64,000 nt of DNA from Bryobacterales bacterium (lineage in GTDB: Bacteria > Acidobacteriota > Terriglobia > Bryobacterales > Bryobacteraceae), in assembly GCA_003164035.1 (NCBI GenBank), contig PLRS01000071.1, positions 62,001 through 126,000 on the forward strand, in the 5' to 3' direction. Shown piece by piece: positions 1 to 64,000 of the stretch (the stretch's first letter is position 1; each line of letters begins with the position of its first letter). A program made the position numbers and the translations under genes. The notes below the pieces were generated by a model that saw only the letters and a list, made by a program, of their open reading frames with translations, ran no database searches and was not told the origin of the DNA.

Positions 1-54
1 CGGACGTAGACGAACGTTCGCCGGTGATTGGAGTGGCTATCCCCTGACAGGCTC

Positions 55-1197
55 TTAGACCCGCTCCAGGGCTGCGCTTAAGTCGTCGATCAGGTCGTCC
101 AGGTCTTCCAACCCTACCGAAATGCGGATCAAATTGGGCGAGAGTCCCATGCGCTCGCGAACCTCGGCGGGGACGGAGGCATGTGTCATACTGACCGGGT
201 GTTCGATGAGCGACTCGACTCCGCCCAGCGACTCGGCCAGGGTGAAGATGCGCACGCCGGCCAGCATCTGAAATGCGGCCTCCTGTCCTCCTCGAACGCG
301 AAATGAGAAGGTTCCTCCATAGCCGCGCATCTGTTCGAGGGCCAGCCCGTGCTGGGGATGCGACGGGAGGCCGGGGTGCAGCACGGACTCGATTTTCGGG
401 TGGCGGCTGAGCCATTGGGCCACGGCCAGGCCATTGCGGTTGTGCTCTTCCATCCGCAGCGCCAGCGTTTTGATGCCCCGCAGCACCAGGAAACAGTCTT
501 GCGGCCCGGCGCAGGTGCCCAGAGCGTTTTGCAGAAAGCCGATGCGCTCGGCCAGGTCCGCACGATTCACCATGGCCGCGCCGCCGACTACGTCGGAATG
601 GCCGTTGATGTATTTGGTGGTGGAGTGGACCACGATGTCGATTCCGAATTCGAGCGGGCGCTGAAAATAGGGCGAGAGAAACGTGTTATCGCAAATGGCC
701 AGGGCGCCGTGCCGGTGAGCCGCATCCGCGGTTTGCTTCAAATCCACCAGGTTCATCAAGGGATTGGTGGGCGACTCGATCCACACCGCCGCGGCCCCTT
801 CCGCCAGCGCGGCTTCGAGAACATCCCTGTCACGCAGGTCGATGTAACGGGCGCGTATTCCCTTGCTCCGGAAGGCGGTTTCGAACAGCCGATAGGTGCC
901 GCCGTACAGGTCGTTATGCACCAGGATGGTATCGCCCGACTGGAATAACATCACCAGCGTGGTTTCGGCCGCCATGCCGGTGCCGAATGCGAATCCGGCG
1001 GCGCCGCCTTCGAGCGCGGCCAGGCACTCTTCGAGCGCCTTGCGGGTGGGATTGCCGCTGCGGGAGTAGTCGAAGGCGCCGGGCTGGCCGACGGCGCGGA
1101 AGGCGAACGTGGAGGTCTGGTAAATGGGGGTCATCACGGCGCCCTGGTGGTCGAGGCTGCGATGGCCGGCGTGGATGGATAGAGTTTTGAAATTCAT
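55..1197 (-). CDS. Cys/Met metabolism PLP-dependent enzyme (cystathionine gamma-synthase/lyase group)
   Basis: A 380-residue, full-length member of the trans-sulfuration PLP family (cystathionine gamma-synthase, gamma-lyase, O-acylhomoserine sulfhydrylase), acting in the cytoplasm on methionine/cysteine interconversion. The motif YSRSGNPT (residues 44-51) binds the cofactor phosphate from the neighbouring subunit. ESPTNP (141-146) and CDNTF (169-173) are family strands, and K195 in HSTTKYINGH is the Schiff-base lysine. The members cannot be told apart reliably by eye, so no symbol is given. No Shine-Dalgarno is visible before the ATG. The gene lies 32 bases beyond the end of hslU on the same strand, so it may be read through from hslVU, but a functional link is not evident. 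Confidence 0.93.
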   Translation of the reverse strand: MNFKTLSIHAGHRSLDHQGAVMTPIYQTSTFAFRAVGQPGAFDYSRSGNPTRKALEECLAALEGGAAGFAFGTGMAAETTLVMLFQSGDTILVHNDLYGGTYRLFETAFRSKGIRARYIDLRDRDVLEAALAEGAAAVWIESPTNPLMNLVDLKQTADAAHRHGALAICDNTFLSPYFQRPLEFGIDIVVHSTTKYINGHSDVVGGAAMVNRADLAERIGFLQNALGTCAGPQDCFLVLRGIKTLALRMEEHNRNGLAVAQWLSRHPKIESVLHPGLPSHPQHGLALEQMRGYGGTFSFRVRGGQEAAFQMLAGVRIFTLAESLGGVESLIEHPVSMTHASVPAEVRERMGLSPNLIRISVGLEDLDDLIDDLSAALERV

Positions 1198-1229
1198 CGG
1201 AGGAAAAGCCGGTTGACAGACACCGGCCG

Positions 1230-2588
1230 CTATAGAATATAACGGCTCAGGTCCTGGTCCTTGACGATATCGGAAAGCTGCTTGCGGACATAGACGGAAT
1301 CGACCTTGACGCTTTTCTTTTTCAGGTCGGGGCCTTCGAAGGAAATCTCTTCCAGCAGTTTTTCCATGATGGTGTGGAGGCGGCGGGCGCCGATATTTTC
1401 CGACGACTGGTTCACCTGGGCGGCGAAGCGGGCTACTTCCTCGAGCGCATCGTCGGTGAGCGTGAGCTTGATGCCTTCGGTTTCGAGCAGGGCGGTGTAT
1501 TGCTTCGACAGGGCGTTCTTGGGCTCCTTCAAAATGCGAATGAAGTCCTCCACGGTGAGCGATTTGAGCTCGACGCGAATGGGAAATCGGCCCTGCAGCT
1601 CCGGGATCATATCGCTGGGCTTGGAGACGTGGAAGGCGCCGGCGGCGATGAACAGAATATGGTCGGTGCGCAGGAAGCCGTGGCGGGTATTGACGGTGGT
1701 GCCTTCGACGATGGGCAGGATGTCGCGCTGCACGCCCTCGCGGCTCACGTCCGGCCCGTGACCGGCTTCGCGGCCGGCGATTTTGTCGATCTCGTCCAGA
1801 AAAATGATGCCATTCGATTCCACGCGTTCGAGAGCCTGGCGTGTCACCTGATCCATATCGATCAGCTTCTGCTCTTCTTCCTGCACCAGGTAATCGAGCG
1901 CTTCGGCCACGCGCATTTTACGGCGGCGGGTTTTCTGGTTGAACAGATTGGGCAGCATGTCCTTCAGATTGATGCCCATCTCTTCGATGCCGGCGTTGGT
2001 GGTAATTTCGAACGAAGGGCCGCGGTCCTTGACGTCGATCTCGACCAATCGCTCGTCCAGCTTGCCTTCCCGCAGGCGCTCGCGCAATTTTTCGCGGGTG
2101 CGGTCGACGCTCTCGCTCGGCTCGGGCTGGGGCGGCATGAGCAGATCCAGCAGGCGCTCCTCGGCATTCAGTTCGGCGCGGTCGGCCACTTCGTCCAGCC
2201 GCTCCTCGCGCACCATGTCGATGGCGATGTCGACCAGATCGCGAATCATGGATTCCACGTCGCGGCCCACGTAACCGACCTCGGTGAATTTGCTGGCTTC
2301 CACCTTCAGAAACGGCGAATTGGAAAGTTTGGCCAGGCGGCGCGCCAACTCGGTTTTGCCCACGCCGGTGGGGCCGATCATGAGAATATTCTTGGGCATC
2401 ACCTCTTCGGCCATCTCGGGCGCCAGTTTCTGGCGGCGGATGCGATTGCGCAAGGCGATGGCGACGGCGCGTTTGGCTTCGGACTGGCCGATGACGTGTT
2501 TGTCCAGCTCTCGAACAATTTCGCGCGGTGTCAGCTCGTCGAGGAGCGGCGCTTCATCGTCCGATTGGCCCGGCAGATAGATAACCAT
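1230..2588 (-). CDS. hslU: HslU, ATPase subunit of the HslVU (ClpYQ) protease
   Basis: AAA+ unfoldase that feeds substrates into the HslV peptidase. The start is placed at ATG 2588 ([20 protein letters not shown]); the reading frame stays open further upstream, but that stretch is out-of-frame hslV. The resulting 452 residues match the family length. Walker A is GPTGVGKT (residues 72-79), Walker B is [10 protein letters not shown], and the variable I-domain lies between them. The C-terminal tail ends in LSRYIL, the conserved tail that docks into HslV pockets to activate it. It begins two bases after the hslV stop, with GAGGAG in the hslV end as a ribosome site, so the subunits are translationally coupled in the usual order. 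Confidence 0.98.
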
Positions 2589-2590
2589 GG

Positions 2591-3130
2591 CTACTCGAGC
2601 TCCTCGAAGGTGAAATTCTCGTTGGTATAAATGCAGATCTTGCCGGCGATTTTCATGGACTGTTCGGCGATGTGGCGGGCGCTCAGCTTGGTGTTCTGCA
2701 TGAGGGCGGTGGCGGCGGAGAGGGCGAAGGGACCGCCGGAACCGATGGCGGCGATGCCTTCGTCGGGCTCGATGACGTCGCCGTTGCCGCTCACCAGGTA
2801 CGTGCTGCCGGCATCGGCCACCAGCAGCAGGGCTTCCAGGTGACGCAGCGCCCGGTCCGTGCGCCATTCCTTGGCCAGTTCCACGACCGAGCGCGCCAGG
2901 TTGCCGTTAAACTGTTCGAGCTTGGTTTCGAAGCGGGAGAAGAGCGCGAAGGCATCCGCCGTGGAGCCGGCGAAACCAGCCAGGATCTTATCGTTATAAA
3001 GGCGTCGGATCTTGCGCGCCGAAGCCTTGATGACTTCCGAGCCCAACGTCACCTGCCCGTCGCCCGCCATCACCACCTTATTATCGCGGCGCACGCAAAG
3101 CACCGTGGTAGACCTTATCTTAGTTGTCAT
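2591..3130 (-). CDS. hslV: HslV, threonine peptidase subunit of the HslVU protease
   Basis: Proteasome-like N-terminal nucleophile hydrolase, 179 residues. The mature enzyme must start with Thr. The family motif [19 protein letters not shown] begins at residue 8, so the first seven residues (MTTKIRS) are a short propeptide, as seen in many HslV proteins outside the Proteobacteria. The nucleophile should therefore be Thr8. GSGGPFA and the terminal [10 protein letters not shown] are further family motifs. First gene of the hslVU operon. GAGG lies about ten bases before the ATG. Upstream is a palindromic repeat, not another gene. Confidence 0.98.
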
Positions 3131-3191
3131 TGATTGAGCAACCTCATTTTAGCGCAGGGCTTCCGGCGGCGAAGTTTGGCGTGGCCACGGG

Positions 3192-3340
3192 GCGCTTTAC
3201 CGATCTGGCGTTTCGCAGTTCCCGCGTCTGCAACCGCTCCCTCACGGTCGCGGCTCGGTGACGAGCGCCGCGTGTTTTCAGTCACCTACCGAGCCGCGAC
3301 CGCCAGGGAGCGGATTTCTGCGGATCGGTTAAGCACCCTG
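3192..3340. repeat. Palindromic dispersed element, family A, copy 1
   Basis: Inverted repeat between hslV and the MFS gene. The left arm (3232-3259, AACCGCTCCCTCACGGTCGC...) pairs with the right arm (3288-3313). The loop GTGTTTTCAGTCAC is also seen in other copies. Weaker outer arms include CCGATCTGG and GATCGGTTAAGCACCC. Related copies are at 5047-5203, 11011-11037 + 12097-12136 (split), 19228-19360, 53253-53375 and 58302-58400. It would fold into a long hairpin in RNA or single-stranded DNA. Confidence 0.9.
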
Positions 3341-3368
3341 GGCCATGGGCCAGGCGCGCGTCGAGATT

Positions 3369-4952
3369 TCATTTGCTGCGCTTGCGGACGCCATGGAAGA
3401 AAACGGCCAGCGGGATGCATACCAGCGGCAAATACCCGAGCAGGCGAAAGTTGTCGGCATAAGCCAGCAGAGACGCCTGCTGCTGCACCATGCGGTACAG
3501 CGTTCCCAAGGCCATTTGATGAGCCGTGTAGGCGTCCGCCCCTCCCAGATAGAACTTTGTCTCGAGGCCATGGAGCATCCTGGTCACGGTGGAGTCTTCC
3601 GCCGTCACGTTCGCCCCCAGGTAATGTTGATGGGTTTGAGCGCCGCGCACCAGGAAGGTGGTGACGGTTGCGATGCCGACGCTGCCTCCGATGTTGCGCA
3701 TTAAGTTGTAGATGCCTGCCGCATTACCGATTTCCTCCTTGCGCAGCCTGCCCATGGTCATGGTGGTAAGAGGGACGAAAATGAAGCCGCCGGCAAAACC
3801 GTTGATTACGTTCGGCAGGGCGACCGAAGCCATGGAAATGTCGAGATTGACGCGGCTGAGCAGCAAAGCCGAGTAGCCGAGGATGCCGAAGCCGCAGGCC
3901 AGCAGCAGGCGGCCATCCACGTAATTGACCAGCGTCCCCACCACGATCATCGAAAGTATCGAGCCAATGCCGCGTGGGCTGACCGCCAGGCCGCTGGCCA
4001 GCGCCGGATACCCCATCAGGGTCTGTAGAAACAAAGGCAACAAGGCGGTGACGCCATACAGCACGAACCCGTAGATGCCGGTGATGATGGTACCGACGCG
4101 GAAATTGCGGTTGGCGAAGATGCGCAACTGCACGATCGGCTCCCGATTGGTGAATTCGCGGAAGACAAAGCCGAACAGCGCGATGGCGGAAGCGGCGGCG
4201 GTCCAGCGTATCCAGACCGCTCCAAACCAGTCCGCCTCCTGTCCCTTGTCCAGCAGCAATTGCAATGTGCCCAGCCAGACGGCCATCAAGCCGAAGCCGA
4301 GATAATCGATGGCCCCTCGAAACGCCTGCCTGATATAGGGAGGGTCTTCGACGAACGTCTTGACCATGAGCAGGGCCACACAGCCGACCGGAAGATTGAT
4401 GTAGAAAATCCAGCGCCAGGAATAGCTATCGGTGATCCACCCTCCCAAAGTCGGGCCGATGACGGGGGCCACCACCACCCCGACCCCATACACAGCCATC
4501 GCCGTGCCGTGCTGGCGGGGCGGAAAGCTTTCGAGCAAAATCGACTGGGCCAGGGGCTGCATGCCGCCGCCGCCGACGCCCTGCAGGATGCGGGCGACGA
4601 TCAGCATCGGCATGTTGACGGCAATGCCGCACAGCAGCGACGCGCCGGCGAACACCAGGATGGAAATCATCAACAGACGTTTGCGCCCGATCCGCCGAGT
4701 GATCCATCCGGCGGCGGGAAGCATGATGGCGTTGGAAACCAGATAGCTGGTCAGCACCCAGGTGGATTCGTCGGTGGAAGCCGAGAGGTTCCCGGCGATG
4801 TGCGGCAAGGCGACGTTGGCCACCGAGGAATCGAGCACGACCATGAAGGTCGAGAGCATGACCGATACCGCGATCATCCACGGGTTGGCGGAGGGCGTCC
4901 ACTCCGCCGGTTCCACCGCGGTATTCGGCGGCGCGCCGCCGGTCGGGCTCAT
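3369..4952 (-). CDS. MFS drug exporter, DHA2 (EmrB/QacA) family
   Basis: Inner-membrane proton-driven multidrug exporter, 527 residues, consistent with the 14-helix DHA2 group. Seen in sequence: STFMVVLDSSVANVALPHIA in helix 1, motif A-like GWITRRIGRKRLL in the first cytoplasmic loop, the antiporter motif C GVGVVVAPVIGPTLGG, and a glycine-rich GVGGGGMQPLAQ. The last residues (GVRKRSK) are a basic cytoplasmic tail. It diverges from a TetR-family gene (5246-5839). The shared intergenic space holds an AT-rich promoter and a short palindrome, so it is probably repressed by that regulator. No periplasmic adaptor (EmrA/HlyD) or TolC-like gene is adjacent. The substrate is unknown. Confidence 0.94.
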   Translation of the reverse strand: MSPTGGAPPNTAVEPAEWTPSANPWMIAVSVMLSTFMVVLDSSVANVALPHIAGNLSASTDESTWVLTSYLVSNAIMLPAAGWITRRIGRKRLLMISILVFAGASLLCGIAVNMPMLIVARILQGVGGGGMQPLAQSILLESFPPRQHGTAMAVYGVGVVVAPVIGPTLGGWITDSYSWRWIFYINLPVGCVALLMVKTFVEDPPYIRQAFRGAIDYLGFGLMAVWLGTLQLLLDKGQEADWFGAVWIRWTAAASAIALFGFVFREFTNREPIVQLRIFANRNFRVGTIITGIYGFVLYGVTALLPLFLQTLMGYPALASGLAVSPRGIGSILSMIVVGTLVNYVDGRLLLACGFGILGYSALLLSRVNLDISMASVALPNVINGFAGGFIFVPLTTMTMGRLRKEEIGNAAGIYNLMRNIGGSVGIATVTTFLVRGAQTHQHYLGANVTAEDSTVTRMLHGLETKFYLGGADAYTAHQMALGTLYRMVQQQASLLAYADNFRLLGYLPLVCIPLAVFFHGVRKRSK

Positions 4953-4994
4953 CCGGCGGAATTCCCCCGCGCCGCCGTCCGATTCTTTTGGCGG

Positions 4995-5031
4995 ATGACC
5001 ATACAGTCATTATAATATATTGAGTAGTCAT
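4995..5031. promoter_or_regulatory. Candidate TetR operator and promoter of the MFS exporter
   Basis: An AT-rich island in GC-rich DNA just upstream of the exporter. ATGACCATACAGTCAT (4995-5010) is an inverted repeat with ATGAC/GTCAT arms, and a further GTCAT half-site lies at 5027-5031. Between them on the minus strand is TATAAT, preceded 14 bases earlier by TTGATG, a plausible though short-spaced promoter for the exporter. The placement fits operator control by the divergent TetR gene. This is inference from layout. Confidence 0.5.
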
Positions 5032-5046
5032 CAAGGCGTGGCGCGG

Positions 5047-5203
5047 GCGCTTAACTGATCTTGGGGAAATCCGTTCTGTCAACCGCTCCCTTGCGGTCGC
5101 GGCTCGGAAAGTGATTGAAAACACGCGACACTCGTTACCGAGCCGCGACCGCGAGGGAGCGGTTGACGCGCCTAAACAAATCCCCAGATCGGTTAAGCAC
5201 CCG
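5047..5203. repeat. Palindromic dispersed element, family A, copy 2 (most complete)
   Basis: Best-preserved copy. The outer arms GCTTAACTGATCTTGGGGA and TCCCCAGATCGGTTAAGC flank inner arms AACCGCTCCCTTGCGGTCGC and GCGACCGCGAGGGAGCGGTT. The central loop contains GTGATTGAAAACACGCG. The nested symmetry gives a roughly 157-base element. It sits in the 5' region of the TetR gene, so it may affect that transcript. Confidence 0.92.
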
Positions 5204-5245
5204 CGAAGCCCCGGCGAGCGGGAGCGTGTAGGACCCGGAGATTCG

Positions 5246-5839
5246 ATGAAGACCAAACAGAAAATGGTGTCCGAATTTCGCCGAGCGGAAATCGTCGATG
5301 CCGCGCGATCGGTATTCGCGCGCAAGGGATTTGCCGGCGGGATCGTGGATGAGATCGCCAACGAGGCGGGAATCGCAAAGGGAACCGTCTACCTCTACTT
5401 CCGGTCCAAAAAGGAGATCTATCGAGCCGTTCTGGACCGGGATATGGAGTTTTCGAAAAAGGGCACGCTGGAACGGATGGATGCGGCCGGCAATCTGAAG
5501 GATAAAATCCGGGCGTTCACGCTGGCCCGGCTCGAAAACGCGGAGGCCAAGAAAGAATTCTTTCGGATCATGGACGCCGAATTCGGGAGCGTGTCTTTCA
5601 CCCGAAGCCAGTACCGCGACTGGCTCCGCGAACCCGTGCTGCGATTGGCCTCGGCCATCGAGGACGCGGCGCGGCGGGGCGAGATTCGGCCGGTACCCTC
5701 CGAAAAGATTGCATGGCTTGTCGCCGATATGACCAGGGGAACGATTCGGCGAAGGCTGTTAGGACGAAGCGATACGCCGCCAGGCGAGGACGCGGAGCTT
5801 CTGGTCGGCTTCACTTGGGCAGCCCTGGCGGCCGAGTGA
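5246..5839 (+). CDS. TetR/AcrR family transcriptional regulator
   Basis: A 197-residue repressor of the TetR fold. The start is set at ATG 5246 because GGAG precedes it by a few bases and the protein then begins directly with the DNA-binding domain. The upstream open stretch is the palindromic repeat. The helix-turn-helix is at about residues 12-55 (IVDAARSVFARKGFAGGIVD...GIAKGTVYLYFRSKKE). The rest is the ligand-binding/dimer domain, which is too variable to predict a ligand. It diverges from the MFS exporter, the classical arrangement for a drug-responsive repressor and its pump. Confidence 0.93.
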   Translation: MKTKQKMVSEFRRAEIVDAARSVFARKGFAGGIVDEIANEAGIAKGTVYLYFRSKKEIYRAVLDRDMEFSKKGTLERMDAAGNLKDKIRAFTLARLENAEAKKEFFRIMDAEFGSVSFTRSQYRDWLREPVLRLASAIEDAARRGEIRPVPSEKIAWLVADMTRGTIRRRLLGRSDTPPGEDAELLVGFTWAALAAE

Positions 5840-6232
5840 GGGCGGGGAAGCGAACGCAGCTGAGACGCCAGTTCGATGCGCAGCAACAGTCGGGCTGCTA
5901 GTGGAGATCGAGCAACTTCAACTGCACGGGGAACGCAAGAATTCAGCAGACGCCGGGCGGAATGCCATTTCACTTGAACTTAAGCGAGACGGGAGCGGAC
6001 GGAACGTTTTCTAAGAATTTCGTATCGCTGAAAACGTTCCGTCTGTCCCCGCGTTCCCGTCCCCGCGTTCCGCCCGTCTCCGGGCCGCGCTGGGCAGCAG
6101 AAGTCGAGACGGCGATGACACGGCCAGGTGGAATGATTCCTGCTGGCCGACGAACCGCTCGTTAGATCCCGGCCCGCGCACCTCGGCGGACACGGCGTTA
6201 CGACGAAACATCGCGCGGGTGCGCATCAGAGC
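5840..6232. other. Intergenic region with a 14-bp inverted repeat
   Basis: About 390 bases without a convincing gene. It holds a perfect inverted repeat, GACGGAACGTTTTC at 5998-6011 and GAAAACGTTCCGTC at 6030-6043 (18-base loop). This is followed by tandem GT-CCCCGCGTTC-like runs (about 6045-6080) that echo GACGGGAGC just upstream. It could be a terminator for the TetR gene or another dispersed palindrome. No T-run follows it. Confidence 0.55.
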
Positions 6233-6238
6233 TATGCT
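6233..6238 (+). promoter_or_regulatory. -10-like box TATGCT of a probable leaderless transcript
   Basis: TATGCT ends six bases before the ATG at 6245, and there is no Shine-Dalgarno. The expected transcription start would fall on the start codon. See the leaderless finding. Confidence 0.45.
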
Positions 6239-6244
6239 CGGACT

Positions 6245-6772
6245 ATGTCCCTTGAATCCGAGCCCGGCTCGCCGCTTGGCATTCAGCCGCGGAAGATGCT
6301 AAAGCCAAATACGGCGAAATCGGCAGAACTACAAATTATCATCTGGTTCCTTGAAGCCGGATGGGAGCTCTTCACCCCGGTCGCGGACCTCTATGGTACC
6401 GATGTCGTCGTCCGCCATCCAGTGACAAGGGAACTGCTGGCAATTCAAGTGAAGCATAAACAACCGGGCTCGCTTAATGAGGGTGAACTCCTAAGGACTT
6501 GGGCGGAGCCATCATTCGACTATCTGGTGTTTTTCGTTCCGGCAAGACTGCGCGGCTTGGTTGTCCCACGCGAAAAACTAAGGAAGGCAGGGAAGATGTT
6601 CATTTTTTATTCACGAGACGAAGAGGGCTATGCCCGTGGAGCAGTCCGGCCGCTTTTCAAAGAGTACGCATTCGAGCTTGGTTCTGTCGCCGCAGATGCC
6701 CGTGCCGTCACATTCGTCGACTTCTTCTCAAAGGTCCACGCTCTGAGCAGGTCTATCGAAACTACCGTGTAG
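6245..6772 (+). CDS. PD-(D/E)XK nuclease-like protein
   Basis: A 175-residue soluble protein. Residues about 22-75 read KSAELQIIIWFLEAGWELF, then DLYGTDVVVRHPVT, then LLAIQVKHKQ. This gives the helix-strand-Asp...(Q/E)xK layout of the PD-(D/E)XK nuclease fold, with D50/D53 and the QVK motif as likely metal ligands, similar to the PF11645-type endonuclease domain. Such domains occur in restriction, Holliday-junction and intron-type nucleases, so the exact role is open. It stands alone with no methylase or specificity partner, next to the repeat-flanked hicAB locus, which suggests an accessory island. No ribosome site was seen; a -10-like box abuts the start. Confidence 0.7.
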   Translation: MSLESEPGSPLGIQPRKMLKPNTAKSAELQIIIWFLEAGWELFTPVADLYGTDVVVRHPVTRELLAIQVKHKQPGSLNEGELLRTWAEPSFDYLVFFVPARLRGLVVPREKLRKAGKMFIFYSRDEEGYARGAVRPLFKEYAFELGSVAADARAVTFVDFFSKVHALSRSIETTV

Positions 6773-6820
6773 CGTTACGCGCCGCCCGTCAACTTGACAG
6801 AAAACGCCCATCCAGTGGAA

Positions 6821-6969
6821 GTGCGCCCCAAGACTCCCAGGAGCTCCCACTGTGAGAAGTTCGAGTTGCCGAAACCGCGACAGAGATCGTGACTGCGGCA
6901 CTGCGCGGGCGAAAGCGCCTGCTCCACGGGAGCAGCCGGGCGCAGGGCAGACCACAAGAAACGATGGTC
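6821..6969. repeat. Direct repeat, left copy, flanking the hicAB locus
   Basis: About 150 bases that recur at 8109-8262 in the same orientation with scattered differences. Shared blocks include GTGCGCCCCAAGA, CCGAAACCGCGACAGAGATC, GTGACTGCGGCACTGCGC and GGCGAAAGCGCCTGC (a small hairpin). It ends in a GGGCAGACCAC...CGATGGTCTACCCA palindrome related to the 29.2 kb element. Confidence 0.85.
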
Positions 6970-7224
6970 TACCCACCCGGGGGTCGCACGACGGTGGCGG
7001 CGGGCTTTCGCCGGCGGCGAACCGGCCGCCTTGGTCGGCGGCGGGTGGGTCTATCTCTTTGTCGTATAGCGGCTGGCCGACTTGGTCGGGGAAGAGCCCC
7101 AGCGGCCGTTTCGATTGCGCGCCACGATCCGTGCGGACCAGGAAACTTTCCGGAACGATTCGTCTAGTCGGCGGACGTGGAATGGGGGGATTGTCCCAAC
7201 GCAAAACAAGGTGGACTGCGGATT
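6970..7224. other. Non-coding spacer between left direct repeat and hicB
   Basis: About 255 bases. Reading frames here have no recognisable protein pattern. It contains the palindromic GC-rich stretch GGCGGGCTTTCGCCGGCGGCG and a repeated GGCCGNCTTGGTCGG motif (near 7028 and 7075). Nothing else could be supported. Confidence 0.5.
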
Positions 7225-7710
7225 TCACGCCATCCGTTTGGCGCGCTTCCCGCGCAGCGACCCTTTCCGGGCAGGATTCTCTCCGAGCATGTCGCGCCCT
7301 GTCGGCTTGCCCGGCTTACGGTGGCGGGTTCCAAACCTACTCGGACTTTCGTACCGGCCGGCCGCTTCGGCCGCCGCCTCCACCACGAACAGATTCAGGC
7401 TTACGCCTTCCTTCTTCGCGCGGGCCGCAATCTGCGCGTGCATGGTTTTCGACATGCGTACGCGGAACGTGCCGCTGTAGGCTTGGCCAGAACTGGGCTT
7501 CGGCAGTGGCTCGCCATCCTGCAAATAGCACATCAGGCTGCCTTCCAGGGCATCTCGGCCATTGGTAATGGCCTCTTCGACGGTTTCGCCATCAGACTGG
7601 CACAGTGGTACATCCGGGTATTCCACCAGATAGCCGCCCCCGTCTTCGGCCGTCAGCTTCCGTACCGTGAACGGGTAGACGTCCAGGTCCAGTTCCCCTT
7701 GTTTCTTCAT
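7225..7710 (-). CDS. hicB: HicB-family antitoxin with C-terminal ribbon-helix-helix domain
   Basis: A 161-residue antitoxin. The N-terminal half is the degraded RNase-H-like HicB fold (PFTVRKLTAEDGGGYLVEYP, then GETVEEAITNGRDALEG). Residues about 78-120 (SGTFRVRMSKTMHAQIAARA, then KEGVSLNLFVVEAA) form an Arc/CopG-type ribbon-helix-helix that should bind the operator. A basic low-complexity tail follows. It overlaps the toxin gene upstream by four bases (ATGA), so toxin comes first and both are co-translated. HicB neutralises HicA and autorepresses the operon. The locus lies between two direct repeats. Confidence 0.93.
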   Translation of the reverse strand: MKKQGELDLDVYPFTVRKLTAEDGGGYLVEYPDVPLCQSDGETVEEAITNGRDALEGSLMCYLQDGEPLPKPSSGQAYSGTFRVRMSKTMHAQIAARAKKEGVSLNLFVVEAAAEAAGRYESPSRFGTRHRKPGKPTGRDMLGENPARKGSLRGKRAKRMA

Positions 7711-7958
7711 CCTTGCGTATCCTTTCGGCCCGCCAGCTTGGCATCCAACAGTTCGACAAATTGCCGAACGTAGACCGACTTGATGGGCCGGTGAGCGGGC
7801 ACTGGCAGGTACCCTGGGTCGAACGTGAAAAATACATGGCTGGTACCATTTTGCCGGTAAGCGATACCGTAGTACTTGGCGAGTGTTTGAAGATCCTCAA
7901 TGCGCCAGTTCTTGGCGTTCTTTCGCATGCTTGCGAGGATCTTCTTGGCGCTTGCCAT
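7707..7958 (-). CDS. hicA: HicA-family toxin (mRNA interferase)
   Basis: An 83-residue double-stranded-RNA-binding-fold toxin that cleaves mRNA when free of HicB. SAKKILASMRKNAKNWRIED starts the domain. NGTSHVFF holds the conserved histidine of the GSHxxF-like active site. RPIKSVYVRQFVELLD is the typical C-terminal strand and helix. The start is ATG 7958; a TTG two codons upstream is a less likely alternative. It is slightly longer than the commonest HicA proteins (about 60-80 residues). It heads the hicA-hicB operon. Confidence 0.93.
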   Translation of the reverse strand: MASAKKILASMRKNAKNWRIEDLQTLAKYYGIAYRQNGTSHVFFTFDPGYLPVPAHRPIKSVYVRQFVELLDAKLAGRKDTQG

Positions 7959-8108
7959 ACCCAATCATGGTACCGAATATGGGGCCACAGGGCAACGGGA
8001 AGGGCCGCCGCATTTACCCGAATGCCCGTTCCATAAAACGGACCGCGCGCCAACTGAAGCTTGGGCAGCGCTCGCAACTTTGGCGAAGAATGCCCTTATC
8101 TCGTAGAA

Positions 8109-8262
8109 GTGCGCCCCAAGATTCCCAGGAAGTCCCACCGTGAGAAGTACGAGCTGCCGAAACCGCGACAGAGATCGTGACTGCGGCACTGCGCAGGCGA
8201 AAGCGCCTGCCCCAGGAGAGCAGCCGGGTGTAGGGCACAAGATGCGATGGCCTGCCCCACGG
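8109..8262. repeat. Direct repeat, right copy, flanking the hicAB locus
   Basis: Second copy of the 6821-6969 repeat. It opens with the same GTGCGCCCCAAGA and contains CCGAAACCGCGACAGAGATC, the GGCGAAAGCGCCTGC hairpin and a terminal CGATGGCCTGCCCCA. Together the copies bracket about 1.14 kb holding hicB and hicA. The rest of the 7959-8270 gap shows no gene. Confidence 0.85.
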
Positions 8263-8270
8263 GGGTAGTA

Positions 8271-9779
8271 TCAGCCGCGTTCCTGAATCATGACGAGGCG
8301 TTTGCGCAGGAGGGAACGAATGGCTCCCAGGACGGCCGGCTCGGGCGCATCGAATTGCCGGCAGAACCGGAGTAATTCCGGCGCGGCGAAGCGGCCCTCC
8401 ATGGCGGCCAGGAACTGCCGCTCCAGTGGGTCCAACTCGTGTTCGATCTCTAGCGCCTGGCCGAGCCGTCTGGCCTTGGCCTTGGGGGCGATTGCAGCGC
8501 CTAATACGCTCGCATCGAGGATTGCGACGGGGCCGGCGCGAAGCAGCCCGTTTTCTTCGATAGGGCGGCGGATGTCCGGGGTTCGGGCCAGCCGCTCAGC
8601 ACGGAATGCATCCTCGATTTCGTCGCCGGCGGCGCGCCGCGGGGGCGGCGACTGGTCGATGCGATCCCAGGGCGGGCCGCAGTCTGGGGAGCTCCACTGG
8701 AACGCGACCAGCACGGTGACGACTCGCGCATAACCCTGTGCCCGGAGATTCGCCGCCCACGCGCCGGCCGAATCGAGGAACGAGGCATAGTCGGCGCCCT
8801 TGGCATGGCCGGCGGCGTATTGGGCGGCGCTGTGGGTGGCCACGCGCAGCACGTGGATGTCCATGGGCGCGCCGCCAAGCCATTGGCGCAAGCGGCCGGC
8901 GATGGATTCGCCGTCGCGTTCGCCAAGCTCGGTGACCATCTGGGCCATGCCGCCGGGCGCCAGAAGACGTGGCAAACCGGCCACGATGCGCCGCTGAACG
9001 TCCTCTCCCGAGCGGCCGCCGTCGCGAAACCGGAGGGTATCGAGGGGCGAGGGAACAAACGGAGGATTGGCGGTGATCAGATCGAAGCGTTCCTCGCCGA
9101 CCGGTTCGAACAGGTCGCCCTCGACGGCCTCCAGATTGGCGACGCCCAGGGCGCGCGCGTTGAAGCGGGTGCAACCGACGGCGCGTGGGTTGATGTCCAC
9201 GGCGCACACGCGCCGCGCGTGAGAGGCGGCCAGCAGGGCTTGAACGCCGGAGCCGGTACAAAGGTCAAGGGCCGAGCCGACTGGCCGGCGAAAAGTGGCG
9301 CGCGCCAGATAGCGGCTGTCGAAGCCCGGCGCCATGACCTGATCGGAGGCGACGGTGGCGTGGCCGGGATGGGGAAGCTCGGGCCAGGCGTGATCGGCGA
9401 AAATCAACCGCCGGCCGACGGGAACCAGGGACGCCCGCGCTCGCGCGAGACCGGTTTCATCGGTTTCAAGCAGCCCCGTTCGGAGCAGTACCTCGCGGCT
9501 GGAAGCGGGGAGCAATCGCGCCACTTCGCCGGGGTTGAGGGCTCCTTGCAGCAGAAGCAGGTCGATGGCCAGCGAGAGCGGATCGCGTTCCGCCAGGCGC
9601 TCGTCGCGGTAAACGGGAAGGTCGCGCCAATGGAGGTCGCACAAGTCGGCGAGCCCGAGGCGCTCGCGCACCGCGTCCTCGCAATACCCGGCGCGGGCAA
9701 TGGCGGAAACCGCATCGCGCAGATCGGCCACGTCGCCATCGCCGGCCAGGAAGGGTGCGCGCTGAAACGAATCACTCAC
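8271..9779 (-). CDS. SAM-dependent methyltransferase with MTS (RsmC/PrmC-like) core
   Basis: A 502-residue protein. The start is GTG 9779 (VSDSFQRAPFLAGDGD), eight bases after the glycosyltransferase stop; the open frame continues upstream only as an antisense-like shadow of that gene. The N-terminal about 150 residues form a separate helical domain (GALNPGEVARLLPAS). The central Rossmann domain has motif I ALDLCTGSGVQALLAA and motif IV ITANPPFV. The NPPF tetrad is typical of enzymes that methylate amino groups on RNA bases or glutamine. The C-terminal region (QALEIEHELDPLERQFL) is a small winged-helix-like part. The substrate is not predictable. Likely co-transcribed with the upstream glycosyltransferase. 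Confidence 0.88.
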   Translation of the reverse strand: MSDSFQRAPFLAGDGDVADLRDAVSAIARAGYCEDAVRERLGLADLCDLHWRDLPVYRDERLAERDPLSLAIDLLLLQGALNPGEVARLLPASSREVLLRTGLLETDETGLARARASLVPVGRRLIFADHAWPELPHPGHATVASDQVMAPGFDSRYLARATFRRPVGSALDLCTGSGVQALLAASHARRVCAVDINPRAVGCTRFNARALGVANLEAVEGDLFEPVGEERFDLITANPPFVPSPLDTLRFRDGGRSGEDVQRRIVAGLPRLLAPGGMAQMVTELGERDGESIAGRLRQWLGGAPMDIHVLRVATHSAAQYAAGHAKGADYASFLDSAGAWAANLRAQGYARVVTVLVAFQWSSPDCGPPWDRIDQSPPPRRAAGDEIEDAFRAERLARTPDIRRPIEENGLLRAGPVAILDASVLGAAIAPKAKARRLGQALEIEHELDPLERQFLAAMEGRFAAPELLRFCRQFDAPEPAVLGAIRSLLRKRLVMIQERG

Positions 9780-9786
9780 AGTTGAA

Positions 9787-10650
9787 TTAGCGCCCCGCTT
9801 CGATGAGGCGCAGGAAAGACTCGGCTTGGGCGTAGCCGGGGCGAAGCTTGAGCGCCTCGGTAAAATCGGCGCGCGCGCGCGCCAGATCGGGCTTGTAGAG
9901 CAAATGGTACGTGCCGGCGAACAAATGAGCCCTGGCGTCCAGCGGGCGCAACCGCACGATGCTTTCGGCAATTTCGGCGGCCTGCTCGAACATGCCGAGC
10001 TGGTGATATTCGGCGGCGAGAAAATCGAGGCGCGAGACGTCGCTCGGGTCGGCGGCGATTTCTTCGTTGAGGATCGAAACGTACAGGAGGCTCTTGCGGC
10101 GGCGCGCTTCCGGGTCCGAGGCGAAATCGTGATCGATGCGGATGCCGCTTCTGTGCAGGCTCCCGCCGGCGGAGAGTATCGAAGCGTCGATGGTTTCATG
10201 GACGCGGCCGCGATACCGGTAGCGGGTGCGGTTGGGAAACAGGCGAACGACGTAATCGGTGGTGGGAGCCGTGGAATCGAACCCGCGATTGTGGCGCTCG
10301 AAGTAATACCCCGCATTGCGGTCGAGCGCGACCAGGCCTTCGAGCGCGGGCGCGCTCGATCGGTCCAGGGTTTCATCCGCGTCGAGCACCAGGATCCACT
10401 CGCCGTTCGCGCGTGCGATGGCGCGATTGCGGGCGGCCGAAAAATCGACTTTGGCGAAACGGAGCGGGATCACCCGGGCTCCGTAGCGTGCCGCGATCGG
10501 TAGGGTCCGATCGGTCGAGCCGGTGTCGACGATCACCAACTCTCCGGCCAGATCGCGCACCGAATCGAGGCAGTGCGGGAGATTGCGCTCCTCGTTTTTC
10601 ACCACCATGCAGAGGCTGAGCGCTTCGGGTATGCGGGCCATAGCGGTCAC
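9787..10650 (-). CDS. Family 2 glycosyltransferase with C-terminal TPR-like helices
   Basis: A 287-residue protein. The GT-A fold starts at LSLCMVVKNEERNLPHCLDS. VIVDTGSTDRT binds nucleotide sugar, and ILVLDADETL contains the metal-binding DxD. RGRVHETI and RIDHDF match the SunS/WaaE-like group. Residues about 190-280 (YHQLGMFEQAAEIAESIVRL and TEALKLRPGYAQAES) form tetratricopeptide-like repeats, a common fusion in this group. It probably transfers a sugar to a surface glycan or protein. The acceptor is unknown and no other glycan genes are nearby. Confidence 0.9.
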   Translation of the reverse strand: MTAMARIPEALSLCMVVKNEERNLPHCLDSVRDLAGELVIVDTGSTDRTLPIAARYGARVIPLRFAKVDFSAARNRAIARANGEWILVLDADETLDRSSAPALEGLVALDRNAGYYFERHNRGFDSTAPTTDYVVRLFPNRTRYRYRGRVHETIDASILSAGGSLHRSGIRIDHDFASDPEARRRKSLLYVSILNEEIAADPSDVSRLDFLAAEYHQLGMFEQAAEIAESIVRLRPLDARAHLFAGTYHLLYKPDLARARADFTEALKLRPGYAQAESFLRLIEAGR

Positions 10651-10669
10651 GACTCCCAGGTCGCCGCGG

Positions 10670-10891
10670 TCACAACGCCGGGAAGGACGACTGGCTCATG
10701 GTCGAGTCCGATTGAAACTGCTGAATCGTACTCATCAGGTCCGCGAACGTCGAGTCTTGCGCGCTGCCGTTTTTTGAGGACTGGAGCGAGGAGGACCCGG
10801 TGGTACCGTTGGCCGAGCCGCTGCCTTGCAGGTTGCCAAGGAACGACTGTAAGTAGGTGTTGGAAAGATTGGAAATTGCTGCAGGATTCAT
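10670..10891 (-). CDS. Small Ser/Gln/Asn-rich hypothetical protein
   Basis: A 73-residue ORF (MNPAAISNLSNTYLQ...), rich in Ser, Gly and Gln, with no Cys or Trp and no membrane segment. AAGGGC lies just before the ATG as a plausible ribosome site. It ends 19 bases before the glycosyltransferase start on the same strand, so it could be its upstream partner. Low complexity makes the call uncertain. I do not recognise a family. Confidence 0.5.
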   Translation of the reverse strand: MNPAAISNLSNTYLQSFLGNLQGSGSANGTTGSSSLQSSKNGSAQDSTFADLMSTIQQFQSDSTMSQSSFPAL

Positions 10892-10903
10892 GCCCTTGTC
10901 ATG

Positions 10904-10938
10904 GCATTTTCAGGGCCTCTCTAACTTGCTGAAAATGC
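10904..10938. repeat. 10-bp perfect hairpin upstream of the small ORF
   Basis: GCATTTTCAG (10904-10913) and CTGAAAATGC (10929-10938) with a 15-base loop, 13 bases before the start codon at 10891. It could be a leader structure or a terminator. The rest of 10892-11058 holds only the family A half-element. Confidence 0.55.
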
Positions 10939-11010
10939 GTCGGTGGGCTCCGGAGTGGAGACAGATTCATGGCGGGCGCGACGAACTATTGGCGTGGCGA
11001 GACTGCCGGC

Positions 11011-11037
11011 TTACCGAGCCGCGACCGTGAGGGAGCG
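11011..11037. repeat. Family A palindrome, copy 3, left fragment (split by group II intron)
   Basis: ACCGAGCCGCGACCGTGAGGGAGCG is the right-hand inner arm of the family A element. The sequence that should follow it (GGTTGACGCGCCTAAAC in copy 2) is displaced to 12097, on the far side of the intron. Confidence 0.8.
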
Positions 11038-11058
11038 CAAGCGTCGGGATAAACCGGC

Positions 11059-12083
11059 GTGCAGTCGGGGATGAAAGAGCCCCACGAGAAAGGAGTAGCG
11101 AACCATCTTGACCTCAAGTCTTGCGCCGGGTGCCGCGAGGTGCCGGGTGAAGCGTAGACAGAGGCATCGACGGGCGAGGAGTCGAACACGGGCATAGTAC
11201 CTGCGAAACTGCCGAACAAGGCGGGCGGAAAAGCCCGCGGCGGAGGTGGTGGAGGGAAGGCTCGTGACCAAGGAGAACATCGTGGAATCTAACACTCGAC
11301 CGACCCAGAGCGGGGAGAGGGTGTCCCAGGGATTCGATGGTGTGCGGGAGAGAGCACGGAAGAACAAGCAGGAGCGGTTCACCGCTTTGCTCCATCATGT
11401 GACGCCGGGCCTGCTCCGGGAAAGCTTTTACGCCCTGAAGCGAAATGCCGCGCCGGGAGTGGACGGAGTGACATGGGAAGAGTATGCCACCGGGCTGGAG
11501 GACAGACTGAAAGATCTACACGGCCGGGTGCACCGCGGCGCGTATCAGGCGCAGCCATCCAAGAGACGCTGGATACCGAAAGCCAATGGCAAGCAACGGC
11601 CATTGGGGATCGCGGCACTGGAGGATAAGATCGTCCAACAGGCCGTGGTCACGGTCCTCAACGCGATATACGAAGAGGATTTTCGGGGGTTCTCTTATGG
11701 GTTCCGGCCGGGACGCGGGCAGCATATGGCGCTGGATGCGCTGGATGTGGCGATCAAGCGGAAGCGGGGGAATCAGTGGAGGCAAGCGGCGCGTGGCGAG
11801 ATCACCATCATACGCTGCGCCGACGATGCCATCCTCGGCTTCGAGCGCCAGGACGAGGCGGAGCGTTACCTCAGGGAACGGAAGGAGCATCTGCGCGAGT
11901 ATGGGCTGGAGCGGAATGAAGACAAGACACGGCTGATCCGATTCGGGCGGTTGTGCATGCCTATCCGGACGCTCGCTTCGACGCCAGACGCCATATGGGG
12001 TCACATCCAAGGTAAGAACCGTATGCAGTAGTTCCTGCAAGTACGGGTCCGTGCGGGGGGTGGCTGGTAACGGCCATCCCTAC
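11059..12083 (+). mobile_element. Group II intron, degenerate
   Basis: A retroelement remnant of about 1 kb. The likely 5' end is GTGCAG at 11059 (group II introns begin GUGYG). The 5' part (11060-11245) is structured non-coding RNA before a decayed reverse transcriptase. Domain V is recognisable at 12016-12049: GAACCGTATGCAG pairs with CTGCAAGTACGGGTC around a short loop. A domain VI-like hairpin follows, and ...CCCTAC at 12083 is a likely 3' end. Its position inside a hairpin-forming repeat resembles class C introns, which insert beside terminator-like stem-loops. Exact boundaries are estimates. Confidence 0.8.
11246..12031 (+). pseudogene. Group II intron reverse transcriptase/maturase (ltrA-like), internally deleted
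   Basis: The N-terminal part is normal: LKRNAAPGVDGVTWEEYATG, WIPKANGKQRPLGI, LEDKIVQQAV and YGFRPGRGQH are reverse transcriptase blocks 0-2. After AIKRKRGNQW (about 11780) the frame jumps to ARGEITIIRCADDAI. About 75 residues are therefore missing, including the catalytic block with the first aspartate and the GTPQGG block. The second active-site motif reads RCADD instead of YADD. After LIRFGR the protein loses the maturase X and DNA-binding domains. It cannot be an active polymerase. It is open by chance of in-frame deletion. Confidence 0.9.
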
Positions 12084-12096
12084 CGCGACGGTGGCC

Positions 12097-12136
12097 GCGC
12101 CTAAACCGTGAAATCCCCAGATCGGTGAAGCACCCC
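12097..12136. repeat. Family A palindrome, copy 3, right fragment
   Basis: GCGCCTAAACC...AAATCCCCAGATCGGTGAAGCACCCC matches the outer right arm of copy 2 (5168-5203). With 11011-11037 it reconstitutes one element interrupted by the intron. Remaining bases to 12250 show no gene. Confidence 0.82.
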
Positions 12137-12250
12137 GGGTTGTTGACCCGCGTCGCCGGCAGGCTCCGGCCCCGTTGGCCAAAATGGGGGGTGTTGCATA
12201 TCCCCACAAAAGAACCAAAAACACCCGAATATCGAGGTTTACTTTGGGGT

Positions 12251-12256
12251 TATACT
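12251..12256 (+). promoter_or_regulatory. Probable -10 box of the ccm operon
   Basis: TATACT lies 19 bases before the ccmE start, with a GAGGG ribosome site between them, giving a short leader. No good -35 box is seen. Confidence 0.45.
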
Positions 12257-12275
12257 GTGACTTTAGAGGGACCGG

Positions 12276-12722
12276 ATGAAGAAATACGGCAAGTTCGCTA
12301 TTCTGATCGCCATTATTCTGGCAGTCATGGTGTGGCTCGCCACGGCGGGTTCCGGCGGCAGCAAGACCTACTACAAGACGGTTGCCGAGCTCGGCCAGAT
12401 GGGGGACCGGGCTTATGGACAACGGCTGCGGGTAGGCGGCGACGTGGCCGATGGGTCCATTCAGCATCGCGGCAAGCAGGTGCTTTTCGTGCTGAAGCAG
12501 GACAAGCAGGATCTGAAAGTGGTCTACAGCGGGCTAGATCCGTTGCCGGACACCTTCCGCGACGGCGCCCAGGCTCTGGCCGAGGGCAAAATGGACCGGG
12601 ACGGGACCTTTCACGCCACCAGCATTCAAGCCAAATGCGCCTCTAAGTACGAGGCCAAGCCGAGCCTGAAACCGGGCCAGGCACTCCCCAACATCAACAG
12701 CGGGACCAAAGCCAGCTTATAA
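12276..12722 (+). CDS. ccmE: CcmE, haem chaperone of cytochrome c maturation, Cys-type (CxxxY)
   Basis: Membrane-anchored periplasmic haem chaperone, 148 residues. Residues 7-24 are the single N-terminal membrane anchor (FAILIAIILAVMVWLATA), followed by the OB-fold beta barrel. In Proteobacteria haem is held covalently by His in HxxxY. Here the aligned motif is CASKY (C121, Y125), the CxxxY variant known from archaea and some Desulfovibrio. GAGGG precedes the ATG. First gene of the ccm operon, ten bases before ccmF. The short tail lacks the His-rich extension of E. coli CcmE. Confidence 0.93.
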   Translation: MKKYGKFAILIAIILAVMVWLATAGSGGSKTYYKTVAELGQMGDRAYGQRLRVGGDVADGSIQHRGKQVLFVLKQDKQDLKVVYSGLDPLPDTFRDGAQALAEGKMDRDGTFHATSIQAKCASKYEAKPSLKPGQALPNINSGTKASL

Positions 12723-12731
12723 AGGTGGGAT

Positions 12732-14738
12732 ATGGAGAATTTCGGATCCCTGGCCATCCTCTTGGCCTTCGCGGTGGCGATTTATGCCGTCGTGGCTTCC
12801 GTCGCCGGCCGCATCAAAAACAAACCGTTTCTGATCGCTAGCGGCCGCAGGGCGGTTTACTCGGTCTGGGTCCTCATGACCCTGGCCTCCGCGGTATTGC
12901 TGCACGCCCTGCTAACCAACGACTTCCGCTTCGCTTACGTGGCCGAGCACAGCAATCGAACCCTGCCGACGGTGTATAAGTTCGCCGCCTGGTGGAGCGG
13001 GCAGGAAGGCTCGCTCATGTTCTGGAGCTGGCTGCTGGCCACCTACGCCGCCGTGGTGGTCTTCACCAATCGCCGCAAGCACCGCGACATGATGCCCTAC
13101 GTGGTGGCGGTGCTGTCGGCGGTGCAAACCTTCTTCCTGCTGATGAATAATTTCGTGGCCAATCCCTTCCAGATGCTGGCCGTGGATAAGCTCATCACCT
13201 CGGTTCCGGACGGCAGCGGATTGAGCCCGCTGCTGCAATACCCGGCCATGGCTATTCACCCGCCCATGCTGTACCTGGGCTACGTGGGGTTCGCCGTGCC
13301 GTTCGCGTTCGCCATCGGCTCGCTGATTACGCGGCAGCCCGGCGAAGGCTGGATTCACACCACCCGGCGCTGGACCCTGATCACCTGGCTGTTCCAGGGC
13401 ACCGGCATCATGTTGGGCGCGGCCTGGGCTTACCACGTGCTGGGATGGGGCGGCTACTGGGGTTGGGACCCGGTGGAAAACGCTTCGCTGCTGCCCTGGC
13501 TGAGCGGCACCGCGTTTTTGCACTCGGTCATGATGCAGGAAAAGAAGGGCATGATGAAGGTGTGGAACATCGTGCTGGTTTCGACCACCTTTTTCCTGTG
13601 CATCCTGGGCACGATGATGACCCGCTCCGGGCTGGTGCAGTCGGTGCACGCCTTCGCGCGGTCCGATATCGGCAAGTACTTCGTCAGCTTCCTGGCCATC
13701 GGCATCGCCGGGACCATTTACCTGATTCTGGACCGGCTGGATTATTTGAAAAGCGATTCGCAGCTCGAAGCCGTGGTGTCGCGTGAATCGAGCTTCCTGT
13801 TCAACAACCTGATTCTGCTGGCGAGCTGTTTCGCCGTGCTGTGGGGCACGCTGTTCCCGAAGATTTCCGAAGCCGTTTCCGGCGACCAGATTTCGCTCGA
13901 CGCCGATTGGTTCAACCGGCTGATGGTGCCCATCGGCCTGTTCCTGTTGTTCCTGACCGGGGTGGGTCCGCTGTTCGCCTGGCGGCGCACTTCGGGAGAG
14001 AGCCTGCGGCGGAATTTCCAATGGCCCGGGCTGGCCGCCGTGGTCCTGGTGGCCGCGCTGTTCGTTGCCGGCGTGCGCCATCCTTACGCGCTCATCTCGT
14101 TCGGCTTTTGCCTGTTCGTGGCGCTCACCGTGATCGTGGAATTTTACAAGGGCGCGCGCTCCATCGCCGCCAAGAGTGGCTTTTCGCTTCCCCACGCCGT
14201 GGTCGAGCTCACCCATCGCAACACGCGGCGCTATGGCGGCTATCTGGTGCACATGGCCATTGTGCTGATCTTCATCGGCATTACCGGCAAGGCGTTCAAC
14301 CTGAGCGATACACGCGAGATGGCGCAGGGCGACACCATGCAGATAGGCCACTATTCGCTGCACATGAATCGCATGGACCAGGGCGAAAACGACCAATACC
14401 AGTGGCATAAAGCCATCATCCAGGTGACCAAGGACGGCGCGGACCTGGGCACGCTGGAGCCCGAAAAGCGCTTCTATAAAGCCAGCAAGCAAGGCACTTC
14501 GGAAATCGGCCTCCGCCAGCGGCCCAACGAAGATTTGTACCTGAATTTCGCCGGCATGTCGGACGATAACCAGCGCGCCATCATCCAGGCTTACGTGAAC
14601 CCGCTGGTATTCTGGATCTGGGCCGGGGGCCTGGTGCTGATTGGCGGTACGCTGGTGTGCCTGGTTCCCAGCAAAGTGAAAATGCAGTACGCTCGCACCA
14701 GCGTGGTGGGCGTGGCGAAAACGCATGTCAAAGCATAA
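12732..14738 (+). CDS. ccmF: CcmF, haem lyase of cytochrome c maturation
   Basis: A polytopic inner-membrane protein of 668 residues that transfers haem from CcmE to apocytochrome c. The haem-handling tryptophan-rich domain is WGGYWGWDPVENASLLPWL, about a third of the way in. Upstream and downstream histidines in IHPPMLYLGYVGFAVPFAFA and in GTAFLHSV fit the family. Residues AAWWSGQEGSLMFWSWLLA form another signature. A large periplasmic loop precedes the last helix. The ribosome site AAGGTGGG lies before the ATG. It overlaps the annotated frame of ccmH only if that gene starts upstream of the inserted repeat. Confidence 0.97.
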   Translation: MENFGSLAILLAFAVAIYAVVASVAGRIKNKPFLIASGRRAVYSVWVLMTLASAVLLHALLTNDFRFAYVAEHSNRTLPTVYKFAAWWSGQEGSLMFWSWLLATYAAVVVFTNRRKHRDMMPYVVAVLSAVQTFFLLMNNFVANPFQMLAVDKLITSVPDGSGLSPLLQYPAMAIHPPMLYLGYVGFAVPFAFAIGSLITRQPGEGWIHTTRRWTLITWLFQGTGIMLGAAWAYHVLGWGGYWGWDPVENASLLPWLSGTAFLHSVMMQEKKGMMKVWNIVLVSTTFFLCILGTMMTRSGLVQSVHAFARSDIGKYFVSFLAIGIAGTIYLILDRLDYLKSDSQLEAVVSRESSFLFNNLILLASCFAVLWGTLFPKISEAVSGDQISLDADWFNRLMVPIGLFLLFLTGVGPLFAWRRTSGESLRRNFQWPGLAAVVLVAALFVAGVRHPYALISFGFCLFVALTVIVEFYKGARSIAAKSGFSLPHAVVELTHRNTRRYGGYLVHMAIVLIFIGITGKAFNLSDTREMAQGDTMQIGHYSLHMNRMDQGENDQYQWHKAIIQVTKDGADLGTLEPEKRFYKASKQGTSEIGLRQRPNEDLYLNFAGMSDDNQRAIIQAYVNPLVFWIWAGGLVLIGGTLVCLVPSKVKMQYARTSVVGVAKTHVKA

Positions 14739-14763
14739 ACCGCAGCCATCATCCGCTGAGTCT

Positions 14764-14897
14764 GCCGTGGAGCGGGCACTCGTGCCTGCCACGTCCCGAC
14801 TCATCGGGACGCGTTCTCCCTCGGGCACTGGATCGTACTGGCCGGCGGAGCGTGTCGGGACGAGTCCCGACATGGCAGGCACGAGTGCCCGCTCGAC
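14764..14897. repeat. Palindromic dispersed element, family B, copy 1
   Basis: Inverted repeat between ccmF and ccmH. AGCGGGCACTCGTGCCTGCC and GGCAGGCACGAGTGCCCGCT are the arms. The inner part GTCGGGACGAGTCCCGAC is itself palindromic. Related to the elements at 23556-23580 and 62058-62195. It interrupts an otherwise overlapping operon. Confidence 0.88.
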
Positions 14898-14901
14898 GTT
14901 T

Positions 14902-15387
14902 ATGCGGCGTAGCGGCTGGTTCGCAAAACTCGAAATGCCGGTCCTCGCCCTGCTCCTGGCGCTGGCGGCGCTGGCGCAGACCGCGGCTGAGAAGCCCAGC
15001 CTGGACACGCGCCGCGTGGGCATGCGGTTGGCCTGCCAGTGCGGCTGCAAGGATTCGGTAGCCACCTGCAGCATGCTGGAGTGCGGGTTTTCGAAGCCGG
15101 CCAAGGAGCGCATCGCCCGCATGCAGGCCGTGGGCATGAGCGACCAGCAGATCATCGACGCTTTTGTGCGCGAGTACGGCCCGGGCATTTACCTGGCCCC
15201 GCCTTCGAGCGCCGGATGGGTGGTTCCTTACGCCGCCGTCGCCGCCGGTTTGCTGGTGGTGTGGTGGTTTATTCGAAAATATCGCCGGCCGCGGCCCTTG
15301 CCCGAACTGGGAACGATCGAGATCGACGACCCGGCGCTGTCGAAATATAAGGACCAGATCGAGAAGGATCTGGCCGATTTGGAGTGA
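14902..15387 (+). CDS. ccmH: CcmH-like cytochrome c maturation thioreductase, atypical Cys motif
   Basis: A 161-residue periplasmic/membrane protein. The start is placed at ATG 14902 after the family B repeat; the frame stays open upstream but would then translate the repeat. A second ATG is at 14935. A signal/anchor segment (MPVLALLLALAALAQ) leads to the CcmH helix bundle and a C-terminal membrane helix (PYAAVAAGLLVVWWF). CcmH normally has LRCxxCQ. Here the site reads LACQCGCKDSVATC, then LECGF (C45, C47, C49, C56, C61), so the CxxC pair is replaced by a CxCxC cluster. QIIDAFVREYGPGIYLAPP is the standard family end of the domain. Confidence 0.85.
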   Translation: MRRSGWFAKLEMPVLALLLALAALAQTAAEKPSLDTRRVGMRLACQCGCKDSVATCSMLECGFSKPAKERIARMQAVGMSDQQIIDAFVREYGPGIYLAPPSSAGWVVPYAAVAAGLLVVWWFIRKYRRPRPLPELGTIEIDDPALSKYKDQIEKDLADLE

Positions 15388-15397
15388 AGCTTCCGCG

Positions 15398-15838
15398 GTG
15401 ATCATCGCAATTACTTCGGTGCTCGCGATCGCCATTATCGCGTTCATCCTTACTATCCGGCCGCGCGACCTGCCCGCCGCCGAGCCGGAATCGCCGTTTG
15501 CCCACCTGGACGACCGTAAGGCCGCCATCTACGAAAACCTGCGCGACTTGCAGTTCGAGTACCGCGTGGGCAAGCTCTCCGATACGGATTATCAGAACAC
15601 GAAGAAGGATCTGCAGAAGGAGCTGGCCACGGTGCTGGCGGAAGTCGACCGGCTCAAGGCGCAGTTGGCGGGAAAGCCCGCCGTGGCGGCGCCGGCGCCG
15701 GCTCCCAAACCGAAGGCCGAGCGCGCCGCCGAAACCAAGCCGATCGTTTTCGTCTGTCCCTCCTGCGGGGCGACATTCGAAAAGAGCCTGAAGTTTTGCG
15801 GCGAGTGCGGCAAATCCATGAAGGCGGCCAGCGCATGA
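15398..15838 (+). CDS. CcmI-like membrane protein with C-terminal zinc ribbon
   Basis: A 146-residue protein starting at GTG 15398, ten bases after ccmH. Residues 1-18 form a membrane helix (VIIAITSVLAIAIIAFIL). The soluble part ENLRDLQFEYRVGKLSDTDY followed by a coiled coil resembles the CcmI N-terminal region, which helps present apocytochrome to the haem lyase. An Ala/Pro linker leads to a zinc ribbon, CPSCGATFEKSLKFCGECG, with two CxxC knuckles. No TPR domain is present. The zinc ribbon is unusual for CcmI, so this may be a lineage-specific ccm accessory. It overlaps the next gene by four bases. Confidence 0.75.
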   Translation: MIIAITSVLAIAIIAFILTIRPRDLPAAEPESPFAHLDDRKAAIYENLRDLQFEYRVGKLSDTDYQNTKKDLQKELATVLAEVDRLKAQLAGKPAVAAPAPAPKPKAERAAETKPIVFVCPSCGATFEKSLKFCGECGKSMKAASA

Positions 15839-16827
15839 AGAAGATCGCTTTGCTGTTCCCGCTGCTGGCCTCGGTGCCGCTCATGGCGGAAGTTTCGGGC
15901 GCGGTCGTCAACCGCACCACCGCCCAGCCGCAAGTCGGCGCCACCGTTACGCTGTATAAGTTCGGGCAGGGAGGCATGGAGCCGGTAGCCTCGTCGAAGA
16001 CCGACGCCGCCGGCGCTTTTCGCATCGACGCCACGGCCGGCGGGCAGGGTCCGTCGATGGTGCGGGTCGAAGTCGACAAGGTCATCTACAACCATATGTG
16101 TCCGCCCGGCACTCCCACCACCGGCATCGCGGTCGACGTGTACAACGCCTCCAAACGCCAGCCGCCCGAGGTGAAAGTCTCCAAGCATATGATTCTGTTT
16201 CAGCCCGGCGGCGGGCGGATGACGGTGAGTGAAACCTATCTGGTGGAAAATACCGGTAAGATCACCTGGTTCGACCCGGCTGCGGGAACGCTGCCTTTCT
16301 ACCTGCCGGCGGCAGCGGCGGGTAAGGTGGAGATCAGCGCTACCGCTCCGGACGGAATGGCCGTGCCGGCTCCTTCGGCCAAGACCGCGCGCGCCGATAC
16401 CTACGCCGCCAAATTCGAAATCAAACCCGGCGAAACGCGGCTCGACCTGAATTACGCGGTGCCCTATACGGAGGGCGCCGCGTATGCCGGCCGGGTGGCG
16501 ACTGCCGACGAGAACACGTACCTGATCGCGCCTAAGGGCGTGACGCTCGATGCCCAGGGGCTGCAGGACCTGGGCGCCGAACCCCGCACCCAGGCGCACA
16601 TCTACGGCCTGAACGCGGCCGCCTACAGCGTAAAGCTGACCGGAGCGGTGGAAGAAGCCGCTGCCGCACCAGCCGCCGACGACAGCTCGGCCCAGCCGGA
16701 TTCCGGCCCCGAGATCGAGCCGATCATGCCGCGCATTTATTCGCGGGCGGGCTTGATTCTGGGCCTCGCGCTGGGCATCCTGACCCTGGGTTTCGCTCTG
16801 CTCTATCGCGCCCAGGGCAACGCATGA
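15835..16827 (+). CDS. Unnamed ccm-operon membrane protein with carboxypeptidase-regulatory-like domain
   Basis: A 330-residue protein, start ATG 15835 (MKKIALLFPLLASVPLMA, a signal peptide). Residues about 20-80 (VSGAVVNRTTAQPQVGATVT, then TDAAGAFRID) are a carboxypeptidase-regulatory / CnaB-like beta sandwich. The middle (SETYLVENTGKITW and ADTYAAKFEIKPGETRLDLN) is a further beta-rich domain. A C-terminal helix (AGLILGLALGILTLGFALLY) anchors it, so most of it faces the periplasm. It overlaps ccmI-like and ccmA by four bases each, so it is locked into the ccm operon. I know of no named Ccm protein with this layout. Confidence 0.8.
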   Translation: MKKIALLFPLLASVPLMAEVSGAVVNRTTAQPQVGATVTLYKFGQGGMEPVASSKTDAAGAFRIDATAGGQGPSMVRVEVDKVIYNHMCPPGTPTTGIAVDVYNASKRQPPEVKVSKHMILFQPGGGRMTVSETYLVENTGKITWFDPAAGTLPFYLPAAAAGKVEISATAPDGMAVPAPSAKTARADTYAAKFEIKPGETRLDLNYAVPYTEGAAYAGRVATADENTYLIAPKGVTLDAQGLQDLGAEPRTQAHIYGLNAAAYSVKLTGAVEEAAAAPAADDSSAQPDSGPEIEPIMPRIYSRAGLILGLALGILTLGFALLYRAQGNA

Positions 16828-17522
16828 GCGCGGTTGCCGTAGAGGGCGTCTGGAAGTTCTACGGCGACTATCCGGCCCTGCGCAATATCCGCTTCGAAGT
16901 CGAACCCGGCGCCTGCCTGGCTCTGATCGGGCGCAATGGGGCGGGGAAGACTACGTTGCTGCGCATCGTGGCGGGGTTTTCGCGGCCCGGTAAAGGCGAA
17001 GTCAAGATTTTCGGTGCGCCGCCTCGCGATACCGCGGCGCGCCGGCGGATCGGCTTCATCGGCCACGGCATTTCGGTTTACGACGAGCTGAGCGCACTCG
17101 AAAACCTGATGCTGTACGCGCGCCTGTACGCGCTGGAAGATCCGCGGCGCGCGGCGCTGGAGTGGCTGGAGCGCACGGGTCTGGAGCGGTCGGCCAACGG
17201 CCTGGTGCGCGAATTTTCGCGCGGCATGCGCCAGCGCCTGGCCGTAGCCCGCGCCTTCCTGCACGATCCGAAGGTGCTGCTGCTGGACGAGCCGTTCACC
17301 GCGCTCGACGACCGCGCCATCGCCGTGCTGCAGCGTCTGCTGCGTGAGGCCCTGGCGGCCGGAAAGACCGTCGTGATGTCGACTCACCAGTTGCGCGAAG
17401 CCATGGAACTGGCAACTCATGTAGCGCTGATCAATCGCGGGCAAGTGGCGTTTCACGGCGAGGCGACGTCCGAAATGGCAGCCGACCCGTCGCTGATCTA
17501 TGCCCGCTACGGGGAAGCCTGA
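16824..17522 (+). CDS. ccmA: CcmA, ATPase of the CcmAB haem-chaperone release transporter
   Basis: A 232-residue ABC ATPase. Walker A is GRNGAGKTTL, the signature is FSRGMRQRLAVARA, and Walker B is VLLLDEPFTALD, followed by the switch His in MSTHQ. It powers release of holo-CcmE from CcmC in the classical system. ATGA overlap with the gene upstream and TGATG overlap with ccmB downstream. The direct coupling to ccmB supports the CcmA call over a generic ABC ATPase. Confidence 0.92.
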   Translation: MSAVAVEGVWKFYGDYPALRNIRFEVEPGACLALIGRNGAGKTTLLRIVAGFSRPGKGEVKIFGAPPRDTAARRRIGFIGHGISVYDELSALENLMLYARLYALEDPRRAALEWLERTGLERSANGLVREFSRGMRQRLAVARAFLHDPKVLLLDEPFTALDDRAIAVLQRLLREALAAGKTVVMSTHQLREAMELATHVALINRGQVAFHGEATSEMAADPSLIYARYGEA

Positions 17523-18202
17523 TGAGGTTCTTCCGCGACGTCTGGGTGATCGCGCTGAAAGACCTGCGCGCCGAATTCCGCACCAAGGAAGCCGTCAACG
17601 CGTCGCTGGCCTTTGCCCTGGTGATCCTGCTGATTTTCAGCTTTGCCTTCGACGCGCAGGAAGATACGACCCGCGAAATCTCGGGCGGCCTGCTCTGGAT
17701 CGCCTTCGCTTTCGCCGGCACGCTGATTCTGAACCGCAGCTTCGCGCGCGAGATTCCCAACGATTGCCTGGACGCGCTAATTGCCTCGCCCGTCTCCGGC
17801 GCGGCGCTGTTCCTAGGCAAAGCCATCGCCAATTACGTTTTGCTGCTGGGCATGGAGCTGGTTTCGCTGCCGGTCTTCAGCGTGTTCTACAACGTGCGCT
17901 GGATGGGCCAATACGGCTGGCTCGCGCTGGTATTCCTATTGGGCACCTGGGCGATCACCGTAATTGGCACCATGACTAGCGCGCTGACGGTGAATATCCG
18001 CCTGAGGGAAGTCATGCTGCCGATGCTGACTTATCCCATTCTGGTGCCGGCGCTGCTGGGCGCCATGCAGTTGAGCATGCAATTGATGGCAGGTAACCCG
18101 ATCGGGCCGGAGAACGAAAGCTGGCTCAAAATGCTGATCGGGTTCGATGTGATTTATACCGCGGTGTCGCTGGTGCTGGTGGAGACGGTGCTGGTGGGGT
18201 AG
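17522..18202 (+). CDS. ccmB: CcmB, membrane subunit of the CcmAB transporter
   Basis: A 226-residue integral membrane protein with about six helices. FFRDVWVIALKDLRAEFRTK is the characteristic amphipathic N-terminus, and FAGTLILNRSFAREIPNDCL and ASPVSGAALFLGKAIANYVL are family blocks. Start ATG overlaps the ccmA stop. In most genomes ccmC and ccmD follow; here an unrelated gene begins 82 bases later, so this operon has no ccmC. Confidence 0.93.
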   Translation: MRFFRDVWVIALKDLRAEFRTKEAVNASLAFALVILLIFSFAFDAQEDTTREISGGLLWIAFAFAGTLILNRSFAREIPNDCLDALIASPVSGAALFLGKAIANYVLLLGMELVSLPVFSVFYNVRWMGQYGWLALVFLLGTWAITVIGTMTSALTVNIRLREVMLPMLTYPILVPALLGAMQLSMQLMAGNPIGPENESWLKMLIGFDVIYTAVSLVLVETVLVG

Positions 18203-18284
18203 GAAGGGTCCGATTGCCGGCACTCCCGCTCCCTCGCCCCCCGTATCGTGACAGCATGGATGTGGTAGATTAACCAGGCACCGC

Positions 18285-18821
18285 ATGATTACTCTTCGGC
18301 CCACAAATCTGCACTGGATAGGCGGCTCAACTGACGATTCGGCAGATCTGTGCGCGCACTCCGGCGTGGAGTTCAGTATCGGGGAGTCGGTTTTGGTAAA
18401 GCCAGGCGACGGCGAATGGACCGTCAGTGCGGCTGCGCTGTACCTGCTGCGGACCTTATCACAACCGCACACGAAGCTGCAGCCGATAGCAGAACATCTG
18501 TTCCCTTGTTGCGGCAATGGCATCTTCGAGGTCGAAGGTCAGGACGACGTGCAGATCGTCGGATGTAACTCCGGGATAGATTTCGAGGTCGTGCAGATTG
18601 ATGACGAGGTCCTTTTGACCGCGAAAGATGGGGACCAGCACCGAGTTACCGTTTCCGACTGGAGAAGGGCCGTGTACGAGTTTTCCGATGCCGTCCGAGC
18701 ATTTTACGCCGCCTCACCACCAAAGGAGCCAGAAGACGATTGGGAACAGAGGAGTTTTCGAAAGTTCCTGTCGGAATGGTCGCGGCGTCGGCTGCTGGCC
18801 GAGGATCGTCTGGAGGGTTGA
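18285..18821 (+). CDS. Hypothetical protein, 178 aa
   Basis: A soluble acidic protein with no membrane segment. N-terminal LRPTNLHWIGGSTDDSADLC is followed by beta-rich GDGEWTVSAAALYLLRTLSQ and QHRVTVSDWRRAVYEFSDAV, ending in a charged helix. The layout resembles small immunity or SMI-like proteins, but I do not recognise the family. It sits 82 bases after ccmB and converges on the coiled-coil gene. Codon use looks less biased than in neighbours, which suggests accessory DNA. Confidence 0.7.
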   Translation: MITLRPTNLHWIGGSTDDSADLCAHSGVEFSIGESVLVKPGDGEWTVSAAALYLLRTLSQPHTKLQPIAEHLFPCCGNGIFEVEGQDDVQIVGCNSGIDFEVVQIDDEVLLTAKDGDQHRVTVSDWRRAVYEFSDAVRAFYAASPPKEPEDDWEQRSFRKFLSEWSRRRLLAEDRLEG

Positions 18822-18850
18822 AAAACCGGCTGTCGAGCCTTGACTCGGAC

Positions 18851-19174
18851 CTAGTGGCGTGGCGGTTGGCTGGCGATGAACTGACCGATGGCCGATACCA
18901 GCGCTGCCACGCGGGCGTCGAGTTCGGCGCCGGATTGACGTTGGCGGGCGCTGAGCTCGGCGTCGGCTTGACGCAGGCGCTCGTGTTCGGCGCGATTCTC
19001 CTCTGCCATTTGCGCGACGGTGCCGGCGAGTTTGTGGGTCGTGGTGGCGAGGGCGTCGATCTGGCGCTGGGTGTCGCGCCAGAGTGCCTTGTACTCCTCG
19101 CGGTCCTTTTCGCGCTGCTCGGCAATGCCCGCGGTGACGTGCTCGATGCGGGCAAAGCGTTCTTCCAGGGTCAT
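18851..19174 (-). CDS. Small coiled-coil protein of unknown function
   Basis: A 107-residue protein, almost wholly heptad-rich (EERFARIEHVTAGIAEQREK onward), Gln/Glu/Ala rich, with no signal peptide. The C-terminal segment ALVSAIGQFIASQPP is mildly hydrophobic. Such short coiled-coil proteins are commonly multicopy in large acidobacterial genomes. It converges with the 178-aa gene upstream. No function can be assigned. Confidence 0.7.
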   Translation of the reverse strand: MTLEERFARIEHVTAGIAEQREKDREEYKALWRDTQRQIDALATTTHKLAGTVAQMAEENRAEHERLRQADAELSARQRQSGAELDARVAALVSAIGQFIASQPPRH

Positions 19175-19227
19175 GCTTCCTTCAGTTTAGCTGAATCCAC
19201 CGCGGGAACCGGCTTGCAGGCGAAAAC

Positions 19228-19360
19228 GGGGTGCTTAACCGATTTGGGGATTTCGCAGTATAGCCGCGACAAACCGCTCCCTCGCGGCCGCGGCTCGGTA
19301 AGTAGCTGCAAACACACAGTGCCCCTAACCGAGCCGCGACCGCGAGGGAGCGGTTTCCCC
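19228..19360. repeat. Palindromic dispersed element, family A, copy 4
   Basis: Outer arm GGGTGCTTAACCGATTTGGG. Inner arms AACCGCTCCCTCGCGGCCGC and CCGCGACCGCGAGGGAGCGG, with loop GTAGCTGCAAACACAC. Lies between two minus-strand genes. Confidence 0.9.
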
Positions 19361-19394
19361 TGCCCAAACTGCGAACGCCTGTTCCACGAGACGC

Positions 19395-20333
19395 CTACAT
19401 CTTGCGCATGGTGCGGTGCTTGGAACCGCTCGAACCGGGGGCGAGCAATTGCTGGAACTGCGATTCGGGCAGGCTGATGGTGAGGACCAGCGTGGCGCCG
19501 GATGTCTTGATCGTCAGGCCGGAGGCTAGCGTGGCGGCCGAAGTGTTGGTGGTGGATTGCATTTGGGCCATATTGACCAGCAATTGCAGCAGGCTGGCCA
19601 GAGTGCTGGCGTCCTGGGCGTTATCCGCCTGGGCAGTCACGCCGGCCGTCACCACGGTTCCAAACTTGACGCCGCCGAAGGCGGACTGGATCGATTTCGC
19701 GGCATTTTCGAGCCCGGCGGCGGTTCCCGTTGCCGTACCAGCCGGGTGCAGCGAGGCGGGGGGTACGCTGCAGATGAACCAGGCATCGTTGGCACCGCTC
19801 AATTGATTGGCTTGAGTTACCAGGCCGGCCGGCAAGACGGAAGCCGCGTTCAGACGGTCGATCGCCGCCTTTACGTCCGCCAGGTCTCCGGCGGCAACCA
19901 CAGCGGCGCTCAGAAAGGCGGTGCCGTGCGTTTGTTTGGGGTCTTCGAGAATGGTGACTCCGTTATAGGTTTCGGTCGCGGCTCCGTGCGCGGTGGCAAA
20001 AGCGACGATGGTGGAGGCGTCGAACGTTCCGGTCGCCAGCGCCAGGCCAGCTTTGGCGGCACCGTTGGAGGCCACCAGCAACTCGTTGACATCCTTGCGC
20101 GGATCGAAACCGGTGAGGGTGACCAGTTGCTGCATTTGCGCATCGTTCGTCGCCAGTCGTCCCAGAACGTACTGGCCGAAGGGGGTGGTTTCGGCTTGGG
20201 TAACGTTCACACCCGCCAGCACCACGGCGTCGGGCATGACCAGGTTCAGAAGCCGGGGATCGACTGCCGGCAGAGTGGGGCAAAACCCCGCGGCCAGCGC
20301 CATTGCAGTAAGAATTCGCGATGTCATAACCAC
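19395..20333 (-). CDS. Secreted protein of unknown function
   Basis: A 312-residue protein with a signal peptide (ILTAMALAAGFCPTLPA). It starts at GTG 20333 with GGAGG nine bases before; ATG 20327 is an alternative. The mature part is Ala/Thr/Val rich with repeating units such as DPRLLNLVMPDAVVLAGVNV and AAGDLADVKAAIDRLNAASV, suggesting a repetitive alpha/beta fold. The basic tail KHRTMRKM is odd for an exported protein. Proteins of this type are frequent in Bryobacterales-like genomes. I recognise no catalytic motif. Confidence 0.72.
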   Translation of the reverse strand: MVMTSRILTAMALAAGFCPTLPAVDPRLLNLVMPDAVVLAGVNVTQAETTPFGQYVLGRLATNDAQMQQLVTLTGFDPRKDVNELLVASNGAAKAGLALATGTFDASTIVAFATAHGAATETYNGVTILEDPKQTHGTAFLSAAVVAAGDLADVKAAIDRLNAASVLPAGLVTQANQLSGANDAWFICSVPPASLHPAGTATGTAAGLENAAKSIQSAFGGVKFGTVVTAGVTAQADNAQDASTLASLLQLLVNMAQMQSTTNTSAATLASGLTIKTSGATLVLTISLPESQFQQLLAPGSSGSKHRTMRKM

Positions 20334-20395
20334 CTGGACGGCCCTCCGTCTCCTTTATTAACGCGAACGGCGGGGGGAAGTTCCAGCGGGGTGAT

Positions 20396-21160
20396 ATGTG
20401 GACGGGAAGCCACCTGTCGCATAATGGACTAATTGTGCTCTGGCACCTGGTGTTCGAATCGGCCGCTTACTTCGTTGCCTTCCGGCTCTATCTTTCGGTG
20501 CGCCGGAGGGGCGGCGATTTCCTCGATACCCACACGCGGTGGAGTATTGTGCTGGCGGCCATCGCGGGGGCGGCTATCGGCTCGAAGGTGCTCTTCTGGG
20601 CGGAAGACCCCGTGCGCACGCTGCATAACGGGACCAATCTCGAATACCTGCTGGGGGGTAAGACGGTGGTGGGTGCGATCCTGGGCGGCACGCTGGCGGT
20701 GGAGTGGATGAAACGCCGGCTTCGCGTTGCCCGGCGGACCGGGGATCTGTTCGCCGTGCCGCTCGCCATCGGCATCGCGATCGGGCGAATCGGCTGCACC
20801 CTGGCGGGCGTCCATGACGACACCCACGGCGTCGCGACGGCCCTGCCGTGGGGCATCGATTTCGGCGATGGCATCCGCCGCCATCCGGTGCAACTCTACG
20901 AGAGCGCCGCCATGGTGCTGCTGGCGCTGGGGTTGCGGCGCATCGGGCCGCCGCGATTCGCCGAAGGCGACCGTTTTCGGGTGTTTCTACTGGCCTATTG
21001 CGGATGGCGCGTGCTGATCGACTTTCTCAAGCCCGGCGTGCGCTTTCTGGGACTGACCGCTCTGCAGTGGTGCTCGCTGGCGGCGATGCTCTGGTATACA
21101 AAGGATCTGGTGCGCATGCTGCAACGTAGCGCCTGGAGGAGCGAGGTGGTCCATGTCTGA
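20396..21160 (+). CDS. Divergent prolipoprotein diacylglyceryl transferase (Lgt)-like membrane enzyme
   Basis: A 254-residue polytopic protein with the Lgt fold signatures GIAIGRIGCTLAGVHDD and RRHPVQLYES. True Lgt moves diacylglycerol from phosphatidylglycerol to lipoprotein cysteines. Two residues needed in E. coli Lgt appear changed. The Asn in GRxGNF is Cys (GRIGC), and the His of SFHGG is Val (KTVVGAILGG). So it probably does a related lipid reaction, not normal lipoprotein modification. GCGGGGTGAT precedes the ATG. It overlaps the Tes-like radical SAM gene by eight bases, which points to a shared lipid pathway. Confidence 0.82.
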   Translation: MWTGSHLSHNGLIVLWHLVFESAAYFVAFRLYLSVRRRGGDFLDTHTRWSIVLAAIAGAAIGSKVLFWAEDPVRTLHNGTNLEYLLGGKTVVGAILGGTLAVEWMKRRLRVARRTGDLFAVPLAIGIAIGRIGCTLAGVHDDTHGVATALPWGIDFGDGIRRHPVQLYESAAMVLLALGLRRIGPPRFAEGDRFRVFLLAYCGWRVLIDFLKPGVRFLGLTALQWCSLAAMLWYTKDLVRMLQRSAWRSEVVHV

Positions 21161-22589
21161 CCGGGTTCGTCCCTACCTGTTTTACGATACGGCCATTTCC
21201 ATCTGCTCCACTTGTTACCGGCGCGCGGAAGGCAAGATCGTTTTCGAGGACGGCTGCGTTTACCTTTTGAAGCGCTGCCCGGTTCACGGCCCGGAACGCG
21301 TGCTGATGGCCGACGACATCGATTATTACCGCCGCTCGCGCGAGATTTTTCTGAAGGCGCCGGAGATGCCGCGGCACTACAACACGCCAGTGCGGTGGGA
21401 CTGCCCTTACGACTGCGGCCTCTGTACCGACCACGAACAGCATTCGTGCCTGACGCTGATCGAGATCACCGACCACTGTAACCTGGAATGCCCCGTCTGC
21501 TACGCCGCCAGCGGCCCGTCTCGGCCCCAATACCGCTCGCTGGAGCAAATCGCGGCCATGCTCGACGCGGTGGTCGGCAACGAAGGCGAGCCCGACGTGG
21601 TGCAGATTTCCGGCGGCGAGCCCACCCTTCACCCGGATTTCTTCGCCGTGCTGGATATGGCCCGCGAGCGCCCCATCCGGCACCTGATGCTCAATACCAA
21701 CGGCATCCGCATCGCTCGGGAGGATGGCTTCGCCGAGCGGCTGGCCGGCTACATGCCCGACTTCGAAATCTACCTGCAGTTCGATTCGCTGGAGGCCGGC
21801 CCGCTGATCGATCTGCGCGGCGCCGACCTGCGAAATATCCGCCAGCGCGCGATCGAGAAGCTGAACCGGCTAGGGCTTTCGACCACGCTGGTGGTGACTT
21901 TGAAGAAGGGTGTGAACGATGGCGAAATCGGGCGGATCATCGAGTGGGCGCTGGAGCAGCCGGCGGTCCGCGGCGTGGTTCTGCAGCCGGTGCAGGCGGC
22001 GGGACGGCATGAGAACTTCGACCCCGCGCGCGACCGGCTGACGCTGACGGAAGTGCGGCGGCGCATCCTGGAGCAGACCGCGATTTTCCGCGCCGAAGAT
22101 ATCATCCCCGTCCCCTGCCACCCGGATTCGCTGGCGATGGCATACGCGCTCAAGGCGGACGGCCGGGTGGTGCCGTTGACGGGCATGATCGGCCCCAAAG
22201 TGTTGATCGAAGGCGGCCGCAATACCATCGTCTACGAAGCGGACCGCGAGTTACACAAGCAGTTATTTCGCCTGTTTTCGACGAATCACTCGCCGCAATC
22301 GAGCGCCGTGACTCTGCGCGACCTGCTCTGTTGTCTGCCGCGGGTGGCGACTCCGGACGGCATCGACTACCGCAGCGTCTTTCGCGTGATCGTCATGCAA
22401 TTCATCGATGCCTGGGGCTTCGACGTACGCAGCGTCAAGAAGAGCTGCGTGCATATCGCCCACCCCGACGGGAAGCGCATCGTCCCGTTCGACACTTACA
22501 ATCTCTTTTACCGCGACGGCCTGGAGGAAACACTGCTGGCCGGATTGCGGCGGGAACGCGAGACATCGGAGAGACTATACAAACTATGA
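21153..22589 (+). CDS. Radical SAM protein of the tetraether lipid synthase (Tes)-like group
   Basis: A 478-residue iron-sulfur enzyme. Cysteines in order: CSTC (18, 21) plus C35 and C42, a rubredoxin-like set. CPYDCGLC (84-91) and C99 suit an auxiliary cluster. CNLECPVC (109-116) is the radical SAM CX3CX2C, followed by ISGGEPTLHP for SAM binding. The C-terminal block has SVKKSCVHIAHPDGKRI and FDTYNLFYRDG. This order matches what I know of Tes (M. jannaschii MJ0619), which joins lipid tails to make membrane-spanning tetraethers. Acidobacteria are known to make membrane-spanning iso-diabolic acid lipids. The radical SAM call is firm; Tes-like is recognition, not a search. Flanked by overlapping membrane-protein genes. 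Confidence 0.8.
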   Translation: MSDRVRPYLFYDTAISICSTCYRRAEGKIVFEDGCVYLLKRCPVHGPERVLMADDIDYYRRSREIFLKAPEMPRHYNTPVRWDCPYDCGLCTDHEQHSCLTLIEITDHCNLECPVCYAASGPSRPQYRSLEQIAAMLDAVVGNEGEPDVVQISGGEPTLHPDFFAVLDMARERPIRHLMLNTNGIRIAREDGFAERLAGYMPDFEIYLQFDSLEAGPLIDLRGADLRNIRQRAIEKLNRLGLSTTLVVTLKKGVNDGEIGRIIEWALEQPAVRGVVLQPVQAAGRHENFDPARDRLTLTEVRRRILEQTAIFRAEDIIPVPCHPDSLAMAYALKADGRVVPLTGMIGPKVLIEGGRNTIVYEADRELHKQLFRLFSTNHSPQSSAVTLRDLLCCLPRVATPDGIDYRSVFRVIVMQFIDAWGFDVRSVKKSCVHIAHPDGKRIVPFDTYNLFYRDGLEETLLAGLRRERETSERLYKL

Positions 22590-22855
22590 CTCCAGCGGCG
22601 CCGAACGACAGCATCGGGAGAGGCGTTCTGATCGCGGTGGCGTGGCAGGTGGGCGCCATCATCATTACCATTCCGCTGATGTGCACGATTTGGGGCGTGG
22701 TGCAGTGGGCCGCGCTGATCCCGGTGTACCTGTCCCAAAGAAAGAGAGGCTACCGGTTGGCCGCCAAGGGCCTGCTGATCACGGGATTTGTGGGAGTACT
22801 GCTGAATGCGACGTGCGCGGCGTTGATATTAGGGAACCTGGGGAATATGCACTGA
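22586..22855 (+). CDS. Small two-helix membrane protein coupled to the Tes-like gene
   Basis: An 89-residue protein starting at ATG 22586, overlapping the radical SAM stop by four bases (ATGA). Two hydrophobic segments (GVLIAVAWQVGAIIITIPLM and AAKGLLITGFVGVLLNATCA) are separated by a basic loop (SQRKRGYRL). No known domain. The position suggests a membrane partner for the lipid-modifying enzymes upstream. Confidence 0.75.
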   Translation: MTPAAPNDSIGRGVLIAVAWQVGAIIITIPLMCTIWGVVQWAALIPVYLSQRKRGYRLAAKGLLITGFVGVLLNATCAALILGNLGNMH

Positions 22856-22981
22856 AGCGGCGGCGGGGCAGGCAGTCCTGGCGGTAGCCGGTTTCTTAGG
22901 CGGCACTCGGCTGGCAGCAGAGACTCGCCCGCGCCACGAGACCGCACCAGATCCTCCGGTAGATTGCGCCCGTTCGCTATG

Positions 22982-23505
22982 TTATCCGGACTGGCCCGGT
23001 GCGGGATCGGATACCGCGGCGCCGTGGTGGCCGAACACATCAAAAAGCAGCGTCTTGAGACTGAGCAGCCAGACAGCGGCCAAATAAATGCGCCGTAGCC
23101 ATAGATTAGTCAAGCGCCGTGCGTACCGGCCTCCAAGCAGTGCGCCGGCAAATAAACCATCGAAAAAACGGCGACGCCGATAATTGCCGTCGAAACAACC
23201 AGCGGAACCACCTCGGATGGAATAACTAGCAGCAGCATTGCCCCTATTGCGGAGCCAAACAACGTCAGGACAATCAAAAGAGGCAAGCGCCGTCGATTCA
23301 CCATGGCTGCCCGGAGGAACGGTAAGGTGCCTCCGAGACTCAAGAAGGTAAGCCCGAACATGTTCGTTGCCACAGCCACCCGAGCATCGATTCCGAGCTG
23401 GAACATCACGGGTACGGTGATGACCGAAGTGCTTCCCGTGACCACGCTTATACCGCTTGTTACGAAAACAATGGCCACCAAAACGATCAACTGAATTCCC
23501 GTCAT
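22982..23505 (-). pseudogene. TauE/SafE-family permease, frameshifted and internally deleted
   Basis: The N-terminal part (from 23505) is a good TauE/SafE sulfite-exporter family half: VTGSTSVITVPVMFQLGIDA and ATNMFGLTFLSLGGTLPFLR, with helices. The frame ends at 23110. In another frame, about 23110-22982 encodes the family's end, GALLGGRYARRLTNLWLRRI with a last helix. The two parts total about 174 codons versus about 250 in the family, so a segment is missing as well as the frame shift near 23150. Probably non-functional, unless assembled wrongly. Confidence 0.75.
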
Positions 23506-23555
23506 AGCATTTGATTCTAACGGTTACGGTAGCGGGACGTAGGGGGGAAGTCTGG

Positions 23556-23580
23556 TGTCGAGACGACTCTCGACACGGCA
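23556..23580. repeat. Family B palindrome fragment
   Basis: GTGTCGAGACGACTCTCGACAC followed by GGCA, the core shared with the 62.1 kb element and related to the 14.8 kb element. Lies in the promoter region of hemW. Confidence 0.7.
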
Positions 23581-23659
23581 GGCCAGTGGCTCGCAATTGT
23601 CGGCGAAGTGCCTGGGTGGGCCTGGCGCCTCGGAGAGCGTTCGTGCCAGCCCGTTTACA

Positions 23660-24745
23660 ATGGAGACAGTGGCTGGAGTTTACATTTCCTATCCTTTTTG
23701 CGCGCAGAAGTGTACCTATTGCAACTTTGCTTCGGGCGTATTCGGGGCGGATTTGGAGCGGCGCTACCGGCGGGAACTGCTGGCGGAAATTCGAGGGCAT
23801 GGGTGGGAGTGGCAGCCGGAGACCGTGTATCTGGGTGGGGGCACGCCCAGCGGGATGGAACCGGCGGATCTGGCGAAGATTTTGGGCTCGATTCCCGGCC
23901 GGCCGTGGAAGGAAGCGACCATCGAGGCAGCGCCGGAAAGCGTCACGGCGGAGCGGGCGCGCGCGTGGGTGGACGCGGGCATTACGCGAGTCAGCCTGGG
24001 GGTGCAATCGTTCGTCGAGGGAGAAATTCGCCGCACGGGACGCAAACATACGGCGGAAACGGTCGAGCGCGAGATGCGGCTGCTGGTGGAGCAAGGCATT
24101 GGCAACGTCAACATCGACCTGATCGCGGGGCTTCCGGGGCAGACGGCGGCGAGCTGGGGCGAATCGCTGAATTGGATCGAGCGACTTTCGCCGCCGCACG
24201 TTTCGGTCTACATGTTGGAAGTGGACGAAGACTCGCGGTTGGGCAAGGAAATGCTCCGCGGAGGCGTGCGCTACGGTGCGGCGGACGCGCCGGAGGAAGA
24301 CGCGGTGGCCGATTATTACGAGACGGCGGTGGAACGGCTGGCGGGGCTGGGCATCGCCCGCTACGAAATCTCCAATTTCGCCCGGCCGGGATGGGAATCG
24401 GCTCATAACATGAAGTATTGGAAGCTGGAGCCGTACGCCGGTTTTGGCGCCGATGCGCATTCCTTCGACGGGCGCGCGCGGCGGCGGAATCCGGAATCGC
24501 TTGAAGAATACCTGGGGCGCGGCCCGGCGGTGGACGAAGCGCCGCACGCGGCCGAACGTTTCTTTGTGGGGCTGAGGTTGAGCGAAGGAATCCGCCCCAC
24601 GGCGGCGGAATGGACTCGTTACGCCGAGCCCATTCACCGCTTCAACGCCGCCGGCCTGACGGAATCGTCGGGCGGCGTGCTGCGGTTGACAGGCCGCGGC
24701 GTGATGCTTTCGAACGAAGTGTTGCAGGAGTTTCTGGACGAATGA
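23660..24745 (+). CDS. hemW: HemW, radical SAM haem chaperone (coproporphyrinogen oxidase-like)
   Basis: A 361-residue radical SAM protein. [19 protein letters not shown] carries the CX3CX2C cluster, followed by [11 protein letters not shown] and SLGVQSFVE, as in HemW. The real HemN has extra N-terminal residues, which are missing here, so the HemW role (haem delivery, not porphyrin oxidation) is favoured. Start choice: ATG 23660 is annotated, but a TACAAT box at 23656-23661 overlaps it. GTG 23669, seven bases after the box, gives [10 protein letters not shown], the usual HemW start, and may be the true leaderless start. It overlaps the next gene by four bases. Confidence 0.94.
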
Positions 24746-25770
24746 TCGATCTACGCAGCGATACCGTGACCAAGCCCACCGCCGCCATGCGGCAAGCCAT
24801 GGCGGAGGCCGAAGTGGGCGACGATGTGTACGGGGAAGACCCTACCGTCAACCGGCTGGAGGCCCGCGCGGCCGAAATCGCCGGCAAAGAGGCCGCCTTG
24901 TTCGTGCCCACCGGGACCATGGGTAATACCATCGCCGTCAAGCTGCACACCAGCCACGGCCAGGAGGTGATCGCGGATGCGCGCGCCCACCTGCTGGATT
25001 ATGAGCTGGCGATGACGGCATGGTTTGCCGGCTGCCTGGTGCGGCCGGTCCAGACGCCCGACGGCATTCTGAGCTGGGTGGCAATCGAGCCCTACGTCCG
25101 GGCGCTGGCGGCGCACTACGCGCCCACCGGGCTAATTGAAATCGAAAATACGCACAACATGGCGGGCGGCACGGTTTATCCGCTCGCCACCATCCGGGAG
25201 ATCGCCGATGGGGCGCACGAGCGCGGCATTCCGGTACACATGGACGGCGCGAGGGTGTTCAACGCGGCGGCGGCTTTGGGCGTTTCGGTGCGGGAGATTG
25301 CGGCGCCGGTGGATACGGTGACGTTCTGCCTGTCAAAAGCGCTGGGGGCGCCGGTGGGCTCGATGCTGGCCGGTCCGGCGGATTCGATCGCCAGGGGCAG
25401 GCTGTACCGCAAGCGCCTGGGCGGCGGCATGCGCCAGGCGGGCGTACTGGCGGCGGCGGGCCTGGTGGCGCTCGACCAGACGCCCCGCCGGCTGCCCGAG
25501 GATCACGCTAACGCGCGGTACCTGGCGGAGGGCCTGGCGCGCATTCCGGGTATCCAGATCGATCCGGCGGCGGTGGCGACGAATATTGTAGTATTCGACG
25601 TCGGCGCGACCGGGGTGACCGGGGCGGAAATCAGCGCCCGCCTGATGGCCCAAGGCGTGCGGATCAACGCCATCAACCCGCGGAAAATGCGCGCCGTGAC
25701 GCACTACGACGTCAGCCGCGAAGAGTGCGGCGAGGCGCTGGAGATCCTGGGAAAGGTCCTGGCACGGTAG
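24742..25770 (+). CDS. ltaE: Low-specificity L-threonine aldolase
   Basis: A 342-residue PLP enzyme that splits threonine/allo-threonine into glycine and acetaldehyde. [20 protein letters not shown] is the diagnostic N-terminus. [30 protein letters not shown] and [14 protein letters not shown] are family blocks, with the PLP lysine in [13 protein letters not shown]. The ATG overlaps the hemW stop (ATGA), so the two are co-translated although functionally unrelated. Confidence 0.96.
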
Positions 25771-25837
25771 GTGCAAGCAGGAACGGTTTCAGGCAGCTTC
25801 AATATCCGCGTCTCATCCTGTTAGACTGGGCAAGTAC

Positions 25838-28702
25838 ATGCAAAATCAGGTTTCCGGAAGGTTGGTGTGGAGTATTTCTGCGTTGTTGTTGGCGGGCGCC
25901 GCTGTGGCGTCCGGGCAACAGTATTCAATCGCGACGCTGGCGGGAGGCGCGCCGCCGACGACACCCGCGACGGCTATCAATACGTCCATTGGGCCAACCG
26001 GGAAACTCACCACCGATGCTTCGAATAACGTCTATTTCAGCGCCGGCAACTGCGTCTACAAACTGACGCCCGGCGGTACGCTGAACTTGGTGGCCGGCAA
26101 TTCACGGGCCGGGTATTCCGGCGACGGCGGCCTGGCGACGTCCGCGCAGTTGAATTCGCCGCAGGGCCTGGCATTGGACAAAGCCGGCAACCTGTACATT
26201 TCCGACAGTTTGAACAACCGGGTGCGCGTCGTCTCCGCCACCACGGGCATCATCACCACGTTCGCGGGCAACGGGCAGGTAGGCTCGCCGGGATTGCATT
26301 TGGGCGACTACGGCGTGGCCACTGCCGCGAACCTGTATTTTCCCAATGGTCTGGCATTCGATTCCAAGGGCAATCTGTACATCGCCGACACCGGCGACAA
26401 CTCCATCCGCGAGGTCACAACCCAAAACGAGATTCTGACCATCGCCGGCGACGGATATCCGGGGTACTCGGGCGATACGGCGTCGCCATATAACTACCAA
26501 TCGGAACTGCGGCAGCCGGAGGACGTAGCGGTGGATACGAGCGGCAACATCTACATCGCCGACACCGGCAACGGCGCCATCCGCGAGATCATGGTCAGCC
26601 AGGGCATCATCAACTTTATCGCGGGCGACTGCGTGGCCACCAGCGGCTGCACCATTGGCTACGCGGGCGACAGCGGCCTGGCGATCGATGCCGAGCTGAT
26701 CGAGCCATACGGCGTGGCGGTGGATGCGGCGGGCAACGTGTACATCGCCGAGCGCAACGACGGCCGCATCCGGCAGGTCGCCGCCGGCCCTGATTACCTG
26801 AACAATTACATCTTCACCATCATCGGCAACGGCAATCCGGGATTCAGCGGCGACGGCGATAACGCCCTGCTGGCGCAGCTCAGTTCCCCCACCGGCGTGG
26901 CGCTGGACAGCGCGGGGAACGTGTATATCGCCGATTCCCAGAATTTCAGGATCCGCGTGGTGCCCCACTCCGGCAAGGGCAACATCGCCACGGTGGCGGG
27001 TAACGGCTTATTCGCCTATTCGGGCGATGGCGGGCCGGCCACCCGGGCCGAGCTGGACTCGCCGCACGCGGTGGCGACCGATGCGGGCGGCAACGTATAC
27101 ATCGCCGATACCGCCAATAACGTAGTGCGCAAGGTTTCCACCTCCGGCACGATCACGACTTTTGCCGGCAACGGGTTGACCGGCGTGGGCGGAGACGGCG
27201 GACCGGCGACGGCGGCGCAGATGATAGGGCCGGCCGGACTGGCCGTGGACGGGCAGGGCAACGTCTACATCTCCGATACCGTCGGCCAGCGCATCCGCGT
27301 GGTGACGCTGTCCAACGGGCAGATCAATACCTACGCGGGCAACCGTACCGAAGGCTATTCCGGCGATGGCGGCGCGGCGATCAACGCCGAATTGAATACT
27401 CCCACGGGCCTGGCGGTAGACACTTCCGGCAACCTCTACATTGCCGATACGTTGAATTCCGTGATTCGAAAGGTCACACCGGCGGGAACCATCTCCACCG
27501 TGGCCGGGAACGGCATACAAGGATATGCCGGAGACGGCGGACTGGCGACGGCGGCGGAGCTGTATTACCCGCAGGCGGTAGCTGTTGACGCGAGCGGCAA
27601 CCTTTATATCGCCGATACGCAGAACAACCGGGTTCGCGAGGTGAACACGGCGGGCATCATTTCCACCGTGGCGGGCAACGGCACGTTCGGCTATTCGGGC
27701 GATGGCAGTTGGGCCGTGAATGCGCAGATTACCGCGCCCGTGGGTTTGGCGGTGGATTCGCTCGGCAGCCTCTATATCGGGGACTCCAACGGGGTCGTCC
27801 GCAAAGTGTTTCCCAACGCGACCATCGCCACCATCGCGGGCAACGGCAGTATCGGATATACCGGCGACGGCGGCGCGGCCGCTGCCGCGACTTTGAATTC
27901 GCCCGAAGGCGTGGCGGTGTCGACGGGCGGGCTGGTGTACATCGCCGACGCCGGCAACAATGCCGTGCGGATGCTGGAGCCGGCCTGCGTGGGAGCGGGC
28001 GTCTGCGCGGTAGCCAACGCCGCCAGCAATGCGAGCGAGGCGATATCTCCGGGCGACGCGATCGTGATTTACGGCTTTGGCCTGGGTCCGAACACGCTGG
28101 TGACCAATACGCCGGTGGCGGGAGTCTACGGGACTTCGCTGGCCGGCACCAAGGTTACCATCAACAGCGCTCCGGCCCCGCTGATCTATACTTCCTCCAC
28201 CCAGGTGGCGGTGGTAGTGCCATATGAGGTGAACAGCTCCGAGGCGACCATAGCGGTGACTTACAACGGCCAGGAACTGGTTTCCTTCACGACGGCATTG
28301 AGCCTTGCCTCGCCCGCCATCTTCACGGCCTCCGGCGCGGGCACGGGGCAAGCGGCGGCGGTGAATCAGGATGGGTCGATCAATGGCGCCGCGCACCCGG
28401 CCAACGCGGGCAGCATTGTGTCGTTCTACATGACCGGTGGCGGGCAGACCAATCCGGGCGGGCAGGATGGCCTGGTGGCCGCGGTGCCGCTGCCGATCTC
28501 GACGCTGCCTGTATCGGTGACGGTCGGCGGCCAGGCAGCCTACGTGAGCTACTCCGGCGGCGCTCCCGGAACGATCGCCGGGATATGGCAGTTGAACGTG
28601 GAGGTGCCAAGCGGTCTGGCGGCCGGCAGCGTCCCGGTGGTGGTGACAGTCGCTGGCGTAAGCAGCCCGGCGGGAGTCACGGTGGTGGTGTCGGGGAATT
28701 AA
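25838..28702 (+). CDS. Secreted NHL-repeat protein with Solibacter-type C-terminal domain
   Basis: A 954-residue exported protein with an N-terminal signal (WSISALLLAGAAVASG). About eleven NHL units follow between residues 100 and 710, each with a phrase like GNLYIADTGDNSIREV. They should fold into two beta-propellers. The units alternate with AGNG.GYSGDGGPAT-type linkers. The last about 240 residues (VCAVANAASNASEAISPGDA onward; SFYMTGGGQTNPGGQDG) match the C-terminal domain found in large paralogous families of Solibacter (TIGR03437-like). Probably a surface or extracellular binding protein. TAGACT lies ten bases before the ATG. Confidence 0.93.
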   Translation: MQNQVSGRLVWSISALLLAGAAVASGQQYSIATLAGGAPPTTPATAINTSIGPTGKLTTDASNNVYFSAGNCVYKLTPGGTLNLVAGNSRAGYSGDGGLATSAQLNSPQGLALDKAGNLYISDSLNNRVRVVSATTGIITTFAGNGQVGSPGLHLGDYGVATAANLYFPNGLAFDSKGNLYIADTGDNSIREVTTQNEILTIAGDGYPGYSGDTASPYNYQSELRQPEDVAVDTSGNIYIADTGNGAIREIMVSQGIINFIAGDCVATSGCTIGYAGDSGLAIDAELIEPYGVAVDAAGNVYIAERNDGRIRQVAAGPDYLNNYIFTIIGNGNPGFSGDGDNALLAQLSSPTGVALDSAGNVYIADSQNFRIRVVPHSGKGNIATVAGNGLFAYSGDGGPATRAELDSPHAVATDAGGNVYIADTANNVVRKVSTSGTITTFAGNGLTGVGGDGGPATAAQMIGPAGLAVDGQGNVYISDTVGQRIRVVTLSNGQINTYAGNRTEGYSGDGGAAINAELNTPTGLAVDTSGNLYIADTLNSVIRKVTPAGTISTVAGNGIQGYAGDGGLATAAELYYPQAVAVDASGNLYIADTQNNRVREVNTAGIISTVAGNGTFGYSGDGSWAVNAQITAPVGLAVDSLGSLYIGDSNGVVRKVFPNATIATIAGNGSIGYTGDGGAAAAATLNSPEGVAVSTGGLVYIADAGNNAVRMLEPACVGAGVCAVANAASNASEAISPGDAIVIYGFGLGPNTLVTNTPVAGVYGTSLAGTKVTINSAPAPLIYTSSTQVAVVVPYEVNSSEATIAVTYNGQELVSFTTALSLASPAIFTASGAGTGQAAAVNQDGSINGAAHPANAGSIVSFYMTGGGQTNPGGQDGLVAAVPLPISTLPVSVTVGGQAAYVSYSGGAPGTIAGIWQLNVEVPSGLAAGSVPVVVTVAGVSSPAGVTVVVSGN

Positions 28703-28797
28703 GGGGGAGGGGGGAGGTGTTTGCCGCCGATGAACGCCGGTAAAGAGAGCGGTGGCGCTCGGCGTTTCTCGGGTGGCGTGCGAGAAGGGTTGTTTCG

Positions 28798-29016
28798 GTG
28801 CCAGAACTCAGACAAGCGATAGGGCAACGCGTCGCCCAGCATTTGAGGAGCGAGATTCCCCTCCCCGATCTTGAGGATTGGTTTTTGCCTGCTCTGTGGG
28901 ACGTCGACGGTGGAGACGAGAGCACGCGCCAGATGGCCGGGATAGTGCATATCCTCATTTCCGAATTCTCCCGCGGTGACCGGACACTGGAAGGTCTGCG
29001 AGAGGGTTTGGCTTAG
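28798..29016 (+). CDS. Small hypothetical protein, 72 aa
   Basis: Starts at GTG 28798 with AGAAGGG upstream. Sequence pattern MPELRQAIGQRVAQHL, then DLEDWFLPALWDV, then IVHILISEFSRGDRT is a compact helical protein. Similar short proteins (ending in a 'SRGD..E.LREGL' helix) occur beside toxin-like genes in diverse bacteria. No function known. It may be an antitoxin-like partner, but no toxin is adjacent. Confidence 0.65.
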   Translation: MPELRQAIGQRVAQHLRSEIPLPDLEDWFLPALWDVDGGDESTRQMAGIVHILISEFSRGDRTLEGLREGLA

Positions 29017-29213
29017 ACCATCCACACGGCGGCGAGCGTTCAGCAGCGACAGTGATTGTGGCGTCAAGCTTTTTGTCTCCCACCTTTCCCAAAATCCACG
29101 GCACAACCCAGGATTGGCACCCGCCCGAGGATACAGCAAGAGACTCCGAACCCCTGAAGCCGCGGAAATTGGGTTGAGCCAAGTTTCGGCTCGCGGGGCA
29201 GTGGGGCGGTCCG

Positions 29214-29362
29214 TGGGGCAGACCATCGTTTTTTTGTGGTCTGCCACCGTGTCATTCAGGCCGCCGGCAATCTCGCGCTGGTAAGAGGCTGAATACGAGC
29301 ACGAGCGAGCATGTTCGGGTGGGTGGTGGAGGGCAGACCACAAAAAACGATGGCCTGCCCCA
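29214..29362. repeat. Palindromic dispersed element, family C
   Basis: GGGGCAGACCATCGTTTTTT with GTGGTCTGCC, and the inverted GGCAGACCACAAAAAACGAT with GGCCTGCCCCA, separated by about 85 bases. Fragments of the same theme occur at about 6940-6968, 8240-8262 and 57108-57210. The 29017-29610 space also holds a degenerate family A half (29474-29500) and no convincing gene. Confidence 0.85.
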
Positions 29363-29473
29363 CGGCGCCTGCCAGCGGTCGAAATGCGACGGAAGGGCTC
29401 AAGTCATCTTCCTTGACTGCGCGAGATGCCCGGGCGACCTCGGTTGCTCGGAGCCTTCGATAGGCCGCGGCGA

Positions 29474-29500
29474 CCGGCTCCCTGACGGTCGCGGCTCCGG
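29474..29500. repeat. Degenerate family A half-palindrome
   Basis: CCGGCTCCCTGACGGTCGCG followed by GCTCCGG resembles the left inner arm of family A (AACCGCTCCCTCACGGTCGC). No matching right arm nearby. Confidence 0.6.
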
Positions 29501-29610
29501 CTCGCGGCATGAATGCAACCTTCCCACGGGCTGCCAAGCAGGGGCGGAGGCAAATAGAGACGGCGATAGGGCGGTGGGCGAATGGTGCTATCCTCATCCG
29601 GGGCTGGCAA

Positions 29611-30423
29611 ATGAATGATGAAGTCCGTGACGATACGGCGATATGGCGGTACATGGATCTGCCAAAGTTTGTGGCGATGCTGGCCTCCGATACGCTGTGG
29701 TTTGCGAAGGCCAAGCACTTGGAGGATAACTACGAGGGATTCTGCCAAGCCAAGGCCGGTGAGATGCCTCAGAACGATCCTCATTCTAAGTGCATTACGC
29801 GGACAACCGCCGGGGGCGAGACGGCAGTTATATCAGTCACGCAGATGTTGGTGGAATCTAGCAAGAATGCAGCCGCGTATTTCGAGAACGCCAGAGACCA
29901 TCTGTACGTCAATTCTTGGTGCCTGGCCGATGAATCAATGGCTATGTGGGAGATCTACGGCTCGAATGGCGGAGGAATAGCCGTGAAGTCCTCCGTCGGC
30001 CAATACAGGCGAGCGGCCAGATTCGAAATGTGGGAAGAGCAGTACGCTTATGGCAAAGTCGAATACGAGGATGACCCGCATTCAAACCCGGCATTGAACT
30101 TTGATTTCAGTGCCGGGCCGATTCCGCTGCCCGGTTCAGGCGTCTGGGAAAAACTTCTACCGGTGGCGTTCCACAAGCGCACCTGCTTTGCGCATGAGCG
30201 GGAATGGCGGGGAGCGCTTTATCAGGACCCACGGGCGGACTGTTACGGCTGCAACATCAACTTCGACCTGAAGGAACTGATCAGCGTAGTGTACGTGGGG
30301 CCGCGTGCCGACAATCTCTTTTTCGACATCGCGGGCTCAATAATGGAAAAGTTCGGACTTCAAAAACCGCTGGAACGTTCGACCCTCCTGGGGCCCGTAC
30401 ACAAGGGCGGGACGGCCAGCTAA
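29611..30423 (+). CDS. DUF2971-family protein
   Basis: A 270-residue soluble protein starting at ATG 29611; the longer frame reads through repeat DNA. AIWRYMDLPKFVAMLASDTL, WFAKAKHLEDNYEG, NSWCLADESMAMWEIYG and TCFAHEREWR are the characteristic blocks of DUF2971. That family is unassigned and often found in defence or toxin-like accessory loci. TATCCT lies 16 bases before the start, suggesting a very short leader. Its flanks are repeat-rich, consistent with acquired DNA. Confidence 0.8.
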   Translation: MNDEVRDDTAIWRYMDLPKFVAMLASDTLWFAKAKHLEDNYEGFCQAKAGEMPQNDPHSKCITRTTAGGETAVISVTQMLVESSKNAAAYFENARDHLYVNSWCLADESMAMWEIYGSNGGGIAVKSSVGQYRRAARFEMWEEQYAYGKVEYEDDPHSNPALNFDFSAGPIPLPGSGVWEKLLPVAFHKRTCFAHEREWRGALYQDPRADCYGCNINFDLKELISVVYVGPRADNLFFDIAGSIMEKFGLQKPLERSTLLGPVHKGGTAS

Positions 30424-30497
30424 GTGCTAAACGCTATTCTTTGCAACCAGGCGCCCACGGAGGCGCGGTATACCCGAACGACGCCTGCTCCTCCGCG

Positions 30498-30503
30498 TAT
30501 AAT
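30498..30503 (+). promoter_or_regulatory. -10 box TATAAT of a probable leaderless transcript
   Basis: A consensus TATAAT ends six bases before the GTG at 30510. No Shine-Dalgarno is present. Confidence 0.55.
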
Positions 30504-30509
30504 GGCGCT

Positions 30510-31928
30510 GTGAAGACCCTCTCTCTCACTTTTCTATTGGCCGCGGCAGCTTCGGCTCAGTCTGCATTCACGCCGGGCGTCAAGCCTTTCCTGAGCGTCG
30601 ATGCGCCGGTGGTGGTGTTGCAGCACGTGCGGGTGATCGATGGAACCGGCGCTGCACCGGCGGAGAACCAGACGCTCGTGATCGATCACGGCAAGATCGC
30701 CGCGGTGGGGCCCTTCGCATCCATTGAAGCTCCGGCTGGCGCGCAGGCGTTAGACCTGGGCGGGGCCACCGTGATACCGGGGCTGGTGGGGATGCACGAG
30801 CACCTGTTCTATCCATCGGGCGGCGGCATTCCGATGTACAACGAGCAGGCTTTCAGCTTTCCGCGCCTGTATCTGGCCTGCGGTGTGACCACGGCGCGCA
30901 CCGGCGGCAGCCTGGAGCCTTACACCGATCTCAACATCAAGCGCCTGATCGACAGCGGGCGCATGCCGGGACCGAAGCTCCACGTAACCGGCCCATACCT
31001 GGAAGGCCCCGGAAGTTTCGCGGCGCAAATGCACGAGCTGACCGGCCCGGACGACGCCGCGCGCACGGTGGATTACTGGGCGGGCGAGGGCGTCACATCG
31101 TTCAAGGCCTACATGAACATTACCCGCGCCGAACTGAAGGCGGCCATCGACGCCGCGCACCGGCACGGCATAAAGGTGACCGGCCACCTGTGTAGCGTGG
31201 GCTTTCGGGAGGCCGCGGACCTGGGCATCGATAACCTGGAGCACGGTCTGCTGGTGGATACCGAGTTTCACCCCGGCAAACAGCCCGACATGTGTCCTCC
31301 GCAGGCGTTGACTCGCGGCGAAATGGCTGGAATCGATATCGACAGCCCGCCGCTGAAGGCCATGATTGCCGACCTGGTAGCGCACCACGTGGCGATTACT
31401 TCGACGCTGGCGGTCTTCGAAGCTTTCGACGGCGACAGGCCGCCGATCGAGCAGCGCTTTCTGGATGCCGTGAATCCGCAAGCGGCGATCAGCTACCTGG
31501 GTGCGCGGGCGCGGGCGCGCGGCGGCGAAGATTCGCCATCGCTCGCGGCGCTCAAGAAGGAACTGGAATTCGAAGCGGCCTTCGTCAAAGCCGGCGGGCT
31601 TCTGATGGCGGGCGCAGACCCTACCGGAAACGGCGGCGCGCTGGCGGGATTCGCCGACCAGCGCAATATCGAGCTTCTGGTGGAAGGCGGCTTCACCCCG
31701 CTCGAGGCGATTCGAATCGCCACATCGAACGCGGCCGGCTTCCTGGGAGAGAGCGCGCGGATCGGTACTATCGCGGCCGGCAAGCAGGCTGACCTGGTGG
31801 TGCTGAACGGCAATCCCGCGGCGCACATCGCAGACATTGAGAAGGTCAAACTGGTGTTCCAGGACGGCGCGGGTTACGATCCGGCCAAGCTGCTGGATTC
31901 GGTGCGCGGGGCCGCCGGGCTGCACTGA
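30510..31928 (+). CDS. Secreted amidohydrolase (imidazolonepropionase-like family)
   Basis: A 472-residue metal-dependent hydrolase with a signal peptide (TLSLTFLLAAAASAQ). The start is GTG 30510. PGLVGMHEHLF has the HxH pair of the first metal site, KVTGHLCSVGF and NLEHGLLVDT supply later histidines, and MAGADPTGNG has the catalytic aspartate. The C-terminal TIAAGKQADLVVLNGNP is the family's beta-sandwich return. Related enzymes act on imidazolonepropionate-like or dipeptide substrates; this one is exported, so its substrate is extracytoplasmic and unknown. Confidence 0.92.
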   Translation: MKTLSLTFLLAAAASAQSAFTPGVKPFLSVDAPVVVLQHVRVIDGTGAAPAENQTLVIDHGKIAAVGPFASIEAPAGAQALDLGGATVIPGLVGMHEHLFYPSGGGIPMYNEQAFSFPRLYLACGVTTARTGGSLEPYTDLNIKRLIDSGRMPGPKLHVTGPYLEGPGSFAAQMHELTGPDDAARTVDYWAGEGVTSFKAYMNITRAELKAAIDAAHRHGIKVTGHLCSVGFREAADLGIDNLEHGLLVDTEFHPGKQPDMCPPQALTRGEMAGIDIDSPPLKAMIADLVAHHVAITSTLAVFEAFDGDRPPIEQRFLDAVNPQAAISYLGARARARGGEDSPSLAALKKELEFEAAFVKAGGLLMAGADPTGNGGALAGFADQRNIELLVEGGFTPLEAIRIATSNAAGFLGESARIGTIAAGKQADLVVLNGNPAAHIADIEKVKLVFQDGAGYDPAKLLDSVRGAAGLH

Positions 31929-32202
31929 CAAACGTACGAACGCTAACATTTCCTGGTCTTCCGCCTCCCGAGATAGCCCAAAAGAGCGTCCACAATTTCA
32001 CGATCCCGTAATCGGGGATTTGCTATTCTAGGTTCCCTCGGGGTTATTGGTTTTGTGTCGGGACCGCGTTGTCTTTCGTGGTTCGCCAGCGGGTTGCTGG
32101 AAAGGGCCTTGACAGGCTAGGAAGCCTGTCCCACCAGGCAGCCCGTTCACCACGGGAACAATTTCTATCTATTCAAGTTCCACTTCGTTTGGGAGGAGTT
32201 TC

Positions 32203-35200
32203 ATGACGAGTTTGCCGACCGGTTATATCCGCAGGGCCGTATGTTGGGGAATCCTGGCGTTCGCGGCGAGCGTCTGTCTGCCGCTCGACGCGCAACAGGT
32301 CCTGGGTGCGATCACGGGGACGGTCAAGGATGCTTCGGGTGCGCTTGTGGCCGATGTCACGGTCAAGGCCGTCAATAGCGCCACGAACCTTTCGGTGTCC
32401 GAAAAGACTCAATCCAACGGCTCGTACCAGGTGTCGAATCTTCCCGCGGGTATCTACCAACTCAGCTTTTCCAAGGAGGGGTTCGAGACCGAGACGCACA
32501 CCGCGGTGTTGGTGAACGCGGACCGCACCTCGACGGTGGAGGGCAATCTGCGCGTAGGCGCGGTCAGCACCACCGTGGAAGTGACGGCCACCCCGCTGAT
32601 GAACCAGGTGGACACGACCAACGGCTACGTAGTGGATCAATTGACCATTCAGGACACGCCGCTCGGCACTGGCAGTTTCACGCAACTGGCCATTTTGTCG
32701 CCTGGAGTCCACGCCGATTTCCTCGGGGGTGGGGGTGCCAACACAGGCTTGGGAAACCAGGCGATCGTCGCCAATGGACAGCGTGAGACCAGCAACAGTT
32801 TCTCCCTAAACGGCGTGACGACGAACAATCTTTTTAACGGCAATTCCACCAGCCAGGTGGGCGAGAATCGCTTCGTTCTGAACACCGGCGAAAATTTCGG
32901 AGCGGGCGGATCCAGTCAAACCAGCACCTCCGTGTACGGAGCGATCGGACAGGCGCTTCCCACGCCCGCGCCGGAAACCATCGCCGAGATTGCCGTGGAC
33001 ACGTCGATGTACGACGCATCGCAGGGCGCCAACAGCGGCGCCCATATCAGCGTCATCACGAAATCGGGCGGCAACAAGATTCACGGCGAGATCTACGAGC
33101 ATTTTCAGAACAGCGACATGAACGCCGCGCCGTTCTTCTATAACGCCAGTCCCGCCGTTTCCACCAAAGTGCCGTTCCTCGCCCGCAATGCCTTCGGCGC
33201 TACGCTCGGCGGGCCGATTAAAAAGGACAAGGTGTTCTATTTCGTCGCTTACCAGGGCGTCCGAATCGCGGATGGACAAACCTCCACCGTTGGCGGGACG
33301 GTTCCGATCACCCTGACGAACGACCGCAGCCCCACCGGAATCGCCACTGCGATCCAGCAGGATTACGGGACCACCGTCGCCACCAGCCAGATCAATCCCG
33401 TGGCGCTCTCCATTCTGCAAGCCCAATTGCCCAACGGATCGTATCTGATCCCGACTCCCAATATCACCAACGCCGCCACCGCCAAGACGCTCGGCTACGA
33501 TGCCCTGCAGATTGGGCCGCATACCCAGGCGCAGGTCAACCAGGGCTCCGGCAACGTCGACTACGTGGTCAACGACAGGGACCGTCTGGCTGCCAAATAC
33601 TATATTCAGAACGATCCGACCCATAATCCGTTCGCCGCGGTCACCCAGGCGCTTGGTTTCCCGCAAACGCTTCAGGCCAGCAGCCAGGTGATCGGGCTGA
33701 ATAATACAGTGGTTCTCTCCCCGTCGATCACCTGGCAGCAGAACGCGGGCTTCACTCGCATGGTCGCCTACGGCTCGACTACCGACGAGTTCACGCCCGG
33801 CCAGTTCGGAATCAACCTTCCGGCCGGCGCGGTCTTTCCGGAAATCGAATTTTCCAAGGCCGACAATAGTCTGGGCAACACTTTTGCGTTCGGCTCCAAC
33901 GCCAGTTTCGGCAACGCCGGGATGTACCAGAATCAATGGACATATGGAACCACGCTGCGCTGGGTGAAAGGACGTCACTCGCTGAGCTTCGGCGTGAACT
34001 GGGTCAATACCCAGCTCAATATCATCAACAACAACACCAACAGCGACATCATCGATTTCAGCAGTTTCGTGAACTTCGTCGAAGGCACCGTGCGGACCGG
34101 AACCCATTCCACGGCCTTTCTGGGATCCGCCGATCGCTATTACCGGTCCAATACCGGCGGCGCCTATGTCAACGACAATTACAAGGTTCGGAGCAATCTG
34201 GTATTGACTCTAGGCCTGCGGTGGGATTTGGACGGGCCCTTGACGGAAAAATACGGCCGGCTGACCGGATTCAATGCGAACGACTATTCGTACAACGCCG
34301 CCACGGATACCATCACCGGTTCCGGATTGGAGATCGCCGGCAACAATCCAACCATGGCCACGGCGGGCGCCGGCAAATCGCTGATGACCCAGCGCCAGTG
34401 GGGTTTCGCGCCCCGCATCGGCGTCGCGTGGAATGTCCTACCGAAACTCACCGTCCGCGGCGGGTTCGGCATTTACTACGACCGCGGCGAATTTTTCAGC
34501 TATCTTTCGGCGGGCGCCGGCGGCGGCTTCAGCGGTCCGTTTGGCGTGACGCTGTCGCCGCCATTCGTCAGCGAGGTTACGGCAAGCTCCGCCTCCACCT
34601 TCGCGAATCCCTTTCCATCGGCCGGGGCCGCGATCCCAGGCAGTCCGGCGGCGTTTTTGGCGCAGCTTCCCAATCTTAACGACACGGCGAATGAGATCAA
34701 CCCGGCGGGAAATCTCTACGGCCCCTTCATCTTCAGCGGCTACGATATCAACAACAAGCTGCCCTATACGGAAAACTGGACGTTCGATTTGCAATATCAG
34801 TTGACCAACAACTGGCTTGTCACCGCTGGTTTTACGGGCAACCACGGCCAGCACGAGGTTGTTCCAGTTACGTTCAACGAACCGCTCATCGCAACGCCCT
34901 CGAATCCGGTCAACGGGCAAACCTCTTCCTACGGGTATAATTACCCCAGCACGAACGCGCTCACGCCTATCAACACGCTGGAGGGCGGCAACACGGGCAT
35001 CCGGGTCCCCTACATCGGCTACAGCGCCAACTCGGTCCTCTATAAGGCCGTGGGAATTTCCAATTACGACTCGCTCCAACTTCAGGTCCGCAAGCGGCTG
35101 TCGTTCGGCTTACAACTTACGGGCAGCTATACGTGGTCGCACGCCCTCGACGACCAGAGCGGCGCCGGGTTGTTCTACACCGGCAACGATTCTATGAATC

Positions 35201-35877
35201 TCAAGTCCGGATACGCTTCCTCGGATCTCGACCAGACTCACGTGTTCCTGTTGAACTTCAGCTACGCCATACCGCGATTCCGGGCGGGTAAGGCTGTGGA
35301 CGGACTTCTCAACGGATGGACGCTCGCTTCCCAGATCGTGGCGCAGAGCGGGCAGCCGTACAGCGTGTACGATTACTCTGGATCCCAGGCCAGCCTGTAC
35401 TTCTCGAGCAACGATGAAATCACCAATCCGGTGGTGCCGCTGGCGCCGGGCATTAGCGCCAAGCAAGCCGAGTTGCAAGGCACCACGGGTGTGAACGCCG
35501 GCAAGCCGGTTCTGAACGCGGCGGACTTCATGCCGCAGTTCCTGGCGCCGGGGCAGGACGGCGTTCCCGCCGGCGATACCGGCGAATCGGTTTTCGGCAC
35601 GAGCGGGCGAAACCTGTTCCGCGGTCCGTTCGGCGCGCGCTTCGACGCGTCGATCGGTAAACAGTTCCAGATCGGCGAGCGATTCAACCTGCGCTTCAGC
35701 TTCGACGCATACAATCTGTTCAACCATCCGAGTTTCGACACGCCGAACAACGACGTGCAGTTTTTCCCCGACTACGAGCCGCCCGCGACGGTTCCGCCGC
35801 TTGGCCAATTGGGTATCATCCAGCACACCATCGGAAGCCCGCGCTTCCTGCAACTGAACCTGCATTTGACATTCTAG
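32203..35877 (+). CDS. Oar-like TonB-dependent outer-membrane receptor (1)
   Basis: A 1224-residue outer-membrane protein with GGGAGGAG before the ATG. After a signal segment (GILAFAASVCLPLDAQ) comes the carboxypeptidase-regulatory domain (LGAITGTVKDASGALVADVT, then GSYQVSNLPAGIYQL). Then come a plug domain (VSTTVEVTATPLMNQVDTTN; ISVITKSGGNKIHGEIYEHF) and a long beta-barrel ending in aromatic RFLQLNLHLTF, the terminal signal for outer-membrane insertion. This architecture is abundant in Acidobacteria and is thought to take up large substrates or serve in adhesion. The substrate is unknown. A second paralogue lies at 53616. Confidence 0.93.
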   Translation: MTSLPTGYIRRAVCWGILAFAASVCLPLDAQQVLGAITGTVKDASGALVADVTVKAVNSATNLSVSEKTQSNGSYQVSNLPAGIYQLSFSKEGFETETHTAVLVNADRTSTVEGNLRVGAVSTTVEVTATPLMNQVDTTNGYVVDQLTIQDTPLGTGSFTQLAILSPGVHADFLGGGGANTGLGNQAIVANGQRETSNSFSLNGVTTNNLFNGNSTSQVGENRFVLNTGENFGAGGSSQTSTSVYGAIGQALPTPAPETIAEIAVDTSMYDASQGANSGAHISVITKSGGNKIHGEIYEHFQNSDMNAAPFFYNASPAVSTKVPFLARNAFGATLGGPIKKDKVFYFVAYQGVRIADGQTSTVGGTVPITLTNDRSPTGIATAIQQDYGTTVATSQINPVALSILQAQLPNGSYLIPTPNITNAATAKTLGYDALQIGPHTQAQVNQGSGNVDYVVNDRDRLAAKYYIQNDPTHNPFAAVTQALGFPQTLQASSQVIGLNNTVVLSPSITWQQNAGFTRMVAYGSTTDEFTPGQFGINLPAGAVFPEIEFSKADNSLGNTFAFGSNASFGNAGMYQNQWTYGTTLRWVKGRHSLSFGVNWVNTQLNIINNNTNSDIIDFSSFVNFVEGTVRTGTHSTAFLGSADRYYRSNTGGAYVNDNYKVRSNLVLTLGLRWDLDGPLTEKYGRLTGFNANDYSYNAATDTITGSGLEIAGNNPTMATAGAGKSLMTQRQWGFAPRIGVAWNVLPKLTVRGGFGIYYDRGEFFSYLSAGAGGGFSGPFGVTLSPPFVSEVTASSASTFANPFPSAGAAIPGSPAAFLAQLPNLNDTANEINPAGNLYGPFIFSGYDINNKLPYTENWTFDLQYQLTNNWLVTAGFTGNHGQHEVVPVTFNEPLIATPSNPVNGQTSSYGYNYPSTNALTPINTLEGGNTGIRVPYIGYSANSVLYKAVGISNYDSLQLQVRKRLSFGLQLTGSYTWSHALDDQSGAGLFYTGNDSMNLKSGYASSDLDQTHVFLLNFSYAIPRFRAGKAVDGLLNGWTLASQIVAQSGQPYSVYDYSGSQASLYFSSNDEITNPVVPLAPGISAKQAELQGTTGVNAGKPVLNAADFMPQFLAPGQDGVPAGDTGESVFGTSGRNLFRGPFGARFDASIGKQFQIGERFNLRFSFDAYNLFNHPSFDTPNNDVQFFPDYEPPATVPPLGQLGIIQHTIGSPRFLQLNLHLTF

Positions 35878-35978
35878 GCCGGGTCGCGCCGGCGATCTTG
35901 TCGCGGGTGGCTTCTTACCTGCGCGTCCGGGACGGTGGCAAGAAGACACAGCGGCAAGACCGCCGGCGCTACGCCTGT

Positions 35979-35984
35979 TACAAT
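35979..35984 (+). promoter_or_regulatory. -10-like box TACAAT before accC
   Basis: TACAAT ends eight bases before the ATG at 35993, with no Shine-Dalgarno. Confidence 0.45.
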
Positions 35985-35992
35985 CTTGCTCG

Positions 35993-37495
35993 ATGTTTCG
36001 CAAGGTGTTGATTGCCAATCGCGGTGAGATTGCGGTGCGGGTGATTCGTGCCCTGCGCGAGATGAACATTGGGAGCGTGGCGGTTTACTCCGACGTGGAC
36101 CGCACCGCGCTGCACGTGCGCATGGCCGACGAAGCCGAGCGCATCGGTCCGGCGGCATCGAGCGAAAGCTACCTGCGCATCGACCGCATCCTCGATGCCG
36201 CGCGCAGCCACGGCGCCGAAGCCATTCATCCCGGCTACGGGTTTCTGAGCGAGAACGCCGAATTCGCGGCTGCGTGCGAAGACGCGGGCATCGTCTTCAT
36301 CGGTCCCTCGGCGGCTTCCATCCGCGCCATGGGCTCGAAAACCGCGGCACGGCGTTCCGCCATGGAGGCCGGCGCGCCGGTGGTGCCGGGGACGGACCGC
36401 GGGGTTACCTTCGACCAGGCGCGGGCTTTCGCCGCCGAGCACGGCTACCCCATCCTGCTGAAAGCCGTGGCCGGGGGCGGCGGCAAAGGCATGCGCCGGG
36501 TGGATCGGGAAGCCGACCTGGAAGCGGCTCTGCGCGATGCCGCAAGCGAGGCAGAGCGGGCGTTTCGTGACAAAGACATCTACGCGGAAAAGCTGGTGGA
36601 GAGGCCGCGTCACATCGAGATCCAGGTGCTGGGCGACCGCTACGGCAACCTGGTACACCTGGGCGAGCGCGAGTGCTCGCTGCAGCGCCGGCACCAGAAA
36701 GTGCTGGAGGAATGCCCGTCGCCGCTGGTAAGCTTGCATCCGGAAATGCGCCAGGAGATGGGTGAAGCCGCGTTGCGCGCCGCGCGGTCGGCCGGTTACT
36801 ACAACGCCGGCACGGTGGAATTTCTGGTGGACGCGAGCCGCCGCTTCTACTTCCTGGAAATGAACACGCGCCTGCAGGTGGAGCATCCGGTCACGGAACT
36901 CGCGACGGGGCTCGACCTGGTGCGGCTGCAGATCGAAATCGCCGCTGGCGCGCGCCTGCCCTTCACCCAGGAACAGGTGAGCTGGCGCGGCGCGGCCATC
37001 GAGTGCCGGATCTACGCCGAAGACCCGTACAACAACTTCCTGCCCTATCCGGGCAAAGTCACCCGGCTGGGACGGCCGCTCGGTCCTGGTATCCGGCTGG
37101 ACGCGTGCGTGTACGACGGCTGGACGGTCCCCATGGAATACGATCCGCTGCTGGCCAAACTGGCCGTCTGGGCCGAGACGCGGGAAGCGGCCATCGCCCG
37201 CCTGATTCGCGCCTTGGGCGAATACGACGTGAGCGGCATACGCACCAATGTCGGTTTTTTCCGCCAGATTGTGGAAGACCCCGAATTTGCCGCCGGCCGA
37301 TTGCACACCGGGTTCATCGAGGAATTCTTCGCGCGCCACGCCCAGCCCAAACCCACGGCGGACCTGGAAACGGTGGCCGCGCTGGCGGCCGCGATCCACA
37401 CCGCCGCGCGAGCCAGGGCCAATGGCGCGGAGGCGGGAAGCGGCGCGCAGGCGAGCGGCTGGCTGCGGGCGGGAAGGGACGCGCTGCTGCGATGA
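35993..37495 (+). CDS. accC: Biotin carboxylase (AccC-type)
   Basis: A 500-residue ATP-grasp enzyme that carboxylates biotin on its carrier protein. MFRKVLIANRGEIAVRVIRA, HPGYGFLSENAEFA, the ATP loop KAVAGGGGKGMRRV, the ERECSLQRRHQK strand and LEMNTRLQVEHPVTE are all present. It overlaps the downstream carrier gene by four bases. No carboxyltransferase subunit is adjacent, so it may serve acetyl-, propionyl- or methylcrotonyl-CoA carboxylase. The gene symbol denotes the enzyme type. The start lacks a ribosome site. Confidence 0.94.
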   Translation: MFRKVLIANRGEIAVRVIRALREMNIGSVAVYSDVDRTALHVRMADEAERIGPAASSESYLRIDRILDAARSHGAEAIHPGYGFLSENAEFAAACEDAGIVFIGPSAASIRAMGSKTAARRSAMEAGAPVVPGTDRGVTFDQARAFAAEHGYPILLKAVAGGGGKGMRRVDREADLEAALRDAASEAERAFRDKDIYAEKLVERPRHIEIQVLGDRYGNLVHLGERECSLQRRHQKVLEECPSPLVSLHPEMRQEMGEAALRAARSAGYYNAGTVEFLVDASRRFYFLEMNTRLQVEHPVTELATGLDLVRLQIEIAAGARLPFTQEQVSWRGAAIECRIYAEDPYNNFLPYPGKVTRLGRPLGPGIRLDACVYDGWTVPMEYDPLLAKLAVWAETREAAIARLIRALGEYDVSGIRTNVGFFRQIVEDPEFAAGRLHTGFIEEFFARHAQPKPTADLETVAALAAAIHTAARARANGAEAGSGAQASGWLRAGRDALLR

Positions 37496-37989
37496 AGCTG
37501 GATCTCGAAATCGGTGGCGTAGCGGCGGCCATCGACGTGGTGGCGACCACCCCCGAGTGCCGCTTCCGCGTCAATGATGGCGAAGAGCGAAAGGCCGACG
37601 TGGCCGAGGTTACACCGGGCGTGTACTCGGTGCTCCTCGACGGTCGAAGTTATGAAGCCCGCGTGGAGCAAACCCCGGACGGGCTGCTGGTGGTGGTGAA
37701 CGGGACCCGCCTGGCGGTCGAAGTGCGCGGTCCGCGGCGCTGGTCGGCGCACGCGGGCGCGGGGGTGGGAGACGGCGTCCAAAGCCTGCTGGCGCCGATG
37801 CCGGGAAAGGTGGTGCGCGTGCTAGTCAAACCCGGCGACACGGTGGAGCCCGGCCAGGGAATCCTGGTGGTGGAAGCGATGAAGATGCAGAACGAGATGA
37901 AAGCCGGCCGCGCTGGCCGGGTGCTCTCCATCGCAGTCCAGGAAGGCGCGACGGTCAAGGCCGACGAAGTGCTGGCGCGAATCGGGTAG
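37492..37989 (+). CDS. Biotin carboxyl carrier protein
   Basis: A 165-residue protein starting at ATG 37492 inside the accC stop. The C-terminal biotinyl domain (SLLAPMPGKVVRVLVKPGD onward) carries the biotin lysine K131 in VEAMKMQNEM. The N-terminal 80 residues (FRVNDGEERKADVAEVTPGV) resemble the linking domain of acyl-CoA carboxylase alpha subunits. So the pair looks like a split alpha subunit, a two-gene version of proteins usually fused in propionyl-CoA-type carboxylases. Confidence 0.93.
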   Translation: MKLDLEIGGVAAAIDVVATTPECRFRVNDGEERKADVAEVTPGVYSVLLDGRSYEARVEQTPDGLLVVVNGTRLAVEVRGPRRWSAHAGAGVGDGVQSLLAPMPGKVVRVLVKPGDTVEPGQGILVVEAMKMQNEMKAGRAGRVLSIAVQEGATVKADEVLARIG

Positions 37990-38004
37990 GCGGCGGATTG
38001 GCGG

Positions 38005-38448
38005 CTATCGGGACGCCGTGGGAACAAGCTGGAGCCTATCCAGGTGGCGGTAGTCCTTCGGATTGTTCGTCACCAGCGGCACCGATAGAACCAACGCTGT
38101 TGCCGCAATCCAGGCGTCGGCGGAGCCCATTTGGCGTCCTTTGCGGGTGCTCTCATTCCGTACCGCCGCCCACGTAGAGCACAGCAGGCCGTCGGAATGG
38201 AGCACCGAGAAGTCGGCCAAATACGCCTCCAGTACGTCGCACTTGCGCCGCCCCCAGTTCGCTTCCAAAGCGCCTTGGCGCATCTCGGCCAGAGTCATGA
38301 ATGAGACGACCAGCTCGGAACCTCGCATAATGGCAATGTAGGGTGGCGCAAATTCGGGATGCCACTTGAAAACAAAGCTGGCGACGTCTGTATCAACGAC
38401 CAGTCTTGCCGTTGCGATCGGAGGAGAGGTCAATGCGGCGCCGGTCAT
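38005..38448 (-). CDS. PIN-domain toxin (VapC-like)
   Basis: A 147-residue PIN ribonuclease. The acidic residues are in VVDTDVASF, MTLAEMRQGA and GSADAWIAATAL, with TNNPKDY closing the site. It probably cleaves RNA when free of its antitoxin. The start is ATG 38448. The upstream gene on the same strand (38393-38596) overlaps it by 56 bases, unusually long for such pairs. It lies convergent to the biotin carrier gene. Confidence 0.88.
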   Translation of the reverse strand: MTGAALTSPPIATARLVVDTDVASFVFKWHPEFAPPYIAIMRGSELVVSFMTLAEMRQGALEANWGRRKCDVLEAYLADFSVLHSDGLLCSTWAAVRNESTRKGRQMGSADAWIAATALVLSVPLVTNNPKDYRHLDRLQLVPTASR

Positions 38449-38596
38449 AGATGAGGCGTACGAAGTCTTCGGATTCCTCCGCCGTCCCGGGGTCGGTGTG
38501 GCTCAATAGCCGGTCGAGCGAGAAGGACGCCGCCTGGACTAGGTTGGGCGGATCCTGGACGGGTTGCGAAGGCACACGGTCCATTCCGACAACCAT
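38393..38596 (-). CDS. Probable antitoxin of the PIN-domain toxin
   Basis: A 67-residue protein starting at ATG 38596 (MVVGMDRVPSQ). Acidic stretch TAEESEDFVRLIYDRRRIDL is typical of toxin-binding tails. No ribbon-helix-helix or AbrB fold is clear. Called by position directly upstream of, and overlapping, the PIN gene. Longer in-frame starts exist upstream but enter the region where the RraA-like gene begins on the other strand. Confidence 0.55.
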   Translation of the reverse strand: MVVGMDRVPSQPVQDPPNLVQAASFSLDRLLSHTDPGTAEESEDFVRLIYDRRRIDLSSDRNGKTGR

Positions 38597-38710
38597 TTTA
38601 GCGCCGATCGCGGGCCCCGGATGCTCTCGGAACCAATTGAAAGCGGGGCGTGCGGTGCGGCAAGGAGGCCATTCCTCTCGGGCTTTTCGGCATGGCGGCC
38701 GCAAGCGATC

Positions 38711-38716
38711 TAAAAT
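38711..38716 (+). promoter_or_regulatory. -10-like box TAAAAT before the RraA-like gene
   Basis: TAAAAT ends seven bases before the ATG at 38724. An upstream ATG (38715) overlaps the box and is therefore less likely to be the start. No Shine-Dalgarno. Confidence 0.45.
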
Positions 38717-38723
38717 GGACACC

Positions 38724-39449
38724 ATGCCCGTATCCGCCGCGGAATTGAAGTTGTTGGCGCAGTACGATACGCCGACTATCGCCAACGTGATCGAGTTATT
38801 CGAGGTTCGCCCGCGCTCGGCGGGCTTCATGGACAAGCGCATTCGCGCCTGCTTTCCTGAGATGCCGCCGATCGTGGGCTACGCCGCCACGGCCACTATG
38901 CGCACCGCTTACGCGCGCGCCGAAGGGGCCGCGTATGCCTCCCTCGATGAGCAGGTGGAGCGATTCGCCGAGCTTTCCGGGCCGGCCATCGTGGTGTTTC
39001 AGGACCTGGACGATCCGCCGGTCGGCGCCACCTTCGGCGAAATCATGTGCACCACCTACCAATGCTTCGGCGCGCTCGGCATCGTCACCAGCGGCCCGGC
39101 GCGCGACCTCGACCAGGTACGGCGGCTGGGCTTTGCGGCCTTCAGCGACGGCGTGGTATCGTCGCACAGCTTCAGCCACATCACCTCCATCCACCAGACC
39201 GTGCGCGTGGGCGGAATGGAAGTTCGCCCCGGCGATTTGCTGCACGCCGACGCCAACGGCGTCTGCGGCATTCCCCATGCCATCGCCCGCGAAGTTGCCC
39301 ACGCCGCCGCCGAATATGTGGCCGCCGAAGCGGTGGTGATCGACTTCGCTAAATCGGGCCACCGCGACGTGAAGGCCTACGCCGAAGCCAGAAGCGAGAC
39401 CTTCCGCAGGATCGGTGAGCTGGGGAAACGCCTGAAGCGTAGCGAGTGA
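38724..39449 (+). CDS. RraA-family protein (HMG/CHA aldolase-like)
   Basis: A 241-residue protein of the RraA / 4-hydroxy-4-methyl-2-oxoglutarate aldolase fold. YDTPTIANVIELFEVRP is the start of the domain. VGATFGEIMCTTYQCFGALG and TSGPARDLDQVRRLGF contain the GExxxxxA- and RD-type active-site positions, and GDLLHADANGVCGIP the metal region. Members act as aldolases/decarboxylases or, in E. coli, as RNase E inhibitors; there is no basis for choosing here. It stands alone between a toxin pair and the BlaR-like gene. Confidence 0.88.
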   Translation: MPVSAAELKLLAQYDTPTIANVIELFEVRPRSAGFMDKRIRACFPEMPPIVGYAATATMRTAYARAEGAAYASLDEQVERFAELSGPAIVVFQDLDDPPVGATFGEIMCTTYQCFGALGIVTSGPARDLDQVRRLGFAAFSDGVVSSHSFSHITSIHQTVRVGGMEVRPGDLLHADANGVCGIPHAIAREVAHAAAEYVAAEAVVIDFAKSGHRDVKAYAEARSETFRRIGELGKRLKRSE

Positions 39450-39455
39450 CGGCCG

Positions 39456-41279
39456 CTATTGCGACAAGGTGAAGTTCACGTCGATGGAGGTCACCACCGT
39501 GACCGGATTTCCATTCAGCAAGGTGGGCCGATAGACCCAGTCTTTCACCGCGTCCAGGGCGGCCTGCACCAGCAGGGGATGGCCGCTGACGACTCTCAGG
39601 TCCTCGACTTTCCCGTCGGGGCCGATGGTAGCCTCCAGCTTGACGGCGCCCTGAATTCTCTGCTCTTTTGCCGCCGGAGGGTACACCGGGCGAACCTGAG
39701 TGATCAGGTTAGTGGCCTGGACGTTGCCGCCTACGCGGATCTTGGTGGGGCCGGTGGCGACAGCCTCGACACCGGCGGCTTCGGACACCGCGATATTCAA
39801 CTGCGCATTTCCGGACTGGGTCGGCATCAGCGTGGCCGTCAGATGCCGGTCGAATTCGTGTACCGTGGCGAAGATGTTGGGAGCCGCTTCGGTGAAGTCG
39901 TCACCGACCTTTACCGGCAGGCGGGCCAGCAGTTCCGCCCTGGCTTCCTCCGACAGGCCGGAGATCCGAATGGATTCAATGATGTGAGAGCCTGCCGCCG
40001 GCGCGATTCCCCCGCGCAGGCCGCCTCCGACCCTGAAGACACCACCAGCGGGCGCCGATGGCGCGGTCTGCGCCGTGGGCAGCCCAAAAGTAACGCTCAC
40101 CTGGCGTTTGGAATTGGCCGAAACGCCGGTGAAATGCCAGCTCAACACGGATTGCAGCACGGTTCGGCGCAGTTCGTCCGGACCGCTGAGGACGTTGGCG
40201 TCGGAGACTTCGCCGTTCGCATCGATGGTGGCCTGGACGACCACGGTCCCCTCGATGCCCTTTGCCTGAACCTCGGGCGGATAGGCTACGCCTCCGCGGT
40301 GGAGCAGTTCGGCGCCTCCCGTATCGACGGTGACGCCGGGCGCGTCGGACACGGTTTGTGACGCGGCGGCCAATGGAATGGCGCCGGAAACGATCCAGCA
40401 GGCGGCGGCCATAGTTACGAGTCCGGCCGCCAGCAGGCTGGCCGTGAGCGGTTTCGACATATTCACCTCCTTGAGAATTCCCATCACCCTTTGCTTCAGA
40501 TGGCGCTTGCGCAGGAATAGCGGCGCCGGCGCCAGATCGAGTTCGGGCGCCGCGCCGGCCATGGCCAGCAGCGCGTCGATATAAGGATCGCGCGAGCCCG
40601 TCATGGCAAGCACTTCGCGATCCACCGCCTGTTCCCGCGCCAGTTGAATTTCGGCCAGCACCCACCAGATGGCGGGGTGGAACCAGAACACGGCGCGGAC
40701 AATTTCTTCGGCGATCACAAAGAGCCAGTCGCCGCGGCGCACGTGGACGATCTCGTGACACAGGATCGCGTCTTGCATCTCGGCGGCCAATTCCGCAAAG
40801 CGCGCGGGCAATAGAACGACGGGCTTCCGCCAGCCGAAAGTGACCGGCCCGGCTACATCTCCGGAGACGCGCAGTTCGGCTTCGGTGGACCAGGCGCAAC
40901 CCGGCTCCAGCGGCGCGGCGGCGCGGCGATACCGGCGCAGCCTGCCCAAGCCTGCCAGGAGCCAAGCCAAGCGCCCGGCCGCGCCCAGGGCTGCCGCCGC
41001 CAGCGCCAGTTCCCTCCACGGAATGGGCCGCGCCACCGGTACGGCCGTGGTGACGCGGATAATCGCCGTGGTTACCTGAACGCTACCGCCCATGGCCAGT
41101 GGCTGCCACGCGCGCACCACCGGCAGCAGCGCGCACGCCCCCAGCAGCGCGTACCAGTAGGCCAGGCGCGCACCGGGAGCGCGCAGGCGAAGCAGCGTGG
41201 GCAGGGCCGCGGCCACACCCACCAGCAAGGCGATTTGCAAGCTGTAGGCGCAGAAATTGCCCCAAACAAGCGAAGTCAT
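39456..41279 (-). CDS. M56-family (BlaR1/MecR1-like) membrane protease with two TonB-C domains
   Basis: A 607-residue sensor. The first about 270 residues have helices and the zinc-protease motif HEIVH (175-179) with WFHPAIWWVLAEIQLAREQ, as in BlaR1. After a further helix (SLLAAGLVTMAAACWIVSGA) the penicillin-binding domain of BlaR1 is absent. In its place are a TonB C-terminal domain (GGVAYPPEVQAKGIEGTVVV), a POTRA-like middle (SIRISGLSEEARAELLARLP) and a second TonB C-terminal domain (VRPVYPPAAKEQRIQGAVKL). The protease probably cleaves the co-encoded BlaI-like repressor (ATGA overlap). The signal sensed is unknown. Confidence 0.9.
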   Translation of the reverse strand: MTSLVWGNFCAYSLQIALLVGVAAALPTLLRLRAPGARLAYWYALLGACALLPVVRAWQPLAMGGSVQVTTAIIRVTTAVPVARPIPWRELALAAAALGAAGRLAWLLAGLGRLRRYRRAAAPLEPGCAWSTEAELRVSGDVAGPVTFGWRKPVVLLPARFAELAAEMQDAILCHEIVHVRRGDWLFVIAEEIVRAVFWFHPAIWWVLAEIQLAREQAVDREVLAMTGSRDPYIDALLAMAGAAPELDLAPAPLFLRKRHLKQRVMGILKEVNMSKPLTASLLAAGLVTMAAACWIVSGAIPLAAASQTVSDAPGVTVDTGGAELLHRGGVAYPPEVQAKGIEGTVVVQATIDANGEVSDANVLSGPDELRRTVLQSVLSWHFTGVSANSKRQVSVTFGLPTAQTAPSAPAGGVFRVGGGLRGGIAPAAGSHIIESIRISGLSEEARAELLARLPVKVGDDFTEAAPNIFATVHEFDRHLTATLMPTQSGNAQLNIAVSEAAGVEAVATGPTKIRVGGNVQATNLITQVRPVYPPAAKEQRIQGAVKLEATIGPDGKVEDLRVVSGHPLLVQAALDAVKDWVYRPTLLNGNPVTVVTSIDVNFTLSQ

Positions 41280-41647
41280 GACTTCCTCCTGAGCCGGGCG
41301 ATCTCCTCCAGGTCGGCGGCCGAAAGATCGTGCTCCTCCACCAGATGCACCAACAGAGGCTCGGCCGACCCGTTGAATACCCGATTGACAAAATCCCGCA
41401 CCATGGCGCCGATCACCTTTCCCTCCGGCTGTGCGGGGCGGTATACATAGGCGCGCTCGGCCTGGGTCTTTTTGAGGTATTTCTTATGTTCCAGGATGTT
41501 CATCATGGTCATCACGGTGGTGTACGCCACTTTGCGGCGCTCCAGCAGGGTTTCGTAGACGTCGCGCACGGTGACGCGGTCGCGGGCCCAGACGATCTTC
41601 ATGATTTCCAGTTCCTGGCCGGTGAGGGTGGTGCTGCGGGGACGCAT
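41276..41647 (-). CDS. BlaI/MecI/CopY-family repressor
   Basis: A 123-residue winged-helix repressor. LTGQELEIMKIVWARDRVTV, RDVYETLLERRKVAYTTVMT and MMNILEHKKYLKKTQ form the DNA-binding domain. The C-terminal helices (DFVNRVFNGSAEPLLVHLVE) dimerise and hold the site cut by the partner protease. It precedes the M56 gene with a four-base overlap. The operator lies on its own start codon, so it should repress itself and the protease. Confidence 0.94.
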   Translation of the reverse strand: MRPRSTTLTGQELEIMKIVWARDRVTVRDVYETLLERRKVAYTTVMTMMNILEHKKYLKKTQAERAYVYRPAQPEGKVIGAMVRDFVNRVFNGSAEPLLVHLVEEHDLSAADLEEIARLRRKS

Positions 41648-41666
41648 ACTAAATAATTAGTACTAA
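41647..41666 (-). promoter_or_regulatory. BlaI-type operator overlapping the repressor start codon
   Basis: TACTAAATAATTAGTA (41647-41662) is an inverted repeat with TACTAA/TTAGTA arms, and TTAGTACTAA (41657-41666) is a second overlapping perfect palindrome. This TACTA/TAGTA pattern is that of BlaI/MecI operators. It touches the ATG, leaving no room for a ribosome site, so the mRNA is probably leaderless. Confidence 0.75.
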
Positions 41667-41710
41667 AAGATCAGGATGTCAAGCGGTTTTGTGAAGGGCC
41701 CGCGTCCGGG

Positions 41711-42379
41711 TCAAAAGAGCCGGCCCGGCTTGCTGAAGGCGGTAGAAATCGGCTTTCGGGGCGCAATCAAGCGGTTCTCTACAAGCTCAATCTTATAGTG
41801 CTCGGCAATCTCCGCCAGCAGGCGCCGCTGAGGCCCCGGGGCGTACCACGTCTGCCGGCCTAATTCGGTGAGTTTCGGCGCTCGATCGCCGAACAGAGCG
41901 ATTGCCTGCCGTATCGGATCGAGCCGGCTCGGGTAGAGCAGCCCGTCGGCGAGAACCGGGTGATCGTGCAGGGCCTTGGACCACACCTGGGCCGCCGCGC
42001 GATCGGCCGAGAACAGGCGGGAATCCGCCCCCATACGCAGTAAGGCACCGGACGCCGTGAGGTCGATCAGGCGTAAGGCTCGCGCGCCCCTAAGCTCGGC
42101 AACGGCTTTGCTCTTCAGTTCGGCGGTTGTGACGACGCGGTTATTCGGATTTTTGATGAGACTCTCGATGAACGCGCAGAATACGTCCACGCCGGCGTAT
42201 AAAACCCCATACGATCCGTCCGGCGCGTCGAACCTGTATTGTCCCGTTCTTCCAAAAAACATCGGGTGCCGCAGGGTAGCGTGGCTCCGGAAAATAGATC
42301 CACCGAACTCCACCACGCCGACTTCTCTGCTGGCGAGATTCGTGGGCGGCGCGGGCAGCGTGCCGGGTTCCACGATCAC
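41711..42379 (-). CDS. RES-domain toxin
   Basis: A 222-residue toxin starting at GTG 42379, which overlaps the upstream gene's stop (GTGA). IFRSHATLRHPMFFGRTG, YRFDAPDGSYGVLYAGVDVF, FIESL and GLLYPSRLDPIRQ are RES-domain blocks. The Arg, Tyr and Glu there form the NAD-degrading site known from this toxin class. The C-terminal QTWYAPGPQRRLLAEIAEHY is an extra segment. It is paired with an Xre/MbcA-like antitoxin upstream, the standard order for RES-Xre loci. Confidence 0.88.
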   Translation of the reverse strand: MIVEPGTLPAPPTNLASREVGVVEFGGSIFRSHATLRHPMFFGRTGQYRFDAPDGSYGVLYAGVDVFCAFIESLIKNPNNRVVTTAELKSKAVAELRGARALRLIDLTASGALLRMGADSRLFSADRAAAQVWSKALHDHPVLADGLLYPSRLDPIRQAIALFGDRAPKLTELGRQTWYAPGPQRRLLAEIAEHYKIELVENRLIAPRKPISTAFSKPGRLF

Positions 42380-43086
42380 TCCGCTCCATGTTCGCCATAG
42401 ACCGCTGCGGCATCCAGAACCGCGTCCAACTCGCCGTCCTTGAGGGCGTCGATTGGCGCCCTGTTTGCCAAACGCGGATCCTTGCTCACAAAGAACGCCA
42501 CCTGCATCCACTCATCGTGCGCGCTGAGCACCTTCAATACGTCTTCAAGGCCCGGCACGACGCCGGATTCGTCGAACTGCCAAACGGGATAGCGGTACCC
42601 GTGGCGGCCCGTCGATACGGCGAGCAACTTACCGGCGCGGCGCCGCTTGTCCACCATTTGCCGGCTGATGTCCAGGGCCTCCGCCACCTTTACCGCGGTG
42701 AACGCGCCTCCGTGTTTGTCGATCAGCCTCCGCGATGCCTCTATGCCTCGTATGAAGGCGGGGGCCAGAGGTTCCGCCGCCACCAAATCGTCGAGCAGTT
42801 CCCTTGATGACAGAGCACGCAGCAGAACAGTCAGGTCGGTGGGCGCCGCCGTCGCGTCCGCTATCGCATTTTCCGAGAGCGCCGTGAATTGCAGAACCGC
42901 ATTGATGCCCCGCACCAGCAGGGTCCGCAGAATAGGCGCCTCCCGCTCAACGGTGAGACGCACCTCTTCGAGCCACTCCGGGATCTCCGGCGGCGGTGGA
43001 GTTGATGATGGTAGTTCGCCCGATGAAGGGCCCGCTCCAGGATCGACCGCCTTTGGCCGAAATTGCCCTCGCTCGCGTCGCGCCAT
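42376..43086 (-). CDS. Xre/MbcA/ParS-like antitoxin of the RES toxin
   Basis: A 236-residue protein. The central helix-turn-helix (GAFTAVKVAEALDISRQMVD) has a basic stretch after it (KRRRAGKLLAV). The C-terminal GLEDVLKVLSAHDEWMQVAF and KDGELDAVLDAAAVYG resemble the toxin-binding domain of Xre-type antitoxins, which end in a short helix that plugs the RES active site. The Pro-rich N-terminus (SSTPPPPEIPEWL) is an extension. It overlaps the toxin by four bases. Confidence 0.82.
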   Translation of the reverse strand: MARRERGQFRPKAVDPGAGPSSGELPSSTPPPPEIPEWLEEVRLTVEREAPILRTLLVRGINAVLQFTALSENAIADATAAPTDLTVLLRALSSRELLDDLVAAEPLAPAFIRGIEASRRLIDKHGGAFTAVKVAEALDISRQMVDKRRRAGKLLAVSTGRHGYRYPVWQFDESGVVPGLEDVLKVLSAHDEWMQVAFFVSKDPRLANRAPIDALKDGELDAVLDAAAVYGEHGAE

Positions 43087-43215
43087 GGTTTCCCAATTAT
43101 CATAACGCTATTTCGCAATAATCCGACAACCCTCTTTTCGCCTGGGAGATCGGGGGCAGCGTGGCAGGGAGCTAAACGCCCGACTGCTTCGATTAAGATA
43201 GTTCTGGGCTGTCCG

Positions 43216-43629
43216 ATGCACGAGCTTTCCATCGCTTACTCCGTGGTTTCGTCGGCGACCGAGGCGCTGGCAGGGCGCAAGGTGGCCAAGGTCGATTCCG
43301 TGCTGCTGCGGGTGGGCGCGCTGAGCGGCATCATGGAAGATCCGCTCCAGTTTTGCTGGGGCCTGGCAACCGAGGGAACCTTGCTGGCGGGCTCCGGCCT
43401 GGTCATCGAGCGCGTTCCGGTCACCATTCGCTGCCGGCCTTGCGGCCAGGACGTGGCGCTCGATGGAGTGCAGAGCTTTCGTTGCCCGCGCTGCGGCACG
43501 CCTGGCCTGGAAGTGCTGAAGGGGCGGGAACTCGAGATAGTATCCTTGGAGATAGAGGAAGACGGTGACGACGCGCATAGTGGAGTTGCGACAGGGGATT
43601 CTGAAAAAGAACGACCTGCTGGCGGCTGA
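43216..43629 (+). CDS. hypA: HypA, nickel-delivery protein for hydrogenase maturation
   Basis: A 137-residue protein starting MHELSIAYSVVSSATEALAG, where M1-H2-E3 bind nickel. The zinc site is formed by CRPC and CPRC in the C-terminal third. The tail after LEIEEDGDDAH is longer than usual because the frame runs 65 bases into hypB. TAAGAT lies 16 bases before the ATG. No other hyp genes, hydrogenase subunits or urease genes are in the window. Confidence 0.95.
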   Translation: MHELSIAYSVVSSATEALAGRKVAKVDSVLLRVGALSGIMEDPLQFCWGLATEGTLLAGSGLVIERVPVTIRCRPCGQDVALDGVQSFRCPRCGTPGLEVLKGRELEIVSLEIEEDGDDAHSGVATGDSEKERPAGG

Positions 43630-44242
43630 TCTGCGGGCGCGGTTTGGGGCCGCCGGGCTGCTGGCGGTGAACCTGGTATCGAGCCCCGGAGCCGGAAAGA
43701 CGGCGCTTCTGGAGCGCACCTTGCGCGAACTGCGCCTAACGGGTCAGCGCGTGGCGGCTTTGGTTGGCGACCTCGAAACCGACAACGACGCGCGCCGCCT
43801 GGCGATGTCCGGCGCGCCCGTGCGGCAGATCCAAACTCACGGCTGCTGTCACCTCGAAGCCGATATGATCGGCCGGCACCTGGAGGGTTGGGATCTCGGC
43901 CAGCTCGATTACCTGTTCATCGAGAACGTCGGCAACCTGGTCTGCCCGGCCGGTTACGACCTGGGCGAGGCGCTGCGCGTGGCTATTGTTTCGGTCACCG
44001 AGGGCGAAGACAAGCCGCTCAAGTATCCCGCCATGTTCCACTCGGCCGACGTGGTGGCGATCTCGAAAATCGACCTGGCCGCGGCCTGCGAATTCGACCG
44101 CGACGCGGCCTTGCGCAACATTCGCGAGATCCGCCCCGGGGTGGAGATTTTGGAAACCTCGAGCAAATCCGGGGCGGGCTTCGCGGAATGGTTCGAGCTG
44201 CTGGCGCGAAGACGGGAGGCTGCGGATGAGGCTGAAGCTTGA
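43565..44242 (+). CDS. hypB: HypB, nickel-insertion GTPase for hydrogenase maturation
   Basis: A 225-residue SIMIBI GTPase starting at GTG 43565. The P-loop is NLVSSPGAGKTALLERTL. VGDLETDNDARRL, HGCCHLEADM (the Cys-Cys-His metal site at the dimer face) and AISKIDLA are family motifs. The N-terminal His-rich nickel-storage stretch of some HypB proteins is absent. It overlaps hypA by 65 bases and converges on the phosphate transporter 25 bases away. Confidence 0.96.
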   Translation: MTTRIVELRQGILKKNDLLAADLRARFGAAGLLAVNLVSSPGAGKTALLERTLRELRLTGQRVAALVGDLETDNDARRLAMSGAPVRQIQTHGCCHLEADMIGRHLEGWDLGQLDYLFIENVGNLVCPAGYDLGEALRVAIVSVTEGEDKPLKYPAMFHSADVVAISKIDLAAACEFDRDAALRNIREIRPGVEILETSSKSGAGFAEWFELLARRREAADEAEA

Positions 44243-44267
44243 ACCGAGCCGGGGCGCCGTCCTCGCC

Positions 44268-45893
44268 TTACATGATCCGGTGGAACAGCATGTACAGGCT
44301 TGACGACAGGATGATGGCCATGGGCAGGGTCAGCACCCACGCCAACGCCAGGGAGCGCACCGTGCTCCATTGCAGGCCCGAGTGGTTGGCGGCCATGGTA
44401 CCGGCTACGCCCGAAGACAACACGTGGGTGGTGCTTACGGGCATGCCCAGATAATCCGCACCGCCAATGGTCAGCATGGCGGTGATTTCGGCCGCGGCTC
44501 CCTGCGCGTACGTCAGGTGCTGTTTGCCGATCTTCTCGCCCACCGTCACCACGATGCGCTTCCAGCCAATCATCGTCCCCAATCCGAGCGCCATGGCTAC
44601 CGCGACCTTGACCCAGGTGGGGATGAATTTGGTGGCGGCATCCACGTGCTTCTTGTAGGTGTCGAGCACCATCTGGTCGGCCGCGGTGAACGCCGGCTTT
44701 CCGGAACTCTTCATCAGGCGCAGGGCTTCGCTGGTGATGTACATGTCGTTGCGGAAGTTCGGCATCATGGTTTGGGGGACGTCCTTGAGCACCTTGTAGA
44801 TGGTGGCTTCGTTGCCCAGATCGCCCACGATTTGCTGCAGCGCCAGCATGGTGTTGGGGGTGAACTCGCGGGTGCGGACGTACTCCTCCACTTCGCGGCG
44901 AGGCTCGCCAATCACGGCGGAGGGACTCACGTACTGATGCAGCGTATCCACGGTTTGGCGCGAGATGGTCGCGAACTCCGCCGTCTGGCTCTCGGTAATG
45001 GCGTGGTTCAGGGCGTAAGCCGTAGGAACGGTCCCGACCAGAATGAGCATGATCAACCCCATGCCCTTCTGGCCGTCGTTGGAACCATGCGCGAAGCTGA
45101 CCCCCGTGCAGGTCAATACCAGCAGGCCGCGAATCCAGAACGGCGGCGGCTCGTTGCCTTCGGGAGCGGCGTAAAGCTTGGGATTTTTCAACACAAGCTT
45201 CGCAATCGTGAGGAAGAGGAAAGCAACGAAGAAGCCCACTAGCGGCGAAATCAGCAGCGTCTTGCCCACGTTGATGGCCTGGCCCCAATCGACCCCGCTG
45301 GTGCCCGTGCGCGGCGACATCAACTGGTTCGCAATCCCGACGCCGATGATGGAGCCTACCATGGTGTGCGAACTGGATGCCGGCAGGCCGAAGTACCACG
45401 TGCCCAGGTTCCAGAGGATCGCGGCCGTCAGCAGGGCGAAAACCATGGAAAATCCGGCGCCGCTGCCCACCTGCAGGATCAACTCCACCGGTAGCAGCGA
45501 AATAATGCCGAACGCCACCAAACCGCTGGAACTCAGCACGCCAATGAAATTCCAGACACCGGACCAGACTACCGCGATGTGCGGTTCCAGCGAATGGGTG
45601 TAGATTACCGTAGCCACGGCGTTGGCCGTATCGTGGAATCCGTTGACGAATTCAAAGCCCAGCGCAATTGTGAGCGCCAGACCGAGAAGGACGAAGGGAT
45701 AGATGGAGGTCGAGTGAACGTTGGCCAGATCGCGCAGAAGCTCCGATGCGGCGTAAACGAACCCGATCACTAATGCTACGGCGAAAACCAGCATGCCGAT
45801 CATCCCCGGCTTGCGGTTGAGTTTCGCCTGCAATGTGGAGGTGGCTGCTGGTGCTGCTGCGGGTATTGGTGCTGGTGCGGCGGCGGCGCTCAT
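44268..45893 (-). CDS. Inorganic phosphate transporter, PiT family
   Basis: A 541-residue inner-membrane transporter. The duplicated PiT signatures are GFEFVNGFHDTANAVATVIY near the N-terminus and TGVSFAHGSNDGQKGMGLIM in the middle; GMPVSTTHVLSSGVAGTMA and GLPASSSHTMVGSIIGVG are the paired loops. The N-terminal Ala/Pro-rich 25 residues are an extension. A soluble loop of about 130 residues (RQTVDTLHQYVSPSAVIGEP...) is inserted between halves. No PhoU-like partner lies next to it. Confidence 0.94.
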   Translation of the reverse strand: MSAAAAPAPIPAAAPAATSTLQAKLNRKPGMIGMLVFAVALVIGFVYAASELLRDLANVHSTSIYPFVLLGLALTIALGFEFVNGFHDTANAVATVIYTHSLEPHIAVVWSGVWNFIGVLSSSGLVAFGIISLLPVELILQVGSGAGFSMVFALLTAAILWNLGTWYFGLPASSSHTMVGSIIGVGIANQLMSPRTGTSGVDWGQAINVGKTLLISPLVGFFVAFLFLTIAKLVLKNPKLYAAPEGNEPPPFWIRGLLVLTCTGVSFAHGSNDGQKGMGLIMLILVGTVPTAYALNHAITESQTAEFATISRQTVDTLHQYVSPSAVIGEPRREVEEYVRTREFTPNTMLALQQIVGDLGNEATIYKVLKDVPQTMMPNFRNDMYITSEALRLMKSSGKPAFTAADQMVLDTYKKHVDAATKFIPTWVKVAVAMALGLGTMIGWKRIVVTVGEKIGKQHLTYAQGAAAEITAMLTIGGADYLGMPVSTTHVLSSGVAGTMAANHSGLQWSTVRSLALAWVLTLPMAIILSSSLYMLFHRIM

Positions 45894-46089
45894 AAGTCAA
45901 TATGTCCTCGAACCTGACAAGTCTAGCCGCTGAACTTTACAACGGTATGAACGGATCGAAAGAAGTTTTGCCGCCACTTGGCCCCGAAAGGCAGGTAGCG
46001 TGGGAACGTCCGGTCTCGCGCCACGGTGCAACTGTACTACTACATATTGCGGGACAACGAATTAGGCACACTTTATATGAGAAACCATA

Positions 46090-46119
46090 TTGACAAGTTT
46101 CGGGGTGTCGTGCGAGGAT
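46090..46119 (+). promoter_or_regulatory. Candidate promoter of the small RNA / leader-peptide unit
   Basis: TTGACA at 46090-46095, an 18-base gap, then TGC-GAGGAT at 46111-46119. A good -35 with a weak -10. The preceding 45894-46089 stretch shows nothing else recognisable. Confidence 0.4.
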
Positions 46120-46345
46120 GTGTTTATCACTGAGGAAGGAGGTGGTCCAGCAAACATGGAAAGTAGTAGACAACGACCGCAGGAGGTGGCCGACTGTTAA
46201 AGTCGGGCCTCTAACGTAGCCGATTCCCGCTTCAGTGGCGGGGTCAAGTTCCTGTGGACCGGCTGCCTTTTGTGGTCAGCTTTAAGCCTCAGGTTTTATC
46301 CGGGCTACCCTGAACCCCCGTGTTCCATACGGAGCACGGGGGTTT
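46118..46345 (+). ncRNA. Candidate structured RNA or leader-peptide unit upstream of rpmE
   Basis: An autonomous-looking unit ending in a strong terminator. It contains GAGGAAGGAGGTGGTCC, almost the full complement of the 16S rRNA 3' tail, ten bases before an ATG (46156) that opens a 14-codon ORF (MESSRQRPQEVADC). An overlapping 33-codon ORF runs 46118-46219 (MCLSLRKEVVQQ...). Downstream stems: CCGACT/AGTCGG, CCCGC/GCGGG and GGTCC/GGACC pair over longer range. The density of stems argues for functional RNA. I have a weak sense of having seen this block conserved elsewhere but cannot name it. Confidence 0.5.
46313..46345 (+). terminator. Strong hairpin terminator
   Basis: AACCCCCGTG (46313-46322) pairs with CACGGGGGTT (46335-46344) around a 12-base loop, followed by a T-rich TAACGTTTCTT. 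It separates the structured unit from rpmE. Confidence 0.8.
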
Positions 46346-46405
46346 AACGTTTCTTGGCCCAGGGCTCTCGCCCCCGCGGGCGGGTGGATTGAAAAAAGAA
46401 AATGC

Positions 46406-46411
46406 TATACT
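46406..46411 (+). promoter_or_regulatory. -10 box TATACT of rpmE
   Basis: TATACT in an A-rich stretch 32 bases before the rpmE start, after the terminator, so rpmE has its own promoter. Confidence 0.5.
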
Positions 46412-46443
46412 GAAATTCTCGAAAGGAATCCTCAAGTAACGCC

Positions 46444-46683
46444 ATGAAGGCCGGTATTCACCCCGCTTACAACGAATTGAACGTCATTTGCGCCTGTGGG
46501 CATACCTTCAAGACCCGCTCCACGCACAAGGGCGATATCCGTGTGGAAATCTGCTCGTCCTGCCATCCCTTTTTCACGGGCAAGCAAAAGCTGATCGACA
46601 CCGCTGGCCGGGTGGACCGCTTCGAGAAGAAGTACAAAGCCACCCGTGGCGCCAAGAAGGCACAGGCACAGCCCGTAGCGTAG
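46444..46683 (+). CDS. rpmE: Ribosomal protein L31, zinc-binding type
   Basis: A 79-residue L31. [20 protein letters not shown] and [20 protein letters not shown] are diagnostic. The four cysteines (CxC and CxxC) make it the zinc-containing form, not the zinc-independent paralogue used under zinc limitation. GAAAGGA lies upstream. The basic C-terminal tail is slightly extended (KKAQAQPVA). Confidence 0.98.
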
Positions 46684-46726
46684 CTGCGGGCTTGGCGAAA
46701 ACCCGCTCGCTTTGGCCGCGGCCCGA

Positions 46727-47173
46727 TTACTTCTTGAAATCCGGCGGGGGCGGGGGACTGCCGCGTTCCTGCTGCAGGCGCCGCTGCCGAGCCGCTTCGT
46801 GCTCCGCCAGCAACTGTTCGTAGAGCGGCATCTGGTCTGGACGCAGGAGGGCTTTGACTTCCGCGATTTGCCGGTCGTGGATGGCGCGCCCCTCGGCGTT
46901 CATGCGGTCGTGCAGGGCGTGGAAGTCTTCGCGGGTAGCGTCCAGGATCTGGTTGTAGCGCGCCAGTTGGCTGGCGTCCAGCTTCACCCGGTCCTTCATC
47001 TCGGCCACCAGGTGCTTGCGCACGTCCTCGGGATCGGGAGCGCCGGATTTTCGAACGCTGACTCCGCCAACGGCCTGCACCGTATAGAGCCGATATCCCA
47101 GAGCGCCCACGGCGGCACCGCCCGCGAACACCAGGAACAGATAGATAAAGGCGGAAAGCCTGGATTTCGGCAT
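46727..47173 (-). CDS. Spy/CpxP-like periplasmic protein with N-terminal membrane anchor
   Basis: A 148-residue protein starting at ATG 47173. Residues about 5-30 (LSAFIYLFLVFAGGAAVGAL) anchor or export it. The periplasmic part is helical and charged (LVAEMKDRVKLDASQLARYN, then ALLRPDQMPLYEQLLAEHEA), the pattern of LTXXQ/Spy-like stress chaperones and heavy-metal-sensing proteins. It ends in Pro-rich SPPPPPDFKK. Third gene of the ECF sigma operon, so it is probably the envelope-stress output or sensor of that system. Confidence 0.75.
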   Translation of the reverse strand: MPKSRLSAFIYLFLVFAGGAAVGALGYRLYTVQAVGGVSVRKSGAPDPEDVRKHLVAEMKDRVKLDASQLARYNQILDATREDFHALHDRMNAEGRAIHDRQIAEVKALLRPDQMPLYEQLLAEHEAARQRRLQQERGSPPPPPDFKK

Positions 47174-47181
47174 GGATCGGC

Positions 47182-47550
47182 TTACCGGCCCGGCTGGTTC
47201 GCGCTCTGACGCAAATCCAGGCGCAGCGGACCGACGATATCGGGAGTTTCCACGGAATTGGCATCCGCCAAAGCTTCCAGGTAGTTTTGCTGGTAGGCAC
47301 CGGCGCGGGCACTGGAGTTCTGCGGCAAGTACAGGTAGACGCCCAAAGCCAACGTGGCGGCGACCGCGGCGGTCGCGAATGCTTGCGCCATGTGGAGGAA
47401 TGAAAACGTGTTGCGCTGCTGGGCTTCGATCCGCTGCCACACTCCCGGCATGAAGTTCACGCCGGGCTCGCGATCCGGACACGCTTCGCGGTACGCCCGA
47501 AACAGGGCGTCCAACTCTTCCTCGTGATTGCCATGGTCCCCGGGGTACAT
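47182..47550 (-). CDS. Membrane-anchored anti-sigma factor-like protein
   Basis: A 122-residue single-pass protein. The cytoplasmic N-terminus (EEELDALFRAYREACPDREP, then GVWQRIEAQQ) is short and helical. One helix (AQAFATAAVAATLALGVYLY) precedes a periplasmic tail. The layout and position directly after an ECF sigma gene indicate an anti-sigma factor, although no zinc-binding HxxxCxxC is present. Eight bases separate it from the Spy-like gene. Confidence 0.72.
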   Translation of the reverse strand: MYPGDHGNHEEELDALFRAYREACPDREPGVNFMPGVWQRIEAQQRNTFSFLHMAQAFATAAVAATLALGVYLYLPQNSSARAGAYQQNYLEALADANSVETPDIVGPLRLDLRQSANQPGR

Positions 47551-47600
47551 GTTCGCTTCCCTTCTCAGCTTCCCGTTTCAGCCACCCAAAATGGGGCCTT

Positions 47601-48176
47601 TCAGCCCGCCTGACCCTGCGCGCTCGCGCCGAACGCTTTCAAGACCCGCTGCCGGGCGCGAAACAACCGCACCTTAAGAGCATTTTCGTTGACCTTGTAA
47701 ATCTTTTCAAGCTCTTTCAACGAAAGCCCTTCCACCTCTTTGAGCATGAGCAGGAGGCGGTCCGCTTCCGAAACCGCGCCAAGCATCGAATCCACCGCTT
47801 CCCGGATCCGCTTCTGCTGCTGTTCGTCATGGTCCGCCTTACCTCCGGCGGCCGCATCGGCCAGCATGACCTGCTGCTCCGACAGGTCCGACATGCGGAA
47901 CTCATGGCGGCGCCGCTGCTTCCGCAAGTAGTCATACGCGGCGTTCACCGTAAGGCGGTACAACCACGGTTCAAAAACCTTGGGCGTCCGCAATTGGTCG
48001 AGAGAAAAATAGAGCCGCACAAAAACTTCCTGCGCGACGTCCTCGACATCCTCAGTCCGGGCGATCAATCGCGTGATCGTCCCCATAATCCGCTTGCGAT
48101 AAACCTGAACGATTTCGTTAAATGCCGCCGAGTCGCCTCGCTGGGCGCGCTCGATTAACTCGAAATCTACCAACAT
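47601..48176 (-). CDS. ECF-family RNA polymerase sigma factor
   Basis: A 191-residue sigma factor with only regions 2 and 4. Region 2 is FNEIVQVYRKRIMGTITRLI, then DVEDVAQEVFVRLYFSLDQL, then FEPWLYRLTVNAAYDYLRKQ. Region 4 is VSEADRLLLMLKEVEGLSLK, then KIYKVNENALKVRLFRARQR. The linker DADAAAGGKADHDEQQQ-like stretch is acidic. First gene of a three-gene operon with an anti-sigma and a Spy-like protein, indicating an envelope-stress response. A palindrome upstream at 48249-48264 may take part in its control. Confidence 0.94.
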   Translation of the reverse strand: MLVDFELIERAQRGDSAAFNEIVQVYRKRIMGTITRLIARTEDVEDVAQEVFVRLYFSLDQLRTPKVFEPWLYRLTVNAAYDYLRKQRRRHEFRMSDLSEQQVMLADAAAGGKADHDEQQQKRIREAVDSMLGAVSEADRLLLMLKEVEGLSLKELEKIYKVNENALKVRLFRARQRVLKAFGASAQGQAG

Positions 48177-48248
48177 CGGACACCGGCTGGAACACCGGCA
48201 TGCCGAATCGCATCGAACTTCGTCTGGATAGGCGTCCGGTTAGCTCGG

Positions 48249-48264
48249 TAGGTTACAAAACCTA
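48249..48264. promoter_or_regulatory. Short palindrome upstream of the ECF operon
   Basis: TAGGTTACAAAACCTA, arms TAGGTT/AACCTA, about 75 bases before the sigma-factor start. It could be an operator, or the GTAAC of its minus strand a -35 element for autoregulation. The rest of 48177-48439 shows no gene. Confidence 0.4.
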
Positions 48265-48439
48265 GAGTACAGGGGCTAAGTGCTGTCTTAGGTAAACTCG
48301 CCGCTCGAAGAAACCCGAATCTCCGGAGCCGGCAGCGGCCAGGCTCGCCTGGAGCGAGAGAAGACATGAGGATCTTTCCATTATCCCAGATCGACCGCCT
48401 TTTCAATGCCTTGAAGCTCGTGAAAAAATCAAGCTCCAG

Positions 48440-48513
48440 CCACGGAGGAACACGGATAAACGCAGATAAATCCTTTGCCTTCTTTATCCGTGTTTATCTG
48501 TGTTCCTCTGTGG
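48440..48513. repeat. Palindromic dispersed element, family D, copy 1
   Basis: CCACGGAGGAACACGGATAA with ACGCAGATAAA pairs with TTTATCCGTGTTTATCTGTG with TTCCTCTGTGG. A nearly continuous 31-bp hairpin. Similar elements at 49503-49583 and 51158-51241. Confidence 0.9.
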
Positions 48514-48615
48514 CCCTATTTCCTGACAGATCGACCTGTCGGAATTGCCATTTTGGCCGATAAACAGTTATAAAAGGATAGGAATAAGCCGGTTCCGTAG
48601 CCGCCCCACCGCCCC

Positions 48616-49494
48616 ATGCCCACGCTCGTGTCCATCGCCGATCGAAGTCTCACGGGCCGGCGCCGCGGCGAGTACGTCGTGCTGGAATTAGCCTGTCCCT
48701 TGCAGCCCCCCGGCAACCTCGGCGTACTACTGCTCGAACCTGCCGCCGATCGTGTCTGGATTCGCCTGCGGCACGATTTCAGCCCCTGGCTTGCTCCGCG
48801 ACATATTGATTCCGAAGCCGATTTCGAAGCCCAACCCGAAGGCAGCCCGATCCAGGAGTTCGATCCGAGCTATCTGCCTCTGCTCGAAAACGACATGCGC
48901 CGGCAAGCCGCCGAGCGCGGCGGCGCGGCTTGGCTGGGATCTCTGGAAGATTGTTTCTCCAACGTCTTACGCGTTTCCGAGCGGCGCCAGGTTGCGGTCG
49001 ATTCCTTCACCCGCGTGCTCGACCGCCTCTATGAAGAGCACGTCGAACCGCTCGAAGTCGGCCGCTTTGTCACCCATCTTCCCCTGTACAGCTTGCGCGC
49101 CGCCGCGGGCAGCCTGGGAGAAGAGATGGAAGCCGCCGAAGAGGACTGGGTGCGTGCGCCCGAAGGATTGCGCCTGGGGCCCGACCTGTTCGTGGCCCAC
49201 GTGGTCGGTCGCTCCATGGAACCGCGCATTCCAGATGGCAGCCTCAACCTGTTCCGCTTGCATCCGGCCGGTTCGCGGCAGAACAAGATTCTGCTGATCC
49301 AGCGGTTTGGCGTCACCGATGAGACCGCGCGCTACACCGTCAAGAAATATACCAGCACCAAGGTCGCCTTGAGCGAAGACGAGTGGCGGCACGAACGCAT
49401 CCGGCTGGAGCCCCTGAATCCCGAATTTGAAGCCTGGGACGTCGGCCCGGAGGATTTCGCCGTGGTGGCCGAGTGGCTGCGCGTCATCGAATAA
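48616..49494 (+). CDS. Protein with C-terminal S24 (LexA/UmuD-type) peptidase-like domain
   Basis: A 292-residue soluble protein. The last about 110 residues match the S24 fold: FVAHVVGRSMEPRIPDGSLN carries the Ser of the SMxPxIxDG loop, and ARYTVKKYTSTK carries the Lys of the Ser-Lys dyad. The first about 180 residues (VSIADRSLTGRRRGEYVVLE; EDWVRAPEGLRLGPDLF) contain no helix-turn-helix, so this is not a LexA/CI repressor. It may be an SOS-type self-cleaving protein or a stand-alone protease. Start ATG 48616 has no clear ribosome site. mutY follows. Confidence 0.78.
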   Translation: MPTLVSIADRSLTGRRRGEYVVLELACPLQPPGNLGVLLLEPAADRVWIRLRHDFSPWLAPRHIDSEADFEAQPEGSPIQEFDPSYLPLLENDMRRQAAERGGAAWLGSLEDCFSNVLRVSERRQVAVDSFTRVLDRLYEEHVEPLEVGRFVTHLPLYSLRAAAGSLGEEMEAAEEDWVRAPEGLRLGPDLFVAHVVGRSMEPRIPDGSLNLFRLHPAGSRQNKILLIQRFGVTDETARYTVKKYTSTKVALSEDEWRHERIRLEPLNPEFEAWDVGPEDFAVVAEWLRVIE

Positions 49495-49502
49495 AGATAC
49501 AT

Positions 49503-49583
49503 TAGTCGCCGATGAACGCAGATGAACGCAGATAAAGAAAACCAAGGACTTATCGGCGTTCATCGGCGTTCATCGGCGACTAT
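49503..49583. repeat. Palindromic dispersed element, family D, copy 2
   Basis: TAGTCGCCGATGAACGCAGA and its inverse TCATCGGCGTTCATCGGCGA flank a short loop. It lies across the annotated mutY start, which uses an ATG inside the repeat. Confidence 0.88.
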
Positions 49584-50601
49584 ATCCAACCGCATTGGCC
49601 GGTTGTTGCTGGCCTGGTACCGAAAGGCGTACCGCGATCTGCCCTGGCGGCGCACGTGCGATCCTTATCGCATTTGGGTTTCCGAGATCATGCTGCAGCA
49701 GACTCGCGCCGCAGCGGCGATTCCGTATTACCAACGGTTCCTGGAGCGGTATCCGTCGGTGGAGGCACTGGCGGCGGCCGGCGAAGCGGACGTGCTGGCG
49801 ATCTGGAGCGGGCTGGGCTATTATTCGCGCGCCCGCAACCTGCTGCGGGCCGCTCGCCAGGTTGCCGCCGCCGGCCATTTTCCCGAAGAAATCGAGGCGT
49901 TGAAGGCCCTTCCCGGCATCGGAGATTACACCGCCGCGGCCATTGCCAGCATCGCCTTCGGCCGGCCCCACGCCGTCGTGGACGGCAATGTGCTTCGGGT
50001 AGTGGCGCGGGTCCGCAACGAACCTGCCGATATTGGCGCCGCCGCCACGCGCCGGCGGTTCGGTGAAATCGCCCAAGCCTGGCTGGCGCGCCGCGACCCG
50101 GGCGGATTCAACCAGGCGCTCATGGAGCTGGGCGCCACCGTTTGCCGGCCGCGCAACCCACTATGCACCGCTTGCCCGATCTCGGCCGCCTGCCAGGCGA
50201 ACCAGGCCGGCACCGCCGCCCAATTGCCCGTCAAACTGCGCCGCGTGGAGCCGGTGGAAGTGCGGGAAGCGCGATTACTGGTGGAGCGCTCCGGCCGCGT
50301 TCTGCTCCGCCGCCGGGAGCTTTCCCTGGGGCGCCTGGCCGGCTTCTGGGACCTGCCTTCGCCCGACCAGCTTCCCGCCGCGCGCCTCGGCGTTCCGCTC
50401 GGAGAGTTTCGGCACTCCATCGCTCACCATCGATACCGGATCGCGGTGGCGCGGGCCCAGGCGAAAAAGCCTCCGGCCGGGTACGGCATATTTGCCTGGA
50501 TGGACCCCGGCCAACTGGAACGCGTTCCCCTCAGCACGACCGCCCGAAAAGCGCTGAAGCTGGCTGCCAAAGCTCGAACGGCGACGTGTCCGCGGGCGTA
50601 A
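49522..50601 (+). CDS. mutY: MutY, A/G-specific adenine glycosylase
   Basis: Base-excision repair enzyme removing A opposite 8-oxoG. WVSEIMLQQTRAAAAIPYYQ and LPGIGDYTAAAIASIAFGRP are the helix-hairpin-helix core, and VVDGNVLRVVARV holds the catalytic Asp. The iron-sulfur cluster loop is CRPRNPLCTACPISAAC. The C-terminal NUDIX-like domain reads 8-oxoG (REARLLVERSGRVLLRRREL). Start problem: the ATG at 49522 lies in the family D repeat and translates about 22 repeat-derived residues. TTG 49603 (LLLAWYRKAYRDLPW) is nearer the usual protein start, so the true start is uncertain. Confidence 0.95.
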   Translation: MNADKENQGLIGVHRRSSATISNRIGRLLLAWYRKAYRDLPWRRTCDPYRIWVSEIMLQQTRAAAAIPYYQRFLERYPSVEALAAAGEADVLAIWSGLGYYSRARNLLRAARQVAAAGHFPEEIEALKALPGIGDYTAAAIASIAFGRPHAVVDGNVLRVVARVRNEPADIGAAATRRRFGEIAQAWLARRDPGGFNQALMELGATVCRPRNPLCTACPISAACQANQAGTAAQLPVKLRRVEPVEVREARLLVERSGRVLLRRRELSLGRLAGFWDLPSPDQLPAARLGVPLGEFRHSIAHHRYRIAVARAQAKKPPAGYGIFAWMDPGQLERVPLSTTARKALKLAAKARTATCPRA

Positions 50602-50626
50602 GAAAATGAAGCCACCTGGAGAAACA

Positions 50627-51136
50627 ATGCCCGACACGATCCGGATTCTGGTAACCGGCGGAACTTTCGACAAAGAGTACAACGAGATCACCGGAGAGCT
50701 CTTCTTCAAGCGGACTCACTTGCCCGACATGCTGCGGCTGGGCCGTTGCCGGCTGCCGGTGGCCGTGGAAACCCTCTTCATGATCGACAGCCTGGACATG
50801 ACCGGGTCCGGCCGCGGCTTGATCCTGAAGCGCTGCCTGGAAGCCGGCGAAAATCGCATCGTGGTCACCCACGGCACCGACTCGATGGAGCTGACCGCGG
50901 CCCTGCTCGGCCCCAATGTCGCCGGCAAGACCGTGATCCTCACCGGCGCCATGGTTCCTTACACGTTCGGCAGCTCCGATGGACTGTTCAACCTGGGAAC
51001 CGCGCTGGCCTTCGTGCAGACACTTCCGCCCGGTGTGTACGTAGCCATGAATGGGCGCTGCTTTCGATGGGACGCCGTGCGCAAGAATCGGCAGTTAGGG
51101 ATCTTCGAATCGCTGAACCCGAAGCCGGAAGACTGA
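50627..51136 (+). CDS. Short asparaginase-fold protein (N-terminal catalytic domain only)
   Basis: A 169-residue protein starting at ATG 50627 with GGAGA upstream. ILVTGGTFDKEYNEITGELF and IVVTHGTDSMELTAALLG carry the two Thr/Asp-Thr-Lys-type loops of type I/II asparaginases. TVILTGAMVPYTFGSSDGLF is the next strand. Full asparaginases are about 330 residues with a second domain; this one ends after the first. It belongs to a known short family of uncharacterised activity. It follows mutY by 25 bases. Confidence 0.85.
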   Translation: MPDTIRILVTGGTFDKEYNEITGELFFKRTHLPDMLRLGRCRLPVAVETLFMIDSLDMTGSGRGLILKRCLEAGENRIVVTHGTDSMELTAALLGPNVAGKTVILTGAMVPYTFGSSDGLFNLGTALAFVQTLPPGVYVAMNGRCFRWDAVRKNRQLGIFESLNPKPED

Positions 51137-51157
51137 GGTGCTGTGAAAACAGGAGTC

Positions 51158-51241
51158 TATAGCCGCCGATGAACGCAGATGAACGCAGATAAAACCTCCG
51201 GTTTGTTTATCGGCGTTTATCGGTGTTCATCGGCGGCTATT
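51158..51241. repeat. Palindromic dispersed element, family D, copy 3
   Basis: TAGCCGCCGATGAACGCAGA paired with CGGTGTTCATCGGCGGCTA. Third copy within 3 kb; lies between two convergent genes, a terminator-like position. Confidence 0.9.
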
Positions 51242-51276
51242 CTTGACGCCTTCTGAACCGCGCGGCGCCCTCCACC

Positions 51277-51666
51277 CTATTTCAACGGCGAAAAATCCGC
51301 CGGATCGAGAAACACCGAGTCGACTTTCTGCACAAGCTTGCCGTTTTTCTCGGATTCGGCGGCGACCTTTATCCATTCCGGGTCTTTGCGGAAATCGGCC
51401 CAGTTCTTGTCGGCGGCGGCGCGGCTGGGATGGGCGACCAGGTAGACAAACGTGTTCTTGGCGAGTTCCGGGTCCTGCGGAACCCAATAACCGATGCTCT
51501 CGATGCCGTGGTGTTTGAAGATTTCGACGGTGTGATCGCGGAAACGGGCTTTGAGAGCTTCGAGTTTGCCATCGTAGCAGTGGTAAGTCCGGAGCTCGTA
51601 GACGCGTGTCTGCGCCAAGGCACCGGCGGCCAGCAGCGGGAGTAGTAGAAGAAACTTTCCAAGCAT
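51277..51666 (-). CDS. NIPSNAP-family secreted protein
   Basis: A 129-residue protein with a signal peptide (FLLLLPLLAAGALAQ). TRVYELRTYHCYDGKLEALK, FKHHGIESIGYWVPQDPE and LVAHPSRAAADKNWADFRKD are the ferredoxin-like NIPSNAP pattern (dimeric alpha/beta barrel). Such secreted versions are common and uncharacterised in Acidobacteria and Planctomycetes. Confidence 0.9.
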   Translation of the reverse strand: MLGKFLLLLPLLAAGALAQTRVYELRTYHCYDGKLEALKARFRDHTVEIFKHHGIESIGYWVPQDPELAKNTFVYLVAHPSRAAADKNWADFRKDPEWIKVAAESEKNGKLVQKVDSVFLDPADFSPLK

Positions 51667-51708
51667 GAGGATAGTGTAGCGCCCCTCCTCTCGATCCCGC
51701 TTCCGGGT

Positions 51709-51714
51709 TATCCT
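51709..51714 (+). promoter_or_regulatory. -10-like box TATCCT before the TfoX-like gene
   Basis: TATCCT ends seven bases before the ATG at 51722, with no Shine-Dalgarno. Confidence 0.4.
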
Positions 51715-51721
51715 AAGTCCG

Positions 51722-52168
51722 ATGGCGACACCCCGCCGGAAGAGATCATCTCAGCGGCCGGACGACACTCGTCTGGCCGTCAAGCGCAAGGCCGTGCCGC
51801 ATGAGTTCGTGCTCGAGGCAATCGCCGCGTTGTCGCCCACGACCCGCTCTATGTTCGGCTGCCTGGCGGTGTACATCGGATCGAAGATTGTCCTGATTCT
51901 GCGCGACAAACCCGGCGCTGACCCTGACAACGGGGTGTGGCTCGCCACCACCAAAGAGCACCACGAGAGTCTCGGCCGCGAGTTCCCGCACCTGCGATCC
52001 ATCCAGGTGTTCGGCGGCGAGGTGACCGGCTGGCAGGTGCTTCCCGCCGACGCGCCGGATTTCGAAGAGGCCGCGATCCATGCCTGCGAGCTGGTTGTCG
52101 CCAGGGACCCACGAATCGGCAAGGTGCCCGGCGCGAAAAAACCGAAGACGGCCCGTGCGGCGCGGTGA
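51722..52168 (+). CDS. TfoX/Sxy N-terminal-like small protein
   Basis: A 148-residue protein. TTRSMFGCLAVYIGSKIVLI and GVWLATTKEHHESLGREFPH resemble the TfoX N-terminal fold (MFG...Y...K pattern). The C-terminal VARDPRIGKVPGAKKPKTAR is basic. The family is widespread and mostly uncharacterised; a competence-regulator role should not be assumed. It converges with alkB. Confidence 0.6.
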   Translation: MATPRRKRSSQRPDDTRLAVKRKAVPHEFVLEAIAALSPTTRSMFGCLAVYIGSKIVLILRDKPGADPDNGVWLATTKEHHESLGREFPHLRSIQVFGGEVTGWQVLPADAPDFEEAAIHACELVVARDPRIGKVPGAKKPKTARAAR

Positions 52169-52189
52169 CGTATTCGAATGGCAACCGAA

Positions 52190-52837
52190 TCAGAAGACTT
52201 TTCGAAAAGTGAGATTGATGCGGGCGGCGCCGGTCAGCGGATGCAGGCCGTCTTTCAGCGGCGCGACGCCGTGATAGACGAAGCGGGCGGGACCGCCCCA
52301 GACGGCAACGTCTCCATTTTCGACACGCAGGCGGCGCACTGAACCCGAGCGGCTTTGGCCGCCCCACAGGAACACGGCCGGGAGACCGAGCGAAACCGAG
52401 ACGATGGGCGCCCAGGCGTCCTTTTCGTCATGGTCCCGGTGGAGGCCGAGTTTGGCGCCTGCCAGGTAGCGATTGATCAGGCAGGCGTGGGGATCGTAGG
52501 AGACGAAGCCGGCCTCGGCGGCGGCCCGCACCGCGAGATCCAGGAACGCTTCGGGCATGGCGGGCCAGGGGGCGCCGGTATCCGGGTCGGCGGTGTCGTA
52601 GCGGTAGCCGGTGCGGTCCGATACCCAGCCCACACGACCGCAGTTGGTCATGGCGACGGACATGGTATAGCCGCCGGGCGTGACCAGATGGCGGAACGGC
52701 GCGCCCGCGGCGACGCCCGCGACGGCTTCGACCAGCGCGGAGGCTTGGGAAGTGGCGAAGCCGCGCAATAGGACGGCGCCTTCTTCCAGCCTCTCGGTGG
52801 AGCGGGGCGGGGAATCGCCGTCGAAAAGAGGGGTCAT
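52190..52837 (-). CDS. alkB: AlkB, alpha-ketoglutarate-dependent DNA dealkylase
   Basis: A 215-residue Fe(II)/2-oxoglutarate dioxygenase that reverses N1-methyladenine and N3-methylcytosine damage. Iron ligands lie in LGLHRDHDE (HxD) and FVYHGV; RINLTFRKVF has the Arg residues binding 2-oxoglutarate. RYDTADPDTGAPWPAMPEAF matches the E. coli AlkB substrate lid. It overlaps the S4-domain gene by four bases. Confidence 0.95.
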   Translation of the reverse strand: MTPLFDGDSPPRSTERLEEGAVLLRGFATSQASALVEAVAGVAAGAPFRHLVTPGGYTMSVAMTNCGRVGWVSDRTGYRYDTADPDTGAPWPAMPEAFLDLAVRAAAEAGFVSYDPHACLINRYLAGAKLGLHRDHDEKDAWAPIVSVSLGLPAVFLWGGQSRSGSVRRLRVENGDVAVWGGPARFVYHGVAPLKDGLHPLTGAARINLTFRKVF

Positions 52838-53208
52838 AGCCTGCCTCGAAAGCGGCCCATTTCACGGCGATCGCGTTTGGAGGGTTTGCCATCCCGCCAG
52901 TTGTCGAAACGCGGCTCGGCTTTGCGTTCCTCAGCCAGCTTGAGGCGCAATTCCCGGCTTCGCTCCGTCTCGCGGTAGAGCGTCGAGGCAACCGCCGCCG
53001 GGCCGCGCATCTCACTGAGGGCCAGTACCTCGATCTCGAAATCGCCGCCGTCGTTCTTCACTTGCAACCGGTCGCCGGCCCGGACTTCACGCGAAGGCTT
53101 GGCCGGCTGTCCGCCCGAGAAGATCCTGCCGAGATCGCATGCCCGCGAGGCGAGCGAGCGCGTCTTGAAGAACCGGGCGGCCCAGAGCCACTTGTCGATT
53201 CTGATCAT
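52834..53208 (-). CDS. S4-domain RNA-binding protein (Hsp15-like)
   Basis: A 124-residue heat-shock-type RNA-binding protein. MIRIDKWLWAARFFKTRSLA, then GRIFSGGQPAKPSREVRAGD, then LQVKNDGGDFEIEV is the S4 fold of Hsp15, which binds stalled 50S subunits. A basic tail (PSKRDRREMGRFRGRL) adds RNA affinity. ATGA overlap with alkB, so the pair is one transcript. Confidence 0.93.
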   Translation of the reverse strand: MIRIDKWLWAARFFKTRSLASRACDLGRIFSGGQPAKPSREVRAGDRLQVKNDGGDFEIEVLALSEMRGPAAVASTLYRETERSRELRLKLAEERKAEPRFDNWRDGKPSKRDRREMGRFRGRL

Positions 53209-53252
53209 CCCACTCTTGTACCATGGCGGGATGCTTCGCAGCGTAGGCGCGG

Positions 53253-53375
53253 CAACCGCTCCCTCACGGTCGCGGCTCGGTTAGGGATAGCGCATGTTTG
53301 CAGTCATTTACCGAGCCGCGACCGTGAGGGAGCGGTCGAACCGGACTAACCTCTCCAAATCTGTCGAGCACACTC
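53253..53375. repeat. Palindromic dispersed element, family A, copy 5
   Basis: AACCGCTCCCTCACGGTCGC and GCGACCGTGAGGGAGCGGT arms, with loop ATAGCGCATGTTTGCAGTCA. It lies before the second receptor. The remainder to 53615 shows a GAGG ribosome site for that gene and nothing else. Confidence 0.9.
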
Positions 53376-53615
53376 CGGTGGCGGACCGAATTTCTGATTA
53401 TTGCAATCGTGATACACTCCGTTTGAATTGCCTGCAGCCGACCACGACGTCGTCCGGCATCGCGCCTGTACCGGTGTGTGATGTGCAAACTCACGCGGCC
53501 GGATGGTAGCGGCTTGGCTTGTTTGAAAGCCGCGATCTCTTGGGCATCAAGAGCGAATTGGCGCTGCCGCCCCGGCGATTCCTCCCAGTATTTTCTCTCT
53601 ATTCGAGGTATATGG

Positions 53616-56600
53616 ATGCGATTCTATTCGATTGGCTTTCGCGCGTTTCGATACGCGATCTTGATTCTGGCTCTGGCGGGGTATCCCATTCTGGCGCAGG
53701 ATGCGGCCGGCAAGATCGTCGGCACGGTCACCGATCGCAGCGGCGGCCTGGTGGCGGGCGCCAAGGTGACGGTAACGAATACTGGTACGGGAGTCGCGCG
53801 GGAGACCTCGACGGATAGACAAGGCTTTTACCAGGTACTGGAATTGCCGATCGGGCGCTACGAAGTTGCCGCCGAAGCGGTCGGGTTCTCGCGGACATTG
53901 GCGGCGGCCAAGAACCCGCTCGAGATCAACCAAACGCTGCGCATCGACCTGACGTTGGAGGTGGGCGCCGTCAAGGACGTAGTCACGGTCGAAGGCGGGG
54001 CCAGCGCGGTGGAAACCGAGAATTCCACGGTCGGCGCCACCGTCAGCGGCAACGCGATCCTGGAGTTGCCGCTGAACGGACGGAACACCCTCGACCTGCT
54101 GGCGACGCAACCCGGCGTCACGCCGATGAACGGCGATGCGCCCCGGCAGGCGGGCGCCTATAGCATCGGCGGCGGGCGCTCGGACTCGGTGACCTACCTG
54201 CTGGACGGCGGCTTGAACAACCACCTGATCGACAACGGCATCGTCATCAACCCGAATCCCGACGCGGTGAGCGAATTCCGCGTGCTGCAGAGCAACTATG
54301 CGGCGGAGTACGGCCGCAACGGCGGCGGCGTGGTGAGCATGGTGATCAAGAGCGGGACCAACTCGGTGCACGGCACCGCCTTCGACTATCTGCGCAACGA
54401 AGACCTGGACGCCAATACCTTCTTCAACAACGAGCAGGGCGTCGCGCGCCAGATTCTGAAACGCAACCAATACGGCGGGACGGTGGGCGGGCCGATTTGG
54501 ATACCGCACGTCATTGACGGTCGCAACAAGCTGTTCTTCTTCTTCGCCTACGAAGGGCAGCGGCAGAATGAATACTCGCAGGCCGGCAAAATCACCACCT
54601 TCACGCCGCTCGAAGCGCAGGGCAACTTCTCGCAGGCGGCGAACAATGGTCCGGACCCGTTGGTTTCCAGCTTCTTGCTGGCCAATCCGTGGTTTCAGCC
54701 CGACCCTAATCTCGCTTCGCAAGCCATTCTTGATCCCAGCCGCATCAGCCAGGTGTCTCTGAACTACTTCAAGAAGGGGCTGATCCCCACTTCGCCACAG
54801 GGATTCGTGTTCCCCGAGGCGACGGCTACCATCAACCATTCCGAGTACATCGGCAAGATTGACTACACCATCGGCATGCACGATACCCTGAGCGGCACCT
54901 TTGCGTCGCAGGATAGTCCGCAAGTCGTTCCGTTCTCGGGCACCTCCGGCGCCACCACGGTCAGCGGCTACCCGATTTCCGACGACGTAATGGCCTATTT
55001 CGGCAACGTCGCTTACATTCACAGCTTCTCGCCCGCCATCATCAACGTGGCCCGCTTCACGGCGCAGCGCAACAATAAGATGCAGAACTATCCGATCGGC
55101 TCGCAGTCGCTGCCCGGCCCGTCGCAGCTTGGGATTGGAATTACACCCGACTTAGTCGACGGACCCACCATCATCAACCTGATCGGCAGCGACATGTTCG
55201 CGGGTTATAACCCGTTTGGCCCGGCGGACATCGTGGACGACACCCTCACCTTCACCAACGATTTGTCATGGACCCGCGGCAGTCACTCGTTAAAAGCGGG
55301 CTTCCTGTTTTCGTCGTATCGCGACGCCATGATTTACGGCTATTACTTGAACGGTGAGTTCGATTTCTATGGCTCCGGGACCGGTATCGGTTCCGGCAAC
55401 GACTTAGCCGATTTCCTGATGGGGCTGCCCGACGACTTTCAGGAGTATCCCAATGCGCCGACCAACATCCGCTCCCATTCCTTCGCCGGATACGCTCAGG
55501 ACACCTGGAAGGTCAGCCGCCGCTTCACTCTCAATTACGGTTTGCGGTACGAATACAATCAGCCCAAGTACGATACGCAAAAGCGGTCGTTCACCTTTGT
55601 TCCGGGCCAGCAATCTACGGTTTTTTCGGGTGCCCCATTAGGTCTACTCTTCCCCGGCGACAAAGACGCGCCGCGCGGCTCGAACTGGCCGGACCGGACG
55701 AATTTCGCCCCGCGGGTCGGTTTCGCCTGGGACGTCTTCGGCAATGCCAAGACCAGCGTTCGTGGCGGTTTTGGCATGTTCTACGATATTCTGAAGGCCG
55801 AGGACAATCTTCAGTTCAACGGCCAGAGCCCGTTCTTCGGGTCCGCGTTTCTCAGCTTCTACCCGCCAGACAGTGGCACATTCACCTCCGACCCGGGCAT
55901 CATGAGCGATCCGTTTGGCGCCGCCGGTTCGCCGAACCCGTTCCCGTCGAAGCCGGTCAACCACAACGTCAACTTCCGCGACGCCGGGTTCCTGCCCATC
56001 GGCGGCGGCAATCCTTTCTTTGTAGACCCGCATTTGAAGACGCCGCGCATTTACCAGTACAACGTTTCCGTCCAGCAACAGTTTGCCAACAATCTTACGC
56101 TCGAAGCCGGCTATATCGGCTATGTCGCGCACGGGCTTACCGGCTTGACCGACATCGATTCCTTCACGCCGGGATCGAGCACGCGCGTTCTGGATCTGAA
56201 CCCCGCGTTCGCCGGCGATTACAACTTCATGAACGAGTTCCAGAACCTTGGCATTGCCAATTACAATGGGCTGCAGACCAACCTGACCAAGCGTCTTTCG
56301 GATTCGCGGATTGGCAACACGTTCTTCACGCTGGCATACACCTGGTCGCACCAGCTCGATAACGAGTCGGGGTACCGGCAGCGCAACAACTTCGTGCCTT
56401 ACGATCACCACAACCAGTTTTACGCCTCCGGCGATCCGGATATTCGGCAGTTCATTTCGTTATCGGGTGGCTGGGACTTGCCGTTCCAGAAGCTGACGAC
56501 GCACGCAGGCTGGCTGACCAGGGGCTGGACGTTGTATCCCATCGTTACCTACCGGTCGGGATTTCCGCTGGATGTGCTGGCGTTCAGCTATGGCACCGAA

Positions 56601-57104
56601 CCTTCCCAGTCCGATCCCGGTCCATCCGGCGCCGGCGATCTTCAAGTGGTTCGCGCCGACCTGGTGGCGCCCGTGCAGTACGTGAGCGCGGGACCCAACC
56701 GCACCTATACCTCCAACCCCAGTGGCACGGAACCACAGACGGGTACCGGCAACTACTGGTTCAATCCCAACAGTTTTTCCAATGCACGCGCCGTGACGCT
56801 GAATCAGGAACTCACCCAGACGCCGCCGGTAAATCCGGCCACGTTGCTGAATCAGTTCACTTATGGCACTTTCGGGCGTAACTCGCTGCGCGGACCGGGA
56901 GCCTTCAACGCCAATCTCTCGCTTTCGCGGATCTTCAAACTGCGCGAGGGGATGGAACTCGAATTCCGCGCCGACGCGTTCAACATATTCAATAACGTGG
57001 AATTCGGCAATCCGGACACCAACATCAGCGACCAGAGCTTCGGCCAGGTTTCCACCACGGCCGACCCGCGCATCATCCAACTGGCCCTGCACCTGAAGTT
57101 CTAA
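53616..57104 (+). CDS. Oar-like TonB-dependent outer-membrane receptor (2)
   Basis: A 1162-residue protein starting at ATG 53616 with GAGG seven bases before; the longer open frame has no support. Signal segment AILILALAGYPILAQ, carboxypeptidase-regulatory domain (KIVGTVTDRSGGLVAGAKVT; GFYQVLELPIGRYEVAAEAV), plug (ILELPLNGRNTLDLLATQPG; SEFRVLQSNYAAEYGRNGGG) and barrel ending RIIQLALHLKF. The NGRN and EYGRNGGG motifs are typical of the plug in this group. Substrate unknown. Same architecture as the 32.2 kb gene but only distantly similar. Confidence 0.94.
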   Translation: MRFYSIGFRAFRYAILILALAGYPILAQDAAGKIVGTVTDRSGGLVAGAKVTVTNTGTGVARETSTDRQGFYQVLELPIGRYEVAAEAVGFSRTLAAAKNPLEINQTLRIDLTLEVGAVKDVVTVEGGASAVETENSTVGATVSGNAILELPLNGRNTLDLLATQPGVTPMNGDAPRQAGAYSIGGGRSDSVTYLLDGGLNNHLIDNGIVINPNPDAVSEFRVLQSNYAAEYGRNGGGVVSMVIKSGTNSVHGTAFDYLRNEDLDANTFFNNEQGVARQILKRNQYGGTVGGPIWIPHVIDGRNKLFFFFAYEGQRQNEYSQAGKITTFTPLEAQGNFSQAANNGPDPLVSSFLLANPWFQPDPNLASQAILDPSRISQVSLNYFKKGLIPTSPQGFVFPEATATINHSEYIGKIDYTIGMHDTLSGTFASQDSPQVVPFSGTSGATTVSGYPISDDVMAYFGNVAYIHSFSPAIINVARFTAQRNNKMQNYPIGSQSLPGPSQLGIGITPDLVDGPTIINLIGSDMFAGYNPFGPADIVDDTLTFTNDLSWTRGSHSLKAGFLFSSYRDAMIYGYYLNGEFDFYGSGTGIGSGNDLADFLMGLPDDFQEYPNAPTNIRSHSFAGYAQDTWKVSRRFTLNYGLRYEYNQPKYDTQKRSFTFVPGQQSTVFSGAPLGLLFPGDKDAPRGSNWPDRTNFAPRVGFAWDVFGNAKTSVRGGFGMFYDILKAEDNLQFNGQSPFFGSAFLSFYPPDSGTFTSDPGIMSDPFGAAGSPNPFPSKPVNHNVNFRDAGFLPIGGGNPFFVDPHLKTPRIYQYNVSVQQQFANNLTLEAGYIGYVAHGLTGLTDIDSFTPGSSTRVLDLNPAFAGDYNFMNEFQNLGIANYNGLQTNLTKRLSDSRIGNTFFTLAYTWSHQLDNESGYRQRNNFVPYDHHNQFYASGDPDIRQFISLSGGWDLPFQKLTTHAGWLTRGWTLYPIVTYRSGFPLDVLAFSYGTEPSQSDPGPSGAGDLQVVRADLVAPVQYVSAGPNRTYTSNPSGTEPQTGTGNYWFNPNSFSNARAVTLNQELTQTPPVNPATLLNQFTYGTFGRNSLRGPGAFNANLSLSRIFKLREGMELEFRADAFNIFNNVEFGNPDTNISDQSFGQVSTTADPRIIQLALHLKF

Positions 57105-57107
57105 AAT

Positions 57108-57210
57108 GGTGGGGCAGACCATCGTCGTCTGTGGTCTGCCTCCATTTTTTGTGGGGCAGGTTGGCAACCTGCCGACCGATTGACAATCGGTCCCCGCTTG
57201 TCTGCCCCAC
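57108..57210. repeat. Compound palindromic repeat (family C-like)
   Basis: GGGGCAGACCATCGTCGTCT...GTGGTCTGCC, then the hairpins GGCAGGTTGGCAACCTGCC and CCGATTGACAATCGG, closing with TCTGCCCCAC. The outer ends are inverted. Positioned as a possible terminator of the receptor gene. Confidence 0.8.
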
Positions 57211-57223
57211 GCGTCGAGTCCGC

Positions 57224-57229
57224 TATAAT
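57224..57229 (+). promoter_or_regulatory. -10 box TATAAT before the TPR gene
   Basis: TATAAT ends eight bases before the ATG at 57238, with no Shine-Dalgarno. TTGTCT lies 19 bases upstream as a loose -35. Confidence 0.55.
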
Positions 57230-57237
57230 TCGAAGCT

Positions 57238-58113
57238 ATGACCCACGCGCGATTCCTGTCCTTGCTTGCGGCGCTTGCGCTGGCCGCTGCGGCGCCCGCT
57301 CAGACGAAACTTGAAATCACCTCTAAACTCGGGACGAAGTTCTATTCGCTGGCCGACGAGAAGGGTGCAGTCCTGGCGGCCGAGACGAAGCTCGGCGGCG
57401 ACTCCAAGAACCCCGACTTGCTGCTCAAACTGGCGCAGGCGCAAGTCTCCGTCTGGCAAGACAAGGAAGCGGTCGAAACCCTGACTCGCGCTTTGGCGAT
57501 TTCCCCTCAGAACGCCGATCTCTACACCGAGCGCGGCCATCGCGAGCTTCCGTTGCGGGAGTTTGCGCGGGCGCGCGCCGATCTAAGCCGCGCCGCGGCG
57601 CTCAATTCGAAGAACATGGCGACGTACTATCACCTCGGCCTGGCTCACTTTTTCCTGGGCGAGTTCAGCCCGGCCGCCGACGCTTTTCGCCACGCCGTGG
57701 AGGCCGCGCCGAACGGCGACGAGCGCATCAACTCCACCAACTGGCTTTGCGCGGCCCTGTTCCGCGCCGGGCGGAAGGACGAAGCGGCGAAAGCGGCGGA
57801 CGCCATCACGCCGGAAATGACCAACCAGGAGCCGCACACGAAGTTTTATCTCAATCTGGTGCGGTTCTTTCAAGGCCGGATGAGCGAATCCGAGGCGCTG
57901 CCTCCCGAGCCGCCGGCCGATAACGCGGATCAGGAAGTCGAGCTGCCGTTCGATACGGTGGCGTTCGGAATAGGCAACTGGCACCTCGCGGCGGGCGACA
58001 CCGCCAAAGCCCGGGAGTATTTCCGCCGCGTGTTGAAAGGGCACGTCTGGATCACCTGGGGGTTTGTCGGATCCGAGACGGAGCTAGCGCGCTTGGGGTC
58101 TCATTCCAAGTGA
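57238..58113 (+). CDS. Secreted tetratricopeptide-repeat protein
   Basis: A 291-residue protein with a signal peptide (RFLSLLAALALAAAAPAQ). TPR helices run from about residue 60: LLLKLAQAQVSVWQDKEAVE, ALAISPQNADLYTERGHREL and MATYYHLGLAHFFLGEFSPA, and again near the end (GNWHLAAGDTAKAREYFRRV). It is likely a periplasmic or lipoprotein-like scaffold. Its stop overlaps a GTG of the VapC fragment downstream. Confidence 0.85.
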   Translation: MTHARFLSLLAALALAAAAPAQTKLEITSKLGTKFYSLADEKGAVLAAETKLGGDSKNPDLLLKLAQAQVSVWQDKEAVETLTRALAISPQNADLYTERGHRELPLREFARARADLSRAAALNSKNMATYYHLGLAHFFLGEFSPAADAFRHAVEAAPNGDERINSTNWLCAALFRAGRKDEAAKAADAITPEMTNQEPHTKFYLNLVRFFQGRMSESEALPPEPPADNADQEVELPFDTVAFGIGNWHLAAGDTAKAREYFRRVLKGHVWITWGFVGSETELARLGSHSK

Positions 58114-58364
58114 CGCGCATCGCGGCCCAGCGGCAGCGCAAAGGGATCGTCCTGCCGATCATCGACGGCTTGCTTGCGGCGTCCGCGATGCAGCACAACC
58201 TTACGATCGTCTCACGCAATTCCAGGAGCTTTGCCGCCCTGCGGGTTGCGGTTCTGAATCCCTGGGAAGCGTGGGGGCCGTCCGGGAACCACTGTTCTAT
58301 TCAACGGCAACCGCTCCCTCACGGTCGCGGCTCTGAAATGCCCCAGTCCGAGCCGCGACCGTGA
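58110..58364 (+). pseudogene. C-terminal fragment of a VapC-like PIN toxin
   Basis: About the first 50 codons (IAAQRQRKGIVLPIIDGLLA, ASAMQHNLTIVSRNSRSF, VLNPWE) match the end of VapC toxins, including the DGLLAASA acidic site and SRN strand. The N-terminal two-thirds is missing. The frame then runs into family A copy 6 before stopping. It joins the TPR gene by a GTGA overlap, so it may still be translated, but an active enzyme is unlikely. Confidence 0.75.
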
Positions 58365-58400
58365 GGAAGCGGTTACCGTTGAATATCTTACCGAGCACCC
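58302..58400. repeat. Palindromic dispersed element, family A, copy 6
   Basis: CAACGGCAACCGCTCCCTCA and TGAGGAAGCGGTTACCGTTG arms with a short loop GAAATGCCCCAGTC, and a degenerate outer arm ending CCGAGCACCC. Confidence 0.88.
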
Positions 58401-58434
58401 GAAACGGTGTGCCAAGCCAGGAGCCACCGGGTCA

Positions 58435-59661
58435 TCACCGCCCGAATGCCATGCCGGCGAAACTCACCACGCTTTGTTCGTCGATGTTCCACTGCTCGTA
58501 GTGCAGCAGCTCGCCGCGCAGGCCGGGGACGGATTTCAGAAAGGTATAGAAGGGCGACGAGCCGCACCATTTCAGGTCGTCGCGGTTCTGCTGGACCAGG
58601 TCCCAGAAGCCGGCCGGGTCGGCGGCCTCGATTCGAGCGATGCGCTCCCGATCGCGCTCGTGGACTTCCTGCATTTTGCCCTCGCCGGCGCGGGCCTGAA
58701 ACCGGTCGGCATAGCGCGCGCCCATGTGCGCCATATCCACTCCCAGCACCCACAAAGGGCGGTCGCCTTCGCGGTCCTGCAATTCGCCCAAGGCTTCGCA
58801 AAAGGCCTTCACGCTGTCGTCGTCTTCCGGCTTCCCGCCTTCCAGAATGCTATGCGCGAACGGGCCGCACAGCACGGGCACGATGCGGACGCCGGCTCCC
58901 AGCGCGTGCTGCAGGAAGACAAGCTGCAGCTCGACGGTGTGTTCGAACGAATGGCAGAAGTCTTCCATCTCTACCGAGCCCGGGGCGCGTTTCGCCAGCC
59001 AGTCGACCGCGGCGGTGTCGGTGACGGCTTCGCCCAACGGGGTGCGAAAATTCTTGCGGGTGAGACCGAAGCTTTCCGGCGCGCCGTAGTGAGACGTGGC
59101 CAGGATTACGAAAGTGCGGTCGCGATGTTCCGGCCGCAGGGCGCCATACGCGGCGCGGTAGCTCTGCCAGCCGCCCGCCGGGCTGACGTGGGGCGCGGCA
59201 ATGGCAGCGAGGTTGCCATCCCGCAAGCTACCACCTGCGGCGCCGCAGCCTTCGGTCCAGCCGGCCAGAGTTTGCCGGAGCGCCGCCGGGTCGGCCGGGT
59301 AAGCGCTGCCGGCGTGGGCCGGCTCGCGCACCGACTGCGCGGCGAATGCCTGGCGTTTGGCGGCGCGCATTTTCTCAAACGCCTCATCTTCCAGAAAGCC
59401 GGCCTGGCTCAGGGTCTGGCGGAAGTAATCGGCTACACGGCCGGTATCGAGATCGCCGGTCAGCCGCACCAGGGCGGCGCGCAGGTCCAAATCCGTCTGG
59501 CGTCCATCGAAGCAGCTCAAACACTCCACCAGCAGCGGCGGCACCACCAGCATGGCGTCGGAATACCGAAACGGGTCGCGCAGGAACAGACCTGGGTGTT
59601 CGGGCGCGGGCGAGGGGAAAAAGTCGAGGTCGCGCCGGAGTTGGGGCAGTGGCTGAGGCAA
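58435..59661 (-). CDS. Memo-family protein (AmmeMemoRadiSam system B) with N-terminal extra domain
   Basis: A 408-residue protein. The C-terminal about 280 residues are the Memo fold: REPAHAGSAYPADPAALRQT, AAPHVSPAGGWQSYRAAYGA, FVILATSHYGAPESFGLT, SFEHTVELQLVFLQ and GVDMAHMGARY, with the His residues of the metal site. Memo proteins are extradiol-dioxygenase-like and often occur with AMMECR1 and a radical SAM protein, neither present here. The first about 130 residues (LFLRDPFRYSDAMLVVPPLL; CLSCFDGRQTDLDLRAALVR) resemble a PqqD/RRE-type winged helix. Nearby genes: O-methyltransferase and serine hydrolase. Confidence 0.85.
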   Translation of the reverse strand: MPQPLPQLRRDLDFFPSPAPEHPGLFLRDPFRYSDAMLVVPPLLVECLSCFDGRQTDLDLRAALVRLTGDLDTGRVADYFRQTLSQAGFLEDEAFEKMRAAKRQAFAAQSVREPAHAGSAYPADPAALRQTLAGWTEGCGAAGGSLRDGNLAAIAAPHVSPAGGWQSYRAAYGALRPEHRDRTFVILATSHYGAPESFGLTRKNFRTPLGEAVTDTAAVDWLAKRAPGSVEMEDFCHSFEHTVELQLVFLQHALGAGVRIVPVLCGPFAHSILEGGKPEDDDSVKAFCEALGELQDREGDRPLWVLGVDMAHMGARYADRFQARAGEGKMQEVHERDRERIARIEAADPAGFWDLVQQNRDDLKWCGSSPFYTFLKSVPGLRGELLHYEQWNIDEQSVVSFAGMAFGR

Positions 59662-59664
59662 ATT

Positions 59665-60690
59665 TTATGTTAGCGCAGGCTTGCGCGCCAGAATGGCGTC
59701 CAGCGGGACGCCGGTGCGCCGCGCCTCGACGGCGGTGAATCCGGCGCTCTCCAGCAGGCGCTGGTATTGGCCGCCGCTGCGCTCCTTGCCCTCGGTGGCT
59801 ACCAGCATATTGAGCGATTGCATGTTGGCGGAGACCGGCCCTACGCCGTCTTCGGCCAGCAGTTTCTCCGCGATCAGCAGACCGCCGCCGGGGGGAAGCC
59901 GGTCGACGATCCTGGCGAGCAAAGCGGCGATCTTCTCGTCCGGCCAATCGTGCAGGATGCGGCCCACGGCATAGAGATCGGCCTCGGGCAGCGGGTCGCG
60001 GAAAAAATCTCCGGCGGCTATCTGGATGCGATCGCGCGCCGCGGACCGGCCGGCTACCTCGCGCGCCAGCGCGGCGACTTGCTCCAGGTCGAACACCACG
60101 CTTTCCAGTTGCGGGTACCGTTCGCAGGCGGCAATGGCCAGGTGTCCGGTGGCGCCGCCCAGGTCGGCCAGGCGTTGGAAACCGCCCAGGTCGAAGGCCG
60201 CGACCACGCGGGGCGAGGTCAACATGCCGAAGCCGTGCATGCCCATCAGGAAATCCCGTTGCGCCTCGGGCGTGCGGAAAAAGCCGTCGAAAATCCCGCC
60301 GGCCACGCCGAAGGTCTGCTTCCAGCGCGGCGAGCCTTCGCGCACCGCGTCTTCCAGATTGGCCCACATCGGGTAGAGCGCCCGGTTCGAATAGCGAATG
60401 TAGCCGCCCAGAGAATGCGGGCTATCGGGGCGCAGATACGTCTCCGCCACGGGCGTGTTGCGGTAAATGCCGTCCTGTTTTTCGAGCAGGCCCAGAGCGG
60501 CGCAACCGTCCAGCAGACGCTCGATCGCGCCGGCATTGGCGTGCAGCCGGGCGGCTATCGCGGCGGCGCCAGCCGGCTCGGCGCCCACCAGATCGAACAC
60601 GCCCATGGCGTCCGCGGTGAACAAGGTCTTCGATCGCCGGAAGGCTTCGATCAGATCGACAACCGGAGCGGGGTCGGGCAGGCCGCTCAC
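59665..60690 (-). CDS. SAM-dependent O-methyltransferase (acetylserotonin/hydroxyneurosporene-type)
   Basis: A 341-residue two-domain enzyme starting at GTG 60690, overlapping the upstream stop (GTGA). An N-terminal winged-helix dimer domain (LIEAFRRSKTLFTADAMGVF; LLDGCAALGLLEKQDGIYRN) precedes a Rossmann domain with ADLGGATGHLAIAACERYPQ and the catalytic-region GRILHDWPDEK. Substrates in this family are phenolic or carotenoid hydroxyls. It ends three bases before the Memo gene, so all three genes are one transcript. Confidence 0.9.
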   Translation of the reverse strand: MSGLPDPAPVVDLIEAFRRSKTLFTADAMGVFDLVGAEPAGAAAIAARLHANAGAIERLLDGCAALGLLEKQDGIYRNTPVAETYLRPDSPHSLGGYIRYSNRALYPMWANLEDAVREGSPRWKQTFGVAGGIFDGFFRTPEAQRDFLMGMHGFGMLTSPRVVAAFDLGGFQRLADLGGATGHLAIAACERYPQLESVVFDLEQVAALAREVAGRSAARDRIQIAAGDFFRDPLPEADLYAVGRILHDWPDEKIAALLARIVDRLPPGGGLLIAEKLLAEDGVGPVSANMQSLNMLVATEGKERSGGQYQRLLESAGFTAVEARRTGVPLDAILARKPALT

Positions 60691-62063
60691 GGCTGGTCCT
60701 CGATCAGGAACTGCTCGTATTTGCCGTCGGCCAGCAGATACAGATTCAGGTTCAGCGCCTTGCGCGCGAATTGGGTGCGATAGGAACGATGGGTCATGCC
60801 GCCGCGCAGGTTTTCGCCGACGGGCGTCACGGAGTTCAGCTTGCCCAGCGGGCCGAGCGATGTTCGGCAATCGCGCAGGGCGACCTCGCTGAAATAAGTG
60901 TTGGCGTTGGCGCTGAACAGGGCGCGGTCGATGCGGCCTTTTTGCAGACCCTCCAGAACGGCTTGAACCTGGTGCGTGTCGCTATCGGGCGGGGCCTTGT
61001 CCTCGGGCACGAAAACCAGGGTCGCAATTTGCCGGGCGAGCGGGCCCACCATGTTGACCACGTCCTGGTTCGAGAGCACCACGACCGCGCCCGCGCGGGT
61101 CGGCAATACGGTGTTGGAAGAGATGAAGCCGCTCACTTCGCCGCCGTGCTGCAGCACGGGTATGCCGGCGATTTCGCCCAGACTCAAGCCCAGCGCGTAG
61201 TGCGTGGAGTCGCCATTGGCGAGCTTCACTTCGCGGGTGAATTCCTGGTAGGAGCGCTCCGACAGAATCTTCTTTTCGAGCAACGCGATGTCCCATTTGG
61301 CCAGGTCCGAAGGCGTCATGGCCAGTTCGCCGGCGGCAAAATACCAGCCCTCGGCTTCGCGCTTGACAGGCCGCGGCGGACCGAGCGCGTAGCGCGTATA
61401 GGCCTTCGCGTCGGCAGCTTGCTCCGGCGGCCAATCGGACGCCGATTGCATCCCCAGCGGCTGAAAGATCTTCTCGCGCAGGAAGGCGACCAGCGGCTGG
61501 CCAGAAACCTTTTCGAAGATCCGGCCGGCCAGCACGAAGTTGGTGTTGCTGTACTGCCACTTGGTGCCGGGGTCGAAGTTGAGCGGCTTCTTCGCCCAAC
61601 CGTCGATCACCGCCAGCGGGGTGGTGGGCCGCGTCCAATCCGGAATGATGTAATCCTGCGGGGCGTAATCCTCATAGCCCGAAGTGTGCGAGAGGAGCTG
61701 ACGGATGGTGATTTCATCGGCTCGCGTCAGCTTGGGAAAATACTTGGCCACGCGGTCGTCGAGCGACAACTTGCCCTGCTCTTGAAGCAGCAGCAACGCC
61801 GCCGCGGTAAATTGTTTCGAGATTGAGCCGACGGCGTAGCGGGTGTTGACGTTGGCGGGCCTCTGGGCGGCGAGATCGGCGCTGCCGAAAGCTTTGGCGT
61901 AGAAGAGTCTTCCGTCCTTCACGACGGCCACGGAAACGCTTGGCGCGCCGGCTTTCCGGAGCGCGGAGGAAATCGTCCCGTCGAGCTTCTTATCGAGATC
62001 GCCTGGCGCCTGCCCCGCGAGCGGAAGGGCAGCGATGGCGAGAAGGATTAGCCTGCGGCGCAC
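60687..62063 (-). CDS. Secreted serine hydrolase (class C beta-lactamase / PBP-like)
   Basis: A 458-residue protein. The start is taken as GTG 62063 (VRRRLILLAIAALPLAGQ, a signal peptide); longer frames read through the family B repeat. The nucleophile is in VGSISKQFTAAA (SxxK), the YxN motif is WQYSNTNF and the third motif LQHGGEVSGF. It is probably a peptidase or esterase of the beta-lactamase fold rather than an antibiotic enzyme. It is the first gene of the transcript with the methyltransferase and Memo gene. Its start codon lies at the edge of a repeat. Confidence 0.88.
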   Translation of the reverse strand: MRRRLILLAIAALPLAGQAPGDLDKKLDGTISSALRKAGAPSVSVAVVKDGRLFYAKAFGSADLAAQRPANVNTRYAVGSISKQFTAAALLLLQEQGKLSLDDRVAKYFPKLTRADEITIRQLLSHTSGYEDYAPQDYIIPDWTRPTTPLAVIDGWAKKPLNFDPGTKWQYSNTNFVLAGRIFEKVSGQPLVAFLREKIFQPLGMQSASDWPPEQAADAKAYTRYALGPPRPVKREAEGWYFAAGELAMTPSDLAKWDIALLEKKILSERSYQEFTREVKLANGDSTHYALGLSLGEIAGIPVLQHGGEVSGFISSNTVLPTRAGAVVVLSNQDVVNMVGPLARQIATLVFVPEDKAPPDSDTHQVQAVLEGLQKGRIDRALFSANANTYFSEVALRDCRTSLGPLGKLNSVTPVGENLRGGMTHRSYRTQFARKALNLNLYLLADGKYEQFLIEDQP

Positions 62064-62195
62064 GCACTTTTGCGTGCCGCGTCGAGTCTCCACTCGACGC
62101 CTCCGCGCCGCGGGGCCCCGATTCGACGCCGTTTCGCGACTGCAAAAACGTGTCGAGACGAGTCTCGACACGGCACGCAGGAGTGCGTGCGCCAC
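62058..62195. repeat. Palindromic dispersed element, family B, copy 3
   Basis: GGCGCACGCACTTTTGCGTG and its inverse GCACGCAGGAGTGCGTGCGCC, with inner GTGTCGAGACGAGTCTCGACAC. It overlaps the start codon of the serine hydrolase. The gap to thiL (62252) holds nothing else. Confidence 0.88.
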
Positions 62196-62251
62196 GGGGG
62201 GCTTCCACTGAGAAATGCGAGGTCGGGCGCGGCTCATCGAAGTTCTTCTTT

Positions 62252-63181
62252 TCATCGGTCTCGGAAATGGTCGTAACCCAGCGGCTCGAGCGGCGCGCCG
62301 TCGAGCAGCACCGTGCCCGCGCGCCCTTTGCGCAGGATACCAATTTGAGTGAGCGGCACGCCCTGGTAGGCGCGCGGCACGCGCCTCGCGGGCGGCACGG
62401 CGAACAGCAGTTCGTAATCCTCGCCGCCGTGGAGCGCCTGGGCGCGAGTGGCGCCACCGAATATGGGCGGCGCGGCGATGTCGGCGGCCAGTTTCGATTC
62501 CAGGCACAAACGGCGCAGGTCGAGCGAGAGGCCGTCGCTCAGATCCATGGCGGCGGTGGCTCCCAGGCGGAGCAGAAATCGGCCGAGGGCTACTCTGGGC
62601 TCGGGCCGCAGATGCCGCTTGCGGGCGGCGCCGCCATGCCCGGCGAGGCCCAACGCCGAACCGCCGAGGCGGCCCGAAACGTAGAGCCGGTCGCCGGCCC
62701 TCGCCCCGGAACGGAGCAGCGCTTTACCGCGCTCGACCGCGCCGCAGACTACCACGTCGGCAGCCAGTTTGTCGGCGTGGCCGAAGTCGCCGCCGGCCAG
62801 GACTGCGCCCTCTTTTCGAGCCAGCGCCAGTAAGCCGTCGTAGAAGCAGCGCAACCACCGCGCATCGCACCAGGGCGCCACGGCGAGCGAAAGCAGGACG
62901 AAGCGCGGCGTGCCGCCCATGGCGGCGATATCGCTCAAGCCCCGCGCCAGCGCCTTCCAGCCCACGTCGCGCGCGGTGTGGGTGGAGCGGCGAAAGTGGA
63001 CGTCTTCGACCAACAGGTCGGTGGTGAACAGCAGGTCCTCGGCGGCGCCGCGCGGACGGAAGACGGCGCAATCGTCGCCGATGCCGACAATCGTTTCACC
63101 TCCGCGCGGTAATTTCACGCGCCGCCGGACCGCGTCCAGCCAGTCCCATTCGCTCCGCGCCGCCGAACGATGCTTGACCAT
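62252..63181 (-). CDS. thiL: ThiL, thiamine-monophosphate kinase
   Basis: A 309-residue ATP-dependent kinase making thiamine diphosphate. GIGDDCAVF (metal/ATP), TTDLLVEDVHFRRSTHTARD, ARGLSDIAAMGGTPRFVLLS, GGDFGHADK and MDLSDGLSLDL are its characteristic motifs. This pattern also occurs in HypE/PurM relatives, but the DVHF and HGGEDYELLF motifs fix ThiL. No other thi gene is adjacent. Confidence 0.95.
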   Translation of the reverse strand: MVKHRSAARSEWDWLDAVRRRVKLPRGGETIVGIGDDCAVFRPRGAAEDLLFTTDLLVEDVHFRRSTHTARDVGWKALARGLSDIAAMGGTPRFVLLSLAVAPWCDARWLRCFYDGLLALARKEGAVLAGGDFGHADKLAADVVVCGAVERGKALLRSGARAGDRLYVSGRLGGSALGLAGHGGAARKRHLRPEPRVALGRFLLRLGATAAMDLSDGLSLDLRRLCLESKLAADIAAPPIFGGATRAQALHGGEDYELLFAVPPARRVPRAYQGVPLTQIGILRKGRAGTVLLDGAPLEPLGYDHFRDR

Positions 63182-63328
63182 AGGTTTGTCTTCTGAGAGA
63201 ATACCCTACGAAGTTGCTATTAGGATGTTTTGCCGCGCTTCGAAAGGTCTTGGCAAGCCCGAGAAAGTCAGCTTTCCTGGTCTGAAGGATTCCCCAGAGC
63301 ACGACAAACAGGATTGAGGAGAGTTGTA

Positions 63329-63532
63329 GTGAGGGAAAAAGGTACCGTGAAGTGGTTCAACGCCGCCAAAGGCTACGGTTTCATTCAGCGAGCCAGCGGT
63401 GACGATGTCTTTGTCCACTTTTCCGCGATTCAATCGTCCGGCTATCGCAGCCTGGATGAGGGTTCGGAAGTGGAGTTCGAGGTAAAGCAAGGGCCTAAGG
63501 GCCTGCAGGCCGAAAACGTATCGAGGGTCTGA
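63329..63532 (+). CDS. Cold-shock domain protein
   Basis: A 67-residue CspA-type OB-fold starting at GTG 63329, with GAGGAG upstream. [20 protein letters not shown] contains RNP1 and [11 protein letters not shown] contains RNP2. It binds single-stranded RNA/DNA and melts structure. A hairpin terminator follows 25 bases after the stop. Confidence 0.97.
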
Positions 63533-63556
63533 CGGAGCGTTCAGAACTGCCTTTAA

Positions 63557-63578
63557 GAGGGCCCCGCGGCGGGCCCTC
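63557..63578 (+). terminator. Hairpin terminator after the cold-shock gene
   Basis: GAGGGCCC (63557-63564) pairs with GGGCCCTC (63571-63578) around CGCGGC. No T-run follows, so termination may not be purely intrinsic. Confidence 0.65.
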
Positions 63579-63647
63579 CTCAAACCACGGCTCGACTTCA
63601 AGCTATAAGTAATAGGACTAAACACGAAGCCCGATTTGCGACTTGTG

Positions 63648-63676
63648 TTGTCAGTTCCCCATGGCTGGGATATGAT
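63648..63676 (+). promoter_or_regulatory. Sigma-70-type promoter of the GlsB-like gene
   Basis: TTGTCA (63648-63653), a 17-base spacer and TATGAT (63671-63676), nine bases before the first ATG. The clearest two-box promoter in the window; transcription would start about three bases before the gene or on its second ATG. Confidence 0.7.
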
Positions 63677-63685
63677 CCTCTGTAC

Positions 63686-64000
63686 ATGATGAGCATGATC
63701 GGGCACATGATATTCGGACTGATTGTCGGGTTCGTCGCCAGGTGGATTTTTCCGGGCTGGACTCCGCATGGATTGATCCTGACGATGCTTCTCGGACTGG
63801 CCGGGGCTTGGCTCGGTGGAGTTCTCGGCCGCGTGCTGGGCTTGTACAACGAAGGCCATCCCGCCGGATTTTTCATGGCCGTGGTGGGCGCGCTGGTTCT
63901 GCTGTTCCTCTACCATCTGGCGGTGGGAAGCTCAGGCAGGGCTGCCATCGGTCCGACACCCGCCGAGATTCAGGTGGGACGGACCATCGCCCTTCGTAGT
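63686..64000 (+). CDS. GlsB/YeaQ/YmgE-family stress-response membrane protein (cut by window end)
   Basis: A partial gene with no stop before the window ends; 105 codons visible, beginning MMSMIGHMIFGLIVGFVARW. GLILTMLLGLAGAWLGGVLG and FFMAVVGALVLLFLYHLAVG are two further glycine-rich helices. This is the small 'transglycosylase-associated' family of uncertain role, induced by stress. A tail (GRAAIGPTPAEIQVGR...) follows the usual end of the domain. The alternative start is ATG 63689. Confidence 0.88.
   Translation, partial: MMSMIGHMIFGLIVGFVARWIFPGWTPHGLILTMLLGLAGAWLGGVLGRVLGLYNEGHPAGFFMAVVGALVLLFLYHLAVGSSGRAAIGPTPAEIQVGRTIALRS

Follow-up and report, generated by a model that had tools for sequence, protein, structure and literature searches.

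Tes, the archaeal tetraether synthase (GDGT-MAS, MJ0619; structures 7TOL and 7TOM; curated family NF045702), and TrsS (NF045646) are the described radical SAM families closest to the protein studied here. In the sections of PMC9433317 that bear on motifs, the rubredoxin motif of GDGT-MAS is given as C9X2C12X20C33X2H36, Met439 and Tyr459 are invariant in 1000 archaeal homologues, and the text on the C-terminal cluster names only Met439. TrsS, as far as the available portion of PMC13188914 goes, is given only as a selenoprotein family. For the membrane partner, the closest described system is Lgt (PF01790; E. coli structure 5AZB).

We analysed a window of 64,000 nucleotides (the whole stretch of Bryobacterales DNA at hand) in which three open reading frames follow each other on the + strand, with overlaps of 8 bp between genes 1 and 2 and of 4 bp between genes 2 and 3, as in the coupled operon that had been predicted from the sequence. 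Gene 1 (20396..21160) encodes an Lgt-fold integral membrane protein of 254 aa, gene 2 (21153..22589) a radical SAM protein of the Tes/TrsS superfamily of 478 aa, and gene 3 (22586..22855), starting at the ATG at 22586, a small membrane protein of 89 aa that represents the third part of the module. Pfam assigned gene 1 to PF01790 (LGT; 79 bits, cut-off 24.9) and gene 2 to Radical_SAM (PF04055) plus Zn_ribbon_HMPTM, and gave no match for gene 3. The analysis below shows that an Lgt-fold protein and a Tes/TrsS-superfamily radical SAM protein are inherited together. At most loci they are accompanied by at least one small membrane protein in which a helix, predicted to lie N-in/C-out, contains a cysteine.

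Folds and conserved sites of the two larger proteins

The Lgt-like and Tes-like folds of the original prediction were both recovered by structure modelling. The AF2 model of gene 1 (pLDDT 92.5) had E. coli Lgt 5AZB as its best fold match (Foldseek E 1.6e-6, TMq 0.60; Z 13.9, rmsd 4.7, 231 aligned), and that of gene 2 (pLDDT 88.2, with residues 354-363 and 393-396 below 50) matched the GDGT-MAS structure 7TOM (E 2.8e-39, TMq 0.79, rmsd 4.7).

Besides the fold, gene 1 shares with Lgt an RHPxQLYE block, an Asp or Glu at the place of Glu243, and the equivalents of Arg143 and Arg239, both kept in 53/53 module proteins of alignment A4 (52 of 69 loci with an Lgt-like match, plus gene 1). In contrast, His103 and Asn146 of Lgt, which we take to be its catalytic residues, were replaced in all 53. 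When A4 was aligned to 5AZB, the place of His103 (V92, codon 20669..20671, + strand) was occupied by Val in 48, Ile in 3 and Leu in 2 proteins, never by His, and within the codons R131 to C134 (20786..20797, + strand) Arg143 was retained as R131, whereas Asn146 had become C134, each in 53/53. A consensus Leu at the place of Glu151 and scores below the Lgt equivalog cut-offs (TIGR00544, 35.2 of 118.9; NF000778, 56.5 of 334) also set gene 1 apart, and a separate LGT protein (205 bits) is encoded in the same genome. Since the His103 and Asn146 places hold V/I/L and Cys, ordinary Lgt thiol chemistry cannot be assumed.

Conservation in the radical SAM protein was read from alignment A3 (62 of 80 loci plus gene 2, 63 rows), and all its sites lie on the + strand. 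The rubredoxin-like metal site (C18, C21, C42 and H45; 21204..21287) has the spacing C18-X2-C21-X20-C42-X2-H45, an exact match to the CX2CX20CX2H type, with each Cys in 63/63 and the last ligand His in 61 and Cys in 2. The N-terminal auxiliary [4Fe-4S] site (C84, C88, C91 and H94, and H97; 21402..21443), with three Cys and one His as in Tes, and the CX3CX2C motif of the radical SAM cluster (C109, C113, C116; 21477..21500; PF04055) were kept in 63/63. The cysteine order that had been described is present, and so is the C-terminal block (S431-C432-V-H-I435 to P-F-D447; 22443..22493), which reads SCVHIAHPDGKRI in gene 2. What had gone unremarked is that this block has PFDTYN against PFCxYN in Tes. 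The outcome that had been named as contrary to the original prediction, membership of another radical SAM family that lacks the auxiliary cysteines, applies to the C-terminal cluster, while the N-terminal one is retained.

The Tes cysteines of that C-terminal [Fe4S4] cluster, C338, C455 and C470, were taken from their conservation in 13/13 Tes rows, all of which also retain Tyr459. In the module family the place of Cys455 (431) is Ser in 50, including gene 2, Thr in 12 and Ala in 1 of 63, that of Cys470 (447) is Asp in 48 and Glu in 15, and that of Tyr459 (435) is Ile in 60, including gene 2, Met in 2 and Phe in 1, never Tyr. The place of Cys338 (326) is Cys in only 28/63 and Ser in gene 2, and that of Met439 is Met in 47, as in gene 2, Val in 15 and Ile in 1. 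The module family further differs from Tes by a shorter C-terminal domain and by the C393-C394 pair (22329..22334), each Cys in 60/63, at columns where none of the 13 Tes rows has Cys. C322 (22116..22118), Cys in 63/63, opens the PVPC-HPD block at a point where the Tes insert is longer; the stretch that links PVP to the HQHC block in Tes is absent.

The family scores agree with these differences. Gene 2 reached 260 bits on NF045702 (curated cut-off 450) and 309.6 bits on NF045646 (cut-off 490), which makes TrsS the best named family by score, and two relatives scored 324.7 and 316.6 on the latter, also below 490. A Tes that exceeds the curated cut-off (573.3 bits on NF045702) is encoded on a different contig of the same genome. 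In a tree drawn with a midpoint root, in which several long TrsS-like branches were flagged, Tes and a 700-aa class formed a group of 20 rows at 100/99, with gene 2 outside it; the 18 rows of the module family fell on the same side as 8/10 TrsS-like rows, the other two being on the Tes side. "TrsS-like" is our label for these 10 rows; three were scanned, of which none passed the TrsS cut-off and one scored slightly better to Tes. The module family shares C322 and C432 with them (10/10 each), but they keep the PFC cysteine (9/10) where it has PFD/E. We reject gene 2 as a Tes because of its score below the cut-off, its differing ligands, its place in the tree and the distribution among genomes.

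Distribution and co-inheritance of the module

The best 80 of 580 confirmed relatives of the radical SAM protein, a choice that favours close ones, came by record title from ten bacterial phyla and from Poseidoniales-type archaeal MAGs, with Paenibacillus, Brevibacillus, Cyanobacteria and Chitinophaga among the module carriers, and this spread rules out an acidobacterial speciality. The Lgt-like gene adjoins the radical SAM gene across phyla. In agreement with the conserved neighbourhood that had been foreseen, and beyond what chance would give, it was found within the sequence examined at 89 of the 102 loci gathered by the radical SAM protein (source locus, L041, L076-L095 and L096-L175), among which related strains are not independent and at least two pairs (L086/L116 and L090/L132) look, from their length and organism group, like the same contig. 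The radical SAM gene starts between 35 nt before and 120 nt after the lgt end in 61 of these 89, gaps of 121-1500 nt separate the genes in 20, and in a few the gap is larger or the order reversed. Six of 11 named genomes without a near copy carry a distal Lgt-like copy (E 1e-49 or better). The two proteins have also diverged in parallel, the correlation of their pairwise distances being 0.82 over 49 loci, a value that none of 2000 permutations equalled.

Among 396 Acidobacteriota, 20 carried both genes, 2 the radical SAM gene alone, 2 the Lgt-like gene alone and 372 neither (Fisher p 2e-29, kinship not corrected for). As to the exceptions, G413 and G075 run to the contig end, G292 has a frame-broken radical SAM gene, and G252 has a divergent one beside its Lgt-like gene, with an ICMT/PEMT-like protein and DUF4395 as neighbours instead. 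A Tes above the cut-off was found in 0/21 tested carriers and, among module-bearing Acidobacteriota, only in the source genome (1/22). An ORF comparison over 101 loci, from which larger clusters were set aside as other-frame ORFs over the radical SAM and Lgt-like genes, disclosed as other recurrent neighbours at most a short-chain-dehydrogenase-like family (10 loci) and a Cys-rich upstream protein (7 loci). A defence system was discarded, as the radical SAM domain drew no more than weak viperin hits (45 and 39 bits) from PADLOC. The partners also appear undescribed, as had been said: no account of the trio was found among the papers listed on Lgt or Lgt-like proteins with radical SAM, Acidobacteria, tetraether or TrsS/TrsM. 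Terms for radical SAM and for Lgt occur together in one of them, PMC3877243, on H. influenzae protein annotation.

Small membrane proteins with a helix cysteine

The product of gene 3 carries C77 (codon 22814..22816, + strand) in its last membrane helix, within LLNATC. This Cys is present in 18/18 rows of alignment A5, which were chosen by an LNA-type motif beside it, and Q40, P46 and N74 are equally invariant. The A5 profile, which includes the 89-aa protein, has this protein as its sole match in the genome at E<=1 (E 1.2e-22); in 13/13 genomes, from which the profile partly derives, it matches only at the module (E < 1e-4). The main small-protein type is therefore a dedicated part, and a C-terminal sorting tag borne by many proteins was ruled out for it.

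By a strict test, small membrane proteins with a membrane-helix Cys, several of them unalike, occur at 65/102 loci. Helices were called with a 19-residue hydropathy window of mean > 1.5. An ORF with at least two predicted helices lies 3' of the radical SAM gene in 53/97 loci, against 7 of 423 control ORFs, a rate lowered by the use of open frames of at least 300 codons, some of which are probably not genes. The Cys falls in a helix in 52 of the 53 downstream ORFs, 48 times in the last helix near the C-terminus; among the seven control ORFs these figures are 4 and 2. In Terriglobia-type loci such proteins are also encoded between the genes, and in Paenibacillus-type loci upstream of lgt, with a Cys-rich N-terminus. 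Helices with Cys were predicted N-in in 79 cases, N-out in 16 and tied in 10, and those without Cys N-in in 30, N-out in 52 and tied in 22. By the first test the small ORF was absent at 34/102 loci, about a dozen of which have a candidate nearby; at three loci it fails the Cys test. The helix cysteine does not lie in a strict lipobox.

Possible functions of the module

On balance we favour, tentatively and at a probability of about 0.38, a conserved three-part membrane-modification module in which the helix Cys of the small protein is the modified substrate. The Lgt-fold protein would bind a phospholipid through the two arginines matching Arg143 and Arg239 and hold the helix Cys toward the outer face of the membrane, as Lgt holds the lipobox Cys; the radical SAM protein would dock from the cytosol, its 5'-deoxyadenosyl radical acting on either the lipid or the small protein, and the membrane Cys may end up lipidated or cross-linked. 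The co-inheritance and parallel divergence of the two larger proteins, their folds and conserved residues, and the recurrent helix Cys with its mostly N-in orientation speak for this reading. Two or more small ORFs, as expected of substrates, occur in 11/102 loci. In a narrower and very unlikely version, a lipid radical made by the radical SAM protein would be captured by the small-protein thiol inside the Lgt-fold partner, giving a membrane helix with a covalently bonded lipid; the enzyme would then have lost the ligands of the cluster where Tes is thought to park the lipid carbon.

Several observations speak against the small protein as a substrate. It could be an anchor or subunit; three other residues are as invariant as C77; 54 of the 65 passing loci carry one small ORF and 34/102 none by the first test; and the control comprised only seven small ORFs, four with a helix Cys. 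To these we add the missing strict lipobox, the replaced His103 and Asn146, and the neighbours in G252.

The single small ORF of those 54 loci is also what would be expected if the module acted on lipid only, the radical SAM protein altering a phospholipid acyl chain (for example by dehydrogenation, sulfur insertion or a cross-link other than tail to tail), with the Lgt-fold protein presenting the lipid and the small one serving as anchor or assembly subunit. The retained arginines and the fold of GDGT-MAS, whose structure contains lipids (PMC9433317, in the part on the structure), agree with this possible, if doubtful, explanation, which gives no reason for the membrane Cys shared by small proteins that are otherwise unlike and has to reckon with the absence of the Tes segment after PVP. 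The lipid coupling module of the original prediction is supported only in part, its link to membrane-spanning lipids being unsupported. A module for iso-diabolic or brGDGT-type lipids, with the radical SAM protein as Tes, could call on the Tes fold with its rubredoxin and N-terminal cluster motifs, on the frequent Met439 and partial Cys338 equivalents, on a partner of lipid-handling fold, and on the production of such lipids by Acidobacteria (PMC8941075 and PMC10087280, in their available parts); it is nevertheless quite unlikely, given the ligand replacements, the place of gene 2 outside the Tes clade and below its cut-off, the separate Tes of this genome, the absence of a Tes above the cut-off from the other carriers tested, and the presence of the module in Paenibacillus, Brevibacillus, Cyanobacteria, Chitinophaga and others. 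The operon is probably not a maker of tetraether lipids, and a tail-to-tail joining of two lipids is probably not the reaction of the module, because the C-terminal cluster, thought to serve the Tes carbon intermediate, could not be built with the same ligands.

Thiol, metal or metalloid chemistry, in which a S, Se or As compound is made or detoxified and the membrane parts serve export or electron supply, is hardly likely either. Two annotated TrsS-like relatives are each followed by a methyltransferase gene, one with thioredoxin and low-molecular-weight phosphatase genes near it and the other with CcdA and disulfide oxidoreductase nearby, and the DUF4395 and ICMT-like neighbours of G252 fit the same idea; but no such gene recurs beside the module family in the 101 loci, and the Lgt fold and membrane Cys would be left without explanation. 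Mere linkage, in which the genes are transferred horizontally together but do not act together, could draw on the patchy occurrence (22/396 Acidobacteriota) and on the loci with wide gaps or reversed order, yet the tight spacing elsewhere, the distal Lgt-like copies and the parallel divergence make it extremely improbable.

Surveys of environmental genomes count bacterial "Tes homologues" as a potential marker of brGDGT production (PMC8941075 and PMC11868695, in the parts concerned), and the module radical SAM family is a Tes-fold enzyme to be excluded from such counts; the two can be separated by PFC with HY in Tes and PFD/E with HI in the module family. Should the lipid-radical/thiol link be true, it would represent a novel form of protein lipidation, common to bacteria and, provided that the MAG bins are correct, to Poseidoniales archaea. 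A module so widely spread and highly conserved, with a steady membrane partner and a protein that bears a membrane Cys, suggests that ordinary bacteria which can be cultured, such as Paenibacillus and Brevibacillus, carry out a membrane modification that has so far gone unrecognised.

The three-gene operon and its Lgt-like partner

The operon was confirmed as claimed in the original prediction: overlapping by 8 bp and 4 bp on the forward strand, its genes encode proteins of 254 aa (20396-21160; Pfam LGT), 478 aa (21153-22589; Radical_SAM plus an N-terminal HMPTM zinc ribbon) and 89 aa (22586-22855; no Pfam match). The AlphaFold models of the Lgt-like and radical SAM proteins were good (pLDDT 92.5 and 88.2). 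In structure searches, the former matched Escherichia coli Lgt 5AZB (E 1.6e-6, TMq 0.60; Z 13.9 and rmsd 4.7 over 231 residues, runner-up Z 7.2) and the latter the tetraether synthase (Tes, or GDGT-MAS) structure 7TOM (E 2.8e-39, TM 0.79). GDGT-MAS 7TOL was also the nearest solved structure by sequence (220.9 bits, in two pieces; 302 bits for the profile of the window family).

Like Lgt, the Lgt-like partner retains arginines corresponding to Arg143 and Arg239, with an acidic residue at the place of Glu243. In contrast, the 53 sequences carry V, I or L at the His103 place and an invariant cysteine (C134, 53/53) at that of Asn146; the numbering used for the Lgt residues agrees with the printed 5AZB chain positions less one. 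The genome holds a second LGT protein (205 bits), taken as the ordinary Lgt, and a third of 400 aa with a GRIGCLKVGCCHG motif (contig C109, L044 6619-7821), whose gene comes after a long one that looks unrelated.

The Lgt-like gene was inside the stretch at 89 of 102 loci collected by the radical SAM protein. At 61 of these 89, the radical SAM start lay between 35 nt upstream and 120 nt downstream of the Lgt-like end, 20 had a gap of 121-1500 nt, and eight were arranged otherwise, three with a 76-nt overlap. For 11 named loci without a near copy, six genomes had a distal one with an E-value of at most 1e-49, truncated in one case by a contig end, and a seventh had a weaker, stop-bearing match (1e-28); the remaining four, together with G292 and G413, gave matches of 1e-9 to 1e-21, taken as ordinary Lgt or other LGT proteins. 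Among 396 Acidobacteriota genomes, 20 carried both genes, two only the radical SAM gene, two only the Lgt-like gene and 372 neither (p 2e-29, uncorrected for kinship). As to the exceptions, the gene reaches a contig end in G413 (radical SAM) and G075 (Lgt-like), the radical SAM gene is frame-broken in G292, and in G252 a divergent one (37% identity) lies beside the Lgt-like gene. This divergent module (contig C448, L206 1677-4857) begins with the radical SAM gene, which is followed by genes for a membrane methyltransferase of ICMT/PEMT type, for a DUF4395 protein and for the Lgt-like protein. The protein distances of the two partners correlated at 0.82 over 49 loci, which shows the common descent of the pair and only in part an interaction. 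A joint function of the module parts is very likely.

Relation of the radical SAM protein to tetraether synthase

Against the Tes model (cut-off 450 bits) the window protein scored 260 bits, and against that of TrsS, a radical SAM (seleno)protein family (cut-off 490 bits), it scored 309.6 bits. Contig C88 of this genome encodes a protein (L002 716-2401) that reached 573.3 bits to Tes, above the curated cut-off, and aligned almost end to end with 7TOL (439.8 bits). The window protein was rejected as the Tes of this genome; the C88 protein is taken as that Tes and is a far better candidate than the window gene for tetraether formation in the organism. A 48-row tree placed the window family in a single group (100/99) amid rows that we label TrsS-like, and Tes with a class of about 700 aa formed a 20-row group (100/99), the branch separating both sides being equally supported (100/99); some TrsS-like rows were long and of unsure placement, and two of the ten sat on the Tes side.

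Passages of Lloyd et al. (PMC9433317) describe in GDGT-MAS a rubredoxin iron at the motif C9X2C12X20C33X2H36, an N-terminal cluster at C73, C77, C80 and a His, that of radical SAM, and a further cluster at the C-terminus, where Met439 is labile; coupling goes via a bond between lipid carbon and cluster sulfur, with the C-terminal cluster within reach, and neither Met439 nor Tyr459 varies among 1000 archaeal homologues. The window family (63 sequences) has the first three sites in full. However, whereas all 13 Tes rows keep C338, Met439, C455, Tyr459 and C470, the family has S, T or A at the C455 place (Cys 0/63), D (48/63) or E (15/63) and no Cys at the C470 place, and I, M or F at the Tyr459 place; Met439 corresponds to Met in 47/63 and C338 to Cys in 28/63 (Ser in the window protein). 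Judging by conservation, C338, C455 and C470 are probably the C-terminal cluster ligands of Tes. The family has cysteines of its own (C322 and C432, 63/63 each; a CC pair at 393-394, 60/63 each), which may serve as alternative cluster ligands. The PFC cysteine, kept in 9/10 TrsS-like rows unlike in the window family, is also gone in the divergent G252 protein (PFS).

A third relative in the window's genome, of the 700-aa class, is by our reading split across contigs C50 and C32 (L003, L004); the class was also seen at L022-L026, L033 and L034. Its seven rows in the tree all fell within the Tes clade and kept C338, M439, C455, Y459 and C470 (7/7), without the N-terminal cluster cysteines. Since it is widely present (about 49 of 61 genomes, the own one and 60 relatives, counted by open-frame length and identity), this class is a candidate iso-diabolic acid synthase of these Acidobacteria. 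For two TrsS-like relatives, one on a Mycolicibacterium plasmid (L177 5971-8339) and one on a haloarchaeal plasmid (L178 5974-8137), a methyltransferase gene comes next; the haloarchaeal one sits behind a low-molecular-weight phosphatase gene.

The small membrane protein

A small ORF with at least two predicted membrane helices lay 3' of the radical SAM gene at 53/97 loci, against 7/423 control ORFs. A helix cysteine was present in 52 of the 53, in 48 within the last helix and at most 25 residues from the C-terminus; in the small control sample these figures were 4/7 and, for the last helix, 2/7. At Terriglobia-type loci, small ORFs lie between both genes, with the cysteine mostly in an early helix, and one Paenibacillus-type set has an upstream Cys-rich one-helix protein with a cysteine near its end. 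In a strict test, 65/102 loci had at least one small membrane-Cys protein, 11 had at least two, and at three (L103, L149, L151) the small ORF failed the cysteine test; by the first test it was absent at 34/102, about a dozen with a candidate nearby. The main type keeps Q40, P46, N74 and C77 (18/18) and was confined to the module in 13/13 genomes searched. Cys-bearing helices were predicted N-in in 79 cases, N-out in 16 and tied in 10 (30, 52 and 22 for helices without Cys), and therefore the cysteine tends to lie on the outer side of the membrane, on which Lgt acts. A small protein at L148 (near 5700-6180, a Thalassarchaeaceae MAG) appears by eye to have an EF-hand-like N-terminus, followed by membrane helices with a cysteine.

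Distribution and possible role of the module

Among the 61 genomes, only G014 had another close radical SAM copy, frame-broken at an assembly NN, and G037 a 38% relative; convergent on the G014 module is a gene resembling by eye a fatty acid desaturase (L041 3800-4846). The protein occurs in 22/396 Acidobacteriota genomes (identity at least 62%, E 1e-148 or better). The best 80 of 580 relatives in named genomes, taken as loci, covered Bacillota (Paenibacillus, Brevibacillus, Aeribacillus, Fictibacillus, Saccharibacillus, Cohnella and one record titled Bacillus subtilis), Acidobacteria, Cyanobacteria, Bacteroidota, Planctomycetota, Proteobacteria, Myxococcota, Omnitrophota, Elusimicrobia, Methylacidiphilales and two Poseidoniales-type archaeal MAGs; some of the MAG bins may be contaminated, but Bacillota, Proteobacteria, Bacteroidota, Cyanobacteria and Acidobacteria are represented by isolates. 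Tes above cut-off was found in 39/396 Acidobacteriota, in only one of the 22 module carriers (the window's own genome) and in none of 21 carriers tested (20 outside Acidobacteria by record title).

Bacterial Tes homologues have been proposed for brGDGT in passages of Zeng et al. (PMC8941075) and Halamka et al. (PMC10087280); PMC11868695 counts Tes and Mss and describes such homologues as without experimental confirmation, and PMC13274423 rests its pathway on Mss and Ger. In the excerpt of PMC13188914, TrsS is a selenoprotein family name only. Among the matches listed, the literature search found no description of the Lgt-like/radical SAM pair.

The module had been proposed as a dedicated lipid coupling system; on the evidence above, tail-to-tail coupling of lipids is unlikely. 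The small protein could be a mere anchor for an Lgt-like/radical SAM pair that modifies lipids, which is nearly as likely as the reading that we prefer. A cysteine recurs in small proteins that differ from one another and that are sometimes present more than once at a locus; on this basis, and on their orientation and the Lgt fold, our best guess is that the membrane cysteine of the small protein is the substrate of the module.
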